The notes below the pieces were generated by a model. That model worked only from the letters and a program-made list of their open reading frames with translations. It made no database searches and had not been told where the DNA came from. A stretch of 64,000 nt of DNA. It comes from Luteibacter sp. Its GTDB lineage: Bacteria > Pseudomonadota > Gammaproteobacteria > Xanthomonadales > Rhodanobacteraceae. Both the position numbers and the translations under genes were made by a program. Below are positions 1 through 64,000 of this stretch, piece after piece (position 1 is the first letter of the stretch; every line of letters begins with the position of its first letter). The DNA lies in assembly GCF_009912395.1 (NCBI RefSeq), contig NZ_WNDO01000018.1:47705-111704 (forward strand), given 5' to 3'.

Positions 1-142
1 CGGCGGCGCGTGCGCGCGATTGCAGCAGTGCCGTGAAGCGTTCGGGTTGCAGCACCACATAAGTGGCGATCAGCGCGGCCACGACGAACACCGTGACGAT
101 GCCGCCCACGACGTACAACCCGATGCGTAGCCGCCGGTTCAT
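1..142 (-). CDS. AsmA-family-like protein, N-terminal fragment (runs off the window)
   Basis: Only the first 47 codons are inside the window. The start ATG is at 142 on the minus strand, 29 bases after the ftsY stop and preceded by an AGG-type ribosome site. The product begins MNRRLRIG, followed by one strongly hydrophobic helix (about residues 8-28) and then the segment PERFTALLQSRARAA. A membrane anchor followed by a short helix of this kind is typical of AsmA-type outer-membrane biogenesis proteins. The assignment rests on this short stretch alone, so it is tentative. The gene would be transcribed after ftsY. Confidence 0.45.
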   Translation of the reverse strand, partial: MNRRLRIGLYVVGGIVTVFVVAALIATYVVLQPERFTALLQSRARAA

Positions 143-171
143 CGCCGCGACCTGGCCCGTGCCATGCCCAC

Positions 172-1302
172 TCAGCCGCCGAGATGCGTCGGCAGGAGAC
201 CGTCGACGAAGGCTTCCGCGTCGAACACGCGCAGGTCGGTGGCGGTTTCACCCAGGCCCACGTAGCGGATCGGCAAGCCGAACTCACGGGCCAGCGCGAA
301 CATCACGCCGCCCTTGGCCGTGCCATCGAGCTTGGTGACGACCAGGCCGGTGACGTTCGCGGTGTCGCGGAACTGGCGCAGCTGGCTGATCGCGTTCTGG
401 CCGGTGGTGCCGTCGATGACCATGAGCACTTCGTGCGGCGCCGTGGTGTCGAGCTTCTTCATGACGCGGCCGATCTTGCCCAACTCGTCCATGAGGCCGC
501 CCTGCGTGTGCAGGCGACCGGCGGTGTCGGCGATGAGCACCTGGGTACCGCGCGAGCGCGCAGCCTGCAGGGCGTCGAAGATCACGCTGGCGGCGTCGGC
601 GTCCTGGCCCTGGGAGACCACGGCCACCTTGTTGCGTTCGCCCCAGGTCTTCAGCTGCTCCACGGCGGCGGCGCGGAAGGTGTCGCCGGCGGCGAGCAGC
701 ACGTTGCGGCCTTCGTCGGTGTAGCGGCGTGCGAGCTTGCCGATGGTGGTGGTCTTGCCCACGCCGTTGATGCCCACGGTGAGGATCACGAAGGGCGTGT
801 GCGTGGAGACGTCGAGCGGCTTCTCCACGGGCTTGAGCCACGAGACCAGTTCGGCGCGCAGCGCCTTGAGCAATTCGGCGGCGTCGGCGAACTCGCGCTT
901 GTGCATGCGTTTACGCAGCGCTTCGACGAGGTTGGTGCTCGCCTCGACACCGACATCGGCCGTGATCAGCGCGGTTTCCAGTTCGTCGAGCAGGTCGTCG
1001 TCGAGCTTGGGGTTGCGCACGAAGAGCGACGTGAGGCTTTTCGCGAAGCCGCTGCCGGCCAGGCGTTCGCGCCAGCTGCGGCGCGCGGGCTGGGCAGCTT
1101 CGACGACTTCGGCTTCCTCGGCCTCGGGAGCGACGTCCGGAACCTCGGGCGCGGGGGCCACGGTTTCGGCAAGCGCCTCGGCCACGACCGGGGTGCTTTC
1201 GACCGCGACCGGGTCGGCCGGCGCGTCGATGCGTTCCTCGACAGGCGCTTCTTCGGGCTTCGCGGTGGGTTCGGCGGGCTTCTTTTTCCAGAACTTGAGC
1301 AT
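172..1302 (-). CDS. ftsY: Signal recognition particle receptor FtsY
   Basis: SRP receptor GTPase that docks ribosome-nascent chain-SRP complexes at the inner membrane. The 376-aa product has an acidic, Ala/Glu/Pro-rich N-terminal A domain (about residues 9-75), then the NG domain. The P-loop GINGVGKT lies at 177-184, followed by DTAGRL (about 259) and TKLDG (about 323). Length is within the range of proteobacterial FtsY proteins with a short A domain. The gene is divergent from rsmD across 64 bases, an arrangement often seen in gammaproteobacteria. Confidence 0.97.
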   Translation of the reverse strand: MLKFWKKKPAEPTAKPEEAPVEERIDAPADPVAVESTPVVAEALAETVAPAPEVPDVAPEAEEAEVVEAAQPARRSWRERLAGSGFAKSLTSLFVRNPKLDDDLLDELETALITADVGVEASTNLVEALRKRMHKREFADAAELLKALRAELVSWLKPVEKPLDVSTHTPFVILTVGINGVGKTTTIGKLARRYTDEGRNVLLAAGDTFRAAAVEQLKTWGERNKVAVVSQGQDADAASVIFDALQAARSRGTQVLIADTAGRLHTQGGLMDELGKIGRVMKKLDTTAPHEVLMVIDGTTGQNAISQLRQFRDTANVTGLVVTKLDGTAKGGVMFALAREFGLPIRYVGLGETATDLRVFDAEAFVDGLLPTHLGG

Positions 1303-1366
1303 TGCGCGACGGATTCAAAGACAATAGGTGAATGCTAGCACTCCCGCCCCCACTGGCCGCTGATCG

Positions 1367-2478
<1,112 letters not shown>

Positions 2479-2494
2479 ACCAAAGGTGATCATC

Positions 2495-2998
2495 ATGCGT
2501 AAGTTCGTTCTCGCCGCGTCCGTGGCCCTGACCGCCGCCCTGGCCCTCTCCGCCTGCAACAAGTCGGAAGACGCCGACCAGGCCGCCACCCAGCAGGAAG
2601 CCGCCGTCTCCAAGCCGACCGATCCGAAGGACACCAAGGCGTGGAGCCAGTTCTTCGGCCAGATCGTGCGCAAGAACATGCAGGGCATGACGGCCGACCG
2701 TCCGTTCCCGTACTTCGTGCCGGCCGGTGACGACCAGGAAGGCCAGGACGGTCGCCAGCGCCAGCTCGACAACGTCCAGGGCACCGTCGCCCGCGGCGTC
2801 ACCCCGGGCAACATGCTCGTCTTCGGTGGCCCGGAATCGGCCAAGACCGCCGACCTGATCGTCGAAGCCTTCAAGAACGCCCAGCCGGGTACGTTCAAGA
2901 ACGTGATCGTGCTGTTCATCGGCGACCAGGCCGACCAGCAGCGCGTCGCCGACGCCCTGGCCTCCAGCGGCGCGACCTTCCGCTTCGTCGCGATGTGA
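2495..2998 (+). CDS. Small putative lipoprotein of unknown function
   Basis: A 167-aa product with a lipoprotein signal peptide: MRKFVLAAS, a hydrophobic core and the lipobox LSAC, so the mature protein should start at Cys and be lipid-anchored. The remainder is hydrophilic and Gln/Asp/Ala-rich, and contains a segment resembling a small alpha/beta fold (NMLVFGGPESAKTADLIVEAF and NVIVLFIGDQAD). I do not recognise the family. The ATG at 2495 has an AAAGGTGAT ribosome site; the open frame extends upstream into coaD but lacks the signal peptide there. A strong terminator follows, so this is the end of the rsmD-coaD unit. Confidence 0.85.
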   Translation: MRKFVLAASVALTAALALSACNKSEDADQAATQQEAAVSKPTDPKDTKAWSQFFGQIVRKNMQGMTADRPFPYFVPAGDDQEGQDGRQRQLDNVQGTVARGVTPGNMLVFGGPESAKTADLIVEAFKNAQPGTFKNVIVLFIGDQADQQRVADALASSGATFRFVAM

Positions 2999-3030
2999 TC
3001 GCGCCGGACTTCGGTCCGGTAGTGACAATG

Positions 3031-3061
3031 AAACGCCCCTCGTTCGAGGGGCGTTTTTTTT
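3031..3061 (+). terminator. Rho-independent terminator after the lipoprotein gene
   Basis: Perfect stem ACGCCCCTC / GAGGGGCGT with a GTTC-type loop followed directly by a run of eight T. It begins about 35 bases after the lipoprotein stop. Confidence 0.93.
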
Positions 3062-3070
3062 GGCCGTATC

Positions 3071-3136
3071 GTAGGAGCGCGCTTGCGCGCGATGCAGGGT
3101 TGTCGCGAGCGCCCATCGCGCGCAAGCGCGCTCCTA
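3071..3136. repeat. REP-like inverted pair
   Basis: Two copies of a GTAGGAGCGCGC-TTGCGCGCGA palindromic unit face each other (3071-3091 and 3115-3136) with about 23 bases between. The same unit recurs at about 18.6, 34.7, 44.96, 61.8, 62.2 and 63.8 kb. The right end overlaps the stop codon of the monooxygenase gene. Confidence 0.9.
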
Positions 3137-4246
3137 CATGGGATATGGTTCGGGGTCGTGGGAGAGCAGGGTGGCGATGGAGATGGCGGCTTCTTCGGCC
3201 GATGGAACGATGCGCGCGAACATGGCGGTCTCGTAAGCCGCCACGGCATCGTCGAACGTGCTCTCGCCGGTCAGCGCGCGTGCCAGTTCAAGCGCATCGT
3301 GCATGGCGTTGTTGACGCCCTCGCCGCCGAAGGGCGACATCACGTGCGCCGCATCGCCCAGCAACGTGAGTCCCTTGCGGTGGTTCCAGCAGTGGCCAAC
3401 GGGAAGCGCATGCAAGGGCAGCACGGCGAAGCGATCGCCGCTGGCGCGGATCAGGTCGAGTAGGGTGTCGTCGTAGCCGTCGAACTCGCGGATCAGGCCC
3501 TCGCGCACGGCTTGCGGCGAAGTGAAGTCGAAACGTTTCTCCGCCCAGCCCAGGGGAACGCGGAAGATCGCGTAGCCACGGAAATGCGAGTGGCCGTTGC
3601 GCTGGACGATGAGCGCCTTGCCACCGCCCTCCGCGCCCATCTTGCCGCGACCGACCAGGGCCGCCAGCGCGGGGTGCGCGCGATCGACATCGTCGATACC
3701 GAATTCGATGAAGCACACGCCGCTGTACTGCGGCTTGTAGGGCGACAGCAGCGGACGAATGCGCGACCAGGTGCCGTCCGCGCCGACCACCAGATCGAAA
3801 GGCCCCTCGACGCCATCGTCGAAGACCAAGTTCCATCGACCGTCCCCATGGTCGTGGATATCGCGCAGGTTCCGCGCCCAGCGCACGGTGTCCTCGGGAA
3901 GCGCATCGAGCAGCATGGCCCGCAGGGCGGACCGGTCGATTTCGGGACGCTCGCCCTCCGCCCCTGGATCGTGGTCGAACAACAGGCGACCTTGCGTGTC
4001 GTACTGACGCGAGCCCTGGTCTTCGTAGCGGGCCGCGGCCCTGAAGGCATCCATAAGCCCCGCTTGTTCCAGCGCGAGCAGGCCGGAGCCCTCGTGAAGG
4101 TCCAGCGTGCCGCCCTGGGGGCGTTCCGTCGGGTGCCTGTCCCGTTCGAAGACGATGCTGGGGATGCCCTGGCGGTGGAGAAGGAGCGCCAGCGTGAGGC
4201 CGCCTGGGCCTCCGCCGACGATGGCGATCCTGGGATGGGAATGCAT
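3134..4246 (-). CDS. TetX-like FAD-dependent monooxygenase
   Basis: A 370-aa class A flavoprotein monooxygenase. It has the dinucleotide-binding GGGPGGL near residue 11, then GGTLDLHEGSGLLALEQAGL, EIDRSALR, and the FAD-pyrophosphate motif GDAAHVMSPFGGEGVN near residue 300. The N-terminal block and the EIDR/LR block closely resemble TetX-type tetracycline-inactivating enzymes as I recall them, but the true substrate cannot be read from the sequence. It is divergent from a MarR gene across 52 bases that contain palindromic repeats, so it is probably repressed by that regulator. Its TAG stop codon (3134-3136) lies inside the neighbouring REP palindrome. Confidence 0.85.
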   Translation of the reverse strand: MHSHPRIAIVGGGPGGLTLALLLHRQGIPSIVFERDRHPTERPQGGTLDLHEGSGLLALEQAGLMDAFRAAARYEDQGSRQYDTQGRLLFDHDPGAEGERPEIDRSALRAMLLDALPEDTVRWARNLRDIHDHGDGRWNLVFDDGVEGPFDLVVGADGTWSRIRPLLSPYKPQYSGVCFIEFGIDDVDRAHPALAALVGRGKMGAEGGGKALIVQRNGHSHFRGYAIFRVPLGWAEKRFDFTSPQAVREGLIREFDGYDDTLLDLIRASGDRFAVLPLHALPVGHCWNHRKGLTLLGDAAHVMSPFGGEGVNNAMHDALELARALTGESTFDDAVAAYETAMFARIVPSAEEAAISIATLLSHDPEPYPM

Positions 4247-4255
4247 GAGGTCACC

Positions 4256-4296
4256 GAGTAATATAGGTTCCTATGTAATATAGATAGGAGGCTATG
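4256..4296. promoter_or_regulatory. Candidate MarR operator between the monooxygenase and marR-type genes
   Basis: This AT-rich stretch in a GC-rich neighbourhood contains the inverted repeat ATAGG-TT-CCTAT (4263-4274). It also holds two direct copies of TAATATAG (about 4259-4266 and 4276-4283) and a CTATG repeated after each. The AGGAGG ribosome site of the MarR gene lies within it (4286-4291), so a bound repressor could block both divergent genes. Confidence 0.6.
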
Positions 4297-4298
4297 TA

Positions 4299-4751
4299 AT
4301 GACAAGTGACTCCCGTGTAGCCGAGTCAGGGGCTTCGTTGCACCGCATTGGCCAGATCTATCGAACCTTTATCAAGCAGGTCGACGAGCCGCTTCGCCAG
4401 GTGGGCCTGGCCGTGGGGCAACTTCCTGTGCTGGTCACGCTGAAGAACGCCGGTGCCTCGTCGCAGGCGGAGCTGGCGCGGGTAGCGCAGGTCGAGCAGC
4501 CGAGCATGGCCCAGTTGCTCAATCGCATGGAGCGGGATGGCTTGATCGAGCGCGTTCCTGATCCGGCCGACGGGCGTAGTCGACTCGTCTCGCTAACGGG
4601 GCAGGCGACGCGGCGATTGCCGGCTGGCAAGGCGGTGATGGATAGCCTGGCGGTGAAGGCGCTGGAAGGGTTTTCACGGGAGGAGCGCGATGTGCTGCAA
4701 GACTTACTGTCGCGGATCCAGGCGAATCTCGAACGCGTGTCGAAAGGCTGA
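4299..4751 (+). CDS. MarR-family transcriptional regulator
   Basis: A 150-aa winged-helix regulator. It has an N-terminal dimerisation helix, the helix-turn-helix region QAELARVAQVEQPSMAQLLNRMERDGLIER and the wing DPADGRSRLVSLT, all hallmarks of MarR proteins. A strong AGGAGG site lies 7 bases before the ATG. The closest divergent gene is the TetX-like monooxygenase, which suggests a ligand-released repressor of that enzyme; this is inference from arrangement. Confidence 0.92.
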   Translation: MTSDSRVAESGASLHRIGQIYRTFIKQVDEPLRQVGLAVGQLPVLVTLKNAGASSQAELARVAQVEQPSMAQLLNRMERDGLIERVPDPADGRSRLVSLTGQATRRLPAGKAVMDSLAVKALEGFSREERDVLQDLLSRIQANLERVSKG

Positions 4752-4766
4752 TCCCCCGCGACGCGT

Positions 4767-5717
4767 TCAGGAGCCTGCGGTATCCAGATGCTCCGTCAGC
4801 ATGTCGATGAAGACGCGGACACGGGCGGAAAGATGCCTGCGGTGGGGATAGACGGCGAAGACGGCGATCTCGTCCGTCACGCACGACGTCAGCACGGCAC
4901 GGAGACGACCGCTGTCTACTTCGTCTTTCGCGACGAAGTCGGGAAGGAAAGCGATGCCCATGCCGGTGACCGCGGCATCGCGAATGGCTTCGCCGCTGTC
5001 GAACAGGCATCGGCTCTTTGCCTCGATGGCGATGCGCTCGCCATCTGGGGTGCGAAACGTCCATGGATACGTTGTCGTTCGCGATCCGAAGAGAAGGCGC
5101 TCGTGTTTCGAGAGATCGGCCGGTCGCTCAGGTTCGCCCCTTGAAGCCAGGTAGGTCGGCGCGGCATAGAAACCCGGACGCGAACGTGCGACGACACGGG
5201 CGACAAGCGACGAGTCCGGCGCGACACCGCCCACACGGATACCCAGGTCGTAGCCTTCTTCCACGAGATCGACCACCCGGTCGCTGAAGCTAACCTCCGC
5301 CTCCACGCGGGGCCATGCGGCGAGGTAGTCGCGAAGCACGGGTAGCACCACGATCCGCCCGAACGCGCCGGATACCGTCATGCGCAGGACACCCTTCGGT
5401 TCGGGCCGCTCCTGACGGATGCTTGCTTCGGCGTCGTCGAGGTCGGCCAGCACCTGCGTACAGCGTTCGTAGAACAGTTCGCCATCCGTCGTCATTGCCA
5501 CGCGGCGTGTCGTCCTGTGCAGAAGGCGCGTTCCCAGGTGGGTCTCCAGGCGGGCGAGTGCCTTGCCGACCGCGGAGCGGGTCAGTCCCAGGGACTTGCC
5601 GCCTGCGATGAAGCTGCCTGTCTGGGCGACGGCCACGAAGGCGCGTAGGGCGCCCAAGTCGATACCTGAGCCGGAATGGACGGCGGGGACGGCGCGGAAA
5701 CGCTTTGGGGAAACCAT
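4767..5717 (-). CDS. LysR-family transcriptional regulator
   Basis: A 316-aa LTTR. The helix-turn-helix region is near residues 19-77 (LRAFVAVAQTGSF, then TRSAVGKALARLETHLGTRLLHRTTR), followed by the periplasmic-binding-protein-like effector domain. It is divergent from the alpha/beta hydrolase gene across 66 bases, the classic LTTR-target layout. Its 3' end faces the MarR gene with 15 bases between them. Confidence 0.92.
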   Translation of the reverse strand: MVSPKRFRAVPAVHSGSGIDLGALRAFVAVAQTGSFIAGGKSLGLTRSAVGKALARLETHLGTRLLHRTTRRVAMTTDGELFYERCTQVLADLDDAEASIRQERPEPKGVLRMTVSGAFGRIVVLPVLRDYLAAWPRVEAEVSFSDRVVDLVEEGYDLGIRVGGVAPDSSLVARVVARSRPGFYAAPTYLASRGEPERPADLSKHERLLFGSRTTTYPWTFRTPDGERIAIEAKSRCLFDSGEAIRDAAVTGMGIAFLPDFVAKDEVDSGRLRAVLTSCVTDEIAVFAVYPHRRHLSARVRVFIDMLTEHLDTAGS

Positions 5718-5755
5718 TTCGTGAATATAGCTCGCATGATTTTCATACGCGAAAT
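5716..5755. promoter_or_regulatory. Candidate LysR operator between the regulator and hydrolase genes
   Basis: Inverted repeat ATTTCG (5716-5721) with CGAAAT (5750-5755), and an inner ATGA-TTT-TCAT near 5737-5747. It sits in the divergent spacer and overlaps the regulator's start codon. Support is by pattern and position only. Confidence 0.4.
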
Positions 5756-5783
5756 CTATTTCCCAATCTGACGGAGAAGACCC

Positions 5784-6743
5784 ATGCCCTTGCCATCATC
5801 CATCCAGGACGCCCTCGCGCGTTGGGCCGCCTCCGCGGCACCCATCGCAGGCTTGCTGAAGGGAGGGAGCGACACGAACTGGACGCAGGCGCGCACGATG
5901 TACCTCGACACGCTCGCCGCGCTTTTTCCGGCACCTCCTGGTGTCACGTTTTCACGGATCGACCTGGGCGGCGTGCGTACGACACAGGTGGTCCCGGAGC
6001 ATGTCGAGGCTGGCCGTACGCTGTTCTATATCCATGGTGGCCGCTACGCGCATGGAGGACCGGATGGCTACCACGGTCTTGCCGGTCACTACGCGCAGCG
6101 ACTTCGCGCGACCGTCTACCTGCCCGACTACCGGCAGGCGCCGGAACATCGTTTCCCCGTGCCGATCGACGATACCTTCCAGGCCTACCGTGGCCTGCTC
6201 GCGAAAGGTGTCGATCCCTCGTCGCTGGCCATTTCCGGTGATTCCGCGGGTGGTGCGATGGTGATCACCATCATGCGCAGGGCACGCGACGCGGGGCTTG
6301 CGCTTCCGGCAGGTGGTGTCGCCATCTCGCCCTGGGCGAATCTGACCCATGGCGGCGCATCGACCAGGGACAGGGATGGTCTTGATCCGTTGTGCAGCGT
6401 CGAATACCTTGAACTGCTTACCCGCAACTTCCTTGGCGATACCCTCGCCACCGATCCCGACGCATCGCCGGTGTTTGCCGATGTGCGTGGCCTGCCGCCG
6501 ACGCTCGTGCAGATCGGCGAGAACGAGGTGATGCTGAGCGATGCGATTCGCCTCGCGGGTCATCTGGGGGAAAACCGGGTGCGGACCTCGCTCGAGGTCT
6601 GGCCAGGCATGTTCCACGTCTGGCATCTCTGCGCGGGGCAGCTGCCCGAAGCGGACCAGGCGCTACACAACGCGGTGACTTTCCTGGAGGAGGCGTTCGC
6701 GACGGTGCAAGAACGCGCAGAGAGGCGCGCGCGCGCCAGTTGA
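5784..6743 (+). CDS. Alpha/beta hydrolase, hormone-sensitive-lipase (esterase) type
   Basis: A 319-aa esterase-like protein. The nucleophile elbow is GDSAGG (Ser about residue 155), and YRQAPEHRFP and FHVWH (C-terminal catalytic His) are typical of the HSL family. The oxyanion motif reads HGGR rather than the usual HGGG, an uncommon substitution. The ribosome site GGAG lies just before the ATG. It is divergent from a LysR gene, the likely regulator. The substrate is unknown. Confidence 0.9.
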   Translation: MPLPSSIQDALARWAASAAPIAGLLKGGSDTNWTQARTMYLDTLAALFPAPPGVTFSRIDLGGVRTTQVVPEHVEAGRTLFYIHGGRYAHGGPDGYHGLAGHYAQRLRATVYLPDYRQAPEHRFPVPIDDTFQAYRGLLAKGVDPSSLAISGDSAGGAMVITIMRRARDAGLALPAGGVAISPWANLTHGGASTRDRDGLDPLCSVEYLELLTRNFLGDTLATDPDASPVFADVRGLPPTLVQIGENEVMLSDAIRLAGHLGENRVRTSLEVWPGMFHVWHLCAGQLPEADQALHNAVTFLEEAFATVQERAERRARAS

Positions 6744-6849
6744 AACACACCGGCGGTACCGCAGCGCGTGCGAAACGTATCGCCCGATTCGCCGCTGGAT
6801 GCCATCGCGACGAACGGGCTACCCTATGCAGCTTCAGGGAGCAGACCGC

Positions 6850-7713
6850 ATGTACGTTTACGACCGCAAGCGCACCGATCTGTTCTTCGCCTTCGCGCCG
6901 GCCGTCGTCGGATACGTCGTCCTGTTGTTCCCCTTGTCCCTGATCGGGCTGGTCGTCGGCATCGGATTCACCGGGGTCGTCGGCCTGACGACCCTTGTCT
7001 TTGCCTGGATACGCCTGCTCCGGCCCGGTCGACCGGTGGCCGGGCTCAAGTGGTTACGGATCGGATTGGGTATCGGCCTGCTGGGATCCATCTTCGCGCT
7101 GGTCGTCTTCGTCAAGGCGCTGATCGATCGCGACGGTTCGGACGGTATCGAATTTCCGGTGGCCTTGATCAACGTCGGTATCCTGGCTACCTGGTTCTTT
7201 CGGGCCTCCTTCCCCGGCCGATCGATGGGAGGGGCGGAAAACTGGGCCGTCGCCTACTTGGTCGCCTTCGTGCTCGGCCTTCACGCAATGATCTGCGTCG
7301 CCGGTGTCTATGGTGGACTGCCCGAGCGCCTCAAGGCGCGGCAGCTCGCCGAGGTCGCGACGCTGGGCGACGCGGCGAGGCATGCCGTCGAAGCCTTCGC
7401 CTCCGCGCACGAGGGACGACTACCCAACGACAATCGTGAAGCCGGCTTGCCGCAGCCGGGTACGGAAGGCGGCCGATACGTCGCCTCGCTGACCATCGAC
7501 CATGGCAGCGTCAGGATCCTGTTCGGAAAGGATCCGTTTTCCACCTTGTTCGATGTTGACGATGGCGGCCGCTGGTTTACCTTCGTGCCCGTGCGGGGTG
7601 ACGTGCCTGGGCACGTGGTGCGGTGGACCTGCCAGGACGGAGAGCCGTTTCAGGCCAATTCCTGTACCAAACCGCCCTTCGGATTGCCCCGCGTACCGGG
7701 TACGGGATTCTGA
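6850..7713 (+). CDS. Multi-pass membrane protein with a pilin-like C-terminal domain
   Basis: About 287 aa. Four to five hydrophobic helices (about residues 10-165) are followed by a soluble tail. The tail contains SLTIDHGSVRILFG and then VRWTCQD...ANSC, resembling the C-terminal beta-sheet and disulfide region of type IV pilins (PilA ITITFG and VWxC segments). The ATG at 6850 is preferred because it is preceded by CAGGGAG; an upstream in-frame ATG at 6799 has no such site. I do not recognise the family, and the function is unknown. Confidence 0.75.
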   Translation: MYVYDRKRTDLFFAFAPAVVGYVVLLFPLSLIGLVVGIGFTGVVGLTTLVFAWIRLLRPGRPVAGLKWLRIGLGIGLLGSIFALVVFVKALIDRDGSDGIEFPVALINVGILATWFFRASFPGRSMGGAENWAVAYLVAFVLGLHAMICVAGVYGGLPERLKARQLAEVATLGDAARHAVEAFASAHEGRLPNDNREAGLPQPGTEGGRYVASLTIDHGSVRILFGKDPFSTLFDVDDGGRWFTFVPVRGDVPGHVVRWTCQDGEPFQANSCTKPPFGLPRVPGTGF

Positions 7714-7723
7714 CGGAAGCGCT

Positions 7724-8023
7724 TCAGCTCGCCGGAGCTGTCCCCGGCGCGGTCGCCTGGTCCCGTTTGGCGTGCGTATGCGTCAATGCCCAGGTGGACG
7801 CCATGCCCACATAGCCGGCGACCGTCAGGCAGGCGACGAAGACGGTGAACAGGGCCAAGCGCTGGGTCGCCTTCAACGGGCGTCGACGGGCCACCCGACC
7901 CACCGCCCAGCCGGCCATCAGTGCGGCCACGGCCAGCAGGGTCGGCAGCAGGCCGACATAGGCGAAATCCCGGGCCGGATCGGTGACCGGCGTATCGACG
8001 AAGGGCCAGGGAAGCGGTGTCAC
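7724..8023 (-). CDS. Small hypothetical membrane protein
   Basis: A 99-aa product with two predicted membrane helices (about residues 21-45 and 55-82), separated by the basic loop GRVARRRPLKATQR. The proposed start is GTG at 8023, without a clear ribosome site. Its 3' end converges with the pilin-like-domain gene 10 bases away, and it is divergent from the ferredoxin gene. The helix-loop-helix pattern argues for a real protein, but nothing shows its role. Confidence 0.5.
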   Translation of the reverse strand: MTPLPWPFVDTPVTDPARDFAYVGLLPTLLAVAALMAGWAVGRVARRRPLKATQRLALFTVFVACLTVAGYVGMASTWALTHTHAKRDQATAPGTAPAS

Positions 8024-8058
8024 GCAGGATTCGTCCGTGGGTGGGGGAGACTGAATAG

Positions 8059-8370
<312 letters not shown>

Positions 8371-8431
8371 GCCCTCGTGGGCGTCATGCGTTAATCTCGA
8401 CGGCAGCGATCCAGTTTCCGGAGAGACATCG

Positions 8432-10138
8432 ATGACCCATGCTCCGTCGTGGCGCGTGCTTGCCGCGAGCCTTTTCCTCGTCATCGGCGGCGGTACGGCC
8501 GCCGCCCAGGACAAGGCGCCGCCCGCGCCGTCACGTGGCCCTGGCCATGCCGCCATCGCCAGCGCCAACTACCTCGCCACCAACGCCGGCTTTGAAGTGC
8601 TGGCCAAGGGCGGCAATGCGTTCGACGCCGCCGTGGCGGTCTCCTCCACGCTCGCCGTGGTGGAACAGCAAAGTTCCGGCATCGGTGGTGGCTTCATGGC
8701 CCTATTGCACCGCGCTTCCGATAACCGCAACACCTTCATCGACGCCCGCGAAACCGCGCCGAAGGCGGTGGACATGAAGGATTACATCGGCAAGGACGGC
8801 AAGCCCAACCGCGACGCCTCCACGCGCGGCCCGTTGTCCGCCGGCATCCCGGGCGAACCGGCTGGCCTGGTCTGGATGGCCGAGCACTACGGCAAGCTGC
8901 CCTTGTCCGAATCGCTGGCCCCCGCGATCCGCATCGCGAAGGAAGGCTTCCAGCCCGATAGTCGCTTCCTCAACACCATCGCCGAACACAAGGACACGCT
9001 GTTGCGCTGGCCCGCCTCCGCCGCGGTGCTGCTGCCGGGTGGCAAGGCGCCGGAGCAGGGCTGGACCCTGAAGCAGCCCGACCTGGCGAAAACCCTCGAA
9101 CGCATCGCGGCGAAGGGGCACGACGGTTTCTACAAGGGCGATACGGCGAAGCTGCTGATCTCCTCCACGCGCAAGGCCGGTGGCAAGTGGACCGCCGCCG
9201 ACCTGGAAGGCTACAAGGTCAAGGAGCGCGAACCGCTCAGCGTCGACTACAAGGGCTACCGTATCGTCACCGCGCCGCCGCCGTCGTCCGGTGGCGTCGC
9301 CATCGCCGAAGTGCTCAACATCCTGTCCGGCTACGATCTCACCAAGCTCGATGCCGCGCACTCGTTGCACTACACGATCGAGGCGATGCGCCGCGCCTTC
9401 CGCGACCACAACGAATACCTCGGCGATCCCGATTTCGTGAAGATGCCGCTCGACATGCTGTTGTCGAAGCACTACGCTGATGGCCTGCGCGCCACCATCG
9501 CACCGGACAAAGCCACGCCATCCGACCTGCTACCGCCGGCTATGGCGCCTGAGCCGGGCATGCACACCACGCACTTCTCGGTGATCGACGCCGACGGCAA
9601 CATGGTGGCATCCACGCTCACGGTGAACCTGGAGTTCGGCTCGGGTTTCATCGCCGCCGGTACCGGCGTGATCCTCAACGACGAGATGGACGACTTCGCG
9701 CTCGTGCCCGGCCAGCCCAATGCCTATGGCCTGCGCGACTCCTGGGCGAACGCGCCCGAGCCGGGCAAGCGCATGCTCTCGTCGATGTCGCCGAGCTTCG
9801 TCTTCGGTGCCGACCGCACCGCCATCATCGGCTCGCCGGGTGGCTCGACGATCATCACCCAGGTGCTCGAAGGCATCCTCGCCTTCATCGATGGCAAGAA
9901 CGCCGACCAGATCGTGGCGCAGAAGCGCTACCACCATCAGTACCTGCCCGATCGCGTCGACGTGGAGCCGGGTGCATTCGACGACGCCACCGCGAAGGCG
10001 CTCACGGCGATGGGCCACGTGCTGAAGGATCGTTCGCCCTGGGGCTTCATGAACGTGGTGACCTGGGACCACCGCACGAACACCCTCGACGCGGCCAGCG
10101 ATCCGCGTCGCCCGTCCGGCCTTGGCAAGGTGCAGTGA
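8432..10138 (+). CDS. ggt: Gamma-glutamyltransferase (glutathione hydrolase)
   Basis: Periplasmic N-terminal nucleophile hydrolase that cleaves gamma-glutamyl bonds of glutathione. The 568-aa precursor has a signal peptide (about residues 1-27, ending TAAAQ). The autoprocessing and nucleophile threonine is Thr380 in TTHFSVID, followed by NDEMDDF and a GSPGGS glycine-rich segment. Precursor length is normal. It has its own GGAGAG-type ribosome site. The hydrolase gene after it starts 10 bases past its stop. Confidence 0.95.
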
Positions 10139-10148
10139 GGTCGATGGC

Positions 10149-11000
10149 ATGAAGCTGTGGTCATTGACCGGCAACTCGCAACGCCTCGACGGCGGCGCCA
10201 TGTTCGGCAACGCGCCGCACGCGATGTGGACGCGCTGGATTGAGCCCGACGAGCAGAATCGCATTCCGCTCGCCTGCCGCTGCCTGCTGGTGAAGAACCT
10301 CGACGGGCATAACGTGCTGTTCGAAACCGGCATCGGTGCGTTCTTCGAGCCGGCCCTGCGCGAGCGCTACGGCGTGGTGGAAGATCGCCACGTGCTACTC
10401 GAATCGCTCGCGCATGCGGGGCTCACCCACGAAGATATCGACGCGGTGGTGCTCTCACACCTGCACTTCGACCACGCGGGTGGCCTGCTTGCCGCATGGG
10501 ACGAGGGCCATCCGCCGCGCCTGCTGTTTCCGAACGCACGCTACCTGGTGGGTGCGGAGCATTGGGAACGTGCGCGCCAGCCGCATCCACGCGACCGTGC
10601 GTCGTTCATTCCCGAGCTGGTTCCGTTGCTTGAAGCCAGCGGGCGTCTTGAGTTGGTGCGCGAGGGCGAAACATCGTCGCTGGGGCCTTCGGTTCGCTTC
10701 AGTTTCTCCGAGGGACATACGCCCGGCCTCATGCTGGCCGAGGTCGGCGGCGTGGCGTTCTGCGCCGACCTGATCCCCGGGCGACCCTGGGTGCACCTGC
10801 CGGTGACCATGGGTTACGACCGCTGGCCCGAAAAGCTCATCGACGAGAAGAAAGCCTTCCTCGACGACACGCTGGCGCGCGGTGTCCGGCTTTTCTTTAC
10901 GCACGATCACGGTTGCGCGCTGGCGTCGGTGACGCGCGACGACAAGGGGCGCTACGGCGCCACCGACATTCATGAAAGCCTGGTCGGCCTGGACGTCTGA
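10149..11000 (+). CDS. Metallo-beta-lactamase-fold hydrolase
   Basis: A 283-aa MBL-fold protein. It has the zinc motif HLHFDHAGG (residues about 104-112), then [13 protein letters not shown] and a C-terminal THDHG, which supply the remaining metal ligands. It resembles lactonase/quinolone-responsive-type MBL hydrolases, but the substrate is unknown. The ATG at 10149 is chosen because the TGAGG of the ggt stop region serves as ribosome site, implying coupling to ggt. Confidence 0.9.
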
Positions 11001-11011
11001 CCGGTAAAGCG

Positions 11012-12079
11012 ATGGGGCGGGGTAGCATGGTCTTCAGCAAGACGAAAACATACGGACGCCATTGGCGATCGCGCATGATGGGCCTGGGGCTCATCCTGAT
11101 CGCGTTGGCGTTATTGCTGTGGAATGAGCATCGGGCGATCGATTACGCCACCGCCCTGCAGAAGCAGGGCCCTGCGGTGCTCGACCTCGGCGACCAGGGA
11201 CGCCCTTCGGCGGGCCAGTACGGTTCGCTGACGCGTGTGAGTGGCCTGCCGAAGATCATCGACGCGCCACACGACAAGGAGTTCGGCGTCCGCGCCGATT
11301 CCCCGCTGCTGGTCCGCCATGTGGAAATGTTCCAGTGGCGCGAGATCACTGTCGGCGGTGAGACGCACTACGAACTGGACTGGGTGGATCGTCCCGTCGA
11401 TGCCGCGCGTTTCGCCAAGCCGGCAGGGCATGCCAATCCGGGCGCCTTTCCTATCCAGGGGCGGCAGTTCGAGGCGGGCGAGGTGAGGCTCGGCAACTTC
11501 CGGCTGTCCACGCCGATCATTCGTGCGTTTCCCGGACGGATGACGGTACCGCCGGACGAACAACACCTCCCGGCCAATTTTGCCGCCACCTTCCAGCGTG
11601 CCGGCGATTATCTGGTCACCAGCGGCAAGCCAGAGCATCCGCGCCTGGGCGATCTGCGGGTGAGCTGGGAGGCCGTGCCGCTCCAGTCGATGACCGTGCT
11701 GGCCCGCATCGATGGCGAATTGCTTGCGCCAGGCGAGGCACAGGGTACGAATCCCGGTTTCGAGGTGCAGGTGGGCGAACGTACCCTGCGCGATGTGCTA
11801 CCTGCCTTGCCTGAAGCGCCGACGGCCGTGATGACGTTACGGGTGCTCGCCGGCCTGCTGGCGTCCTTCGGTGTGTTGTTCCTCGCGGCCGGTAGCCGGG
11901 TGAAGGGAGACCCGCTGTTCGCGCTCGGCGTCGGTGCGGTCGTCGTCACCGCGACGGGTGGCTTGCTCTGGGTCACGCACGACGCCATGGCCAGCAGTGT
12001 ATGGGCCCTGATGGCGGTGTTGGGCGCGGGCCTCGCCATCTGGCGTATGCAGCAACGCCCCGCATCGGGAGGACACTGA
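11012..12079 (+). CDS. TMEM43-family membrane protein
   Basis: A 355-aa protein (350 aa if the ATG at 11027 is used; the GGGGCGGGG just before that ATG makes it plausible). One N-terminal membrane helix is followed by a large soluble domain. The domain contains YELDWVDRP, PAGHANPGAFPI and F.AGEVRLGNFRLS, the pattern of the TMEM43 (LUMA) family. Three hydrophobic helices occupy the C-terminal 90 residues. The bacterial role is unknown. It may form an operon with the MAPEG gene, which starts 3 bases later. Confidence 0.85.
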   Translation: MGRGSMVFSKTKTYGRHWRSRMMGLGLILIALALLLWNEHRAIDYATALQKQGPAVLDLGDQGRPSAGQYGSLTRVSGLPKIIDAPHDKEFGVRADSPLLVRHVEMFQWREITVGGETHYELDWVDRPVDAARFAKPAGHANPGAFPIQGRQFEAGEVRLGNFRLSTPIIRAFPGRMTVPPDEQHLPANFAATFQRAGDYLVTSGKPEHPRLGDLRVSWEAVPLQSMTVLARIDGELLAPGEAQGTNPGFEVQVGERTLRDVLPALPEAPTAVMTLRVLAGLLASFGVLFLAAGSRVKGDPLFALGVGAVVVTATGGLLWVTHDAMASSVWALMAVLGAGLAIWRMQQRPASGGH

Positions 12080-12082
12080 CCC

Positions 12083-12493
12083 ATGCGCATCACTGGACTT
12101 TACGCGGCGCTGTTCGCCTTGCTGGTCATCGGTCTCGCCCTGCGGGTGATGCTGTTGCGCCGTCGCAACGGGCTAGGCCTGGGCGATGGTGGCAACCGCA
12201 GCGTGGCGTGCGCGATTCGCGCCCACGGCAACGCGGCCGAATACGTTCCCCTGGCCCTGCTGCTGATGCTCGTGCTTGAGCTCAACCAGACCTGGCCCTG
12301 GCTGTTGCATGCCTTCGGCATCGTGTTGCTGTTGGCGCGCCTGTACCACGCGCAGGGCCTGTCGAAGACGCCGGGTTCCTCTCCAGGGCGCACGGTCGGC
12401 GCGGCGGCCACCCTGTTGGTGATCCTGGCGATGGCCCTGCTTCTGCTCTGGCAATACGTGGCGATCCATCTTTTGTTGCCAGGCCTGGCCTGA
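12083..12493 (+). CDS. MAPEG-family membrane protein
   Basis: A 136-aa four-helix membrane protein of the MAPEG (eicosanoid and glutathione metabolism) superfamily. The signature is RAHGNAAEYVPLALLLMLVLEL, with Asn and Glu as expected for the glutathione-binding region. It starts 3 bases after the TMEM43-like gene. Its presence near ggt is suggestive of thiol metabolism, but no link is proven. Confidence 0.88.
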   Translation: MRITGLYAALFALLVIGLALRVMLLRRRNGLGLGDGGNRSVACAIRAHGNAAEYVPLALLLMLVLELNQTWPWLLHAFGIVLLLARLYHAQGLSKTPGSSPGRTVGAAATLLVILAMALLLLWQYVAIHLLLPGLA

Positions 12494-12539
12494 TCCGCCC
12501 ACCGGTGCCGCTCCGCCGAGGCGGAGCAGCACCTTGCGA

Positions 12540-14156
12540 TCACAATTCCTGGTGGGCCGGATGCGTGGACGCATCGCCTGGTTCGCCCAGGACGCATTCG
12601 GTACGCGAGGTGGTGGGTGTTTCGCCGGTCAGCAAGTAATGCGCCGCATGGCGGGTCGCGCAAGCGGCCATGGGCTGGCCGAGGCTGTTATGGCCTTGCA
12701 GGCCTCGGGTGATCAGCAGGTGGCTGTTGGGAAGTTGTTCCGCGATGGCTTCGGCGGCGCCCATCGGGGTGGCCCAGTCGCTGCTGGCGTGCATCAACAT
12801 GATCGACGGCAGGCGTTTGAGTACATCGAACGACGGGCGCGGGTGCGCGACATGCGGCCACGCGGCGCAGATCAGGCTCATCACCGCATCGTTGCCTCGC
12901 GGTAGTGCGACCTGCGTGTCCATGAAGCGCACACCCCGGCGGATCTCGTCGGGAGAAGCGCGCCAGATGGAGTCGTTGCAGTAGACGGCGAACATGGCGG
13001 CGGTGCCTCCGTAGGGTACGGGGCGTGGCGATTCGTTGTCCTGGAACAGCGCACCCGCCAGGGCGAACGCGTCCTTGCGCATCTCGCGATCGATATCGTC
13101 CTGCTTATGGAAGGCATGCCTCATGAGGCGGTTGCGTAAGGCATCGAAGGATCGCTGGTCCTGGGGCATCGCTTGCCACTCGTCGGCGATGGCGAGCGCG
13201 GCGACGACATGTTCGGGAAACGAGATGGCCGGTGCCCAGAGGCGCCGCATGAACAAGGGCATGCCGATCAGCCTCTGGCGAATGGCCGGGCTGGAGGTTC
13301 CCAACCCATAGACCTCCGGCCGTTCGCTGGCGGGTTTGAGCGCGTCCGCGATCAGGGCGCGTTCGCGATAGATGTGCAGGCCGGCTTGCTGGAATAGCCA
13401 GCGTCGCTGGAAGTCGACGCTCGCGTCCAGCAACAGGCGACCGGTGTGTGCGGGATGCGTGGCGGCATACCAAGTGGCGACCCATGTGCCGTACGACGTG
13501 GCGTAGAAGTGCGCCGTGGAAAGGCCCATGGCGGCGCGTACGGCCTCGATATCCTCGACCTGGGCCTCGGTATGGATCAGCGCGGCCTTCGGTCCGCACG
13601 AGTGGGCGAAAGCGCGCGTATCGGCGACGAGCGTACGCCAGGCCTCGTCATCGTCGGGCGCGAGCAAGGCTTGCGAGGCGTTTTCTCCCGTGAAGGCGAC
13701 GCATTCCGGCCGGGTATCGTCCGTCAGGCCACGAGGTGTCACCGCGATGATGTCGTAGCGTTCGGCCAGACGGCGCAGGTCACCAAAGTTGGGGTCGGTG
13801 ATGTCGACCGCGTTCCAATGCTTCGCCATCGACAGCAGGTACGACATGGGATCCACGCCGGGACCGCCAGGGTGATAGAACACCGTGCCTTCGTATCGTT
13901 CCGGTTTCGCGGCGCGCACACGCAGGACGGGAAGTCGGACCTGTGGTGACGACACGGCGCCGCGGTCATGGGGTACCTGTATCCAGCCGCAGTCGATGCG
14001 CGCGAACAGGTCGGGATCCAGCGAGGTGCCTGTTCCCAGGGTGCAGCGGCCCCAGCTCAGGACAGGGGCGGGGGAAGAGGGGGGATTCGTCGTGGCGTCG
14101 ACGGAAAACGAGGCCATCGCCCCGAAGAGGGCGAAGGACAGAAGGCTTGGTTTCAT
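12540..14156 (-). CDS. Secreted alpha/beta hydrolase, S33 tripeptidyl-aminopeptidase type
   Basis: A 538-aa precursor with a signal peptide (MKPSLLSFALFGAMASFSVDA). It has the oxyanion segment YHPGGPG and the nucleophile region YATSYGTW (Ala replaces the first Gly of GxSxG). The C-terminal TAP-like domain has an Asp in HASSDWATP and a His in LQGHNSLG. These features fit secreted proline-iminopeptidase/tripeptidyl-aminopeptidase-like enzymes. The ATG at 14156 is chosen because it begins the signal peptide. Substrate unknown. Confidence 0.88.
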   Translation of the reverse strand: MKPSLLSFALFGAMASFSVDATTNPPSSPAPVLSWGRCTLGTGTSLDPDLFARIDCGWIQVPHDRGAVSSPQVRLPVLRVRAAKPERYEGTVFYHPGGPGVDPMSYLLSMAKHWNAVDITDPNFGDLRRLAERYDIIAVTPRGLTDDTRPECVAFTGENASQALLAPDDDEAWRTLVADTRAFAHSCGPKAALIHTEAQVEDIEAVRAAMGLSTAHFYATSYGTWVATWYAATHPAHTGRLLLDASVDFQRRWLFQQAGLHIYRERALIADALKPASERPEVYGLGTSSPAIRQRLIGMPLFMRRLWAPAISFPEHVVAALAIADEWQAMPQDQRSFDALRNRLMRHAFHKQDDIDREMRKDAFALAGALFQDNESPRPVPYGGTAAMFAVYCNDSIWRASPDEIRRGVRFMDTQVALPRGNDAVMSLICAAWPHVAHPRPSFDVLKRLPSIMLMHASSDWATPMGAAEAIAEQLPNSHLLITRGLQGHNSLGQPMAACATRHAAHYLLTGETPTTSRTECVLGEPGDASTHPAHQEL

Positions 14157-14300
14157 GTGCGCGCTCCATGCGTGATGGTGACCACCGCCGATCGCGGTGG
14201 TCGTCCAACGTAACGATGGAGCTGCCGTACGGCAGCAAGGCATGCGCGCCGGATGGCGTGGTGACTTGCCGCCGGACGCCGTGGTGCGGAGCCGCCGCGA

Positions 14301-15575
14301 TCAGCCTTCGGAGGTAGCTGAGCCGTCGGCGAAGGCGTAGACGTGGTCTGCCCAGCCAGTGGCTTCGTGGTAAATCGTCGCCATGGTTTGCAGGTGCTGC
14401 TCGTCGAGCTCGTTCTCGCCTTCCAGTTCGCCCTGTTCCCAGTGGCGGATCTGGTCGAGGATCGGGGCGAACGGACCGACGCCTTCCAGCAGCGCCTCGC
14501 GGATTTCCAGGGCAAGCGGCAGGTGTTCGAGCACGTAGGCCATGGACACGTTCATGAGCGTGTCCAGCAGCGAGAACAGGCCCGCGGTGAACGCCATCTC
14601 CTGCAGTTCGGGCTTCACGTTGCGGGCGAGCTTCTCGCACATGTGCGCGCGGATCAGCGCGAGGCGAAGCAGTTCCGGCGGACGCTCGTCCATGCCCGAG
14701 ACGGCCATGGTGAAAATCCAGTTGCGCATGCGGTTCACGCCGAAGAACACCGCCGCCTGTTCCACCGATTTCAGCTGGCGGGGCAGGGCGAAGTAGGCGG
14801 AGTTCACGCAGCCCAGGAGCTTGTAGCTGAGGATCGCGTCGTCGCGGACGATCTTGCCCAGTTCGACCGGGCCGTTGTTGTCGTCCTGCAATGCGCCCAT
14901 CAGGCGCAGCACGCCAAGCTTGCTGGGCGTGAGGCGCGGCATGTCCACGCGCTCCGGTCGCAGCAGGTACTTGCCCTGGAAACCGTCGACATCCTGATCG
15001 GCGTAGTCGACGAAGGTCTCGTGGGTGTCGATGCCGGTGACGATCACCTTGACGCCGAACGCGTGGACGTAGTCCATGTGCGCGCGCGCGGCCACCGGGT
15101 GACGATGGTCGACCGCCACCTTGGCGAACTGCACGATGCGCAGCAGGGCGTCGACGCCCGCGCGGCGCTCGGGGTCGGCCGGAAGGTTGAAGTCTTCCAG
15201 CATGAACAGGCAGCCCTGGCTCTTCAGTTCGCGAAGGCGGGTCAGCAGTTGGTCGTCGAGGCCCACGTCGGCGCTGATGCTCGCACCCATGCGCGCGTTA
15301 TGGCGCAGGATGTCGGCATGGGACAGAAGCAGGTCGCGCGACATGTGCAGGAACGCGCGGTTGTCGCGAACCAGGCGCTTCAGGCTGCCGTCCGCGATGG
15401 CGCTCAGCGTGGCCTGCGTATGCGCGTGCGCCGCGGCGTCGATATCGCTGCCGGCGGGGCGGGGAAAAATAAGCTCGTAGGCAAACAACGCCTGCTTGCG
15501 GTCGAGGATCGGGATACGAACGATGGGAAGGATTCCGTCGTCGTTCACCGCGTTCGGCTGGGGATTCGCTGCCAT
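14301..15575 (-). CDS. EAL-like/HDOD signalling protein
   Basis: A 424-aa protein with two parts. The N-terminal half (about residues 15-200) is a degenerate EAL-type domain: it has AYELIF, but the catalytic ExLxR and metal ligands expected of an active c-di-GMP phosphodiesterase are not evident. The C-terminal half (about 210-400) is an HDOD domain (LGKIVRDDAILSYKLLGCVNSAYF, then FTAGLFSLLDTLMN). This YuxH-type architecture is common in signal-transduction proteins. It is 63 bases downstream of flgN on the same strand and may be co-transcribed with flgM-flgN. Confidence 0.87.
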   Translation of the reverse strand: MAANPQPNAVNDDGILPIVRIPILDRKQALFAYELIFPRPAGSDIDAAAHAHTQATLSAIADGSLKRLVRDNRAFLHMSRDLLLSHADILRHNARMGASISADVGLDDQLLTRLRELKSQGCLFMLEDFNLPADPERRAGVDALLRIVQFAKVAVDHRHPVAARAHMDYVHAFGVKVIVTGIDTHETFVDYADQDVDGFQGKYLLRPERVDMPRLTPSKLGVLRLMGALQDDNNGPVELGKIVRDDAILSYKLLGCVNSAYFALPRQLKSVEQAAVFFGVNRMRNWIFTMAVSGMDERPPELLRLALIRAHMCEKLARNVKPELQEMAFTAGLFSLLDTLMNVSMAYVLEHLPLALEIREALLEGVGPFAPILDQIRHWEQGELEGENELDEQHLQTMATIYHEATGWADHVYAFADGSATSEG

Positions 15576-15638
15576 GGATCTGGGTCGTGCGCCGTTCGGT
15601 GATTGCTTGACGGAAGGATTATCGCTGTTTCGGTCGAC

Positions 15639-16082
15639 TCAAACCTGTGCAAGCGTCGCGGAACGGAGTTTTATCCGCGTCGATCCATCGGGTCCGTAGG
15701 TGGACCCGCCCGGCGTGTCGCCGGAGATGAGCGCGAGGGCTTGGCGTACGTGGCCCATGCGCTGGCCGACGATGCGGCCGTTGACCTCGTTGATCTGCCG
15801 GCATTCGAGCAGGCGATCGATCGTGTGCGACCAGCGCGGATCGTTGAGCGAGTCGACGTTGGCGGCGTCGCTCAGGTGGCGACGCTCGACGTCGAGCTTC
15901 TCGATGCGATCCAGCGACTGGCTTTTCGCCCGGCCTGCGGCTTCGAGGGACGATGCATCGGCCTGGTCGAGCGCCATGCGCTCGTCGATCAGGCTGGCGT
16001 GCAAGGTGTCCACTTCATGGGCGAGTTCGTCCATGACGGCGCGGAGGGCCGCGTCGAAGTCGGAGGCGGGCGAGTCGGTCAT
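15639..16082 (-). CDS. flgN: Flagellar export chaperone FlgN
   Basis: A 147-aa helical protein with the FlgN pattern: long amphipathic helices and a C-terminal segment containing ECRQINEVNGRIV. FlgN is the chaperone for the hook-filament junction proteins FlgK and FlgL. It overlaps flgM by 4 bases (ATGA), so the two are translationally coupled. Confidence 0.9.
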   Translation of the reverse strand: MTDSPASDFDAALRAVMDELAHEVDTLHASLIDERMALDQADASSLEAAGRAKSQSLDRIEKLDVERRHLSDAANVDSLNDPRWSHTIDRLLECRQINEVNGRIVGQRMGHVRQALALISGDTPGGSTYGPDGSTRIKLRSATLAQV

Positions 16083-16384
16083 ACCTTGCCGCCGAGCTGG
16101 CCTTCCATCGCAAGAAACTTGCTGGCGATCGCCTGCGAGTCGGGCTTGTAGGTGCCTTCGGCCAGCTTCGCGCGGATGGCTTCCACCTTGGCGGTGTCGA
16201 CGCCGTCACCGCGGCTGGCGGCGTCGAGCGCCTTGGCCGAGTCGGTGATCTTCACGCTGTCGTCGCTGGGACGGACACCGGTGGCGCCCTGGGCCTGCGC
16301 GGTCGAACCCGCCTGCGCGTTCTGCGAGCGCAGTTGCACCGGGGGCTGTTGCGGCTGGAGACCGGGTTTGATGGTGTTGGTCAT
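16079..16384 (-). CDS. flgM: Anti-sigma-28 factor FlgM
   Basis: A 101-aa protein. It has a disordered Gln/Pro/Ala-rich N-terminal half (the exported part) and a C-terminal FliA-binding region starting DSVKITDSAKAL and ending VDTAKVEAIRAKLAEGTYKPDSQAIASK in short helices. FlgM holds FliA inactive until it is exported through the completed hook. It is preceded by a full-consensus FliA promoter, giving negative feedback, and is followed by flgN. Confidence 0.95.
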   Translation of the reverse strand: MTNTIKPGLQPQQPPVQLRSQNAQAGSTAQAQGATGVRPSDDSVKITDSAKALDAASRGDGVDTAKVEAIRAKLAEGTYKPDSQAIASKFLAMEGQLGGKV

Positions 16385-16419
16385 GGGTGTTTCCTCGGAA
16401 CCTGTGTCCTGCGGAGAGC

Positions 16420-16446
16420 TTATCGGCGATCCGGAGGCAAACTTTA
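16420..16446 (-). promoter_or_regulatory. Sigma-28 (FliA) promoter of flgM-flgN
   Basis: Read on the minus strand: TAAAGTTT, an 11-base gap, then GCCGATAA. This is an exact match to the FliA consensus, 36 bases upstream of the flgM start codon. Confidence 0.92.
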
Positions 16447-16488
16447 ACGGGGGTCAGGCGGTGAAATGTGACGCGGTTGGGATTTTGT

Positions 16489-17187
16489 TCATGGCAGGAC
16501 GGTGACAACCCCCGGCCCGCGGACGACGGCATCGAGCACCTTGCCCGACGAGGCGTTGCGGACCCGCAGGCGCGAACCGGCGTCGCCGGCACCCATCGCC
16601 ACGCCATCGGCGCGGATGGTGACGCCGTCGACGTTGGCCTCCATGCTCACCGCGTCGCCTACCCGCACGGCCTGGCGGCCCGCGAGCATGCCGGGGGTGA
16701 GTACGGTGCCGGCGTTGAGCGGGCGGGTCAGCGAGCGGCCGTCCACCTGATCCAGTCCCGCGATGTAGCCGTAGGCGAGGGTGGCGACGTCGCGCTCCTC
16801 GCTGTGCACGTCGCTGGCGCCGATCCCGTCGCCTCGCGTAAGCGGACGGCTGGTGACCAGCACGTTGGTGAACATCTTGACCCGCACGGGCACGCGGACG
16901 GTCCAGCCACCCGGCACCGGGCAGCGCACGACCACGCTGACCCGCGCGCCGAGCGGGCGGTTGCCCGGCAGCGACGCCTCCAGCGGGGCGGCACAGTCGG
17001 CGAGCCGCAGGCGGCTGTCGAGCGAGTCGGCCTCGGCGGTCATGCGGGCGCCGGGCAGGGTACGGTTCTTCTGTAGCCAGGACACCGCCGTCGCGCGCAC
17101 GGTCTCCTGCGTCGTGGCCGCCGCGCCCTGGGTACAGGCGAAGGCGACGACGCAGACGAGCGCGCTGGACAGGCGGCGACCGATCAC
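16489..17187 (-). CDS. flgA: Flagellar P-ring assembly chaperone FlgA
   Basis: A 232-aa periplasmic chaperone for FlgI. Signal peptide about residues 1-23. The SAF-type beta-clip region includes RPLTRGDGI and the C-terminal ChapFlgA domain includes [11 protein letters not shown] and VRVRN-like strands. It overlaps the upstream chemoreceptor gene by 4 bases, so it is probably translated in coupling with it, an unusual partner for flgA. Confidence 0.93.
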
Positions 17188-18491
17188 GCGGCGCGCTCCC
17201 CGAGCGCCGACGACAGGCCCTGGACGATGGCGTCCAGTTCACGGGTAAGCGTCGGCACCATGTGCGAGGCGTCGGCATGACGTCCCTCGCCCAGGGTCAA
17301 CGCGTACTGCGAGGCCAGGGTCGAGAAGCGCTCGCCGGCGGTGCGGATCGCCTCGCCTGCGCCATCGCCACGGCGGGCGAGGAACTGGTCGATGCAACGG
17401 GTGAGCGGTGTGGTGTCGAGCCAGCGACGGTCGATACCGGCCGGGTCGCGGGCCGACAGCTCCAGCGCATAACGCAGGCCCTGGCTGGCTTCGCGGATCA
17501 TCTGGCTCAGCGTCGCCACGTCGAGTTCGCCCTCGGTCTCCAGGCGCGACAGGCACAGGCGATGGGCCAGCACGGCGGCGCGCGCGGCGGCGTCGGCCTG
17601 GCGGCGCGCCTCGTTGGACGTGCGGTTGAGGCCGGACTGCGCGGACTGCACGCCAGCGATGCGCTCGTGCATGTTGCCCATGCCGTCGCGGGCGGACTCG
17701 ATGCCGTCGCGAGCGGCGCGCACGGCGCCGTCCACGCGGCCCAGCGAGGCCTGCATGCCGGCAATGCCGGACTGGGTCTGTTCCAGGCGACGCAGGCTGT
17801 TCTGCACGGCTTCGTCGAGCTGGCCGGAGAATTCGCCCACGGCCTTGGTCACCTCATCGATCTCGGCGGTGGCCTGGGTCGTCTTTTCCGCGAGCTGCTT
17901 GACCTCGTCGGCGACCACCGCGAAGCCACGGCCGGCTTCGCCGGCGCGCGCGGCCTCGATGGCGGCGTTGAGCGCGACCAGGTTGGTCTGGTGCGCGATG
18001 TCCTGCACGGTCGCCGTGAGCTTGCGGATCGCGGTGAAGTATTCGGAGAACTGGGCGTGGTTGCGGCTCATGCCCGACAGGGCGCTGCGCAGCAGGCGCA
18101 GCTGGCCGTCGAGTTCGCCGGCGGTGGACTGCCCCTGCGTACCGGCGTCGGCCATGCCGCCCACGCCGGAGCGTGCCTGGTCGAGTGCCGTCGAAATCCT
18201 GGCGCCGGCTTCCGTCAAACGACCGGCGGCGTCACGTGCGCCTTCCACGGCGGAACCGAGGTCTTGCAGCGTCGCGCCGAGGGCCTGGGCGTTGGTCAGC
18301 ACCATGCCCTGCTGCTCGATGGCCTGGATGGTGGACGCCGGCGCGGTACGCGGCTCGGCGGGCTTGAGCAGGCCGCCCAGCGCGCTGGCGGCCGCCGGAT
18401 ACTGCGCTGCCAGCGCACGCACGCGCGCGGCATCGCCGCTGGCGGCAGCCTGGGCAAGAAGACGGACGTGCTGACTCCAGAGCAAGGACAT
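17184..18491 (-). CDS. Soluble methyl-accepting chemotaxis protein
   Basis: A 435-aa chemoreceptor without any membrane helix or periplasmic domain. The signalling tip ([20 protein letters not shown], then [18 protein letters not shown]) lies near residues 165-205. A Cys/Arg/Leu-rich helical extension of about 150 residues of unknown family follows the coiled coil. The ATG at 18491 is chosen because GGAAAAG precedes it and because the FliA -10 element ends at 18522, making the upstream ATG at 18509 nearly leaderless. The last codons overlap flgA. Confidence 0.9.
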
Positions 18492-18521
18492 AGTGGTTCG
18501 CTTTTCCATAGGACGCCCACT

Positions 18522-18548
18522 ACATCGGTCGTGGGCCTTCGGACTTGA
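18522..18548 (-). promoter_or_regulatory. Sigma-28 promoter of the soluble chemoreceptor gene (and flgA)
   Basis: On the minus strand: TCAAGTCC, an 11-base gap, then ACCGATGT. It keeps the CAAG and CCGAT cores and the same gap as the other FliA sites here, and lies 31 bases upstream of the ATG. Confidence 0.7.
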
Positions 18549-18577
18549 GTCAAGCAATACCCATGCCATCCCTCGCC

Positions 18578-18654
18578 CTGTAGGAGTGCGCCTTGCGCGC
18601 CACCGGTTTTGGCGATGACGTATCACCGGTCGCGTGCAAGGCGCGCTCCTACAG
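18578..18654. repeat. REP-like inverted pair between the chemoreceptor gene and cheV
   Basis: CTGTAGGAG on the left and CTCCTACAG on the right enclose two GCGC-rich palindromic units in opposite orientation, separated by about 25 bases. The left unit has a T variant (GAGTGCGCC). It separates two divergent FliA promoters. Confidence 0.88.
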
Positions 18655-18655
18655 G

Positions 18656-18682
18656 TAAAGAACGGCGGACCCCGGCCGATAC
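18656..18682 (+). promoter_or_regulatory. Sigma-28 promoter of cheV
   Basis: TAAAGAAC, an 11-base gap, then GCCGATAC, 33 bases upstream of the cheV start. It begins directly at the end of the REP pair. Confidence 0.85.
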
Positions 18683-18715
18683 GGACCTGACCACATCGAA
18701 AGTCATCTTCACTCC

Positions 18716-19633
18716 ATGGCCCGACCGCTTCTCGACACCGTCGAAACCTTCACCCGCCTCGCGGGCCACAACCGTGTGGCCATGCTGCTGTTCCGGCTGG
18801 GCGACAGGCAGGCGTTCGGGATCAACGTGTTCAAGGTGCGCGAGGTGCTACGCCGGCCGCGCCTGGAGCGGATGCCGAGCATGCACGAGCTGGTCTCGGG
18901 CAGCTTCGACTATCGCGGTAACACCATCCCGGTCATCGACCTGGCGGCAGCGATGGGCTACCCGCCGTTGGCCAGCGTGGACAGCGCGCACCTGATCGTC
19001 ACCGAGTTCAACCGCTCGGTGCAGGGCTTCCTGGTGTCCGATGTGGACCGCATCGTTCATGTCGATGGTTCGCAGATGGCCGCGCCGCCGCCGGCCCTGG
19101 GCTATGGCTCCCGGGTGAATGCCGTGACCCGCCTCGACGGTGACCTCGTCGCCATCGTGGACGTGGAGCAAGTACTGGCGAGCGTCGACCCCCGCACCGT
19201 CGAGATCTCCGAGCGCGTGCAGAAGGCGGCCCATATCCAGCTGGCGGGAAACCGTCGCCTGCTGGTGGTGGACGACTCCCTCGTGGCCCGCAAGCAGCTG
19301 GTGGACCTGTTCCGCAAGCTCGACCTGGAATGCGTCGTGGCGAAGGACGGCAGCGAGGGCCTCGATTGCCTGCGCAGCCTGGCGATGGGGCCGGAAGAAG
19401 AACGCGTGGCGCTGGTGGTCTCCGACATCGAGATGCCCTCGATGGACGGCTACGCGCTCACCCGGGCGATCCGCGAAGACCCCCAACTGCGTCACCTGAA
19501 GGTGTTGCTGCACAGTTCCTTGAGTGGCGTCTTCAACGAGGCGATGGTGGCCCGCGTGGGGGCTGATCGCTTCATCGCCAAGTTCCAGCCCGACATTCTC
19601 GCCACGGCGGTGCTCGACCTCCTGCCGGCCTGA
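18716..19633 (+). CDS. cheV: Chemotaxis coupling/response protein CheV
   Basis: A 305-aa fusion of a CheW domain (about residues 20-165, with [12 protein letters not shown] and GNTIPVIDL) and a receiver domain (about 180-303). The receiver has the acidic pair VVDDS and phosphoacceptor Asp237 in [11 protein letters not shown]. CheV couples receptors to CheA and damps signalling when phosphorylated. It is a single gene with its own FliA promoter, followed by a hairpin and the flgB promoter. Confidence 0.95.
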
Positions 19634-19696
19634 CGACGGCCGGCCGACGCCCGTCGGGCGTCGGAATTCCGGCGCCACCCCTTGTCGATCCCCTGA

Positions 19697-19718
19697 AAAC
19701 GGCGCCACGGCGCCGTTT
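19697..19718 (+). terminator. Possible terminator between cheV and flgB
   Basis: Inverted repeat AAACGGCGCC / GGCGCCGTTT with a 2-base loop (or 4 if the top pair opens), followed by only a short T-rich stretch. A second GC hairpin (CCGACGCC...GGCGTCGG) lies at 19644-19664. Confidence 0.55.
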
Positions 19719-19726
19719 GTCGTTCA

Positions 19727-19741
19727 TGGCACGCCTCTTGC
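19727..19741 (+). promoter_or_regulatory. Sigma-54 promoter of the flgB operon
   Basis: TGGCAC-N5-TTGC, a perfect match to the -24/-12 consensus, 41 bases upstream of flgB. It should be activated by FleQ, whose gene lies at 35 kb. Confidence 0.93.
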
Positions 19742-19781
19742 CTAAGCCTTCTGGCCAAGCCTAAAGAGAGGGCCCGAGCCC

Positions 19782-20201
19782 ATGATCGACAACAAGGATC
19801 CGCTATTCGGCGTTCACGCCCAGGCCCTGGGCCTGTGGCAGCGTCGTGCCGAGGTCATTTCGTCGAACCTCGCCAACGCCGACACCCCGGGCTTTCTCGC
19901 CCGCGATCTCGACTTCCGCAAGGTGCTCACCGCCGCCACGGGTGCGGAGGAGGGCGATCGGATGTCGATGACCTCCACGTCCGACGGCCACCTAGGCGGC
20001 AATCCGGCGGTCGCCATGGCCGACGGCAACAAGCTCGCCTATCGCGTCGAGACCCAGCCGACCATGGACGGCAACACCGTGGACACCCAAATGGAGCAGG
20101 CGCAGTTCGCGAGCAACGCCATCCATTACCAGGCCTCGCTCAGCTTCATTACGGGGCAGATCCACGCCATGCGTCTCGCCATCACAGGATCCAGCTCATG
20201 A
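19782..20201 (+). CDS. flgB: Flagellar proximal rod protein FlgB
   Basis: 139 aa. N-terminal rod/hook signature (VISSNLANADTPGFLARDLDF) and a helical C-terminus. First gene of the sigma-54-driven rod-hook operon; its TGA overlaps the flgC ATG. The ribosome site AGAGAGGG precedes the ATG. Confidence 0.96.
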   Translation: MIDNKDPLFGVHAQALGLWQRRAEVISSNLANADTPGFLARDLDFRKVLTAATGAEEGDRMSMTSTSDGHLGGNPAVAMADGNKLAYRVETQPTMDGNTVDTQMEQAQFASNAIHYQASLSFITGQIHAMRLAITGSSS

Positions 20202-20611
20202 GCCTGCTCAAGATCTTCGACGTCGCCGGTTCCGGCATGGCCGCGCAGTCGGCGCGACTCAATACCACCGCCAGCAACATGGCCAACGCCGACAGCGTGG
20301 CCAGCAGCGAGGCGACGGCCTATCGCGCGAAGCAGCCGATGTTCTCGGCGGTGCAGCAGCAGGTGAACGGCCAGATGGAGAACGCCGGCGTACGCACGCT
20401 GGGCGTCACCGAAAGCCAGGCGCCCGTGCAGTCGCGCTACGAGCCCTCCAATCCGCTGGCCGACACCAATGGGTATGTCTATTCAAGCAACGTCAATCCG
20501 GTCGACGAGCTGGTCAACATGATCTCCGCGTCGCGTTCCTACCAGAACAACGTCGAAGTCATGAACAGCGCCAAGCAGCTCATGCAGAAAACGCTGGACC
20601 TGGGCAAATAA
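20198..20611 (+). CDS. flgC: Flagellar proximal rod protein FlgC
   Basis: 137 aa, with the N-terminal motif ASNMANADSVASSEATAYRA and the C-terminal rod signature NPVDELVNMISASRSYQNNVEV. It starts at the ATGA overlap with flgB. Confidence 0.96.
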   Translation: MSLLKIFDVAGSGMAAQSARLNTTASNMANADSVASSEATAYRAKQPMFSAVQQQVNGQMENAGVRTLGVTESQAPVQSRYEPSNPLADTNGYVYSSNVNPVDELVNMISASRSYQNNVEVMNSAKQLMQKTLDLGK

Positions 20612-20624
20612 GAGGTAACCAGTC

Positions 20625-21272
20625 ATGGTCGATGCGGTAGGCAACAACAGTTACGGCTCTAGTCAGTCGTCCTCCAACCAGCTTCAGCAGCAGACGCTGT
20701 CGCAGTCGGATTTCCTGAAGCTGATGGTCACGCAGATGACCAACCAGGATCCGACCAAGCCCATGGACTCCACCCAGATGGTGGCGCAGATGGCGCAGTT
20801 CTCGCAGGTCGCGGCTACGCAGGAGTTGCAGCAGTCGTTCGACGGCCTGTCGAAGAACCTCACGGGCGACCAGTTCGTGCGTGCCGCGTCGCTGGTGGGG
20901 CGCGAGGCGCTCGTCGCGTCGAAGGCCGGCAAGCTGACCAACAAGGAGATGGACGGCGCGGTGAACGTGCCCAACTCCGGCACCTACGTCAACGTGCAGA
21001 TCAAGGACAGCTCCGGCAACGTCGTGCGCACGATTTCCCTGGGCCAGCCCGACGCCGGCCTCGCCAAGTTTTCCTGGGACGGCAAGTCCGACGACGGCAC
21101 GCAGTTGCCGGACGGTGTCTACCAGATGTCCGCGACTTCCGGCGGCGACGCGATCGATACCTTCGCTCGCGGAAAGGTGGAAGGCGTGGGTGCCTCCGGC
21201 ACCGACGGAACCTACGTGCAGGTGGCCGGCTACGGTGGCGCCCTGCTCAGCCAGATCGCGCAAATCCTGTAA
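20625..21272 (+). CDS. flgD: Flagellar hook capping/assembly protein FlgD
   Basis: 215 aa. The N-terminal hook-cap region has LSQSDFLKLMVTQMTNQDP and TQMVAQMAQFSQVAATQEL. A C-terminal FlgD Ig-like/tudor region (FSWDGKSDDGTQLPDGVYQ) follows. FlgD is the scaffold needed to polymerise hook protein FlgE, the next gene. Confidence 0.96.
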   Translation: MVDAVGNNSYGSSQSSSNQLQQQTLSQSDFLKLMVTQMTNQDPTKPMDSTQMVAQMAQFSQVAATQELQQSFDGLSKNLTGDQFVRAASLVGREALVASKAGKLTNKEMDGAVNVPNSGTYVNVQIKDSSGNVVRTISLGQPDAGLAKFSWDGKSDDGTQLPDGVYQMSATSGGDAIDTFARGKVEGVGASGTDGTYVQVAGYGGALLSQIAQIL

Positions 21273-21293
21273 GTCCAGCGAGGACACTTCACC

Positions 21294-22523
21294 ATGCCTT
21301 TCGATATCGCCCTCAGCGGCATCAACGCGGCGTCTTCCGATCTGGAAGTCACCGCGAACAACATCGCCAACGTCAACACCGTGGGCTTCAAGGGCTCGCG
21401 CGCCGAGTTCTCGCAGGTCTACTCGGTGGCCGGCGAGAACCTCTCGGCCACCGCCGCCGGCAGCGGCGTGCGCGTGACCAATATCGCCCAGCAGTTCGGC
21501 GACGGCACCCTCACCCAGACCGGTAACTCGTACGACTTCGGCATCAGCGGCGCCGGATTCTTCACGTTGCGCGACGGCGCCGGCTACTCGTACAGCCGCG
21601 CGGGCAACTTCCATCCGGACGACAACGGCAACGTCGTCAACGCCACGGGCCAGCATGTGCAGGTGTATCCGCCGATCGCCGGCGGCACGGGCTTCGACAT
21701 TTCCAGCCTCAGCGACCTGAAGATCACCACGGGTTCCGCACCGGCCAAGCCCAGCGTCAACATCGGCCTGACCGCGAACCTGTCGTCCAGCGCCACCGCC
21801 CCGACGGGCGGCGCGTTCGATCCGACCAACGCGAACACCTACAACAGTTTCTCCACGTTCCAGGCCTATGACTCGCTCGGTGCCACGCACCAGGTCAACG
21901 TGTACTACGTAAAGAACGCGACCACGCCGAACACGTGGGACGTGCACATGACCATGGACGGCACCGCTGTCGGTGGTACGCAGCAGATGGCCTTCAGCTC
22001 GGGCGGCGCGATCACGACACCGGCCGGCGGCAAGCTCAACTTCGGCGCAGCCTCGCCGAACCCGGGTGCGGCGCCGATCAACCTGACGCTGGACATGAAC
22101 AAGGTGACCCAGTTCGGCGACGCGTCCGCGACCACAGCGGTCACCAACGACGGCAACCCGTCGGGCAAGTTCTCGAAGATCGACGTCGCGAAGGACGGCA
22201 CGGTCAACGCGATCTACTCCAACGGCGCGACCATTCCGCTGGGCCAGCTGGCCATCGCCACGTTCTCCAACAACCAGGGCCTGCGCCAGCTCAACGACAC
22301 CAACTGGGTGCCGTCGTCCGAGTCCGGCCAGCCGATCCGTGGCGTGGCCAACTCCGGCGATGTCGGCGTGGTGCAGTCCGGACAGCTGGAATCGTCCAAC
22401 ACCGCCGACCTGACGGCGCAGCTGGTGAACATGATCAAGGCGCAGCGCAACTACCAGGCGAACGCGCAGGTCATCTCCACCGACGACAAGCTCACGCAGA
22501 CCATCATCAACATCCGCAACTGA
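21294..22523 (+). CDS. flgE: Flagellar hook protein FlgE
   Basis: 409 aa. It starts MPFDIALSGINAASSDLEVT with ANNIANVNTVGFKGSRAEF, and ends with the hook C-terminal motif SNTADLTAQLVNMIKAQRNYQ. The variable middle is Thr/Ala/Asn-rich. Extracellular hook subunit. Confidence 0.96.
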   Translation: MPFDIALSGINAASSDLEVTANNIANVNTVGFKGSRAEFSQVYSVAGENLSATAAGSGVRVTNIAQQFGDGTLTQTGNSYDFGISGAGFFTLRDGAGYSYSRAGNFHPDDNGNVVNATGQHVQVYPPIAGGTGFDISSLSDLKITTGSAPAKPSVNIGLTANLSSSATAPTGGAFDPTNANTYNSFSTFQAYDSLGATHQVNVYYVKNATTPNTWDVHMTMDGTAVGGTQQMAFSSGGAITTPAGGKLNFGAASPNPGAAPINLTLDMNKVTQFGDASATTAVTNDGNPSGKFSKIDVAKDGTVNAIYSNGATIPLGQLAIATFSNNQGLRQLNDTNWVPSSESGQPIRGVANSGDVGVVQSGQLESSNTADLTAQLVNMIKAQRNYQANAQVISTDDKLTQTIINIRN

Positions 22524-22586
22524 GCCACCGGCCCGGTCGCGGAGTGATCCGCGCCCGGGCCCGACCCGTCCAGAAGGGACCACGCC

Positions 22587-23327
22587 ATGGATCGTTCCGT
22601 CTACGTCGCGATGACCGGTGCCACGCAGATCATGCGGGCACAGGCCGAAGTGGCGCACAACCTCGCCAACGCCAACACCACGGGCTTCAAGGCCGAACTC
22701 TCGGCCTTCCAGAGCGTGCCGGTGCAGGGCGACGGCTTGCAGACGCGCATCAACGGCGTGGCCCAGGGCACCGGCTGGGACACCTCGGCCGGCACCCAGA
22801 GCGCCACCGGCAACGATCTCGATGTCTCGGTGCAGGGCAACGGCTGGATCGCGGTGCAGGGAACCGACGGCAACGAAGGCTACACGCGCGCCGGCAACCT
22901 GCGCATCGACGCCGACGGTTTGTTGACGGACGCCCGTGGCAATCCCGTCATGGGCGGCGGCGGCCCGATCACGATCCCGCAGGCGTCCAGCGTGAAGATC
23001 GGTTCGGACGGCACGATCTCGGTCGTGCCGCTCGGCGACAGCCCGGCCGCGGTTGCCACCACGGACCGGATCAAGCTCGTAAACCCCGGCAACGACCAGC
23101 TCAGCTACGGCAGCGACGGCCTGATGCACATGAAAGACGGCAGCACGGCCCAGGCCGATGCGGACGTGCGCGTGGTGTCCGGCACCGTGGAAGCCAGCAA
23201 TGTGAACCCTTCCGAGGTGCTCGTGAAGATGATCTCGCTGTCCCGCGAGTTCGAAATGCAGGTCCGTTCCATCAAGACCGCCGACGACAACGCCCAGTCG
23301 GCATCGAAATTGCTTCAGGTGGGGTAA
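22587..23327 (+). CDS. flgF: Flagellar proximal rod protein FlgF
   Basis: 246 aa. It starts MDRSVYVAMTGATQIMRAQA, has the HNLANANTTGFKAEL signature, and its C-terminus ends NVNPSEVLVKMISLSREFEMQV. A GC-rich hairpin (CCGGGCCCG region near 22550) lies in the 63-base gap before it. The ribosome site AGAAGGGA precedes the ATG. Confidence 0.95.
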   Translation: MDRSVYVAMTGATQIMRAQAEVAHNLANANTTGFKAELSAFQSVPVQGDGLQTRINGVAQGTGWDTSAGTQSATGNDLDVSVQGNGWIAVQGTDGNEGYTRAGNLRIDADGLLTDARGNPVMGGGGPITIPQASSVKIGSDGTISVVPLGDSPAAVATTDRIKLVNPGNDQLSYGSDGLMHMKDGSTAQADADVRVVSGTVEASNVNPSEVLVKMISLSREFEMQVRSIKTADDNAQSASKLLQVG

Positions 23328-23389
23328 CCACCGTCGCGCGACGCAAAACCGTCGCCGACACGTAAAGCGCGGATGCGCAGGAGTCAACC

Positions 23390-24175
23390 ATGCTCTCGTC
23401 CCTCTGGATCGCCAAAACCGGCCTCGATGCGCAGCAGACGCGCATGGACGTCGTTTCCAACAACCTGGCCAACACCAACACCACGGGCTTCAAGCGCACC
23501 CGCGCCGAGTTCGAGGACCTGGCCTACCAGAATCGCGGCCAGGCCGGCGCGCAGACGACGGAGCAGACGCAGTCGCCGACCGGTTTCATGATCGGCACCG
23601 GCGTGCGCGTGGTCGGCACGCAGAAGATGTTCGAGCAGGGCGGTTCGCAGCAGACGGACAATCCGTTCGACGTGCGCATCGACGGTCGCGGCTTCCTGCA
23701 GGTGACGATGCCCGACGGCACGGTCGCCTATACGCGCGACGGCTCGCTCAAGCGCGACCAGAACGGCCAGATGGTCACCAACGACGGCTACCCGATCGAA
23801 CCGGCGATCACGCTGCCGCCGAACGCCACGAGCATGAGCATCGGCAAGGACGGCACGGTCAGTGTCGTCGTGCTCGGTTCCGCCACGCCGCAGACGCTGG
23901 GTCAGATCCAGCTCGCCGATTTCGTCAATCCCGCCGGCCTGGAGCCGCGCGGCGACAACCTCTACCTGGAAACCGCCGCCAGCGGCGCGCCGCAGACCGG
24001 CACCGCAGGCCTCAACGGCCTCGGCAACCTCCAGCAGAACTCCCTTGAAACCTCGAACGTGAACGTGGTCGAGGAAATGGTGAACATGATCGAGACCCAG
24101 CGCGCCTACGAGATGAATTCGAAGGCGATCTCCGCGTCCGACCAGATGCTCCAGTTCATCACCCAGAAGACCTGA
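23390..24175 (+). CDS. flgG: Flagellar distal rod protein FlgG
   Basis: 261 aa, highly typical: [42 protein letters not shown] and a C-terminus [21 protein letters not shown]. Its TGA overlaps the ATG of flgH. Confidence 0.97.
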
Positions 24176-24867
24176 TGAGCACCGTCATGACCCGTTTCCC
24201 CGCCCGTATCGTCATCGCCGCGCTGCCCTTCGCGCTTCTCGCGGGCTGCGCCATCGTGCCGCCCACGCCGAAGCCGATGTACACGGCGACCTTGCCGACC
24301 GATCCGACCGTGCCGGCGCAGCCGACCGGTTCGATCTACGCCGACCAGCAGTCGATGGAACTGTTCGCCGATCCGCGCGCGCATCGCGTGGGCGACATTC
24401 TGACGATCACCCTCGTCGAGTCGACCCAGGCCAGCAAGAAGGCCGCGACCAGCACCAGCAAGAAGAACGGCAACACGCTCACGTCGCCAACGCTGCTCGG
24501 CCAGGGCCTGCGCATCGGTGGCAAGACCGCCGACAGCTCGCTGGCGAGCAACAATGCGTTCGCGGGTGACGGCACGTCGAGCCAGAGCAACCAGTTGTCC
24601 GGCCAGGTCACCGTGACAGTCGCGCAGCGCCTGTCCAACGGCGCGCTGATCGTGCGCGGCGAGAAGTGGCTCACCATCAACCAGGGCGAGGAACTGGTGC
24701 GCATCTCCGGCATCGTCCGTCCGCAGGATATTTCCGCCGACAACATCGTGCCGTCCAGCCGCGTGGCCGATGCGCGCATCGAATACGTCGGCAAGGGCAC
24801 GCTGGCCGATTCGAACACCCGTGGCTGGCTATCGCGCTTCTTCGACTCGAAGTGGATGCCGTACTGA
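24175..24867 (+). CDS. flgH: Flagellar L-ring lipoprotein FlgH
   Basis: 230 aa. Lipoprotein signal peptide with lipobox LLAGC (Cys25). The mature part contains [24 protein letters not shown] and the C-terminal [22 protein letters not shown] signature. Forms the outer-membrane L-ring. Overlaps flgG and flgI by ATGA junctions. Confidence 0.97.
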
Positions 24868-25994
24868 TGAACGCCGTCGCTTCCCGTCTGCGCGCCATCG
24901 TCCGTACCGCCGTCGCGGTACTGGCGCTCGGTGCCATCTTGCCGGCGCACGCCGATCGTATCCGCGACCTCGTGCAGGTCGGTGGTGTGCGCAGCAACCA
25001 GCTGGTCGGCTACGGCCTGGTCGTGGGCCTTGATGGAAGCGGCGACCAGACCAGCCAGGCGCCCTTTACCACGCAGAGCCTGGAGAACATGCTCCAGCAG
25101 TTCGGTGTCAACGTGCCGGCGAACGTGCGTCCGCAGCTGAAGAACGCCGCGGCCGTCACCATCACCGCCGAGTTGCCGCCGTTCGCCAAGCCCGGCCAGC
25201 GCATCGACGTCACCGTGGCCTCAATCGGTAACGCCAAGAGCATTCGCGGCGGCGAGCTGCTGATGTCGCCGTTGAAGGGCGCCGACGGTCAGATCTACGC
25301 GATCGCACAGGGCAGTGTCGTCGTCGGTGGCGTCAGCGCGCAGGGCCGCAGCGGTTCCAGCGTACAGGTGAATATTTCCGCGAGCGGCCGTATTCCCGGC
25401 GGCGGCTCGATCGAGCGTAGCGTTGCCACGTCCTTCGACAAGGGCGGCGACATCATGCTCAACCTCAACACCGCCGACTTCACCACGGCGGCGCGCATCG
25501 CCGAAGCCGTCAACCGCAACTTCGGTTCCGGCACCGCCAACGCGGTGGATTCCGCCTCGGTCGCCGTGCGCGCGCCGATGGACCCGTCGCAGCGCGTCTC
25601 CTGGTTGTCCACGATCCAGGCCCTGGAGGTCACCCCGGGCGATGCGCCGGCGCGTGTGATCGTCAATTCCCGCACCGGCACCGTCGTGATCGGTTCCGAC
25701 GTGAAGGTCGGCGCGGCCGCCGTGGCCCACGGCTCCATCCAGGTCACCATCAGCGAGCAGCCGCAGGTCAGCCAACCCGGCGCGTTCAGCCGTGGCCAGA
25801 CCGCCGTTGTGCCGAGCAGCCAGGTCGCGGTGAGCGAGGATGGCGGCCACATGTTCAAGTTCGGTCCGGGTACCAGCCTGGATGCCATCGTGCGCGCCGT
25901 GAACCAGGTGGGCGCCTCGCCGAGCGACCTGATCTCGATCCTGCAGGCGCTGAAGGAATCCGGCGCCCTGCGCGCCGAACTGGTGGTGATCTGA
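24867..25994 (+). CDS. flgI: Flagellar P-ring protein FlgI
   Basis: 375 aa. Signal peptide to about residue 28 (LPAHA), then [20 protein letters not shown] and [13 protein letters not shown]. It polymerises around the rod in the periplasm with FlgA as chaperone. The start is set at the ATG overlapping the flgH stop, which yields the signal peptide. Confidence 0.97.
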
Positions 25995-25995
25995 C

Positions 25996-26988
25996 ATGGC
26001 CGCCGCCTTCGATCCGCAGAGCGTCTACACGAACCTGTCCGCCCTGGGCGGACTGCGTACGGCCGCCCAGCAGGACTCGAAGGCCGCCCTGCCTGCCGTC
26101 GCCAAGCAGTTCGAATCGATCTTCACCCAGATGATGCTGAAGTCCATGCGCGACGCCAGCTCGGCGATGGGCGAAGACATCATGGGCTCGCAGGCCGGCG
26201 ACGCCTATCGCGACATGTTCGATCACCAGTTGTCGGTGACCCTGTCGCAGGGCAAGGGCATCGGCATCGCCGACATGCTGGTTCGTCAGCTGGGCGGCGT
26301 GGTCTCGGGGAAAGGCGCCAACGATCCGTTCGCCGATGTATCCGGCAGCGCGAGCACGAGCACCGCGATCTCCTCGCCGTCGGATCGCGACAGCGGCCTC
26401 ATGGATTCGCTCGAAGCCATGCTCGGCAGCGCGGGCAAGGCCGTCGGCGATGGTGCCAACGCCGTGGCGAATGCCGTCGGCAAGCTCAACATCGACGGGC
26501 CCGAAGACTTCGTGCGCAAGCTCGCCCCGCATGCGATCGAGGCCGCGCGAAAGCTTGGCGTCTCCGTGCGCGCGTTGCTGGCACAGGCCGCGCTGGAGAC
26601 CGGCTGGGGCAAGCACATGCCGGTGCAGGGCGCCACGGCCAGCAACAACATGTTCGGCATCAAGGCCGGCAGCAGCTGGGACGGCAAACGCGTCAACGTG
26701 CCGACGCTGGAATACGAAAACGGCGTGGCCGTGCGTAAGAAGGACAGCTTCCGCGCCTACGACTCGCCGTCGCAATCGTTCAAGGATTACGCCGACATGG
26801 TCTCCACCAGCCCGCGCTACGCGGCGGCGGTGGGACGGGGCGATGACATCAAGGGCTTCGCCCATGCGCTCACCCAGGGCGGTTACGCCACGGACCCGAG
26901 CTATGCGCAGAAGCTGGTGGATATCGCCAACGGTCCGGTGATGAAGCAGGCGCTTGCCGCGCTCAGCCACATCACCGACCAGCTGTAA
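25996..26988 (+). CDS. flgJ: Peptidoglycan hydrolase/rod-cap protein FlgJ
   Basis: 330 aa. Domain 1 is the rod-binding region (AKQFESIFTQMMLKSMRDA and YRDMFDHQLSVTLSQGKGIG). A Ser/Ala linker follows, and then the glucosaminidase domain (about residues 175-325) with the catalytic Glu in LLAQAALETGWGKH. The two-domain form is typical of beta/gammaproteobacteria. Confidence 0.96.
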   Translation: MAAAFDPQSVYTNLSALGGLRTAAQQDSKAALPAVAKQFESIFTQMMLKSMRDASSAMGEDIMGSQAGDAYRDMFDHQLSVTLSQGKGIGIADMLVRQLGGVVSGKGANDPFADVSGSASTSTAISSPSDRDSGLMDSLEAMLGSAGKAVGDGANAVANAVGKLNIDGPEDFVRKLAPHAIEAARKLGVSVRALLAQAALETGWGKHMPVQGATASNNMFGIKAGSSWDGKRVNVPTLEYENGVAVRKKDSFRAYDSPSQSFKDYADMVSTSPRYAAAVGRGDDIKGFAHALTQGGYATDPSYAQKLVDIANGPVMKQALAALSHITDQL

Positions 26989-27034
26989 CGCTTACGGGCC
27001 AACGAAACGCAACGGGATCCAGAAGGAAAAGACG

Positions 27035-28909
27035 ATGGCCGACTTACTGTCCACCGGCGTGTCCGGACTGCTTGCCTCGCAAGTGGGTCTGTCGACCGTC
27101 GGCCACAACATCAGCAACGCCAACACCGCGGGCTACACGCGCCAGACCACCTCGTTCAACGCGCGGGCGCCCCAGCTCTACGGCGGCATGTACATCGGCC
27201 AGGGTGCCGATGCGACCTCCGTGCAGCGCGCCTACAGCCAGTTCCTTACCCAGCAGGTGTGGGGCGCCACGTCGGGCCAAAGCCGGGCGGCGCAGTACGC
27301 GAGCCTCACCGCGTCAGTGAACAATGCCGTCAGCGGTTCGGCCAATCTGCAAAGCGCGCTGGACAACTTCTTCGGCGCGGTCAGCGACGTCGCCAACGCG
27401 CCGACCGATACGGCCAGTCGCCAGGCGCTGATCGGCAAGGCCAATTCGTTGGTCTCGACGTTCCGGTCGCTGTCGTCGCAGTTCCAACAGATCGACAAGC
27501 AGACCAACCAGCAGATCACCAGCGCGGTCAACGACGTCAACGGGCTGGCCAAGAGCATCGCGGACCTCAACGGCCAAATCCAGAAAGCCTATGCGGGCGG
27601 CGGAGCGCCGAACGACCTGCTCGACGCGCGCGATCAGGCGATCACGAAGTTGTCGGCGATCGTCGGGGTCAACGTCACCGAGAACAGCGACCACATGGTC
27701 ACGGTGGCGATCGGCAACGGCCAGCCGCTGGTGAGCGGAACCAGCGCGAGCCAGATTTCCACGGCAACGAACGAGTACGACTCCTCGCGCCTTGAAGTGG
27801 TGGGGCCTGGTGGCGGCGTCATCAGCTCGCAGCTGGGCTCAGGCTCGCTGGGCGCGGCCTTCGATTTCCGCACCAACGTGCTCGACCCGGCGCGCAACCA
27901 GCTGGGTCGTGCCGCGATCGCGATGCAGGACGCCTTCAATAAACAGCATGCCCAGGGCATCGACCTCAACGGCGATCCGGGCGGCGCGTTCTTCTCGATC
28001 AGCGACCCGGCCGTGTTCAACAGCACGAACAACAAGGGCAACGCGCAGGTGTCGGCCGTGGTCTCCGATGTCAGCAAGCTCGGTGGCTCGGACTACATCA
28101 TGCGTTACGACGGGACCAAGTGGTCCGTCACGACCACCGCGGGCGTCACGGTCCCCTCGACCGGCTCGGGTAGCGCGACCGATCCGATCGTGATCGACGG
28201 CCTGAAGATCACCGTGCCCAGCGGCACGCCGCAGGCGGGCGACAGCTTTCAGATCCAGCCGACGCGTAATGCCGCCTCGACGATTGGCGTGGCGATCAGC
28301 GACACGAACAAGATCGCCGCATCGGGGCCGCTGACCGCGACCAAGGCCTCCGGCAACACGGGTACGGGCAAGCTCGGCAACCTGACGGTCACCGACCAGA
28401 CCAACCCCAACTTCAAGACCCCGGTCACCATCGTCTTCACCTCGCCGACGACCTACACCGTCAACGGCGGCGCGCCGCAGAATTACACCGACCCGACCAC
28501 GGTCACCGGTAATGGCTGGACCCTAAAGCTCACCGGGGCCCCTGCCGCTAACGATACGTTCAACGTGAAACCGGCCACGTCCGGTAGCGGCGACAACGGA
28601 AACGCGCTCGCCCTGGCCAACGTGGCTACCAAGGGCGTGCTCGATAACGGCGCCACCACCATCGGCAAGTCCTACAGCCAGCTGATCGCCCAGGTGGGTA
28701 CGGCCGGCGCGCAGGCGAACACCGCGCAGGATGCGCAGCAGAGCATCTACGACAGCGCCATGTCCGCCCAGCAGAGCCTGTCGGGCGTGAACCTGGACGA
28801 AGAGGCGTCGAACCTGCTGCGTTACCAGCAGGCGTACGCCGCGTCGGCCCAGGTGATCAACGCGGCGAACACGATCTTCAGTTCCCTTCTTTCCGCGGTG
28901 CGAGGCTGA
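27035..28909 (+). CDS. flgK: Hook-filament junction protein 1, FlgK (HAP1)
   Basis: 624 aa. It starts MADLLSTGVSGLLASQVGLS with GHNISNANTAGYTRQT, and the C-terminus contains SGVNLDEEASNLLRYQQAYAASAQVI. The length is at the long end for the family because of a beta-rich central insertion (about residues 340-520). The ATG at 27035 follows AGAAGGAAAAG; upstream in-frame ATGs precede the conserved N-terminus and are not used. Confidence 0.96.
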   Translation: MADLLSTGVSGLLASQVGLSTVGHNISNANTAGYTRQTTSFNARAPQLYGGMYIGQGADATSVQRAYSQFLTQQVWGATSGQSRAAQYASLTASVNNAVSGSANLQSALDNFFGAVSDVANAPTDTASRQALIGKANSLVSTFRSLSSQFQQIDKQTNQQITSAVNDVNGLAKSIADLNGQIQKAYAGGGAPNDLLDARDQAITKLSAIVGVNVTENSDHMVTVAIGNGQPLVSGTSASQISTATNEYDSSRLEVVGPGGGVISSQLGSGSLGAAFDFRTNVLDPARNQLGRAAIAMQDAFNKQHAQGIDLNGDPGGAFFSISDPAVFNSTNNKGNAQVSAVVSDVSKLGGSDYIMRYDGTKWSVTTTAGVTVPSTGSGSATDPIVIDGLKITVPSGTPQAGDSFQIQPTRNAASTIGVAISDTNKIAASGPLTATKASGNTGTGKLGNLTVTDQTNPNFKTPVTIVFTSPTTYTVNGGAPQNYTDPTTVTGNGWTLKLTGAPAANDTFNVKPATSGSGDNGNALALANVATKGVLDNGATTIGKSYSQLIAQVGTAGAQANTAQDAQQSIYDSAMSAQQSLSGVNLDEEASNLLRYQQAYAASAQVINAANTIFSSLLSAVRG

Positions 28910-28911
28910 TC

Positions 28912-30108
28912 ATGCGCATATCGACTTCATGGGGGCAGCAGCAGGCGGTCAACGCCATGCTCGACCGCCAGTACCAACTCTCGCAGACCCAGATCGCGCT
29001 CGCCAACGGAAAGGCCATCCAGACGCCATCGGACAACCCGTCGGCAGCCGCGCGCGCCGTGGACGTCACCTCGGCGTCCGCGCAGAACGACCAGTACACG
29101 CGCAATATCCAGTCGGCGAGCAACCGCCTGGGCACGGAAGAGCAGGCGTTGAACTCGGCCAACGACATCATGGACCGTATCCGCACGCTGACCCTGCAAG
29201 GCATGAACGGTACGCAGACCGACGAGTCGCGCAAGTCGATCGCCGCGGAGCTTCGGCAGAACCTGCAGGCGCTCGTGGGCCTGGCCAATACGCGGGACGG
29301 GCAGGGCGAGTACATCTTCGGCGGCACGCGAACCGGCTCGCAGCCGTTCACGATCAGCGACCTGTCCGTGACCTACTCGGGAGACCAGGGCCAGCGCATG
29401 GTCGCGGCCGGCCCGGGCATGCAGGTGGCGACGGGTGACGACGGCGATACGGTATTCATGTCGATCAAGGGCGGCAACGGCACCTTCGTGACCACCGCCG
29501 GCGCGTCCAATACCGGTAGCGCGGTGGTCGGCAGCACCTCGGTCACCGACGCCTCGGCGTGGGACGGCAAGAACTACGCGATCAACTTCACTTCGCCGAC
29601 CACGTACGAGATACGCGACGTGGCCAACCCGACGGCCCCGCCGATTTCCACGGGTACCTACTCGGGAGACAGCGGCTCGATCCAGTTCAAGGGTGCGCAG
29701 ATCAACATCACCGGTACGCCTGCGACGGGCGATACCTTCTCGGTGAGCCCGTCGTCGTCGCAGGATATGTTCTCCACCGTTGCGGGCATCATCAGCGCCC
29801 TCGAAGCACCGGGTGGCGGACCGGCGATGAACAACAAGCTCAACGCCCAGCTCCTGAGCCTCGACCAGGTGAAGAGCAACTCCATGAACACGATCACCCA
29901 GATCGGTGCGCGGATGAACGTGCTGGACCAGCAGACCTCCATCGGCAGCGATGCCAGCCTGCAATACCAGACCACGATCTCCAACCTGACCGAACTGGAC
30001 TACGCCAGCGCGGCCAGCAAGTTCAGTCAGCAGCAGGTGGCACTGGATGCGGCGCAGCAGGCCTATGTGAAATTGCAGAACCTGAATCTGTTCAATTATC
30101 TCAAGTAA
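28912..30108 (+). CDS. flgL: Hook-filament junction protein 3, FlgL (HAP3)
   Basis: 398 aa. Flagellin-like N-terminus (MRISTSWGQQQAVNAMLDRQ, then NPSAAARAVDV) and a helical C-terminus with DYASAASKFSQQQVALDAAQ. Last gene of the flgB operon; a strong terminator follows. Confidence 0.95.
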   Translation: MRISTSWGQQQAVNAMLDRQYQLSQTQIALANGKAIQTPSDNPSAAARAVDVTSASAQNDQYTRNIQSASNRLGTEEQALNSANDIMDRIRTLTLQGMNGTQTDESRKSIAAELRQNLQALVGLANTRDGQGEYIFGGTRTGSQPFTISDLSVTYSGDQGQRMVAAGPGMQVATGDDGDTVFMSIKGGNGTFVTTAGASNTGSAVVGSTSVTDASAWDGKNYAINFTSPTTYEIRDVANPTAPPISTGTYSGDSGSIQFKGAQINITGTPATGDTFSVSPSSSQDMFSTVAGIISALEAPGGGPAMNNKLNAQLLSLDQVKSNSMNTITQIGARMNVLDQQTSIGSDASLQYQTTISNLTELDYASAASKFSQQQVALDAAQQAYVKLQNLNLFNYLK

Positions 30109-30131
30109 TCCCCGCATTACCTGCGAGTGAT

Positions 30132-30161
30132 AAAAAAGGCGGCCTTTGGGCCGCCTTTTTT
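30132..30161 (+). terminator. Rho-independent terminator of the flgB-flgL operon
   Basis: Stem AAAAAGGCGGCC / GGCCGCCTTTTT with a TTTG loop and a T run, 24 bases after flgL. Confidence 0.93.
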
Positions 30162-30214
30162 CATTGCGCAAATAATCTGCCGGATTGGCTTGTGGGCGAC
30201 TGTGAAAAATGCCC

Positions 30215-30241
30215 TAAACCCTGAACGCAATGTGCCGATAC
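30215..30241 (+). promoter_or_regulatory. Distal sigma-28 promoter of fliC
   Basis: TAAACCCT, an 11-base gap, then GCCGATAC. The TAAA and GCCGATA cores match the FliA consensus. It lies 202 bases before the fliC ATG. Confidence 0.72.
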
Positions 30242-30322
30242 ACCCCCTGACAGCGGCTGGGCGGGGCATTCCTGCTGGAGCCCGGTCAATCGAAGTGGAT
30301 TCACTTCGCTGCAAAAAAGTCC

Positions 30323-30349
30323 TCAAGTTTCCTCCCGGCCGGCCGTAAA
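30323..30349 (+). promoter_or_regulatory. Proximal sigma-28 promoter of fliC
   Basis: TCAAGTTT, an 11-base gap, then GCCGTAAA. The -35 is near-perfect, while the -10 differs from GCCGATAA at two positions. It lies 94 bases before the ATG, leaving a leader of about 85 bases. Confidence 0.75.
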
Positions 30350-30443
30350 CCTCTTTGAGGCGGAAGGCTCCACCAACGGAACCCCGCCGGACTACGCCGC
30401 ATCTTTCCGGCATTTCGGTTCCGCTTAAACAGGATCACATTCC

Positions 30444-31874
30444 ATGTCTCTGACCATCAACACCAACATCATGTCGTTGACCGCTCAGCGCAACCTCGGC
30501 GCGTCGCAGACCAAGCTTGCGTCCGCGATCGAGCGTCTGTCGTCGGGCAACCGCATCAACAGCGCGAAGGACGACGCCGCCGGCCTTGCCATCGCCACCC
30601 GCTTCACCACCCAGATCAACGGCCTGAACCAGGCGGTCCGCAACGCCAACGACGGTATCTCGCTGTCGCAGACCACCGAATCGGCGCTGGACGAAGTCAC
30701 CAACAACTTGCAGCGCATCCGCGAACTGGCCGTCCAGTCGACCAACGCGTCGAACTCGGACACCGACCGCGCCGCGCTCGACGCCGAAGTGCAGCAGCGT
30801 CTGTCGGAAGTGACGCGTATCGCCACGCAGACCAACTTCAACGGCATGAAGGTGCTCGACGGTTCGGCCCAGAACCTGAGCTTCCAGGTCGGTGCCAACA
30901 CGGGTGAGACGATCGGCGTCAACCTGAACACCGGCATGAAGGCCAACCAGATCGGCCAGCTGGCCAGCGGCAGCGTGACCGGCCCGGCCTCGTTCGGCGC
31001 CACCCTCGGTGCCACCGACCTGAGCATCCAGGTCGGTACCGGTACCGCCGTGAACGTGGCTGCCGGCAGCTACACCAGCGTGGGCGACCTCGCGACGGCG
31101 ATCAACAAGGCGGCCGGCTCGAACATCGCCACCGTCAACGCCACCACTGGCGAACTGGCATTCAGCAACAGCGGCGCGGCCGCGATCACGATCACCTCCG
31201 CTGGCGGTGCCACGGCCCTTGGCCTGCCGGCCACGGTGGCTGCCGCTACGGGTGGCGTGCCGGGTACGGCCGCTTCGACCGGTGCCGTCGCAGGCACCAG
31301 CACCACGCTGGCTGCTGGCGACCTGTCCTTCACGGTCGGTAGCAACACGTTCAACATCACCGGTTCGTTCAAGTCGATGCAGGACGTGGCCGACGCGATC
31401 AACTCGCAGTCGAGCAAGGGCATCAATGCCTACGTGAAGCAGGACGGTTCGCTGGCCTTCGCCTCGTCGCAGGCCATCTCGGTCAACGCCAAGACCGGCA
31501 CGGCCGCCACGAAGCTCGGCTTCACCGCCGGCGCCACCAACTTCGCCGTGTCGACGGCCACCACCCTGGCCAACTCGGACGTGAAGACGGTCGACGACGC
31601 CAACGCCACGATCAACCGCATCGACGCGGCCCTGCAGTCGGTCTCGGGTCTTCGTTCGCAGCTGGGTGCGGTGCAGAACCGCTTCACCTCGACGATCTCG
31701 AACCTGCAGAACATCTCGCAGAACCTGACCTCCTCGAAGTCCGCCATCACGGACGCCGACATGGCCCAGGAAACGGCGAACATGTCCCAGGCGCAGATCC
31801 TGCAGCAGGCCGGCGTGTCGGTGCTCGCCACCGCCAACCAGAGCCAGCAGATCATCACCAAGCTCCTCGGTTAA
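30444..31874 (+). CDS. fliC: Flagellin FliC
   Basis: 476 aa; filament subunit. The conserved N-terminal D0/D1 (about residues 1-165) includes the flg22-equivalent region at 30-51 with Asp43-Asp44, and LQRIRELAVQST near 89-100. The conserved C-terminal D1/D0 is at about 385-476. The middle contains two related beta-rich modules (about 192-263 and 293-361) of the Flagellin_IN type. It stands alone between a terminator and a sigma-54 promoter and is preceded by two FliA promoters. No glycosyltransferase gene adjoins it. Confidence 0.97.
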   Translation: MSLTINTNIMSLTAQRNLGASQTKLASAIERLSSGNRINSAKDDAAGLAIATRFTTQINGLNQAVRNANDGISLSQTTESALDEVTNNLQRIRELAVQSTNASNSDTDRAALDAEVQQRLSEVTRIATQTNFNGMKVLDGSAQNLSFQVGANTGETIGVNLNTGMKANQIGQLASGSVTGPASFGATLGATDLSIQVGTGTAVNVAAGSYTSVGDLATAINKAAGSNIATVNATTGELAFSNSGAAAITITSAGGATALGLPATVAAATGGVPGTAASTGAVAGTSTTLAAGDLSFTVGSNTFNITGSFKSMQDVADAINSQSSKGINAYVKQDGSLAFASSQAISVNAKTGTAATKLGFTAGATNFAVSTATTLANSDVKTVDDANATINRIDAALQSVSGLRSQLGAVQNRFTSTISNLQNISQNLTSSKSAITDADMAQETANMSQAQILQQAGVSVLATANQSQQIITKLLG

Positions 31875-31893
31875 TCGATAGCGGCAAAGCCGC

Positions 31894-31911
31894 CCCGGGG
31901 GATTCCCCGGG
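31894..31911 (+). terminator. GC hairpin after fliC
   Basis: CCCGGGG-GATT-CCCCGGG, 20 bases after the fliC stop. It lacks a T run, so it may be an mRNA-stabilising hairpin or a weak terminator. Confidence 0.45.
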
Positions 31912-31914
31912 AGT

Positions 31915-31929
31915 TGGCAGGGTAATTGC
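31915..31929 (+). promoter_or_regulatory. Sigma-54 promoter of fliD
   Basis: TGGCAG-N5-TTGC: one mismatch to the consensus, with the invariant GG and GC doublets correctly spaced. It lies about 90 bases upstream of fliD. Confidence 0.8.
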
Positions 31930-32017
31930 TTAGTTGTGGGCGGCGGTCTCCCGGAAGGGAGCCGCCGTCGACAAATTGGCGCCCCGGGCAGTGAGGCGTC
32001 TTCAACGGAGAAGCCTC

Positions 32018-33385
32018 ATGGCCACCAGCGGTAGCAACGGCATCAACCTGGGTTCGAGCTCAATCGACGTACCCACCATCGTCAGCAGCCTCGTCGCCAA
32101 CAAGAAGGCCGCGCCGCAGAAGGCGCTCGATGCCAAGACGGCCGACAACACCACCAAGATCTCGGCGGTCGGCAACTTCAATTCGGCCCTGATCGCCCTG
32201 CAGAACGCGCTCAAGGGTTTCACCGACGGCAGCGCCTTCAACTCGCAGAAAGTCACGATCGGCGACAACACGATCCTGAACGCCAGTGCGGACACGACGG
32301 CCAAGCCTGGCAACTACAACATCAACGTCACCCAGCTGGCTGCCGCCCAGAAGACGACATCGCAGGCCTATACGGGCGCGAACTCGGCGATCGGCACCGG
32401 CAACCTCACGATCGCGGTCGGCAACAAGTCGATGTCGTTCAGCCTCGACGGCACGAACAACACGCTGCAGAACGTTGCCGACAAGATCAACAACTCCAAG
32501 GACAACCCGGGCGTCACCGCCGCCATCATCACGGGTACCGATGGCGCCCATCTCGTGCTCTCGTCCAGCGCCACGGGCGCAGCGAATGCCTTCACGGTCA
32601 CCTCCAGCGGTGGCGACGGCAACCTGGCGGCCTTGAACTTCAATCCTGCGACGGACGCGGCCAAGGCGACCGTCCAGGCGCAGGACGCGAAGTTCACCAT
32701 CGACGGCACCGCTGCCACCAGCGCGTCGAACACCGCTACCAACGCCATCAGCGGCGTGACCCTGACCTTCGCGAAGCTGGGTTCGAGCTCGGTCAACCTG
32801 GCCAACGATCCGTCGACGGTGACCTCGTCGATGAACAGCCTCGTGAGTGCCTATAACTCCTTCATCGGCACCTACCAGACGCTGACGAAGTACGACCCGA
32901 CCAACCAGCAGGTGGGTGCCCTGATTGGCGATGCCACCGTGTCGTCCATCAAGTCGCAGGTGTCCAACCTGCTCGGGCAGCGCGTCGCGGGTAACGGCTC
33001 GATCGGCTCGCTGAGCGACCTGGGCGTGTCTTTCCAGGTGGACGGCACGCTGAAGCTCGACTCAAGCAAGCTCACCAGCGCGCTGACCAATAACCCCACC
33101 GGCGTGCAGAACCTGCTGAGCGGCGCCAACGGGATCGGTCCGTCGCTGGACAAGATGATCACCAGCTGGACGGGCTCCAACGGCATCGTCACCCAGCGCA
33201 TCGCCAACCTGAACCAGACCAAGAAGGACCTGGCGGACCAGCAGACCACGCTGGACAGCCAGATGCAGGATTACTCGGACCGGCTGACCAAGCAGTACAC
33301 CGCCCTGGACACCATGATGACCAAGCTGCAGAGCACCAGCAGCTACCTGCAGCAGCAGTTCAACGCGCTTACCAAGTCCAACTGA
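32018..33385 (+). CDS. fliD: Flagellar filament cap protein FliD (HAP2)
   Basis: 455 aa. N-terminal coiled region (SSIDVPTIVSSLVANKKAAP), a central Flagellin_IN-like module (about residues 135-165) and a C-terminal coiled coil (TQRIANLNQTKKDLADQQTT and LDTMMTKLQSTSSYLQQQFN). The ATG at 32018 gives the normal N-terminus and follows ACGGAGAAG. First gene of the fliD-fliS-fliT unit. Confidence 0.95.
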   Translation: MATSGSNGINLGSSSIDVPTIVSSLVANKKAAPQKALDAKTADNTTKISAVGNFNSALIALQNALKGFTDGSAFNSQKVTIGDNTILNASADTTAKPGNYNINVTQLAAAQKTTSQAYTGANSAIGTGNLTIAVGNKSMSFSLDGTNNTLQNVADKINNSKDNPGVTAAIITGTDGAHLVLSSSATGAANAFTVTSSGGDGNLAALNFNPATDAAKATVQAQDAKFTIDGTAATSASNTATNAISGVTLTFAKLGSSSVNLANDPSTVTSSMNSLVSAYNSFIGTYQTLTKYDPTNQQVGALIGDATVSSIKSQVSNLLGQRVAGNGSIGSLSDLGVSFQVDGTLKLDSSKLTSALTNNPTGVQNLLSGANGIGPSLDKMITSWTGSNGIVTQRIANLNQTKKDLADQQTTLDSQMQDYSDRLTKQYTALDTMMTKLQSTSSYLQQQFNALTKSN

Positions 33386-33407
33386 GCGCATCGAGGAAGC
33401 GATCACC

Positions 33408-33824
33408 ATGTCTTACGGCAATTCTCGCGGCGCTGGCGCCTACCAGCAGGTCCATATCCAGGGCGGCGTCGAAAACGCCGATCCACACGGCCTGGTCAAG
33501 ATGCTCATGGACGGCGCGCTGGAACGCATCCGTTTCGCGGGCGGTTGCATGGCCAGCGGCAACGTCGCCGGCAAGGGCGAGGCGATCTCCAAGGCCATCG
33601 ACATCGTGGGTGCCTTGCAGTCCGGCCTCAACCCCGAGGTGGACACGCCGCTGGTCGCCCAGTTGGACAGCCTCTACGACTACATGAGCCGTCGCCTGCT
33701 GCATGCCAACCTGCATGACGACCAGGATGCCCTGGATGAAGTGAGCCGCCTGCTCAGCCAGATCCGCGAGAGCTGGATGGCGATTCCGGCGGAAGCGCGC
33801 CAGGTACCCGGGGCCGGCGCATGA
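33408..33824 (+). CDS. fliS: Flagellin export chaperone FliS
   Basis: 138 aa helical bundle: GAYQQVHIQGGVENADPHGL and KMLMDGALERIRFAGGCMAS match FliS. It caps the flagellin C-terminus before export. Its TGA overlaps the ATG of the next gene. Confidence 0.94.
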   Translation: MSYGNSRGAGAYQQVHIQGGVENADPHGLVKMLMDGALERIRFAGGCMASGNVAGKGEAISKAIDIVGALQSGLNPEVDTPLVAQLDSLYDYMSRRLLHANLHDDQDALDEVSRLLSQIRESWMAIPAEARQVPGAGA

Positions 33825-34114
33825 ACGCCTCCGCCTGCGACCTGCCGCGGGTGCTCGAGCTGACCGAGTCGATGCACGAAGCCGCCAGCGAATCGCGCTG
33901 GGACGATCTGGCCACGCTGGAATCGGAGCGGGAGGCCGTGTTGCACGCGGCACCCATCGCCGAGTCCACGGATTCGGTCGAGTCGCTGCGCTCGATCATG
34001 CTGCTCGACACCCTCATCACCGACCTCGTGTCCGCCGCGCGCGACGAGGCGGCCGCCGCGTGGGACGCCCATCGCCGGTCGCGCCGCGCCGTTGCCGCGT
34101 ATAGTGCGATCTGA
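33821..34114 (+). CDS. FliT-like flagellar chaperone
   Basis: 97 aa, mostly helical and acidic (RVLELTESMHEAASESRWDDLATLE). Sequence similarity to FliT is weak by eye, but size, helicity and position directly after fliS (ATGA overlap) are those of FliT, the FliD chaperone. Confidence 0.7.
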   Translation: MNASACDLPRVLELTESMHEAASESRWDDLATLESEREAVLHAAPIAESTDSVESLRSIMLLDTLITDLVSAARDEAAAAWDAHRRSRRAVAAYSAI

Positions 34115-34140
34115 CGCGAACACCTGGGCGGGAGGGGCGG

Positions 34141-34719
34141 ATGGGCGACGAAGGCTGGAAGGCATTTTCCGATCGTGTCGCGTGGGACGCCCGGTTCCAC
34201 GCCGTCTGTGAGCCGGCCGCTCGCCTCGACGCGGCCGAGCTGGCCCTCGTCAACGACCGCAATGCCAGCGTGCTGGTGGCGGTGTCCGCCCTGATGGAAC
34301 GTCGCAGCGAGACGGGCGAGGAAGACAGCCCGCTCAGCCAGGAAGTGGCCCGGCTCGACGCCAAGCTCAACGTCCTCATGGAAATCGTGAACCGGCTGCT
34401 GTTGCCGCAATCGGGCCTTCCCGCGCGACTCCCGCTGCGTTTCAACGCGTTCGGCGCCGTGTTGCCCTGGGACGGCCTGCCGCCGGTCGGCCAGGCCGTC
34501 ATGCTGCGCCTGCATTTCGACGCCTGCCGCGCCCTGCCGTTGGAACTGCCGGGCGTGCGCCTGCCGGGTCCGTCGGACGGGCGGGGCTTCGTGGGTTTCG
34601 AAGGCTTGTCCGAAGCCGTTCGCGACGGTATCGAGCGTCTGGTCTTCCGCCAGCACCGCCGCCAGGTAGCCGAGGCCAGGGCGCAAGCCCGCCCCCTGGA
34701 CAACCAGGACCCCTTGTAG
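34141..34719 (+). CDS. PilZ-like protein with N-terminal coiled coil
   Basis: 192 aa. A helical, heptad-rich N-terminal part (about residues 35-88) is followed by a PilZ-like beta-barrel (about 92-175). An R96xxxR100 pair is present, but the usual D/NxSxxG is replaced by NAFGAV, so c-di-GMP binding may be lost or altered. The helix-extended, non-canonical PilZ type has been described in Xanthomonas. It sits 26 bases after the FliT-like gene. Its TAG stop (34717-34719) is part of a REP element. Confidence 0.75.
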   Translation: MGDEGWKAFSDRVAWDARFHAVCEPAARLDAAELALVNDRNASVLVAVSALMERRSETGEEDSPLSQEVARLDAKLNVLMEIVNRLLLPQSGLPARLPLRFNAFGAVLPWDGLPPVGQAVMLRLHFDACRALPLELPGVRLPGPSDGRGFVGFEGLSEAVRDGIERLVFRQHRRQVAEARAQARPLDNQDPL

Positions 34720-34737
34720 GAGCGCGCTTGCGCGCGA
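34716..34737. repeat. Single REP-like unit at the end of the PilZ-like gene
   Basis: GTAGGAGCGCGC followed by TTGCGCGCGA; the TAG stop codon lies within its first bases. Confidence 0.88.
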
Positions 34738-34772
34738 TCCCGGCACCCATCGTGCGAACCTGCGTTCCCCTT

Positions 34773-34835
34773 GTGACCTTTTACGTCACGTGTCGGCAAT
34801 TTGTCGCGTGGCGTCCTGCGTCACATTCGTGACGC
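34773..34835. promoter_or_regulatory. GTGAC/GTCAC inverted repeats upstream of fleQ
   Basis: GTGAC-N7-GTCAC at 34773-34789 and a perfect GCGTCAC-ATTC-GTGACGC at 34818-34835, about 130-190 bases upstream of the fleQ sigma-54 site. Further GTGACGT and ACGTC copies occur near 34923-34940. The spacing fits an activator or repressor site region. The protein that binds is unknown. Confidence 0.5.
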
Positions 34836-34963
34836 GTGTCGTCAGCATTGACGCGGCCCGCGCGGTGACTGGTTTTCACACTCTGCCGAATAGGTTTTTG
34901 CGATCGCATGTAAGTGTGAAGCGTGACGTGATTTTACGTCGTCGTGCGGCGGAATTCCGACGT

Positions 34964-34978
34964 TGGCACGCTCCTTGA
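34964..34978 (+). promoter_or_regulatory. Sigma-54 promoter of fleQ
   Basis: TGGCAC-N5-TTGA: perfect -24 and one mismatch in the -12. It lies about 80 bases upstream of the fleQ ATG, implying that the regulator gene itself needs a sigma-54 activator, possibly by autoregulation. Confidence 0.8.
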
Positions 34979-35057
34979 TTGGTACTTGGCATCTGAGGTC
35001 GCAGGGCGGTTCCCGCCCGGTCGACGACCTCGCACCAACGTCCCAAGGGGTAACAAG

Positions 35058-36476
35058 ATGAAGTCCTCCAACTTTCTCGTTGTCGAGTCCGATCGCGCCC
35101 GCACCGATGGCATCATGTCGGTGCTGGCTTTCCTCGGATACCGTCCGGTGCTGGCCAGCCGCCTGCAAGCGGCGGACACGGCGGAGAGTTGGCGTGGCGT
35201 CTTCGTCGGCACCGTGGACGATGAGGCCGAACTCGAAGGCCATGTCGCGGCGCTGGGTCGCAATGGCCGCGACCTGCCGATGCTGGTCGCCGCGGACTCC
35301 CCGCTTGCCACCGCGCTGATCTCCGACGACTCGCGCAGCCAGAGCGTGGAGCTGGTCGACGTACCCCTGCGCTATGAGCGTCTGTCCGAAGCGCTGCGCG
35401 CGCTCCAGTCGCGCATCCAACCGCCGGCTGCCAGCCTGCGCATGGTCGGACATTCCGGTCCGATGCAGCGCGTGAACGGCCTGATCCGCCAGGTCGCCCC
35501 GTTCGATTCCAGCGTGCTGGTGCTCGGCGAGTCCGGCAGCGGCAAGGAGCTGGTCGCCCGTACGATCCACGAATGTTCGCCGCGTCGCGACAAGCCCTTC
35601 GTGGCGATCAACTGCGGCGCGATTCCGGCCGAGCTGCTCGAGAGCGAACTGTTCGGTCACGAGAAGGGTGCCTTCACCGGCGCCATCAGCACCCGCAAGG
35701 GTCGCTTCGAGATGGCTGAGGGCGGCACGCTGTTCCTCGACGAAATCGGTGACATGAGCCTGCCCATGCAGGTGAAGCTGCTGCGCGTGCTCCAGGAGCG
35801 CGTGTTCGAACGCGTGGGCGGCAACCGTCCGCAGCGTTGCGACGTGCGCATCATCGCAGCCACCCATCGCGACCTCGAAGGTGCGATCGAGAGCGGCAGC
35901 TTCCGTGAAGACCTCTACTACCGCCTGTCGGTGTTCCCGCTGGAAATGCCGCCGCTGCGCCAGCGCCTGGAAGACATGCCGGCCCTGATCAGCGAGTTCA
36001 ACCAGCGCCTCGTGCAGCGCGGCCTGTCCTCGGTGCGTTTCTCGCCGGGCGCGATGACCGCGCTGTGCAAGCACGGCTGGCCGGGCAACGTCCGTGAGCT
36101 GTCGAACCTGGTCGAGCGCATGGCCATCCTCCTGCCGCACGGCGAAGTGCGTGCCGCCGACCTGCCGGAGAAGTACCGCGGTGGCCTGCCGATCGAGGAA
36201 GTTTCCGGTGCGGCCCTCATCGCCATGATGGAAGCCGAGCCGGAAGTCACCGAGACCTTCTCGTTCGCGAACGAGGGCGATCCGTCGGTGTTGCCGCAGG
36301 GCGGCCTCGACCTGAAGGATCATCTGGCCGGTATCGAGATTGGCCTGATCCGCCAGGCACTGAATTCCGCCAATGGCGTGGTGGCCCATGCCGCCAAGCT
36401 GCTGCGCGTGCAGCGCACGACGCTCGTGGAAAAGCTGCGCAAGTACGGCCTGTCGGAAACGGCCCAGGCGGGCTGA
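35058..36476 (+). CDS. fleQ: Flagellar sigma-54-dependent master regulator FleQ
   Basis: 472 aa. The N-terminal FleQ domain (about residues 1-120) is receiver-like but has no phosphoacceptor pattern. The AAA+ domain (about 130-370) has Walker A GESGSGKE at 157-164, GAFTGA (sigma-54 contact) at 204-209 and LFLDEIGDM. The C-terminal Fis-type helix-turn-helix contains NGVVAHAAKLLRVQRTTLVE. The ATG at 35058 is preceded by AAGGGG. No FleS/FleR pair or rpoN copy lies beside it, unlike Pseudomonas and Xanthomonas clusters as I recall them. Confidence 0.95.
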   Translation: MKSSNFLVVESDRARTDGIMSVLAFLGYRPVLASRLQAADTAESWRGVFVGTVDDEAELEGHVAALGRNGRDLPMLVAADSPLATALISDDSRSQSVELVDVPLRYERLSEALRALQSRIQPPAASLRMVGHSGPMQRVNGLIRQVAPFDSSVLVLGESGSGKELVARTIHECSPRRDKPFVAINCGAIPAELLESELFGHEKGAFTGAISTRKGRFEMAEGGTLFLDEIGDMSLPMQVKLLRVLQERVFERVGGNRPQRCDVRIIAATHRDLEGAIESGSFREDLYYRLSVFPLEMPPLRQRLEDMPALISEFNQRLVQRGLSSVRFSPGAMTALCKHGWPGNVRELSNLVERMAILLPHGEVRAADLPEKYRGGLPIEEVSGAALIAMMEAEPEVTETFSFANEGDPSVLPQGGLDLKDHLAGIEIGLIRQALNSANGVVAHAAKLLRVQRTTLVEKLRKYGLSETAQAG

Positions 36477-36502
36477 CGCGATCGCTCGTGTCGGTGCCTG
36501 GT

Positions 36503-36517
36503 TGGCACACCTCGTGC
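36503..36517 (+). promoter_or_regulatory. Sigma-54 promoter of the fliE operon
   Basis: TGGCAC-N5-GTGC: perfect -24; the -12 keeps the essential GC. It lies 41 bases upstream of fliE. A single GTGACGC copy sits just downstream (36523-36529). Confidence 0.8.
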
Positions 36518-36557
36518 ATCGAGTGACGCAAAGCCGATAGGGCGTTGGAAAACCGTC

Positions 36558-36887
36558 ATGACCACGATCGATGTCAACAACCTCCTCCTGCAGATGCGCC
36601 GCATCAGCACCCAGACCGAAATGCCCGCAATACGGGGCGTTGGCGAGTCAGAGGCCGCCGCCAAGGGAAGTTTCGGCGACCTGCTGAGGCAATCCATTGA
36701 CGGTGTGGCGAAGTCGCAGGAGAAGGCGGGTCAACTTTCCAACGCGTTCGAGCGGGGCGATCCGAACGTCGATCTCGCCCAGGTGATGATCCAGGGACAG
36801 CGTGCCGACCTCGGTTTTCGCGCGATGACCGAAGTACGCAACAAGTTCGTCGATGCGTACAAAGAAATCATGAACATGTCGATCTGA
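36558..36887 (+). CDS. fliE: Flagellar hook-basal body complex protein FliE
   Basis: 109 aa. The conserved C-terminal part (NVDLAQVMIQGQRADLGFRA, then VRNKFVDAYKEIMNMSI) is diagnostic. Joins the MS-ring to the rod. First gene of the operon fliEFGHIJK. Confidence 0.95.
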   Translation: MTTIDVNNLLLQMRRISTQTEMPAIRGVGESEAAAKGSFGDLLRQSIDGVAKSQEKAGQLSNAFERGDPNVDLAQVMIQGQRADLGFRAMTEVRNKFVDAYKEIMNMSI

Positions 36888-36923
36888 TCGACATGCGCCC
36901 CACGACAGGATTGAGCTCGAATC

Positions 36924-38636
36924 ATGGCCGATAACGGCGTAGCTACCACGGAAAGCGGCAAGGCCACGCGCATGGACTCGTTGAAGTCCCTCGCGCAGAC
37001 GCCGGCAGCGCGCCAGTTGTTCATGCTCGCTGGCATCGCCGGCGCGGTCGCCATCGGTATCGCCGCCGTGCTCTGGTCGCGTGCGCCGAACTATGGCCTG
37101 CTATACGGCGGGCTGGAACAGAAGGACGCCGCAGCCGTCACGCAGGCGCTGCAAGCGTCGAACACCCCCTACAACCTGAGCCCCGACGGCAGCTCCATCT
37201 TCGTACCCGCCGCCGACGTGGCCGGCGTGCGCCTGAAGCTGGCGGGCCAGGGTCTGCCGCAGGGCACGGCCGCGAGCAACATGCCGCAGGCCGATTCGCC
37301 GTTCGGCATGAGCGACATGGCCGAGCGCTCGCGCTACCAGTCGATGCTGGAGAGCGACCTTTCCAGCACCATCGCCGGCCTGCAATCGGTGCGCGCGGCG
37401 CGCGTGCACCTGGCGATGCCCAAGCCGTCCGCCTTCATCCGTGACAACAAGCCGGCCAGCGCCTCGGTGGTGGTCACGCTGTATCCTGGTCGCCAGCTCG
37501 ACCAGGGCCAGGTCGCCGCGATCGTGCACCTCGTCGCGGCGAGCGTGCCCGGTCTCGACATCCGCCAGGTCTCGGTCATCGACCAGGGCGGCAACCTGCT
37601 CACCGTGAGCGATCCGGATAGCGCACAGGCCATCGGCGACAGCCGCCTGCGCCTGTCCAACCGGATCGAAGCCACGTACACGCAGCGTGTCGAAGACCTG
37701 CTGACGCCGCTCGTCGGTGCGGGCAAGGTCCGCGCCCAGGTCTTCGCCGACCTCGATTTCTCGCAGACCGAGAAGGCCAGCGAAACCTTCAACCATGACA
37801 ACCCGGCGTTGCGCAGCGAGCAGACCAGCAGCGAGACGCGCACGGACCAGGCCAACAACGGCGGCGTGCCGGGTGCGCTGAGCAATCAGCCGCCGAACAC
37901 CGGCGCGAACGCGACGGCTGCCAACCCGGGCAACGGCAATGCCAAGCCGGGCGCGCAGAACGCCAGCACGCAGGCCAACCAGAATCCGTCGCAGTCTTCG
38001 CAGAGCGCCACGCGCAACTACGAGCTGGACCGCACCGTCAGCCACGTGACCGATCCGGCGGGCAAGGTCGCGCGCCTCACCGTCGCGATGGTGGTGGACA
38101 ACAAGCAGGTGCCGGACAAGGACGGCAAGTCCAAGAGCGTGCCGTTCACGCCCGAGGAGCTGTCGCGCCTGACCGAACTGACCAAGAACGCCGTCGGTTT
38201 CAGCACAGCGCGTGGCGATAGCGTCAGCGTCATCAACGAGCCGTTCCACGCCACCGCCGAGGAAGAGCCGCAGGGCACGCCGTTCTGGGAGCGTCCGGGC
38301 ATGCTCGACCTGATCAAGCAAGGCCTCGGCGTGATGATCGCCCTGGTGCTGGGCTTCTTCGTGCTGCGTCCGATGCTCAAGGGCCTGCTGAAGCCCGCGC
38401 AGATGCCGATGACCAATGTCGCCCTGGCTGGCCCCATGCCGACCGTGTCGGTGATGGTGGACGACGACGACATGACGCCCGATCGCGTCACCGCCAGCGT
38501 GCAGGCCGCGCAGCTGGGCTCGCCGGCGCTGCTGGCGTACGAACAGAAGGTGGGCCTCGCCAAGCGCATGGCCGCCGAAAACCCGAAACAGATTGCGCAG
38601 GTCGTGAAGAGCTGGGTGGCTGACGATGGCGGCTGA
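36924..38636 (+). CDS. fliF: Flagellar MS-ring protein FliF
   Basis: 570 aa. Two membrane helices (about residues 30-50 and 460-480) flank the ring-building periplasmic domain (NYGLLYGGLEQKDAAAVTQAL; FGMSDMAERSRYQSMLE). A Gln/Asn/Ala-rich low-complexity stretch lies near 310-360. The C-terminus binds FliG, whose gene overlaps by 11 bases. Confidence 0.97.
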   Translation: MADNGVATTESGKATRMDSLKSLAQTPAARQLFMLAGIAGAVAIGIAAVLWSRAPNYGLLYGGLEQKDAAAVTQALQASNTPYNLSPDGSSIFVPAADVAGVRLKLAGQGLPQGTAASNMPQADSPFGMSDMAERSRYQSMLESDLSSTIAGLQSVRAARVHLAMPKPSAFIRDNKPASASVVVTLYPGRQLDQGQVAAIVHLVAASVPGLDIRQVSVIDQGGNLLTVSDPDSAQAIGDSRLRLSNRIEATYTQRVEDLLTPLVGAGKVRAQVFADLDFSQTEKASETFNHDNPALRSEQTSSETRTDQANNGGVPGALSNQPPNTGANATAANPGNGNAKPGAQNASTQANQNPSQSSQSATRNYELDRTVSHVTDPAGKVARLTVAMVVDNKQVPDKDGKSKSVPFTPEELSRLTELTKNAVGFSTARGDSVSVINEPFHATAEEEPQGTPFWERPGMLDLIKQGLGVMIALVLGFFVLRPMLKGLLKPAQMPMTNVALAGPMPTVSVMVDDDDMTPDRVTASVQAAQLGSPALLAYEQKVGLAKRMAAENPKQIAQVVKSWVADDGG

Positions 38637-39639
38637 GTCGAAAGAGGCCCTGACGGGCGCACAGAAGGCCGCGATCCTGCTGCTCACGCTGGGCGAGGAA
38701 GACGCCGCCTCCATCCTCAAGCACCTCGGCGCACGTGACGTGCAGGCCGTGGGTACGGCGATGGCCGCGCTGAAGAACGTCACCAAGGAGCAGGTCGAGT
38801 CGGTCCTCACCAAGCTGCAGGAAGACGTCGGCCAGCACACCGCCATCGGCGTGGGCACCGAGGAATACATCCGTCGCATCCTGGTCAACGCGCTGGGCGA
38901 GAACAAGGCGGGCGGCCTCATCGACCGCATCCTCCTGGGCCGCAGCAGCAAGGGCCTGGAATCGCTGAAGTGGATGGAGAGCCGTGCCATCGCGGAGATG
39001 ATCGGCCAGGAGCATCCGCAGATCATCGCGCTGGTGCTCGCCCATCTCGAGCCGGACCAGGCCGCCGAGGTGATCGGCTACCTGCCGGCGCGCACGCGCA
39101 GCGACGTGGTGATGCGTATCGCCACGCTCGACGGCGTGCAGCCGCACGCGCTCAACGAACTGGACGAGATCATGGAACGCCAGTTCTCCGGTAACTCCAA
39201 CAAGCTCAAGTCGGCCAGCGTGGGTGGCCTCAAGGCCGCGGCGGACATCCTCAACGCGATGGAAACCTCGCGCGAAGCCGAGCTGATGTCGTCCATCCGT
39301 GGCATCGACAACGGCCTGGGCGAGCGCATCGAAGAACTGATGTTCGTCTTCGATGACCTGGCCGAGATCGACGACCGCAGCATGCAGATCCTGTTGCGCG
39401 AAGTGCCGTCGGCCCGTCTCATCACGGCGCTGAAGGGCGCCGATGCGGCCATCCGCGAGAAGATCTTCTCCAACATGTCCAAGCGTGCCGCCGACATGCT
39501 GCGCGACGACCTCGAGGTCAAGGGTCCCGTGCGCCTGTCCGAAGTCGACGCCGCGCAGAAGGAAGTGCTCGCCACGGCCCGTCGCCTCGCCGACGCCGGC
39601 CAGATCAATCTCGCCGGCGGCGGGGAAGAGTTCGTCTGA
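38626..39639 (+). CDS. fliG: Flagellar motor switch protein FliG
   Basis: 337 aa, three armadillo-like domains: N-terminal ([20 protein letters not shown]), middle with the EHPQ motif ([20 protein letters not shown]) and C-terminal torque helix ([19 protein letters not shown]). Overlaps fliF and touches fliH (ATGA). Confidence 0.97.
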
Positions 39640-40301
39640 TGAGCCTTACCTCCATCCTCGCCCGCGAGCGCGTCGAACGTTTCGAGCGTTGGGAGCTGCC
39701 CGTCGTCGGCGCGCCCGATCCGGTCGTTGCCGACGAGCCGGAAGACGAAGGTCCGCAGCGCCCCACGGTGGCCGAGATCGAGGCCATCGAACGGCAGGCG
39801 CGCGAAGAGGGTTTCAACGCCGGGCTCAACGAGGGCAGGGCGATGGCCAAGCGCGAGCTGACCGCGCAGGTCGCTCGCATCGAGGCGCTGATCGAGGCAG
39901 TGCAGCGCCCGTTCGCCGAACTGGACCACGAAGTGGCCGGCGACCTGGCGATGCTCGCCACGGTGATCGCCGAGCGCGTGCTGGGCTACGAGCTTGCCAC
40001 CCGCCCGGAAAAGATCGTCGAGGTCGTTCGCCAGGCGGTGGACGCGTTGCCGTCGGCCACCCGTCACCTGAAGATCCACCTGCATCCTACCGACGCCGCC
40101 ATCGTGCGCGACCACCGTTCGTCGCTCGACCACGAAGGTACCGTGGTGGACGATGCGGCACTGGAACGGGGGGATGTCCGCCTGGAAAGCGAACACTCCC
40201 GTCTCGACGCCCGCGTGCGCACCCGCCTGGCCGCTGTGGTGGACAGCGTGCTCATGCCGTCCGTGGACGCGGAGGCAGACGAACAGGACGAGACGCCGTG
40301 A
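39639..40301 (+). CDS. fliH: Flagellar export ATPase regulator FliH
   Basis: 220 aa. Extended charged N-terminus, a helix with small-residue spacing ([20 protein letters not shown]), and a globular C-terminal domain ([20 protein letters not shown]). Acts as peripheral stalk of the FliI ATPase. Stop overlaps the fliI GTG start. Confidence 0.93.
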
Positions 40302-41659
40302 GCGTCGATTCGCATAACGCGTCGCGCAACGCGCACTGGCGCGAGGCGTTGGCCGCTCAGACGGCGAACGCCTCGCGCGTGCGGCCGTTGCAGGCCGAGG
40401 GCAAGTTGCGTCGCGTTGTCGGATTGACCCTGGAAGCGGTGGGCTGCGAGGCACCCGTCGGTGCGCGCTGCATGGTCGCTTCCGCCGATGGCAAACAGCT
40501 GGAAACCGAAGTCGTCGGCTTTTCCGATGGCCGGTTGCTTCTGATGCCCACGGGCGAGATGCACGGCGTGCTGCCCAACGCGCGCGTCACACCGGTGGCC
40601 GCGGTCTCCGGCGTTCCGGTCGGCGATTCGCTGCTGGGCCGCGTGATCGGCCCGGATGGTGCGCCGCTCGACGGCCAGGGCCCGCTGCTCGCGCGCGACC
40701 GGGCACCGCTACGCCGCGACCCGATCAACCCCATGCTACGCCAGCCCATCGACACACCACTCGACGTGGGCGTGCGCGCGATCAACGCCCTGCTCACCGT
40801 CGGCCGTGGCCAGCGCATCGGCCTGTTCGCCGGTTCCGGCGTCGGCAAGTCGACGCTGATGGGCATGATGACCCGCTTCACCAACGCCGATGTCGTGGTG
40901 GTGGGCCTGATTGGCGAGCGCGGTCGCGAAGTGAAGGAATTCGTCGATCACACGCTGGGCGAGGAAGGTCGTCGTCGTGCGGTAGTGATTGCCGCGCCAG
41001 CCGATGCGCCGCCGCTGTCGCGATTGCGCGGCGCCCAGGTGGCGACCGCCGTGGCCGAACATTTCCGTGATGAAGGCAAGCGTGTCCTGCTGCTGATGGA
41101 TTCATTGACCCGTTACGCGCAGGCGCAGCGCGAGATCGCGCTGGCGATCGGCGAGCCGCCGGCCACCAAGGGCTATCCGCCCTCGGTGTTCGCCATGTTG
41201 CCCGCGCTGGTGGAACGTGCCGGCAACGACGCCGAAGGCCGCGGATCGATCACCGCGTTCTATACCGTGCTGACCGAGGGTGACGACTATCGCCACGATC
41301 CCATCGCCGACGCAGCGCGCGCGATCCTCGACGGTCATATCGTGCTGTCCCGCGATATGGCGGAGGCCGGTCACTATCCCGCCATCGACATCGAGGCGTC
41401 GATCAGCCGTGTGATGCCGGCCGTGGTGGACAAGGAGCACATGCGCGCCGCACAGCGGTTCCGCCAGGTGTATTCCGCCTATCGCCAGCAGCGCGACCTC
41501 ATTGCCGTGGGCGCGTACCAGAAGGGCAGCGATCCGCGTACCGACGAGGCGATTGCCCTGTATCCCCGCTTGTCGGCCTTCCTCCAGCAGGAAACCGACG
41601 TGCCGGTGGATCTCGACGAGGCTCGCCAGGGTCTCGAAAACGTCGCGAGGTCTGACTGA
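40298..41659 (+). CDS. fliI: Flagellum-specific export ATPase FliI
   Basis: 453 aa, F1-beta-like ATPase. Walker [14 protein letters not shown] near residue 173-185, the [11 protein letters not shown] segment and [20 protein letters not shown] are typical. The start is GTG at 40298, inside a GTGA overlap with fliH; the open frame upstream belongs to no flagellar protein. Energises type III export together with FliH and FliJ. Confidence 0.96.
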
Positions 41660-42093
41660 TGCCGTCACGTGCCGACCGCCTCCAACCTGTCGTCGAGATC
41701 GCCGCCGGCAAGGCCGAAGACGCGACGCGCGCCCTCGCCACGCACCAGCGCGCGCTGGCCGATGCCGAGCACCAACTCGAGGAACTGCGCCGTTATCGCA
41801 ACGAATACGCCGTGATGCCCGATGGCATCGGCGTGAGCGCGCTGCTCAACCGGCAGCAGTTCCTCCAGAAGATCGACGTGGCGATCGTGCAGCAGATGGG
41901 CGAGGTGCAGCGCCGCGAGCGCGCGCTCGACCAGGCGCGGCAGGACTGGGCCGACGCGCGTGGCCGCGCGAAGGCGCTGGATTCGGTCACCACGAAGTAC
42001 CGCGAGCAGGAACGCAAGTCGCAGGATCGCCGCGAACAGGAACAGGCGGACGAACGGTCTCAGTATCGCCGTCCCCCCAGGATCGAAGGCTGA
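41659..42093 (+). CDS. fliJ: Flagellar export chaperone-escort protein FliJ
   Basis: 144 aa, almost entirely coiled coil rich in Ala/Arg/Glu/Gln, with LLNRQQFLQKIDVAIVQQ resembling the FliJ core. Starts at an ATGA overlap with fliI, and is followed by fliK after 41 bases. Confidence 0.92.
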   Translation: MPSRADRLQPVVEIAAGKAEDATRALATHQRALADAEHQLEELRRYRNEYAVMPDGIGVSALLNRQQFLQKIDVAIVQQMGEVQRRERALDQARQDWADARGRAKALDSVTTKYREQERKSQDRREQEQADERSQYRRPPRIEG

Positions 42094-42134
42094 CGCGTCC
42101 CCCGTCCGCCCGTCGCCATGCCAGGAACCACCCC

Positions 42135-43229
42135 ATGAACAACGCCAGCCTCGCCCTCAACGCCTCCCGCCCTTCCACGCCGACGAACAACGTATCCTCG
42201 TCCGGCCAGGGCGCCAACGACGGTTCGCCGTCCAGTCAGCGCTTCGACACCGCGATGGACGCCGCCCGGGCTGACGCGCACAAGCCGCAGCGCGACGATG
42301 CGTCGAAGACGAAGGATCAGGGCGCGACCAAAGGCGCTGCCACGAAGTCGACTGACGCGAAGCCGGCAAAGAAAGCGGACGACGAGACGGCGCGCAAGAG
42401 TGACAAGGATGCAACGAAGGATGGTGACACCTCGGTCGCCAACGCCATGCTGGCCTTGATCGGCGCACCGCCGCCGGCACAGGTTGCGGCCGTGAAGCTT
42501 CCCGACGCGGCAAGCGAACTCGCCGACAAGGCCATGGCTTCGCTCGACGGTGCGCCCATGTCGCCGCTTGGCGCTGGTGCGGCCGTGGTCACGGGGGCGG
42601 AGCAGGGCGTGCTGGGCATGTCGCCCACGGCTGCCGTAGCCGATGCCACGCCCGCGATCGCGGCGCCAATCTTCGGTGCCTTGCTCGCCGCTCAGGGCGG
42701 CGATGCTGCGACGGGCAAGGACGATGCCCGCGCGACCGATCCGACGCAAAGCCCCATGCCGGCACTCCAGGCGGCGGGCATGGCACCGGCGGATGGCCAG
42801 CTGTTACAGGTGCAGTCCACGCAACCCGCCGCCTCGCCGCAGTTTGCCCAGGAACTGGGCGAGCAGATCGCCTGGATGGGCAGTGGCCAGGTGAAGGAGG
42901 CCCGCATCAAGCTGCATCCGGAAGAGCTGGGCAGCATGGATGTTCGCGTGAACATGGATGGTGGCAAGGTCAACGTCGCGATCATCGCGCAGCATCCGGC
43001 CGCCGTGCATGCCGTGCAGCAGACACTGTCCCAACTGGACAGCATGCTCGCCCATCACGGCCTGGCGCTTGGTCAGGCCGATGTCGGCCAGCGCCAGCAA
43101 GGGCAGGGCGGCGGTGAGGCGTCGTCATCGTCGACTGGCCAGGGTGGTTCGGGCACGGATGCGGACGCCACGTCCACGACCGTGGCGACATCCGCCGTGT
43201 CGCGTGGCCTGCTCGACGAAGTCGCCTGA
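42135..43229 (+). CDS. fliK: Flagellar hook-length control protein FliK
   Basis: 364 aa. The N-terminal two thirds are disordered (Ala/Lys/Asp/Pro-rich molecular-ruler region). The C-terminal Flg_hook domain (about residues 240-320) has IKLHPEELGSMDVRVNMDGG and is followed by a Ser/Gly-rich tail. Last gene of the fliE operon; the fliL sigma-54 promoter lies just downstream. Start ATG at 42135 is preceded by AGGAACC. Confidence 0.93.
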   Translation: MNNASLALNASRPSTPTNNVSSSGQGANDGSPSSQRFDTAMDAARADAHKPQRDDASKTKDQGATKGAATKSTDAKPAKKADDETARKSDKDATKDGDTSVANAMLALIGAPPPAQVAAVKLPDAASELADKAMASLDGAPMSPLGAGAAVVTGAEQGVLGMSPTAAVADATPAIAAPIFGALLAAQGGDAATGKDDARATDPTQSPMPALQAAGMAPADGQLLQVQSTQPAASPQFAQELGEQIAWMGSGQVKEARIKLHPEELGSMDVRVNMDGGKVNVAIIAQHPAAVHAVQQTLSQLDSMLAHHGLALGQADVGQRQQGQGGGEASSSSTGQGGSGTDADATSTTVATSAVSRGLLDEVA

Positions 43230-43268
43230 CGTCAGTTCGTCGTCGATAGTCAAAATGTCGTCGCACTC

Positions 43269-43299
43269 GTGACGCTCGCCGTGACGCGAACGGCGTCAC
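43269..43299. promoter_or_regulatory. GTGACGC repeats upstream of fliL
   Basis: Direct GTGACGC at 43269-43275 and an inverted pair GTGACGC-N5-GCGTCAC at 43281-43299, 39 bases before the fliL sigma-54 site. The same heptamer forms the perfect palindrome upstream of fleQ. Confidence 0.5.
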
Positions 43300-43337
43300 A
43301 GCACGGCGAAACGGCGGATGTTTATCTCCTTTGAGGA

Positions 43338-43352
43338 TGGCACGCCGCTTGC
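43338..43352 (+). promoter_or_regulatory. Sigma-54 promoter of fliL-fliM
   Basis: TGGCAC-N5-TTGC, perfect consensus, 66 bases before fliL. Confidence 0.92.
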
Positions 43353-43417
43353 AATAACACCGGCGGGACAGGCATCGTCCCGTTGTTTTCGTTCCGGTAT
43401 CGAAGAGGTTTTCCCGC

Positions 43418-43921
43418 ATGGCCGCAGCACCCAAAGAAGCCACCGAAGGCGCCCCTGTCACCAAGAAGAAGGGCAAGGGCAAGCTGTTGCTTGTCGGCGC
43501 GCTGGTCGTCCTCGTAGCGGGCGGTGCGGGCGGCTATTTCATGATGAAGGGCGGTCACGGCAAGGCGGGTGAAACGACCACGGCCGATGCGACGCGCTCC
43601 AAGCCGGCGGTGTATCTCCAGCTCGACCCGGCCTTTGTCGTGAACTTCCAGGACGAGAACGCCCTGCGTTTCCTCCAGGTGGGCGTCAACGTCATGTCGC
43701 ACGATCCCGACGCGATCGCCGCCGTGAAGGAAGCTGATCCCGAGATTCGCAACGCCCTCCTGATGCTGTTTTCCGCGCAGGACGTGAAGACCCTTTCCGA
43801 CGTGAAGGGCAAGCAGAAACTGCAGGCCTCGGCCCTGGCCGAAGTACAGCGCATCCTCAAGGAGAAGATCGGTCGTCCCGGTGTGGACGCGGTCTACTTC
43901 ACCAGCTTCATCATGCAGTGA
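43418..43921 (+). CDS. fliL: Flagellar basal body-associated protein FliL
   Basis: 167 aa. One membrane helix (about residues 22-42) follows a Lys-rich cytoplasmic N-terminus; a periplasmic domain (YLQLDPAFVVNFQDENALRF, then GVDAVYFTSFIMQ at the end) follows. Associates with the stator ring. Confidence 0.95.
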   Translation: MAAAPKEATEGAPVTKKKGKGKLLLVGALVVLVAGGAGGYFMMKGGHGKAGETTTADATRSKPAVYLQLDPAFVVNFQDENALRFLQVGVNVMSHDPDAIAAVKEADPEIRNALLMLFSAQDVKTLSDVKGKQKLQASALAEVQRILKEKIGRPGVDAVYFTSFIMQ

Positions 43922-43937
43922 CGGCAAGGGCCCGGCG

Positions 43938-44954
43938 ATGAGTGACATCCTCACCCAGGAAGAAATCGACGCCCTGCTCGCCGGCGTGGAAGGCGGCTCG
44001 GTCGACACCGAGGCCGAGCTTCCGCCGCCGGGCGGCATCATCGATTACGACTTCACTCAGCAGGATCGCATCGTCCGCGGCCGCCTGCCGACGCTGGAAA
44101 TGGTCAACGACCGCTTCGCCCGCTACTTCCGCACGAACCTGTTCGGCGTGCTGCGCAAGTCTTGCGAGGTGTCGGTGCTTGGCGTGAAGATGACCAAGTT
44201 CAACGAGTACGTGCACTCGCTGGCGGTGCCGAGCAACCTCAATCTCGTGCGCATCAAGCCGTTGCGCGGCACGGCGTTGATGGTGTTCGAGCCGCGCCTG
44301 GTGTTCACCGTCATCGATAATTTCTTCGGTGGCGACGGTCGATACCATGCCCGCATCGAGGGTCGTGACTTCACGCCGACCGAGAACCGCGTCATTCAGA
44401 TCGTGCTCCAGGAAGCCTTCGCCGCGATGTGCGAGGCCTGGGCACCGGTATTGAAGATGCAGTTCGAGTTCCTCAATTCCGAGATCAACCCGCAGTTTGC
44501 GAACATCGTGAGCCCGACCGAGACCGTGGTGGTGTCGCGTTTTCATATCGAACTGGATGGCGGCGGTGGCGAGATCCACCTCACGCTGCCGTATTCCATG
44601 GTCGAGCCCATCCGCGAACTGCTCGACGCGGGCGTGCAGAGCGATCGCGCGGAGCGCGACGAGCGCTGGATCCAGAACCTGCACGAGGAAATTCTCGATG
44701 CGGAAGTGGAAGTCACCTCCCTGCTGGCCGAGGCACGGCTGACCATTGGCGACTTCCTGCACCTGCGCAAGGGCGACGTGATTCCGATCAACCTGCCCGA
44801 CCTGGCGACGGTATTCGCCGAGGACGTGCCGATCTTCCGTGGCCGCATGGCCAACGCCAGCGGCAACAAGGCGGTGCGTTTCGAGTCGCTGCTGCGCCGG
44901 AACGCCCAGCGCCAGGGACCGCTGCCTATCGAGCCGCTGACCGAAACGTTGTGA
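43938..44954 (+). CDS. fliM: Flagellar motor switch protein FliM
   Basis: 338 aa. The N-terminal CheY-binding peptide LTQEEIDALLAG is at residues 4-15. The middle domain has GTALMVFEPRLVFTVIDNFF, and the C-terminal SpoA domain ends in a basic tail. Followed by a perfect REP hairpin and then an antisense gene rather than directly by fliN. Confidence 0.97.
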   Translation: MSDILTQEEIDALLAGVEGGSVDTEAELPPPGGIIDYDFTQQDRIVRGRLPTLEMVNDRFARYFRTNLFGVLRKSCEVSVLGVKMTKFNEYVHSLAVPSNLNLVRIKPLRGTALMVFEPRLVFTVIDNFFGGDGRYHARIEGRDFTPTENRVIQIVLQEAFAAMCEAWAPVLKMQFEFLNSEINPQFANIVSPTETVVVSRFHIELDGGGGEIHLTLPYSMVEPIRELLDAGVQSDRAERDERWIQNLHEEILDAEVEVTSLLAEARLTIGDFLHLRKGDVIPINLPDLATVFAEDVPIFRGRMANASGNKAVRFESLLRRNAQRQGPLPIEPLTETL

Positions 44955-44957
44955 CGC

Positions 44958-44985
44958 GGTAGGAGCGCGCAAGCGCGCTCCTACC
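44958..44985. repeat. REP-like hairpin after fliM
   Basis: GGTAGGAGCGCGC-AA-GCGCGCTCCTACC, a perfect 13-bp stem with a 2-base loop. It lies between the convergent fliM and oxygenase genes and may also end transcription. Confidence 0.9.
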
Positions 44986-44987
44986 GT

Positions 44988-45914
44988 TCAGCGGCGGAAA
45001 CGTACGTAGGCGCGCTTGGCCAAGTAGAGCAGGTTGCCTGCGAGGCCCTTGTCCTGCGCCTTCAGCAGCGAGGTGTTCTCGGCGTAGAGCATCTGTATGT
45101 GACCGTCGCGCTGCGCGATGAGGCTGCGAATGGTCGCCACGTCGGCCGCGCTCAGCGTATGGCCTTCGGCCAGGTGCTCAGGCAACTGGCGCTTCACGTA
45201 ATACGTGGTGTGGCGGTCGGCGATCTCTTCTTCCGGCCGGTCCTTCGTATAGAAGTAAAGTGCGATCGAGCGCCGGCTCAGGTCGGCATGCTGAGCGGGC
45301 AGGGCGATCGTGTCGAACGCATGCCATGAGCGCTCCGAGGTCTCGAAGATCACGCAGCGATTGAACACCGGCGGCACCGATTGGCGCGGAGTCACCTCCT
45401 CGTGCGGATCGCGGAACAGTTCGAGGTTGCCGCCCCAGGCCTGCTCCCACTGCGGATTCAGGTAGATGATCAGGTTCAGGCGACGATGCCAGCGCTCGCT
45501 TGGATGGAAGTTGAAGTCCACATGCGGGTCGAGGCTCATGCCGTTGCGGTTTTCGTGGGTGCCCCCACCGAGGTACCACGGGTCGTAGAGCAGCCCGTCG
45601 ATGCCGGTGAGGCGCCCGATCGCCGCCAGGAACTCCGGGCTCTGGATCGCATCGTCGAGACGTCGATAGGCATCGCCTAGCGAACGCACCTTGTCGAGCG
45701 TCGACTTGCCGCCCTGTCGTCCATCGTCACCCACCGTATTGCCCCGTTCGAAGGCCGGAAATTCGGCCAGGAGCTTGCCGATGAACGACGAGTCCAGAAA
45801 GTCGTCGATGACCACATGGGGGAATGGGTCGGCACCCAGGAAGGCACGTCGATGATCGTCTGCCGCCGCGAGCACCCGCGGGTTGAGAATGGTGATGCCT
45901 GTCTGACCGTCCAT
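44988..45914 (-). CDS. 2-oxoglutarate/Fe(II)-dependent oxygenase inserted in the flagellar cluster
   Basis: 308 aa. The facial triad is H131-x-D133 (DPHVDFNFH) and H198 (SERSWHAF), with a 2-oxoglutarate-binding Arg at 214 or 215 (LSRRSIALYFYTKD). WGGNLELF between them is typical of prolyl-4-hydroxylase-like enzymes. The N-terminal FPHVVIDDFL is another mark of this family. A helical C-terminus of about 80 residues is of unknown use. It is antisense to, and interrupts, the fliLM-fliNOPQR series. Hydroxylation of a protein or small molecule is possible; the substrate is unknown. Confidence 0.87.
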   Translation of the reverse strand: MDGQTGITILNPRVLAAADDHRRAFLGADPFPHVVIDDFLDSSFIGKLLAEFPAFERGNTVGDDGRQGGKSTLDKVRSLGDAYRRLDDAIQSPEFLAAIGRLTGIDGLLYDPWYLGGGTHENRNGMSLDPHVDFNFHPSERWHRRLNLIIYLNPQWEQAWGGNLELFRDPHEEVTPRQSVPPVFNRCVIFETSERSWHAFDTIALPAQHADLSRRSIALYFYTKDRPEEEIADRHTTYYVKRQLPEHLAEGHTLSAADVATIRSLIAQRDGHIQMLYAENTSLLKAQDKGLAGNLLYLAKRAYVRFRR

Positions 45915-46129
45915 GTGTTCCGGAATAAGGTAGGGAGCAAGCCGCTCATTCTATTTCGTGAAGGGGGCGGCGTCCCGTGCTGTCGTCGGGGTGTCGACTG
46001 ACCGTCACCGCGACTAACTGCCGTCGAGCGTCATCTTTCCGGCGGAGCCTTGAAGGCAGGGCGGAACCGTCAAGGGCTCCCACAGCGTGAAATGGCGCCA
46101 TGTCGGGCCTGACGGATGCCCGGCGTCGA

Positions 46130-46144
46130 TGGCACGCCGTTTGC
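46130..46144 (+). promoter_or_regulatory. Sigma-54 promoter of the fliN operon
   Basis: TGGCAC-N5-TTGC, perfect consensus, 41 bases before the fliN start. It compensates for the separation of fliN from the fliL promoter by the antisense oxygenase gene. Confidence 0.92.
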
Positions 46145-46184
46145 TTTCTGGCTGACGTATCCACGCAACGTCACCGGAATGGTC

Positions 46185-46520
46185 ATGAACGAACCCACCC
46201 TCAGCCCCGAAACCCAGGACGGTCCCGAAGCCGAAGCGACGCTCGGCGGCCTTGGCAACGAGGTCAATCTCGACGTCATCCTCGACGTGCCGGTCACCAT
46301 GGCGATGGAAGTGGGTCGCACCAAGATCAGCATCCGCAACCTGCTCCAGCTCAACCAGGGCTCGGTGGTGGAGCTGGATCGCGCGGCGGGCGAACCGCTG
46401 GACGTGTTCGTCAACGGCACGCTCGTCGCCCACGGCGAGGTCGTGGTCATCAACGAGAAGTTCGGTATCCGGCTGACCGACGTGATCAGCCCGGCCGAGC
46501 GCGTCCGCAAGCTGCGGTGA
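46185..46520 (+). CDS. fliN: Flagellar motor switch protein FliN
   Basis: 111 aa. The C-terminal SpoA domain (NLDVILDVPVTMAMEVGRTK, then NLLQLNQGSVVELDRAAGEP) is diagnostic. The ATG at 46185 is chosen, as it lies downstream of the sigma-54 promoter with CCGGA as a weak ribosome site; the ATG at 46179 is an alternative. The open frame extends upstream through the promoter but is not used. Confidence 0.95.
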   Translation: MNEPTLSPETQDGPEAEATLGGLGNEVNLDVILDVPVTMAMEVGRTKISIRNLLQLNQGSVVELDRAAGEPLDVFVNGTLVAHGEVVVINEKFGIRLTDVISPAERVRKLR

Positions 46521-46525
46521 TTCCG

Positions 46526-46936
46526 ATGCGTCGCACTGTCGCCGCCCTTGGCGGCTTCCTTCCCTGCGCCTTGATGGCGGCCCCGGTCGCCCCGCCGGCG
46601 GTGGACTCGGGCGCGGAACTGGTTCGCGTGCTGGTCAGCCTGCTCGGCGTCGTGGCGCTCATTTTCTTCGTGGGCTGGCTCAGCCGGCGCGCGCAGGCGC
46701 GGGTGCGGCCGGGTGGCCGCAAGATCCGCGTGATCGAATCGATGCCGGTCGGCATCAAGGACCGGGTGATGTTGATCGAGGTCGGTGGCAAGCAATTGCT
46801 GGTGGGCGCGTCGCCGGCGGGCGGCCTGCGCACGCTGCACGTGCTCGACACCCCGGTGGTCGACGATGTCGTGCCGCCGCAGGCGCCGACGATCCGCGGT
46901 TTTCGCGACGTGCTTGCCCAGTGGAAGCGCCCATGA
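46526..46936 (+). CDS. fliO: Flagellar biosynthesis protein FliO
   Basis: 136 aa. N-terminal signal-like helix and a membrane helix (LVRVLVSLLGVVALIFFVGW, about residues 30-50), followed by a soluble domain with IRVIESMPVGIKDRVMLIEV, the FliO core. An in-frame GTG at 46517 overlaps the fliN stop and is the alternative start. Confidence 0.92.
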   Translation: MRRTVAALGGFLPCALMAAPVAPPAVDSGAELVRVLVSLLGVVALIFFVGWLSRRAQARVRPGGRKIRVIESMPVGIKDRVMLIEVGGKQLLVGASPAGGLRTLHVLDTPVVDDVVPPQAPTIRGFRDVLAQWKRP

Positions 46937-47682
46937 AGCGCTGGTCGTGGGTCCTCTTCGTCCTTTTCCTGTTCGCGCCGGCGGTGTCGTTTGCCGCCGA
47001 TCCGCAGGGCATTCCGCTGGTGAACGTGCAGCCGGGCGCCAATGGCGGCCAGCAGTGGTCGCTATCCATCCAGATGCTGGCGCTGATGACGGTGCTCACC
47101 GTCCTGCCGGCGATCCTGCTGATGATGACCTCGTTCACTCGCATCGTCATCGTGCTGGGTTTCCTGCGCCAGGCGCTGGGCACCAACAGCACGCCGCCGA
47201 ACCAGGTGATCCTCGGCCTGTCGCTGTTCCTGACGCTGTTCGTCATGTCGCCGGTGCTCAACAAGGCCTACGACGCCGGCATCAAGCCGTATATGGACGG
47301 GCAGATGACCGTGCAGGAGGCCGTGCCACTGGCCGCCGCGCCGTTCCGCCACTTCATGCTCGAACAGACCCGCGAGCCGGACCTGCAGCTGTTCACCCGC
47401 CTGGCGGGCGAGGAGCCGTACGCGGACCGTGATTCGGTGCCTTACCGCGTGGCCCTGCCGGCCTTCGTCACCAGCGAGCTGAAGACCGCCTTCCAGATGG
47501 GCTTCCTGCTGTTCATCCCGTTCCTCATCATCGACCTGGTGGTGGCCTCGGTGCTGATGTCGATGGGCATGATGATGGTCTCGCCGATGATCATCTCGCT
47601 GCCATTCAAGATCATGCTGTTCGTACTCGTCGACGGCTGGACGCTGCTGTTGGGCACCCTAGCGGGAAGCTTCTACCCATGA
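46933..47682 (+). CDS. fliP: Flagellar type III export gate protein FliP
   Basis: 249 aa. Cleavable signal peptide (to VSFA), then the FliP/SpaP family motifs MLALMTVLTVLPAILLMMTS and FTRIVIVLGFLRQALGTNS, and four membrane helices. The ATG at 46933 overlaps the fliO stop. Confidence 0.96.
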   Translation: MKRWSWVLFVLFLFAPAVSFAADPQGIPLVNVQPGANGGQQWSLSIQMLALMTVLTVLPAILLMMTSFTRIVIVLGFLRQALGTNSTPPNQVILGLSLFLTLFVMSPVLNKAYDAGIKPYMDGQMTVQEAVPLAAAPFRHFMLEQTREPDLQLFTRLAGEEPYADRDSVPYRVALPAFVTSELKTAFQMGFLLFIPFLIIDLVVASVLMSMGMMMVSPMIISLPFKIMLFVLVDGWTLLLGTLAGSFYP

Positions 47683-47948
47683 CGCCCGAGTCCGTCATCG
47701 GCTTCGGTCAGCAGGCGCTGCACATCGCCATGCTGGTCGGTGCGCCGCTGCTGCTCACCGCGCTGGCGGTGGGCCTGTTGATCGGCATGGTCCAGGCGGC
47801 CACGCAGATCAACGAACAGACCCTCAGCTTCATCCCCAAGCTGATCGCGATGGCGCTGGTGATGATCATCACCGGTCCGTGGATGCTGCGCACGCTTGTG
47901 GATTTCACCCGCTCGCTGATCGAATCGTTGCCCCAGGCGGTACGTTGA
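47679..47948 (+). CDS. fliQ: Flagellar type III export gate protein FliQ
   Basis: 89 aa with two membrane helices; LLIGMVQAATQINEQTLSFI is the family signature. Overlaps fliP and fliR by ATGA junctions. Confidence 0.95.
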   Translation: MTPESVIGFGQQALHIAMLVGAPLLLTALAVGLLIGMVQAATQINEQTLSFIPKLIAMALVMIITGPWMLRTLVDFTRSLIESLPQAVR

Positions 47949-48715
47949 TGCCGCTGGACCTCGGCCAGCTCGAGGCATGGGTCGGCAGCGCCTGCTGGGC
48001 GATGGCCCGCGTGTCCGGCCTGATGCTGGTGGCGCCGGTGCTCGGTGCGACCACCATCCCGACGCGCATCCGCCTGGGCCTGACGGTGTTGCTGACCATG
48101 GTCCTCGCACCGCTGGCGCCGCTCGACCTGCGTCCGCTGTCGGCAGCGGGCGTGGCGACGCTGGCGCAGCAGATCCTCATCGGCGCCGCGCTCGGCTTCG
48201 TGCTGAAGCTGGTGTTCGAGGCGGTGTCGTTCGGCGGCCAGTTCGTGTCGCAGGCGATGAGCCTGGGCTTCGCCGAGGTCGTCAACCCCGGCGTCGGCGG
48301 CAGCACGCCCGTGCTCAGCCAGTTTTACACCATGATGGTGACCCTGCTGTTCCTCGTGATGAATGGTCACCTTCAGTTGATCGACCTGCTCGCGGAGAGC
48401 TTCCGCAGCCTGCCGGTAGGGGAACATGGCATCGGCGCCGAAGGCGTGTGGACCGTGCTGACCTTCGCCACGCATCTGTTCGGCGGTGCGGTGCGCGTGG
48501 CCTTGCCCGCGCTCACCTCCGTGCTCGTGGTCAACCTCGGTTTCGGCGCGATCAGCCGTTCCGCGCCTTCGATGAACCTGTTCGCCGTGGGTTTTCCCAT
48601 CACCATTTGTCTTGGCATGGTCGCCGTCTGGCTGGCCTTGCGTGGCCTGCCCGGCGCCTTCGACGCCTTGCAGAGCGCCGCGTGGGAAACCATGCGCGGC
48701 CTGATCGGGAGGTAG
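47948..48715 (+). CDS. fliR: Flagellar type III export gate protein FliR
   Basis: 255 aa, about six membrane helices. FGGQFVSQAMSLGFAEVVNP and PAPxMNLF-like SAPSMNLFAVGFPITI fit FliR. The start at 47948 overlaps the fliQ stop. Confidence 0.95.
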   Translation: MPLDLGQLEAWVGSACWAMARVSGLMLVAPVLGATTIPTRIRLGLTVLLTMVLAPLAPLDLRPLSAAGVATLAQQILIGAALGFVLKLVFEAVSFGGQFVSQAMSLGFAEVVNPGVGGSTPVLSQFYTMMVTLLFLVMNGHLQLIDLLAESFRSLPVGEHGIGAEGVWTVLTFATHLFGGAVRVALPALTSVLVVNLGFGAISRSAPSMNLFAVGFPITICLGMVAVWLALRGLPGAFDALQSAAWETMRGLIGR

Positions 48716-48722
48716 GCGTTCG

Positions 48723-49868
48723 ATGAGCGAACAGGCCGACAAGGAAGACCGCACCGAATCGCCCAGTGACAAACGCCTTCGCGAAGCGCGCGAAAAAGGC
48801 GAGCTGCCGCGTTCGCGCGACCTGTCCACGGCGGTGGTGGTGCTGGCCGGCGTGGCGACCCTGATCGCCTCGCGCGAACAGATCGCCGTGCATGCGGCGA
48901 ACATTATGCACGTGGGCCTGCGCTACCAGCGCGACGACCTGCTTGGGCCGGACGGTCTGCGCCACGCGCTGGCCACCGCCGCGCTGGAGGGCCTGAAGCT
49001 GCTCGGGCCGCTATTCGTGGTGACCATGGTCGCGGCCATCGCGGCACCCGCACTGATGGGCGGCCTCAATTTCTCGGCCCAGGCGCTGGTGCCGAAGTTC
49101 GACCGCCTCGACCCCATCAAGGGCTTCGGCCGGCTGTTCTCCATGAATGGCCTGGTGGAACTGGGCAAGTCGGTGCTCAAGCTACTGCTGATCGGCGGCG
49201 CGCTGGTGTGGTTCCTGCGCAAGAGCGTCCAGGACATGTTTGCGGTCGGCAGCGGTCCGGTGAGTGAAGGCATCGCCCGCACCTTCGGCATCCTGGGACA
49301 GGCCGCGCTGATCTTCGCCTGCGCGCTGGGCGTCATCGCCCTCGTGGATGCGCCCTGGCAGAAGTACAACTTCATCTCGAAGATGAAGATGACCAAGCAG
49401 GAAGTGAAGGACGAGCACAAGGAAAGCGAAGGCTCGCCGGAAATGAAGTCAAAAATCCGTCAGGTCCAGCAGCAGATGGCGCGTCGACGGATGATGCAGG
49501 ACGTGCCCACCGCCGATGTGATCGTGGCCAATCCGACGCACTTCGCGGTAGCCCTCAAATACGACGAAAACCGCATGGGAGCGCCGCGCGTGGTGGCCAA
49601 GGGCGTGGACGTGATCGCCCTGCAGATCCGTGAAATCGGTGGTGGAGCGAAGGTTCCGGTGGTGGAAGCCCCTCCGTTGGCACGAGCCTTGTATCACACG
49701 ACGGAAATCGGACGCGAAATCCCCGCCGCGCTGTACGTCGCGGTGGCCCAGATCCTGGCCTACGTGTTCCGGTTGAAGCAGGCGATCGCCTCCGGCGATC
49801 TCCCGCCCGATCTGCCGACGCAGGACATCGATCCGGAACTGCTCGGTCCTTACCGCATGGATAACTGA
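48723..49868 (+). CDS. flhB: Flagellar export switch protein FlhB
   Basis: 381 aa. Charged N-terminus (DRTESPSDKRLREAREKGEL), four membrane helices, and the cytoplasmic domain with the autocleavage site N270-P-T-H273 (IVANPTHFAVALKYD). Switches export from hook to filament substrates. Confidence 0.97.
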   Translation: MSEQADKEDRTESPSDKRLREAREKGELPRSRDLSTAVVVLAGVATLIASREQIAVHAANIMHVGLRYQRDDLLGPDGLRHALATAALEGLKLLGPLFVVTMVAAIAAPALMGGLNFSAQALVPKFDRLDPIKGFGRLFSMNGLVELGKSVLKLLLIGGALVWFLRKSVQDMFAVGSGPVSEGIARTFGILGQAALIFACALGVIALVDAPWQKYNFISKMKMTKQEVKDEHKESEGSPEMKSKIRQVQQQMARRRMMQDVPTADVIVANPTHFAVALKYDENRMGAPRVVAKGVDVIALQIREIGGGAKVPVVEAPPLARALYHTTEIGREIPAALYVAVAQILAYVFRLKQAIASGDLPPDLPTQDIDPELLGPYRMDN

Positions 49869-49872
49869 AGAC

Positions 49873-51978
49873 ATGGCAGCCTCCACGAACCTCATGGGCA
49901 CCTTCCGCCATATCGGCCGCCGCGGCGTCGCGGCGCCGGTGGCGATGCTGATCATGCTCGGCATGATGATGCTGCCGCTGCCCCCGTTCATGCTGGACCT
50001 GCTGTTCACCTTCAACATCGCGTTGTCGCTGGTGATCCTGCTGGCCACGATGTACGTGATGCGGCCGTTGGAACTGGCCTCGTTCCCTACCGTGGTGCTG
50101 TTCGCCACCTTGCTTCGCCTGGCGCTCAACATCGCCTCCACCCGCGTGGTGCTGCTGCACGGCCATAACGGCCCGGGCGCGGCCGGCAAGGTGATCGAGG
50201 CCTTCGCCGAGTTCGTCATCGGCGGCAACTTCGCGGTGGGCTTCGTGGTGTTCGCGATCCTCACCATCATCAACTTCGTGGTGGTGACCAAGGGCGCCAC
50301 CCGCGTGTCCGAAGTGACCGCGCGCTTCACCCTCGACGCGATGCCCGGCAAGCAGATGGCCATCGACGCCGACCTCAACGCCGGCCTGCTCACCCAGGAA
50401 CAGGCGCGCGAGCGCCGCCAGGAAGTGCGCGAGGAAGCCGACTTCTACGGTTCGATGGACGGTGCCTCCAAGTTCGTGCGCGGCGACGCCACGGCGGGCA
50501 TCCTGATCCTTGTGATCAACATGCTGGGCGGTTTCTTCATCGGCATGTTGCAGCATGGCCTTTCGGCCTCCGAAGCCGCGCGCACCTACACCCTGCTGAC
50601 CATCGGCGACGGCCTCGTCGCCCAGGTGCCGGGCCTGATGCTCTCGATCGCCACGGCGGTGATCGTCACCCGCGTGTCCAAGTCGCAGGAGATGGGCAAG
50701 CAGGTGATGGGCCAGCTGTTCGGCCAGCCGAAGGCGCTGGCCGTCGCGGCGGCCGTGCTCGGCACGATGGGCCTGATCCCGGGCATGCCGAACATCCCGT
50801 TCCTGATCCTCGCCGCGGTCGCCGGTTTCGGCGCGTGGAAGCTGCAGCGCCTGCGCGACGGCGTGGTCGCTGGCGCGACGCCTGCCGCTGCCCCGGGCAC
50901 CGACCTCGCCCTGGAATCCACGCCGCCGGCCGAGCGCCTGGAGCTGTCGTGGGAAGACGTGGCCCAGGTCGACACCATCGGCCTGGAAGTCGGTTATCGC
51001 CTGATCCCGCTGGTGGACAAGGCACAGGGCGGCGAGCTGATGGCGCGGATCAAGTCCGTGCGCCGCAAGCTCTCGCAGGAGCTGGGCTTCCTGGTGCCGT
51101 CGGTGCATATTCGTGACAACCTCGACCTGGCGCCGCACGGTTACCGCATCTCGCTGATGGGCGTGCCCATGGGCGAGGCCGAGATTCACACCGAGCGCAT
51201 GCTTGCGATCGATCCGGGCCGCGTGCACGGCACGATCAACGGCATCGCCACGCGCGACCCGGCCTTCGGCCTCGACGCGGTATGGATCGAGCCGGGCCTG
51301 CGCGAGCACGCCCAGACCCTCGGCTACACGGTGGTGGACCCGGCCACGGTGATCGCCACCCACCTGTCGCATATCCTGCAGAACCACGCCCACGAACTCA
51401 TCGGCCACCAGGACGTCCAGCAGTTGCTCGACCGTCTCGCGCAGCAGACGCCGAAGCTGGTGGAAGACCTGGTGCCCAAGCGCCTGTCACTCGGCGCCAT
51501 CGTCAAGGTGCTGCAGAACCTGCTCGCCGAGCGCGTGCCCATCCGCAACTTCCGCGGCATCGTCGAATCCTTGGCGGAGCACGCGGGCCAGAGCCAGGAT
51601 CCTGGCGTGCTCGCCGCCGCCGTGCGCGTCACCCTCGGTCGCCAGATCGTCCAGGAGATCGCCGGTCTGGGCACCGAGATTCCCGTCATTACTTTGGCGC
51701 CGGATCTGGAGCAGATCCTCCTGCAATCGCTGCAAGGCGGCGGACCGGCGGGTGCGGCGGTGGAGCCGGGCCTGGCCGACCGGCTCCAGCAGAGCGTCGC
51801 CGACGCCACCCGGCGCCAGGAAGCGGCGGGCGAACCGGCCGTCTTGCTGGTTTCGCCGGCGCTTCGCCCCTGGTTGGCACGCTTCACGCGTCATGTGGCC
51901 CAAAACCTGCATGTACTCGCGTACACCGAGGTCCCGGACAACCGGCGCGTCAAGCTGGTGACGGCCCTCGGGCGCTAG
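49873..51978 (+). CDS. flhA: Flagellar export gate protein FlhA
   Basis: 701 aa. About eight membrane helices in the first 320 residues with the conserved FHIPEP-family loop (RFTLDAMPGKQMAIDADLNA), then a large cytoplasmic substrate-docking domain. Starts 4 bases after flhB. Confidence 0.97.
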   Translation: MAASTNLMGTFRHIGRRGVAAPVAMLIMLGMMMLPLPPFMLDLLFTFNIALSLVILLATMYVMRPLELASFPTVVLFATLLRLALNIASTRVVLLHGHNGPGAAGKVIEAFAEFVIGGNFAVGFVVFAILTIINFVVVTKGATRVSEVTARFTLDAMPGKQMAIDADLNAGLLTQEQARERRQEVREEADFYGSMDGASKFVRGDATAGILILVINMLGGFFIGMLQHGLSASEAARTYTLLTIGDGLVAQVPGLMLSIATAVIVTRVSKSQEMGKQVMGQLFGQPKALAVAAAVLGTMGLIPGMPNIPFLILAAVAGFGAWKLQRLRDGVVAGATPAAAPGTDLALESTPPAERLELSWEDVAQVDTIGLEVGYRLIPLVDKAQGGELMARIKSVRRKLSQELGFLVPSVHIRDNLDLAPHGYRISLMGVPMGEAEIHTERMLAIDPGRVHGTINGIATRDPAFGLDAVWIEPGLREHAQTLGYTVVDPATVIATHLSHILQNHAHELIGHQDVQQLLDRLAQQTPKLVEDLVPKRLSLGAIVKVLQNLLAERVPIRNFRGIVESLAEHAGQSQDPGVLAAAVRVTLGRQIVQEIAGLGTEIPVITLAPDLEQILLQSLQGGGPAGAAVEPGLADRLQQSVADATRRQEAAGEPAVLLVSPALRPWLARFTRHVAQNLHVLAYTEVPDNRRVKLVTALGR

Positions 51979-52076
51979 GCAATGAGACACCGTTCGCCGA
52001 TTCGGCGGGCGGACGGAACGAACATGGTGGTGTCCTCGAACCTGGGCGCCGCGCGACGTAAGACAGGATCGAACGC

Positions 52077-53417
52077 ATGAAAATCAAACGATTCGTTGCT
52101 CCCGACATGCGCCAGGCCATGCGCCAGGTGCGCGACGAGCAGGGTCCGGACGCCGTGATCCTATCCACGCGCCGCATGGACGACGGCATCGAGATCATCG
52201 CCGCGCTCGACTACGACGAGGCCCTGGTCCGCGAGGCCGGCTTCGCCTTCGACGCGCCGGCCGACAAGCCTGCCTCGGAGGTCGCACCGATCCGCGCCGT
52301 GCGCGACGACCGCGAGGCCGAACGCGCCGCCCGCATCGATCAGGCCCGCGCCGCCACGGCCGCCGCCGTCGAGCGCGCGACCAAGGCGCCGGTCGGCAAC
52401 GCGCCGCAGCGCCAGTCCAGCGCCGCGCTGGCCGCCAGCGTCGCCGACGTGGTGCGCGCCGCCACGGTCAACCCGCAGAACGACGTGGCCGTGAACGGCA
52501 TGCGCGCCGAGATCAACCACCTGCGCGAGATGCTGGAAGTGCAGCTTTCGGCGCTGGCCTGGAACCAGATGGACCGCGAGCAGCCGCTGCGCGCCCGCGT
52601 GCTGCGCGAGATGACCCGCCTGGGCATTGATGGTGACGTGGCCCGCGCGCTGTGCGCCGAGCTGCCGGCCGACATGACGGTGGAGCAGGCGCGCTACCTG
52701 CCACTGGGCCTGCTCGCCCGCAACATCCGCACCACCGGTCGCGACTTCGAGGTGGTGAGCGGCGGTATCACTGCGCTAGTGGGTACCACCGGCGTGGGCA
52801 AGACCACCACCATCGCCAAGCTGGCGGCCCGCGCGGTGATGCGCCATGGCGCGGCCAGCGTGGCCCTGGTGAGCGCCGACCAGTACCGCATCGGCGCGGG
52901 CGCCCAGTTGGAGCACTACGCGCGCCTGCTCGGCGTGCGCGTGTTCAACGCCAACGACGCCACCAGCCTGCGTAACGCGCTGCTCCAGCTGCGCGGCAAG
53001 CGCACCGTGCTGGTCGACACCGCCGGCCTGGCCGGCAACGACCCACGCCTGCAGCAGCAGTTCGACACCCTGCGCGCCATGACCGACGTGCGCACCTGCC
53101 TGGTGCTGGCCGCCAACGCCCAGTCCCAGGCGATCGACGACGCCATCCGCACCTACGCCCCCTTGCGTCCGCAGAGCGCCATCCTCACCAAGCTGGACGA
53201 GGCGCCGCTGGTCGGCGGCGCCCTGTCCGCGGTGATCCGCCACGGCCTGCCGCTGGATTACACCACCGACGGCCAGCGCGTCCCCGAGGACATCGCCTCG
53301 GCGGACTCGCGCAAACTGGTCTGTCTTGCCGCCCAGCGGGTCAAGCAGCGCACGGACGAGCCCGACGCCGCCATACTTGCCGATCGGTTCGGCATGCCGG
53401 CGACGGCGACAGCATGA
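52077..53417 (+). CDS. flhF: Polar flagellar GTPase FlhF
   Basis: 446 aa SRP-type GTPase. A variable basic N-terminal domain with alternating Ala/Arg stretches (B domain) is followed by the NG domain: P-loop GTTGVGKTTTIAKLA at 236 onward, VDTAGLAGND and LTKLDEA. Recruits early flagellar parts to the pole. The 98-base gap before it shows no sigma-54 site. The stop overlaps the flhG start. Confidence 0.96.
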   Translation: MKIKRFVAPDMRQAMRQVRDEQGPDAVILSTRRMDDGIEIIAALDYDEALVREAGFAFDAPADKPASEVAPIRAVRDDREAERAARIDQARAATAAAVERATKAPVGNAPQRQSSAALAASVADVVRAATVNPQNDVAVNGMRAEINHLREMLEVQLSALAWNQMDREQPLRARVLREMTRLGIDGDVARALCAELPADMTVEQARYLPLGLLARNIRTTGRDFEVVSGGITALVGTTGVGKTTTIAKLAARAVMRHGAASVALVSADQYRIGAGAQLEHYARLLGVRVFNANDATSLRNALLQLRGKRTVLVDTAGLAGNDPRLQQQFDTLRAMTDVRTCLVLAANAQSQAIDDAIRTYAPLRPQSAILTKLDEAPLVGGALSAVIRHGLPLDYTTDGQRVPEDIASADSRKLVCLAAQRVKQRTDEPDAAILADRFGMPATATA

Positions 53418-54361
53418 CCCGGACGATAAATCCCGTGACCACGGCACCCGCAAACGCATACTCTTTCCCGGCAGCGAATTCCTTCATGAGCACACACGTC
53501 GACAACACCCAGGCCGCCGGACTCGAATGGTTGTCCGACCGTCGCCCCACCCGCAGCATCGCGATCGCGGGCGGCAAGGGCGGTGTCGGCAAGACCACGG
53601 TGGCGGTCAACCTCGGCATGGCCCTGGCGATGGGCGGCCGTGACGTGCTGCTGCTCGACGCCGACCTGGGCATGGCCAACATCGACGTGCTGCTCGGCCT
53701 CCAGCCGGTGCGCCACCTGGGCCACATGCTCGAAGGCGCCTGCCGCATCGAGGACCTGGTGCTCAACGCCGCCCACGGCCTCAAGGTGATCCCGGCCACC
53801 TCGGGCACCCGCCGTATGGCCCAGTTGCCCAACATCGAGCACGCCGCGGTGATCCGCGCGTTCGACGAATACCCGTTGGCCCCCGAATACCTCATCGTCG
53901 ACACCGCCGCCGGCATTTCCGACAGCGTGTCGATGTTCGCCGCCGCCTCGGACGAGGTGGTGATCGTGGTCTGCGACGAGCCGGCCTCCCTGACCGACGC
54001 CTATGCGCTGATCAAGGTGCTGTCCCGCGAATTCGCGGTGCATCGTTTCCGCATCGTCGCCAACATGGTTCGCCATGCCCAGGAGGGCAAGGCGTTGTTC
54101 GAGAAGCTGTCCCGGGTGACCAGCCGGTTCCTCGATGTATCACTCGACTTCATGGGCATGGTCCCGCATGACGAGTACCTCCGCCAGGCCATCCGCCGCC
54201 AGTCGGCGGTGGTCGACGCCTGGCCGAGCAGCCGTTCCGCGGTCGGATTCAAGAATCTGGCCAGGTCGGTCGATACATGGGGTGAACCCGAAACCCGGGC
54301 ACAGGGACGGATCGGCTTTTTCGCCGAGCGTTCCCACTTGGGAGGAGGGCTGCCGTTGTGA
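53414..54361 (+). CDS. flhG: Flagellar number regulator FlhG (FleN), MinD-like ATPase
   Basis: 315 aa. Deviant Walker A GGKGGVGKTT near residue 54, DADLGMANIDVLLGL, and VVCDEPASLTDAYALIK. A QAAGLEWL segment at about 33-40 resembles the N-terminal helix (DQAxxLR) by which FlhG activates FlhF. The start at 53414 overlaps flhF (ATGA); an ATG at 53486 would give the more usual short N-terminus. Limits flagella to one per pole and antagonises FleQ in relatives. Confidence 0.95.
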   Translation: MTRTINPVTTAPANAYSFPAANSFMSTHVDNTQAAGLEWLSDRRPTRSIAIAGGKGGVGKTTVAVNLGMALAMGGRDVLLLDADLGMANIDVLLGLQPVRHLGHMLEGACRIEDLVLNAAHGLKVIPATSGTRRMAQLPNIEHAAVIRAFDEYPLAPEYLIVDTAAGISDSVSMFAAASDEVVIVVCDEPASLTDAYALIKVLSREFAVHRFRIVANMVRHAQEGKALFEKLSRVTSRFLDVSLDFMGMVPHDEYLRQAIRRQSAVVDAWPSSRSAVGFKNLARSVDTWGEPETRAQGRIGFFAERSHLGGGLPL

Positions 54362-55089
54362 GCGTGGCGAGCGAATACCTTGAAATCACTCGTGTTCCCG
54401 CGGACCAACTGGTAAAGACCCACGCGCCGCTGGTGCGCCGTATCGCCTATCACCTGATGGGCAGGCTGCCGCCGAGCGTGGATGCGAACGACCTCATGCA
54501 GGCCGGGATGATCGGACTGCTCGAGGCCGCGAGGAATTATTCGCCGACTCGCGCGGCCAGCTTCGAAACCTATGCGGGCATCCGCATACGTGGCGCCATG
54601 CTGGACGAACTGCGCAAGACGGACTGGACCCCGCGCTCCGTCCATCGGAAGTTGCGCGAGGTCGCGGAGGTGACGAGGCAGATCGAAAACGAGACGGGTG
54701 GCGACGCCGACGACGCGGAAGTGATGAAGCGGCTGGGCATCGACGCCATGGAATACAACCAGATCCTGGCCGACGCGGCGAGCGCGCGGTTGCTGAGCCT
54801 GACGGCGCCCGAGGGCGACGAGGGCGCGGCGATCGACGTGGCCGACACGGACGCCGCCGGACCGGAAGGTACGTTCGAGCAGGACGGCATGCGCGAAGCG
54901 CTGGCCCAGTCCATCGACGGCCTGCCGGAACGCGAAAAGCTGGTGATGTCGCTGTACTACGATGAAGAGCTCAACCTGAAGGAAATCGGTGCGGTGCTGG
55001 GCGTGAGCGAGTCGCGGGTGTGCCAGATCCATGGCCAGGCCCTGATCCGCCTCCGTGCACGCATATCGGGTTGGAAAGAAAAACATTGA
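54358..55089 (+). CDS. fliA: Flagellar sigma factor sigma-28, FliA
   Basis: 243 aa. Region 2 (HAPLVRRIAYHLMGRLP, then DLMQAGMIGLLEAARNYSPT) and region 4 (LNLKEIGAVLGVSESRVCQI) are typical of FliA. GTG start at 54358 in a GTGA overlap with flhG. Its target sites are found upstream of flgM, the soluble chemoreceptor gene, cheV and fliC in this window. Confidence 0.97.
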   Translation: MSVASEYLEITRVPADQLVKTHAPLVRRIAYHLMGRLPPSVDANDLMQAGMIGLLEAARNYSPTRAASFETYAGIRIRGAMLDELRKTDWTPRSVHRKLREVAEVTRQIENETGGDADDAEVMKRLGIDAMEYNQILADAASARLLSLTAPEGDEGAAIDVADTDAAGPEGTFEQDGMREALAQSIDGLPEREKLVMSLYYDEELNLKEIGAVLGVSESRVCQIHGQALIRLRARISGWKEKH

Positions 55090-55146
55090 CGGCATCCGGG
55101 TGCCGTCGCCGGATAAGAAACGCGCAGGGTCAGGCGGAGAGACGTT

Positions 55147-55548
55147 TTGGACAAGAACATGAAAATCCTCGTGGTGGACGATTTCTCCACCATGCGGCGC
55201 ATCGTCAGGAACCTGCTGGTGGAGCTGGGCTTCACCAACGGCCTGATCCAGGAGGCCGAGGACGGCAACGCCGCGCTGGCGCTGCTTCGCTCGCAGTCGT
55301 TCGACCTGGTGGTCACCGACTGGAACATGCCGAACATGACCGGCATCGAGTTGCTTCGCGCCATCCGTGCCGACGCGGCGCTGAAGGCGCTGCCGGTGCT
55401 GATGGTCACGGCGGAGAACAACCGCGACCAGATCATCGCCGCCGCGCAGAGCGGCGTGAACGGCTACGTGGTCAAGCCGTTCACCGCGGTCACGCTGAAG
55501 GAAAAACTCGACAAGATCTTCGAACGCCTCGCTGCGGCGGCAGGCTAA
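55147..55548 (+). CDS. cheY: Chemotaxis response regulator CheY
   Basis: 133 aa receiver domain: [10 protein letters not shown], phosphoacceptor Asp58 in [12 protein letters not shown], and the Thr/Lys switch residues in VTAENN and VVKPF. The start is taken as TTG at 55147 because GGAGAG sits about 5 bases before it; the ATG at 55159 is too far (about 17 bases) from that site. Confidence 0.95.
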
Positions 55549-55557
55549 GGACACCGC

Positions 55558-56199
55558 ATGAACTCCACGATTTCCGCTGGCCAAGATGTCGCCCCCGAGC
55601 TGCGTGAACTGCTCGACGCCGACGATTCCGCCGCCTTCGAACAGGCGCTCGACCGCCTGATCCGCAGCCGCGAGCAGCACATCTTCCTCGCCCTGGGTCA
55701 CCTGGCGCGCGACCTGCACGAGTCGGCCCGCCGCCTCGCCGTCGACATCTCGCACGACGGCAACCCGGGCAACATGAGCGACGCCCGCAAGCACCTGCTC
55801 GACGTGCTGGAAATGAGCTCGCAGGCAGCGCATCGCACCCTCGATTTCAGTGAAAAGCTGCGTCCGCAGGCGCAGTCCCTGGCCAAGCAGGCCGACGAAG
55901 TACTCGTGCTCGACCCGGCCGACCCGGCGTTCGCCTCGAACGCGCGTGCGCTCGCCGTGCGCGTGGGCGACTTCGCGCAGAGCGCCGACATCGGCCTGGG
56001 CGAGATGGTGGAAGCCCAGTCGTGGCAGGACCTCTCCGGCCAGCGCGTGGCGCGTGTCGAAGCCTTCATGGCCAAGGTCGAGTCGTCGCTGGTGGAACTG
56101 GTGCGCCTGACCGGCTCGCTGGCCGGCGGCGCGGCTCCGGCCGCGGACAAGGTCAGCCAGGACGAAGTGGATCGCCTGCTCAGCGAATTCGGTTTCTGA
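55558..56199 (+). CDS. cheZ: Protein phosphatase CheZ
   Basis: 213 aa helical protein. The catalytic segment SWQDLSGQRVARVEAF contains Asp158 and Gln162, matching the active residues of E. coli CheZ. The C-terminal CheY-binding peptide is DEVDRLLSEFGF. Starts 9 bases after cheY. Confidence 0.94.
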   Translation: MNSTISAGQDVAPELRELLDADDSAAFEQALDRLIRSREQHIFLALGHLARDLHESARRLAVDISHDGNPGNMSDARKHLLDVLEMSSQAAHRTLDFSEKLRPQAQSLAKQADEVLVLDPADPAFASNARALAVRVGDFAQSADIGLGEMVEAQSWQDLSGQRVARVEAFMAKVESSLVELVRLTGSLAGGAAPAADKVSQDEVDRLLSEFGF

Positions 56200-56206
56200 G
56201 CGCGCC

Positions 56207-58234
56207 ATGAGCGTGGAGCTGGACAACGAGCTGCTCAACGTTTTCCTGATCGAGGCACGTGAACTGCTCGAGAGCCTGGGCGAACAGCTCGTGGATCTCG
56301 AGTCCTCGCCGGGCGACGTCGATCTGCTGAACGCGGTGTTCCGCGCGTTCCATACCGTGAAGGGCGGGGCCGGCTTCCTCGGCCTCAACCCCATGGTGGA
56401 ACTGTGCCACCGTGCCGAGGATCTGCTGAACGAGGCGCGCAACGGCGCCATCGTGCTCGACGCGGGCTTCATGGACGCGTTGCTGGAGTCGCTCGACCTC
56501 CTCAACGACATGATGCGCGCCGCTGACGGCGGCGTGGCGATCGAGGCCGCGCCGCGTTCGCTGCTCGATCGTTTGACGATCCCCGGCCGCGTCGCGTCGG
56601 CACCGCCGATGGCGCTGGCGCAGCCGGTGTCCGCACCGGTGGTCGCGCCTGCGCCGCCCGCGGCACGTCCGCACGATCCGATCGAAGACGAATTCGAGGC
56701 CATGCTCGACGCCGCGCGCGCCGACCGTGCGCCCGCGCCCGAACCCTCGGGCACGATCAGCGACGACGAGTTCGAAGCCCTGCTCGATTCGCTCTACGGC
56801 ACCGGCGCTCCCGGCGCCGAGTCGGTCGCCGCCGCGCCGGTTCCGGAAGTGGCTGCGCCGGTGGTCGATAGCACTTCGATCAGCGACGACGAATTCGAAG
56901 CCCTGCTCGACTCCCTGCACGGCACCGCCGCGCCGGGTGCGAACGCGGCGACGCCGGCTCCCGAACCGGTCGTCGCGCCCCCGCCGGTCGAACCGGTGAA
57001 GGCTGCTGTCGCCAGCGAGGCCGCGCCCAAGGCTGCGGGCGAAAAGCGCAGCGCATCCACCGCCGACACCACCGTTCGCGTGGACACCCATCGCCTCGAC
57101 AACCTCGTCGACGCGGCGGGCGAACTGGTGCTGGTGCGCAACCGCCTTACCAATCTCGCACCGCGCGGCACCGCCGACCCGATGGAACGTGCCATCGGCG
57201 AGCTGGAACGCGTGGCCGAAGATCTCCAGAACGCCGTGCTGCGCATGCGCATGCAGCCGGTCGGCAAGCTGTTCTCCCGTTTCCCGCGCATCGTTCGCGA
57301 CCTTGCCCGCCAGCTGGGCAAGGACATCGAACTGGTGACCGAAGGCGAAGACACCGACATCGACCGCACCGTGGTCGAAGCGCTCGCCGATCCGCTGGTG
57401 CATCTGCTGCGCAACGCGGTGGACCACGGCATCGAGATGCCCGACGTGCGCGCCCGCGAGGGCAAGCCGCGCACCGGCACCGTGCGCCTCGCGGCCGGCC
57501 AGTACGGCGACCGCATCGTCATCACCGTCACCGACGACGGCAAGGGCATGGACCCCGAGGTCCTGCGCCGCAAGGCCGTCGAAAAGGGCCTGATGGATGC
57601 CGAGCAGGCCGCGCGCCTGGAAGAACGCGAGTGCTACGAGATCGTGTTCCGTCCCGGTTTTTCCACCGCCAGCCAGGTCTCCGACATCTCCGGTCGCGGC
57701 GTCGGCATGGACGTGGTCAAGACCAAGATCGTCGAACTGGGCGGCACGCTGTCCATCGACTCGCGCGTGGGCCACGGCAGCACCGTGCGTCTCTCGGTGC
57801 CGCTCACCCTCGCGATCCTGCGCGTGCTCATGGTTCGCGTCGGTCATCGCCTGCTGTCGCTGCCGATGTCCAACGTCGCCGAAGTGTTCGAGCTGTCGGA
57901 AGGGCAGGTGCAGGAACTCGACGGCCGCATCGTCGCCTCGCATCGCGGCCGCGCGCTGCCCCTGGCCGACCTCGGCCGCTGGGCTGGCGTGGAAGGGCGG
58001 GGCGGTCATGTCGTGGTGGTGCAGATCGGTCACCAGACACTCGGCTGCCTCGTCGACGAAGTGCTCGGCCGCGAAGACGTCATGGCCAAGCCGCTCGGTC
58101 CGTTCCTCAAGGACGTGCCCGGCGTGGCTGGCGCCACCATCACCGGCGACGGTCGCATCTCGCTCGTGCTCGACCTTGCCGGGCTGGCGGACGACAGCGG
58201 CCAGGTGCTGCCTTCACTGAGGATGGCCGTCTGA
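56207..58234 (+). CDS. cheA: Chemotaxis sensor kinase CheA
   Basis: 675 aa. Hpt domain with phospho-His49 (AFHTVKGGAGFL), then a Pro/Ala-rich linker (about 110-290) with no recognisable P2 fold but with three DEFEAxLD motifs (159-168, 184-198, 225-239). The dimerisation helices (VDTHRLDNLVDAAGELVLVR) come next, followed by the HATPase domain with LLRNAVDHGIE, DDGKGMD and GRGVGMDVVK. The CheW-like P5 domain forms the C-terminus. The linker motifs resemble the CheY-binding peptides of CheZ and FliM. Confidence 0.96.
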   Translation: MSVELDNELLNVFLIEARELLESLGEQLVDLESSPGDVDLLNAVFRAFHTVKGGAGFLGLNPMVELCHRAEDLLNEARNGAIVLDAGFMDALLESLDLLNDMMRAADGGVAIEAAPRSLLDRLTIPGRVASAPPMALAQPVSAPVVAPAPPAARPHDPIEDEFEAMLDAARADRAPAPEPSGTISDDEFEALLDSLYGTGAPGAESVAAAPVPEVAAPVVDSTSISDDEFEALLDSLHGTAAPGANAATPAPEPVVAPPPVEPVKAAVASEAAPKAAGEKRSASTADTTVRVDTHRLDNLVDAAGELVLVRNRLTNLAPRGTADPMERAIGELERVAEDLQNAVLRMRMQPVGKLFSRFPRIVRDLARQLGKDIELVTEGEDTDIDRTVVEALADPLVHLLRNAVDHGIEMPDVRAREGKPRTGTVRLAAGQYGDRIVITVTDDGKGMDPEVLRRKAVEKGLMDAEQAARLEERECYEIVFRPGFSTASQVSDISGRGVGMDVVKTKIVELGGTLSIDSRVGHGSTVRLSVPLTLAILRVLMVRVGHRLLSLPMSNVAEVFELSEGQVQELDGRIVASHRGRALPLADLGRWAGVEGRGGHVVVVQIGHQTLGCLVDEVLGREDVMAKPLGPFLKDVPGVAGATITGDGRISLVLDLAGLADDSGQVLPSLRMAV

Positions 58235-58235
58235 C

Positions 58236-58976
58236 ATGGATATCGTGAGTGTCGTCGGCACGATCCTGGCCTTCGTGGTCATCATCGTGGGAACCATCCT
58301 CAAGGGCTCGAGCCTCGACGCCCTGTGGAATCCCGCCGCCTTCGTCATCGTCTTCCTCGGTACCTTCGCCGCGCTGCTGGTGCAGACCCCGGGCGCCGTG
58401 CTCAAGCGCGCCTGGAGCATGCTGCCCTGGGTGTACCGTCCGCCGGATATCGAATCGGAGAACCTCGTCAGCCGCATCATCGGCTGGAGCGAGATCTCCC
58501 GCCGCACCGGCCTGCTCGGGCTGGAGCCGGCGATCGAACGCGAAACCGACCCGTTCATCCGCAAGGGCCTGCAACTGCTCGTCGACGGCACCGAGCCCGA
58601 CGCGATGCGCTCGGTGCTCGAAGTGGAGGTGTACTCGCGCGAGCACACCGACATCGAAGCCGCCAAGGTCTTCGAGAACGCAGGCACCTACTCGCCGACC
58701 ATGGGCATCATCGGCGCCGTGATGGGCCTGATGTCCGTCATGCAGAACCTTGCCGATCCGAGCAAGCTCGGCCACGGCATCGCCGCCGCGTTCGTCGCCA
58801 CCATCTACGGCATCGGCCTCGCCAACCTGCTCGCGCTGCCCATGGCCTCGCGCCTGAAGGGCCTGGCCCGCCAGCGTTCGCAGATGCGCGAGATCCTGGT
58901 CGAGGGCCTCGTGTCCATCGCCCAGGGCGACAACCCGCGCCATATCGAGAGCAAGCTGCAAGGATTCCTCTCGTGA
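58236..58976 (+). CDS. motC: Flagellar stator protein MotC (MotA family)
   Basis: 246 aa with four membrane helices. The pattern EVYSREHTDIEAAKVFENAG and TYSPTMGIIGAVMGLMSVMQ is that of MotA/PomA proteins. Starts 1 base after cheA. Position between cheA and motD matches the second stator set of Pseudomonas (MotCD). Confidence 0.94.
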   Translation: MDIVSVVGTILAFVVIIVGTILKGSSLDALWNPAAFVIVFLGTFAALLVQTPGAVLKRAWSMLPWVYRPPDIESENLVSRIIGWSEISRRTGLLGLEPAIERETDPFIRKGLQLLVDGTEPDAMRSVLEVEVYSREHTDIEAAKVFENAGTYSPTMGIIGAVMGLMSVMQNLADPSKLGHGIAAAFVATIYGIGLANLLALPMASRLKGLARQRSQMREILVEGLVSIAQGDNPRHIESKLQGFLS

Positions 58977-59983
58977 AGCGCCGTCACCACGAAGAGCACG
59001 TGAACCATGAGCGCTGGGCGATCCCCTACGGCGACCTCATCACGTTGCTGCTCGCGCTGTTCGTGGTGATGTACGCGGTGTCCGCGGTGAACGAGACCAA
59101 GTTCCGCGTGATGGCCCAGTCCATCAACGAAGCCTTCAACGGCACCGGCAAGGTCATCGAGCCGATCCACGAATCCACACCCGCCGCGCAGGTGCCGCTG
59201 CCCGACCAGTCGCGCGCCCCCACGGCGTCGCCCATCGCCAAGATCGACGTGCCCATCCCGCCGCGCAACCTGCCGTTGCCCGGCCACGAAGGCGCCGCCG
59301 CCGAGCACCAGGACGGCAAGCTCAAGCAGACGGCCACGGCCGCCGATGCCAACACCAGCGTCGGCAAGACCGAGCAGAACACGCTCAGCCAGATCTCCGA
59401 CGAAGTGAAGCGGGCGATGAAGCCGCTGATCGACAAGAGCATGGTCAGCGTGCGGCAGACGCCCGATTGGCTCGAAATCGAAGTGCGCACGGACATTCTC
59501 TTCCCCGTCGGCGTGGCCAAGCTCCAGCCGCAGGCGGAGGACGTGCTGCGCAAACTCGCCGGCATCCTCGCGCCGTTCCCCAACGCCATGCGTATTGAGG
59601 GCTACACCGACAACACGCCGATCGCCACCTCCACGTTCCCCTCCAACTGGGAACTGTCGGCCGCGCGTGCCGCGACGGTGGCTCGCCTGATCACCACCAC
59701 GGGCGTCGATCCGCACCGCGTGGGCATCATCGGCTGGGGCGAATACCGTCCTTCCGCCGACAATGCCACCACCGACGGCCGCAATCGCAATCGCCGCGTG
59801 CTCATCGTGGTGATGAGCGACAAGGCCGCACCCGCCCGTTTCTACAGCGACGCCGACCGCGTCGACCTGACCCGGCAGGCCGCCCCCTCGGGCGCCGCGA
59901 CCTCCGCCGTCTCCACCGCGCCGACCGTCGTCGCGCCCACCGCGGGCGCCGCACGCTTCGCGACGGAAGGGGAGTCGCACTGA
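58973..59983 (+). CDS. motD: Flagellar stator protein MotD (MotB family)
   Basis: 336 aa. N-terminal membrane helix with the proton-path Asp21 (PYGDLITLLLALFVVMYAVS), a low-complexity plug/linker, and an OmpA-type peptidoglycan-binding domain (about residues 180-285; IEGYTDNTPI, NWELSAARAATVARL). GTG start in an overlap with motC. Confidence 0.95.
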   Translation: MKRRHHEEHVNHERWAIPYGDLITLLLALFVVMYAVSAVNETKFRVMAQSINEAFNGTGKVIEPIHESTPAAQVPLPDQSRAPTASPIAKIDVPIPPRNLPLPGHEGAAAEHQDGKLKQTATAADANTSVGKTEQNTLSQISDEVKRAMKPLIDKSMVSVRQTPDWLEIEVRTDILFPVGVAKLQPQAEDVLRKLAGILAPFPNAMRIEGYTDNTPIATSTFPSNWELSAARAATVARLITTTGVDPHRVGIIGWGEYRPSADNATTDGRNRNRRVLIVVMSDKAAPARFYSDADRVDLTRQAAPSGAATSAVSTAPTVVAPTAGAARFATEGESH

Positions 59984-60771
59984 TGCGCGTCTGGGCCGTA
60001 TCCAACCAGAAAGGCGGCGTGGGCAAGACCACCACGACGGTGGCGCTCGGCAGCCTGCTCGCCGACGCCGGCAAGCGCACGCTGCTGGTCGACATGGACC
60101 CGCACGCCTCGCTCTCCGGTTACATCGGCGTAGAAGGCGGCGCGCACGGCAGCGTCTATGACCTGTTCGGCGTCGGCGGCAACCCGTTGCCCGTGCGTAC
60201 GCTCGTGCATGCGACGCAGTGGGAGCGCCTGAGCGTGCTGCCCGCGTCCGCCGCGATGATCACGCTCGACCGCCAGCTCGGCACGCGCCAGGGCATGGGC
60301 CTCGTGCTCTCCCAGGCCCTCGCCGAACTCGCCCCCGACTTCGACCACGTGCTGCTCGACTGCCCGCCGCTGCTCGGCGTGCTGATGGTCAACGCACTCG
60401 CCGCCAGCGACCGCCTGCTCGTGCCGACGCAGACCGAAGCCCTCGCGCTCGCCGGCCTCGAGCGCATGCTGCGCAGCCTGTCCATGATCGAACGCTCGCG
60501 CGGCAAGCCGCTGCCGCGCACCATCGTGCCGACGCTGTACGACGCGCGCACGCACGCCTCGCGCGCCTGCCTCGAACAACTGCGCGAACAGTACGGCGAC
60601 GGCGTCAGCCAGTCCGTGATCCCCACCGACACCCAGATTCGCGAAGCCAGCGCCGCCGGTGTGCCATTGGCTTCCTGGCCCGCCGCGTGCCGCGGCGGTC
60701 TTGCCTACCGCCAGTTGCTCGACGAGCTGCTGGCCATGCCCGTGCCGTCCGTGACGGACGCGGCCGCATGA
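59983..60771 (+). CDS. parC: ParA-like ATPase for chemosensory array positioning (ParC)
   Basis: 262 aa. Deviant Walker A QKGGVGKTTTTVAL at residues 8-21, DMDPHASLSGY and LLDCPPLLGVLM. The gene order motD - ParA-like - CheW-like - cheW is that in which ParC and ParP of Vibrio and Pseudomonas were described; hence the name. Overlaps motD and parP by 1-4 bases. Confidence 0.85.
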   Translation: MRVWAVSNQKGGVGKTTTTVALGSLLADAGKRTLLVDMDPHASLSGYIGVEGGAHGSVYDLFGVGGNPLPVRTLVHATQWERLSVLPASAAMITLDRQLGTRQGMGLVLSQALAELAPDFDHVLLDCPPLLGVLMVNALAASDRLLVPTQTEALALAGLERMLRSLSMIERSRGKPLPRTIVPTLYDARTHASRACLEQLREQYGDGVSQSVIPTDTQIREASAAGVPLASWPAACRGGLAYRQLLDELLAMPVPSVTDAAA

Positions 60772-61337
60772 TCCGCGCCATGCACGACGCCGAGCAGATC
60801 GTCGCAGGGTACCTGGCCGAGCTGCTCACGCCGCTGCCGGTGCCCGAGCCGCCCGCGCAGGTGAAGGTCGTCGCCATCCAGACCTGGAGCGACCCGCCAC
60901 CGCCCGTGCCCGCACCCGACGCCGACACGCGCTACCTGCTGTGCATCGCCGCCGGCGTGAAGCTCGCCGTGCCCATGGCCGACGTCACGCACATGCTGCC
61001 GATGCCCCCGCTGACGCCGCCGAACACCACCAACCCCGTCTGCCTTGGTCGCTGGCGCCATCCTAGCGGCGAAGCCCGCGTGGCCGACCTCGGCGCGATC
61101 CTCTCGATCGACATGGCCGCCAACCCGGTCAGCACGCTGGTCATCCTCGGCAACCGTTCCTGGGCGCTGGCCTGCGTGGTCAACGACGAACCCGTGGAAC
61201 TGGACGCCGAGTCGATCCAGTGGCGCCACGGCGCCACCTCGCGCCCCTGGCTGGTGGGCATGTCCAAAGAACCCAAGTGCGGCGTCATCGGCACCGCCGC
61301 GCTGATCGAATGGCTGGAACAGGAGCTAGGGCCATGA
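60768..61337 (+). CDS. parP: CheW-domain protein ParP (array localisation)
   Basis: 189 aa. A Pro-rich N-terminal segment (about 20-55) is followed by a CheW-like domain (AVPMADVTHMLPMPPL, then EARVADLGAILS). It matches ParP, whose CheW-like AIF domain links ParC to CheA. The ATG at 60768 overlaps the parC stop; the ATG at 60780 is an alternative. Confidence 0.83.
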   Translation: MIRAMHDAEQIVAGYLAELLTPLPVPEPPAQVKVVAIQTWSDPPPPVPAPDADTRYLLCIAAGVKLAVPMADVTHMLPMPPLTPPNTTNPVCLGRWRHPSGEARVADLGAILSIDMAANPVSTLVILGNRSWALACVVNDEPVELDAESIQWRHGATSRPWLVGMSKEPKCGVIGTAALIEWLEQELGP

Positions 61338-61783
61338 CCGGCACCGCACCCGACGACCGCAGCACCTGGCTCGGTTTTTCCCTCAAGGGACAGCGCTACG
61401 CCGTCTCCCTCGCCGCCGTGCGCGAAGTGATCCGCCCCGGCGACATCACTCCCGTGCCCGGCGCACCGCATGACGTGCTCGGCATCGTCAACCTGCGCGG
61501 CCAGATCGTGCCCGTGCTCGACGGCCGCCGCCGCTTCGGCCTGGAAGGGCAGGTGGACGAACAGCACGCCGACGGCCAGCGCGTCATCGTCTTCGACGAT
61601 GCCGGCAGCGTGGTGGGCATGCGCATCGACCTCATCGGCGACATGCTCCAGCTCGACACCAGCGAAGTCTCGCCGCCGCCTCCCGGCCGCGCCGAACGCC
61701 GCGACGACCCCGTCAGCGGCGTCGTCACCCGCGACGACGGTTTCATCGCCCTGGTCGACGTTCCCCGCCTCTGCCGCGCCTGA
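61334..61783 (+). CDS. cheW: Chemotaxis coupling protein CheW
   Basis: 149 aa. RYAVSLAAVREVIRPGDITP, then VNLRGQIVPVLDGRRRF, is the CheW signature. The ATG at 61334 overlaps the parP stop. Last gene of the che-mot-par unit before a repeat-rich gap. Confidence 0.94.
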   Translation: MTGTAPDDRSTWLGFSLKGQRYAVSLAAVREVIRPGDITPVPGAPHDVLGIVNLRGQIVPVLDGRRRFGLEGQVDEQHADGQRVIVFDDAGSVVGMRIDLIGDMLQLDTSEVSPPPPGRAERRDDPVSGVVTRDDGFIALVDVPRLCRA

Positions 61784-61792
61784 CGTGACCCT

Positions 61793-61817
61793 GTAGGAGC
61801 GCGCCCTGCGCGCGACC
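61793..61817. repeat. REP-like unit after cheW
   Basis: GTAGGAGCGCGCCCTGCGCG followed by CGA: same family as the other units, with CCC in the loop. Confidence 0.85.
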
Positions 61818-61916
61818 GTCTGAAACGTTGCGCTCGGGCTTTGCCGTGTTGCTCCGTAGGAAGGGCTCGCCGTGCGGCCTCGCGTGCGGCGCTCGTACGT
61901 AGCGGCGCAGAGCCGG

Positions 61917-62143
61917 CGGTGGCGGCCCTTGGCGCGCCGGTCTGCGGTGTCCCTCGGGAAAGGAGAGCCGCTGACGCGGCTGGTGTCTTATGGCTGCGCC
62001 CCTTCGGGCCCGGGTAGCGTGCGGGGTTTTCTGACTCGGCTTCCTGCCTCGGCAGAAAAGGTCGGTCATCCTGACCGTCCCCCTTCGGGCCTTATCCGCC
62101 CGCTCCCCTCACCTCCGTCAAGTCGCGCCAAGGGCCGCCACCG
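61917..62143. repeat. Non-coding element with 20-bp inverted ends
   Basis: The 20 bases at 61917-61936 (CGGTGGCGGCCCTTGGCGCG) are exactly reverse-complementary to 62124-62143. Between them lie smaller hairpins (for example GGTC...GACC near 62059-62078) and several CTTCGGGCC segments. The open frame through this area (61872-62180) has no ribosome site and a Pro/Arg/Ser-rich product, so I treat the area as non-coding. It lies between two REP elements in the 510-base gap after cheW. Confidence 0.6.
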
Positions 62144-62174
62144 TCGTCTCTCCCCAACGCACCGTGGCCTTGTG

Positions 62175-62243
62175 ATGTAGGAGCGCGCCCTGCGCGCGAC
62201 CGGTTATCGCGAAACGGTTCGCGCGCAAGGCGCGCTCCTACAT
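62175..62243. repeat. REP-like inverted pair before the DUF2802 gene
   Basis: ATGTAGGAG on the left pairs with CTCCTACAT on the right, around two opposite GCGC-rich units. Confidence 0.9.
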
Positions 62244-62292
62244 AGGCGGCCGTGCTACCGTTCTGGCCGCCTCACCCCGGAGCCCTACCGAC

Positions 62293-62700
62293 ATGAACGC
62301 CGCCATTGGTTACGTGCTCATCGCACTCGCCGTCCTCAACCTCGTCGGCCTCCTGTTTCTGTTCCGCCGCACGAGCAAGATCCACGTCGTCCCTCAGGCC
62401 CCGGCACCCGCGACACCGCGCGATGAGCCAGCCACGGAAGACGCCACCCCCGCGATCGAGCCCGACCAGCTAGACAGCATGCTCCGCCGCCTGGAAAACC
62501 GCCTCGGCGACATCGAAGACCAGGTCCGCCGCGCCCCCGCCGTGAGCGTCGCCAGCGAAGGCGGTATCAACACCGACCGCGCCCTCGCACTCGCCCAACG
62601 CCTCGCCCGCCAGGGCTCCTCCCCGCAAGAGATCGCCGACACCTGCGGCCTCTCGCTCACGGAAGCGGAACTGCTGCATCGGTTGCATTCGGGGCGTTGA
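62293..62700 (+). CDS. DUF2802-like protein at the end of the chemotaxis region
   Basis: 135 aa. One N-terminal membrane helix (about 5-24), a Pro/Glu-rich linker, a short coiled coil (LDSMLRRLENRLGDIEDQVR) and a C-terminal helix-turn-helix-like segment (RALALAQRLARQGSSPQEIA, then CGLSLTEAELLHRL). DUF2802 proteins occur after cheW in Pseudomonas-type clusters. Molecular role unknown. Confidence 0.8.
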   Translation: MNAAIGYVLIALAVLNLVGLLFLFRRTSKIHVVPQAPAPATPRDEPATEDATPAIEPDQLDSMLRRLENRLGDIEDQVRRAPAVSVASEGGINTDRALALAQRLARQGSSPQEIADTCGLSLTEAELLHRLHSGR

Positions 62701-62703
62701 TCG

Positions 62704-63144
62704 TCAGCGGGTGGCGTAAAGCGCGTTCACCAGACCGATCACCATCAAGCCACACGTCGAGGCGATCACTGCGGTGACGTCCATAGGCGTACGGGCGATA
62801 TGTATGGACGCTGCTACCAGTGCGAATAGGGCTACCGCGCGCCCTGTGGTGTCGACCAAAAGATTGAGCCGATCCATCGACGTTTCTCTGATCGTCGTTC
62901 CTCGATGAGCTATCCATACGACACGGCGTCGCCACTGCCTTAGCCGCCATGCGATGAGTAGGAGGCTTGCCAATGAACAGGCGACTGCAGTTATCACGAA
63001 ATAGGCGAGGCCATGCGTATGACCATGGCAACCGGTGTGGCCGCTGAACACGGCTACGTAGATGTACAGACATCCACATAGCCATGCGCCTGGTTTTCGA
63101 CGCTCGGGCGAATTAGCGATCTTGTCGAGCTTTTTTTCGACCAT
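62704..63144 (-). CDS. Hypothetical membrane protein
   Basis: 146 aa from the ATG at 63144, which overlaps the end of the upstream gene by about 32 bases. The predicted layout is a basic N-terminus (KPGAW), three or four hydrophobic helices and a HTGCHGHTHG loop that could bind metal. GC is visibly lower than in the flagellar genes. No family recognised. The 3' end converges with the DUF2802 gene 3 bases away. Confidence 0.6.
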   Translation of the reverse strand: MVEKKLDKIANSPERRKPGAWLCGCLYIYVAVFSGHTGCHGHTHGLAYFVITAVACSLASLLLIAWRLRQWRRRVVWIAHRGTTIRETSMDRLNLLVDTTGRAVALFALVAASIHIARTPMDVTAVIASTCGLMVIGLVNALYATR

Positions 63145-63520
63145 GAATGTATTCAAGGATAACGGCCAGTAGGAGAACGGCGATCGGTGCGGCATGGCAT
63201 GCAGCGGTCCGATATCCATATTCGGTGTCGAATCCCACGCAGATCATGTAGATCGTGATATCTGCCAAGACGATCGACGTCCATCGGTCAGGTATCAGTG
63301 TCTCGGGCCAGCGAACTCCATTGACCCAATGGGGACTGGACAGGTAACGCAGGATGGCGAGCGTTCCGATAAGCGAAAAGAAGGCCAGAAGCAGCGCATA
63401 GCCGGTGTCGTGACCGGGCGCTTCGCAAAATACATGCGGCACCGAAGGTAGCGTAACTCCGGCGATTAATATGAGGATGCGACGGCGAAGCGTGATGGTC
63501 GATAGGCTGAAACGTGACAT
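63113..63520 (-). CDS. Hypothetical membrane protein
   Basis: 135 aa with four hydrophobic helices and a basic C-terminal end (GRKKARQDR). The ATG at 63520 follows AGGGAAG. It overlaps the next gene on the same strand, suggesting a two-gene unit. No family recognised. Confidence 0.65.
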   Translation of the reverse strand: MSRFSLSTITLRRRILILIAGVTLPSVPHVFCEAPGHDTGYALLLAFFSLIGTLAILRYLSSPHWVNGVRWPETLIPDRWTSIVLADITIYMICVGFDTEYGYRTAACHAAPIAVLLLAVILEYIHGRKKARQDR

Positions 63521-63536
63521 GCACCGAACTTCCCTG

Positions 63537-63683
63537 TCAGTTAAACATGGCAAACATGCGATAGAGAAAAACGATTGTTGTGGTGACGTAACCCACCCGA
63601 CGTATGCGAGGGCCGCCGAGAAGGCAGCCTAAGGAAAATCCAGTCAGCTGTGCCAGGACGATTTCGAATGGTATTGCTGGCAC
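63537..63683 (-). CDS. Possible small membrane protein (weak call)
   Basis: A 48-codon frame from GTG at 63683 ending MFAMFN. It encodes a hydrophobic segment with a GCLLGG motif and a second short helix. It sits 16 bases upstream of the preceding feature on the same strand. No clear ribosome site; it may be chance. Confidence 0.22.
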   Translation of the reverse strand: MPAIPFEIVLAQLTGFSLGCLLGGPRIRRVGYVTTTIVFLYRMFAMFN

Positions 63684-64000
63684 CGCACCAACTCATTTTG
63701 GCGAGACATTCCAGCAGTAGGCGAAAATCACGGCCATCGGCGGATACCGTCACTTCGCGTCAGAATCCCCAACTAATCGCTGACTACGAGATGTGCGAAA
63801 CGCACCTGTAGGAGCGCGCTTGCGCGCGAGCCCGCGAAGCGGACAAGGTGATCGGTAGCGTGTGATCGCGCCCCACGTCGTTCCAGCGCACGCTGAAACC
63901 AAGCGCGATGCGATGGGTTGTCGCGAGTGCGTTCCCTACGTAAAAGCCGATGCAGTGTCGTCGTGTTGCTGCTGAACCGAGGCGGTGGGTTCCGGCCTAC
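63684..64000. other. Window end without a supported gene
   Basis: Apart from the REP unit at 63808-63830, I see no supported gene in this stretch. A minus-strand frame is open across the last 225 bases but has no start or recognisable motif and reads through the REP unit. It may hold the tail of a gene beyond the window. Confidence 0.5.
63808..63830. repeat. Single REP-like unit
   Basis: GTAGGAGCGCGC followed by TTGCGCGCGAG. Confidence 0.87.

Follow-up and report, generated by a model that had tools for sequence, protein, structure and literature searches.

A prolyl-hydroxylase-type oxygenase gene between fliM and fliN in a Luteibacter flagellar cluster: a probable passenger at a transcription-unit boundary

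The 64,000-nucleotide stretch of Luteibacter sp. DNA analyzed here, hereafter called the window, carries a flagellar gene cluster in which a predicted 2-oxoglutarate (2OG)/Fe(II) oxygenase gene lies antisense between fliM and fliN. The genes and features relevant to this site are as follows.

34944..36476, + strand: fleQ-like sigma-54 activator gene of the same flagellar cluster (Sigma54_activat 245.8, FleQ 41.4 and HTH_8 40.3 bits)
43938..44954, + strand: fliM, the last gene of the upstream flagellar run (PF02154 FliM, 242.8 bits)
44957..44986, no strand: REP-type hairpin where the 3' ends of fliM and the oxygenase gene converge (sequence, fold, genome copies)
44988..45914, - strand: 2OG/Fe(II) oxygenase gene, 308 amino acids (profile, alignment, model, fold search)
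45948..45953, - strand: -10-like TAGAAT of the predicted own promoter of the oxygenase gene (similar hexamer in 11 of 18 loci)
45993..46033, + strand: conserved element that precedes the fliN box (core TGCCGTC..GCGTCA, present in all 22 Luteibacter regions)
46130..46145, + strand: sigma-54-like -24/-12 box of fliN (22 of 22 Luteibacter regions; window scan)
46185..46520, + strand: fliN, the first gene of the downstream flagellar run (PF01052, 90.6 bits)

The gap between fliM and fliN is 1,230 bp in the window (1,233 bp when the start is taken one codon late). A preliminary description of the sequence had placed an antisense oxygenase with an intact HxD...H...R site in this gap, flanked by a perfect REP hairpin, and both observations are borne out. 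The oxygenase ORF matches PF13640 (2OG-FeII_Oxy_3) with 64.7 bits, against a curated cut-off of 27, and its site residues are invariant among relatives. The hairpin has perfect arms of 14 bases (44957-44970 and 44973-44986; fold z -5.5) and occupies most of the 33 bases that separate the end of fliM from that of the oxygenase ORF. The palindrome pattern GTAGGAGCGCGC-N0-20-GCGCGCTCCTAC is dispersed over the window's genome in 81 copies, versus 0 for the reversed control, so the hairpin is one of many REP copies. It would mark and separate the ends of the converging fliM and oxygenase transcripts.

The gap was measured in 21 Luteibacter genomes, leaving out G004, whose contig stops before fliM. 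In 17 of them it spans 192-525 bp, which leaves no room for such a gene, though the packing is loose. A search with fliN matched 39 genomes and yielded 30 loci, and the comparison of gap and promoter box outside Luteibacter rested on eight loci, each from a different genus of the family; seven of these loci have a short fliM-fliN gap without a sigma-54-like box. The 80% complete genome G007 gave no fliN match and stands outside the comparisons at the fliM-fliN site and at the putA site described below. The earlier statement that fliM and fliN are normally contiguous therefore holds as far as the short gaps are concerned, but the Luteibacter genes are not tightly packed. Open frames of about 450 amino acids hinted at a fliM-fliN fusion in sister genera; this was rejected because the fliM stop precedes fliN (six genomes with such frames, among the eight loci, were checked; G037 was left out). 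Our literature search retrieved no paper on a split at Luteibacter fliN or on this oxygenase, and fliM, fliN and fliL are not mentioned in the accessible part of PMC7280030.

The fliN box reads TGGCACGCCGTTTGCT at 46130-46145, the perfect sigma-54 match noted earlier. A scan of the window for sigma-54-like sequences gave five matches with at most one mismatch, versus 0.42 expected; two of these are exact, one before fliN and one before fliL at 43338. Each of the 22 Luteibacter genomes with a fliN hit, the window's among them, has the box, TGGCAYGC-N3-TTGCW, just upstream of fliN, and each has the element core TGCCGTC..GCGTCA 99-130 bp upstream of the box. The oxygenase gene is found at this site only in the window and in L. 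anthropi; the other 20 genomes lack it there. Since box and element precede fliN in every genome and the oxygenase gene in only two, the operon split does not stem from the insertion, and the proposal that the operon had been re-wired around the inserted gene is contradicted. That the insertion created the fliN promoter was accordingly rejected. The separate promoter-like region before fliN is a trait of Luteibacter, which may have an earlier origin, rather than something that mended the insertion. Outside the genus, the gap of about 97 bp in G032 (L054 and L229) holds a sigma-54-like box immediately behind fliM, possibly an early stage of the split.

The distances between core and box (window 46020-46145 and 21 further Luteibacter regions) fall into classes of 99, 110-111, 120-121 and 130 bp, in steps of about one DNA turn; the chance of four classes being in phase is about 0.03 or less by a hand estimate that takes them as independent. 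Such phasing suggests that an activator must bind on one face of the DNA. The element at 45993..46033 is a putative activator (FleQ-type) binding region: it is kept throughout the genus and a fleQ-like gene lies in the cluster, although it is not a base-for-base match to the Pseudomonas FleQ motif given in the accessible part of PMC8125075.

We measured 14 gene junctions, from fliF to flhA, in 21-23 Luteibacter genome stretches. Only the fliM-fliN junction ever exceeds 700 bp, in 4 of 21 genomes and with three unrelated types of cargo: the gap is 1,233 bp in the window, 1,316 bp in L. anthropi, 1,350 bp in G009 and 8,720 bp in G015. The G009 gap (L207 2111-2616) encodes a 93-residue protein with a double-glycine-like leader and a glycine-rich body, together with an 82-residue membrane-like protein, which by their sequences look like a bacteriocin-type pair. 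In G015 (L209 7990-16718), a 1,481-residue RHS-repeat protein is directly followed by a 104-residue membrane-like ORF. The small proteins of both gaps gave no Pfam match, and their labels are our own reading. The fliM-fliN junction accounts for about 340 of the roughly 605 intergenic bp per cluster (hand sum of positive medians) and is the longest gap, and the chance that three independent events would all fall there is about 0.18 (hand estimate), which is not significant. Given the length of this gap and the small number of events, a hot spot is not proven. We consider it possible, but rather doubtful, that the junction is a docking site at which unrelated cargo was repeatedly set between the fliM end and the phased FleQ-type enhancer, sparing fliN-fliR expression. 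If it were a true hot spot, the boundary would be a handy place to find accessory genes in Luteibacter.

In the oxygenase, H131-x-D133, H198 and R214-x-S216 are invariant both in a 22-row and in a 50-row alignment of relatives; R144 and Y151 are invariant in the 50-row alignment, and Y151 is nearly so in the 22-row one. The AlphaFold2 model (mean pLDDT 87.2, pTM 0.83) consists of one catalytic domain followed by two C-terminal helices (256-306). Foldseek against the PDB placed Tpa1 (E 1.1e-12) and OGFOD1 first, followed by PasI, PolD, a Phytophthora prolyl 4-hydroxylase and PHD2; the matches are moderate, with TM-scores by query length of 0.40-0.54 and identities of 16-20% in the rows shown. 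A sequence search of solved structures also ranked OGFOD1 first. The resemblance to prolyl-hydroxylase-like proteins noted earlier is therefore supported by fold (Tpa1/OGFOD1) and by sequence (OGFOD1). The protein scores 33.7 bits against YhhC (NF041706) and 18.5 bits against FlmC (NF052475), below the NCBIfam cut-offs of 150 and 240, respectively.

According to the accessible part of PMC4396695, OGFOD1 holds its metal by His155, Asp157 and His218 and 2OG by Arg230 (RXS) and Tyr169, the groove for the substrate is lined by Arg162, and an arginine common to prolyl hydroxylases sits where the active site opens and binds the substrate proline by its backbone; the same text describes the Tpa1/OGFOD1 family as confined to eukaryotes. 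In a sequence alignment with a 20-residue numbering offset, His218, Arg230, Tyr169 and Arg162 of OGFOD1 map to H198, R214, Y151 and R144. His155 and Asp157 map to H131 and D133 when one six-residue insertion is assumed; the HMMER alignment sets the HxD motif six residues off. Arg162 and the invariant R144 align in a gap-free block, and from the residues described there we infer that Arg162 is the opening arginine. Because the metal, 2OG and groove residues of OGFOD1 map onto invariant residues, prolyl-hydroxylase-type chemistry is predicted for the oxygenase. However, the protein lacks the tandem domains that mark the Tpa1/OGFOD1 family, and two small-molecule enzymes come almost as near to it in fold; with fold matches that are moderate and small-molecule enzymes among the solved relatives, a peptidyl-proline substrate is not secured. 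The ORFs beside the oxygenase gene, judged by eye for a small peptide that might be tailored, were unconvincing. The best viral fold match of the model (E 1.5e-20) is a mimivirus protein of 616 residues labeled GDP-mannose 4,6-dehydratase; it may contain an oxygenase domain of similar kind and is a lead towards sugar substrates.

The closest relative, L. anthropi CCUG 25036 (G017), has the same insertion between fliM and fliN, with a protein that is 80% identical. Six other Luteibacter genomes (G001, G002, G004, G016, G019 and G022) carry a copy between putA and a peptidase M3 gene, with further genes intervening between these two in G016; the names putA and peptidase M3 come from Pfam for L063 and from similarity for the other loci. 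The putA site is without an oxygenase match in 15 of 22 genomes examined, those of the window and of L. anthropi among them; of the 22 Luteibacter genomes that gave a fliN hit, 14 lack a full copy (E below 1e-100) at any site. The gene is patchy at the putA site, where G011 retains a decayed remnant (L080 ~7924-8316). In L. anthropi (G017 C21 29457-31662), the peptidase M3 gene reads as two overlapping pieces.

A quick tree of 42 oxygenase copies, with SH-aLRT as the one support value and one long outgroup branch (L125), groups the window protein with two L. anthropi proteins, one from CCUG 25036 and one of unverified site (98). These three rows fall within a branch of 23 rows (97) that also contains Dyella, Rhodanobacter, Frateuria, Luteimonas and Stenotrophomonas. 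All six putA-site copies make up a separate branch (97). Holding the nine Luteibacter rows together costs 72.8 log units (AU test run after the tree had been seen, p-AU 5.9e-7), and the candidate origin of the fliM-fliN copy as a moved putA-site copy was rejected by tree and test. A tree built from putA makes the window's genome the sister of L. anthropi (support 99). As the putA-site copies differ in branch and in site, the fliM-fliN copy likely came from elsewhere. Judged from these sequences, a single entry into the ancestor of the window strain and L. anthropi would explain the data best, an old duplication followed by many losses being costlier. Foreign base composition was also considered and dismissed: the GC content of the gene, 0.633, falls inside the 0.625-0.685 of the measured neighbors, and hence there is no compositional sign of recent arrival. 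The gene is intact at this site in two species and hence is not cargo in decay; like the composition, this counts against the passenger explanation set out below.

Upstream of the match start, a -10-like hexamer lies at 32-39 bp in 11 of 18 loci of the same tree branch (L081-L098; counted with no shuffled control). A scan of the region with the sigma-70 consensus found no promoter, and the pattern used for sigma-54-like boxes found none reading towards the oxygenase gene. The similar placement of the hexamer in these loci makes it likely that the oxygenase gene brought its own promoter.

We then considered whether relatives of the oxygenase are tied to flagella. The best 80 of 223 loci were kept and up to 6 kb on each side inspected. 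Flagellar genes occur within 6 kb in one of these 80 loci, that of L. anthropi, which is the same insertion; near the L094 oxygenase there is only a 30% match to a CheV-like protein. A conserved flagellar linkage of the family was therefore rejected. Neighbors elsewhere include genes for glutamyl/glutaminyl-tRNA synthetase, a Clp ATPase, peptidases M1, M3 and M13, an amino-acid permease and an acyltransferase, as well as mscS, recG, secD, spoT, putA, a glycosyltransferase with an O-antigen ligase (L073) and, in a more distant branch, ptsI. They were picked with a rough ORF caller, about 30-40 proteins being scanned, some two or more genes away, and no neighbor recurs across genera within the window's branch among the loci scanned. 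In four separate contexts (L082, L063, L107 and L086) with peptidases M1, M3 and M13, amino-acid permease, putA and cyclophilin, the neighbors may share a proline or peptide theme, or this may be chance. A gene family of the ptsI type is present in 29 of the best 80 loci (among L121-L160, e.g. L122 4160-6924), and in the examples viewed it lies directly upstream of the more distant oxygenase relative, in a run with HPr kinase and rapZ; this linkage of oxygenase relatives to the phosphotransferase system is stable.

Carriers of the oxygenase are not confined to flagellated genomes: an FlhA match (1e-40) is present in 30 of 43 chosen carriers and absent in 13. The 43 comprise 21 of 34 oxygenase-matching genomes and 23 of the best 80 loci, minus L087. 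Because many of the 21 were picked for an absent fliN hit, so that the choice is not random, the 13 show that carriers without FlhA exist and not how frequent they are. Twelve of the 13 hold more distant oxygenase copies; only the genome of L089, Rhodanobacter glycinis, which has a 70% identical copy, belongs to the window's tree branch. The window's own genome also encodes a second pair of FliN-like (38%) and FlhA-like (44%) proteins (G000 C18 ~68051-82444), which likely belong to a type III secretion system.

These results bear on what the gene does at this site. The preliminary description had offered modification of a flagellar protein as one hypothesis and a passenger gene as the alternative, and the evidence favors the latter: the fliN box stands in 20 Luteibacter genomes without the oxygenase gene there, and flagellar linkage is absent elsewhere. 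Hydroxylation of a flagellar protein (flagellin, hook, rod or switch) as the reason why the gene stays in the cluster would fit the prolyl-hydroxylase-like fold of the enzyme, the intact gene inside the flagellar cluster of two species and the occurrence of FlhA in most chosen carriers, including all but one of the same-branch genomes checked. Against this stand the flagellar neighbors in a single one of the best 80 loci, again the same insertion, the carriers without an FlhA match, R. glycinis among them, and the many Luteibacter genomes with fliN and no full copy, and we regard a flagellar substrate as very improbable. Still less credible is the view that the insertion split an intact fliL-fliR operon and that the fliN promoter arose, or came with the insert, as a repair. 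The perfect box before fliN and the short gap without a box in most other genera would agree with it, but the genus-wide presence of box and element, mostly without the gene, contradicts it, and one other genus (G032) has a box within a short gap already.

A passenger could still be under flagellar control if fliN and the oxygenase gene, which diverge, were both regulated by the FleQ-type element that separates them. Some 80 bp part this element from the start codon of the oxygenase gene downstream of it, the gene is divergent to the fliN enhancer, and a fleQ-like gene is at hand in the cluster; set against the lack of a sigma-54-like box towards the oxygenase gene with the pattern used, and the similarly placed -10-like hexamer in most same-branch loci, this arrangement seems improbable. 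A more serious competitor, though we think it rather less than even, is a passenger that oxidizes a small molecule (nucleoside, sugar, lipid or free amino acid) instead of a protein residue. PasI and PolD are among the nearest folds, and the neighbors elsewhere include the amino-acid permease, putA and acyltransferase genes and, in L073, the glycosyltransferase and O-antigen ligase. Weighing the other way are the first rank of Tpa1/OGFOD1 by fold and of OGFOD1 by sequence, the groove arginine of OGFOD1, which aligns with invariant R144, and the lack of a neighbor recurring across genera of the branch in the loci scanned. The oxygenase gene being a passenger is likely because the fliN promoter-like sequence is the same in 22 Luteibacter genomes, of which 20 are without the gene there. 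Overall, we hold with good confidence that it is a passenger at the fliM-fliN boundary, encoding a stand-alone 2OG/Fe(II) oxygenase of predicted prolyl-hydroxylase type with a non-flagellar role.

According to this passenger explanation, the gene would derive from a Dyella/Rhodanobacter/Luteimonas-like branch, would have entered the ancestor shared by the window strain and L. anthropi and would have landed between the 3' end of fliM and the fliN enhancer. With the landing point upstream of that enhancer, fliN-fliR would still fire from their own FleQ/sigma-54 promoter, and the oxygenase gene would be read leftwards from its own sigma-70-type promoter. In the predicted enzyme, H131, D133 and H198 would hold Fe(II), R214/S216 and Y151 would hold 2OG, and R144, at the mouth of the pocket, would grip the backbone of a peptide. 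The reaction would consume O2 and 2OG and hydroxylate an amino-acid residue, probably proline, in a protein or peptide outside the flagellum; of all these steps, the substrate is the least secure.

The finding is thus real and of an ordinary sort, a probable passenger gene where two transcription units meet, with flagellar modification unlikely and re-wiring contradicted. It corrects an attractive but misleading reading, as location within a flagellar cluster does not by itself give a gene a flagellar function. Two points remain of value, the genus-wide enhancer/promoter-like region of fliN and the possible cargo hot spot. In Luteibacter, a sigma-54-like control region that is separate and conserved precedes fliN and the export genes, at a boundary that tolerates foreign genes.

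Among known systems, the uS12 prolyl 3-hydroxylases Tpa1 and OGFOD1 are the best fold matches and OGFOD1 the best sequence match, with the same metal and 2OG residues by alignment; they have two DSBH domains, whereas the 308-residue window oxygenase has one plus the two C-terminal helices, at 16-20% identity. Prolyl hydroxylases of the PHD/EGLN and P4H types have a similar catalytic fold (PHD2 E ~1e-9 to 1e-8), also at 16-20% identity. The small-molecule oxygenases PasI, solved with an octosyl-acid-type ligand going by its entry title, and PolD, an enzyme of the polyoxin pathway, are bacterial and similar in catalytic-domain size (fold E ~1e-9); in contrast to both, the window oxygenase has flagellar and not biosynthetic genes beside it. 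The putA-site oxygenases of Luteibacter are 63-67% identical to it over nearly the full length but differ from the fliM-fliN copy in genomic site and tree branch. Finally, the FleQ/sigma-54 flagellar operons of polar flagellates share with Luteibacter the sigma-54-like box, a conserved upstream element and a fleQ-like gene, although the Luteibacter element departs from the Pseudomonas FleQ motif, GTCaNTAAAtTGAC in the accessible part of PMC8125075.
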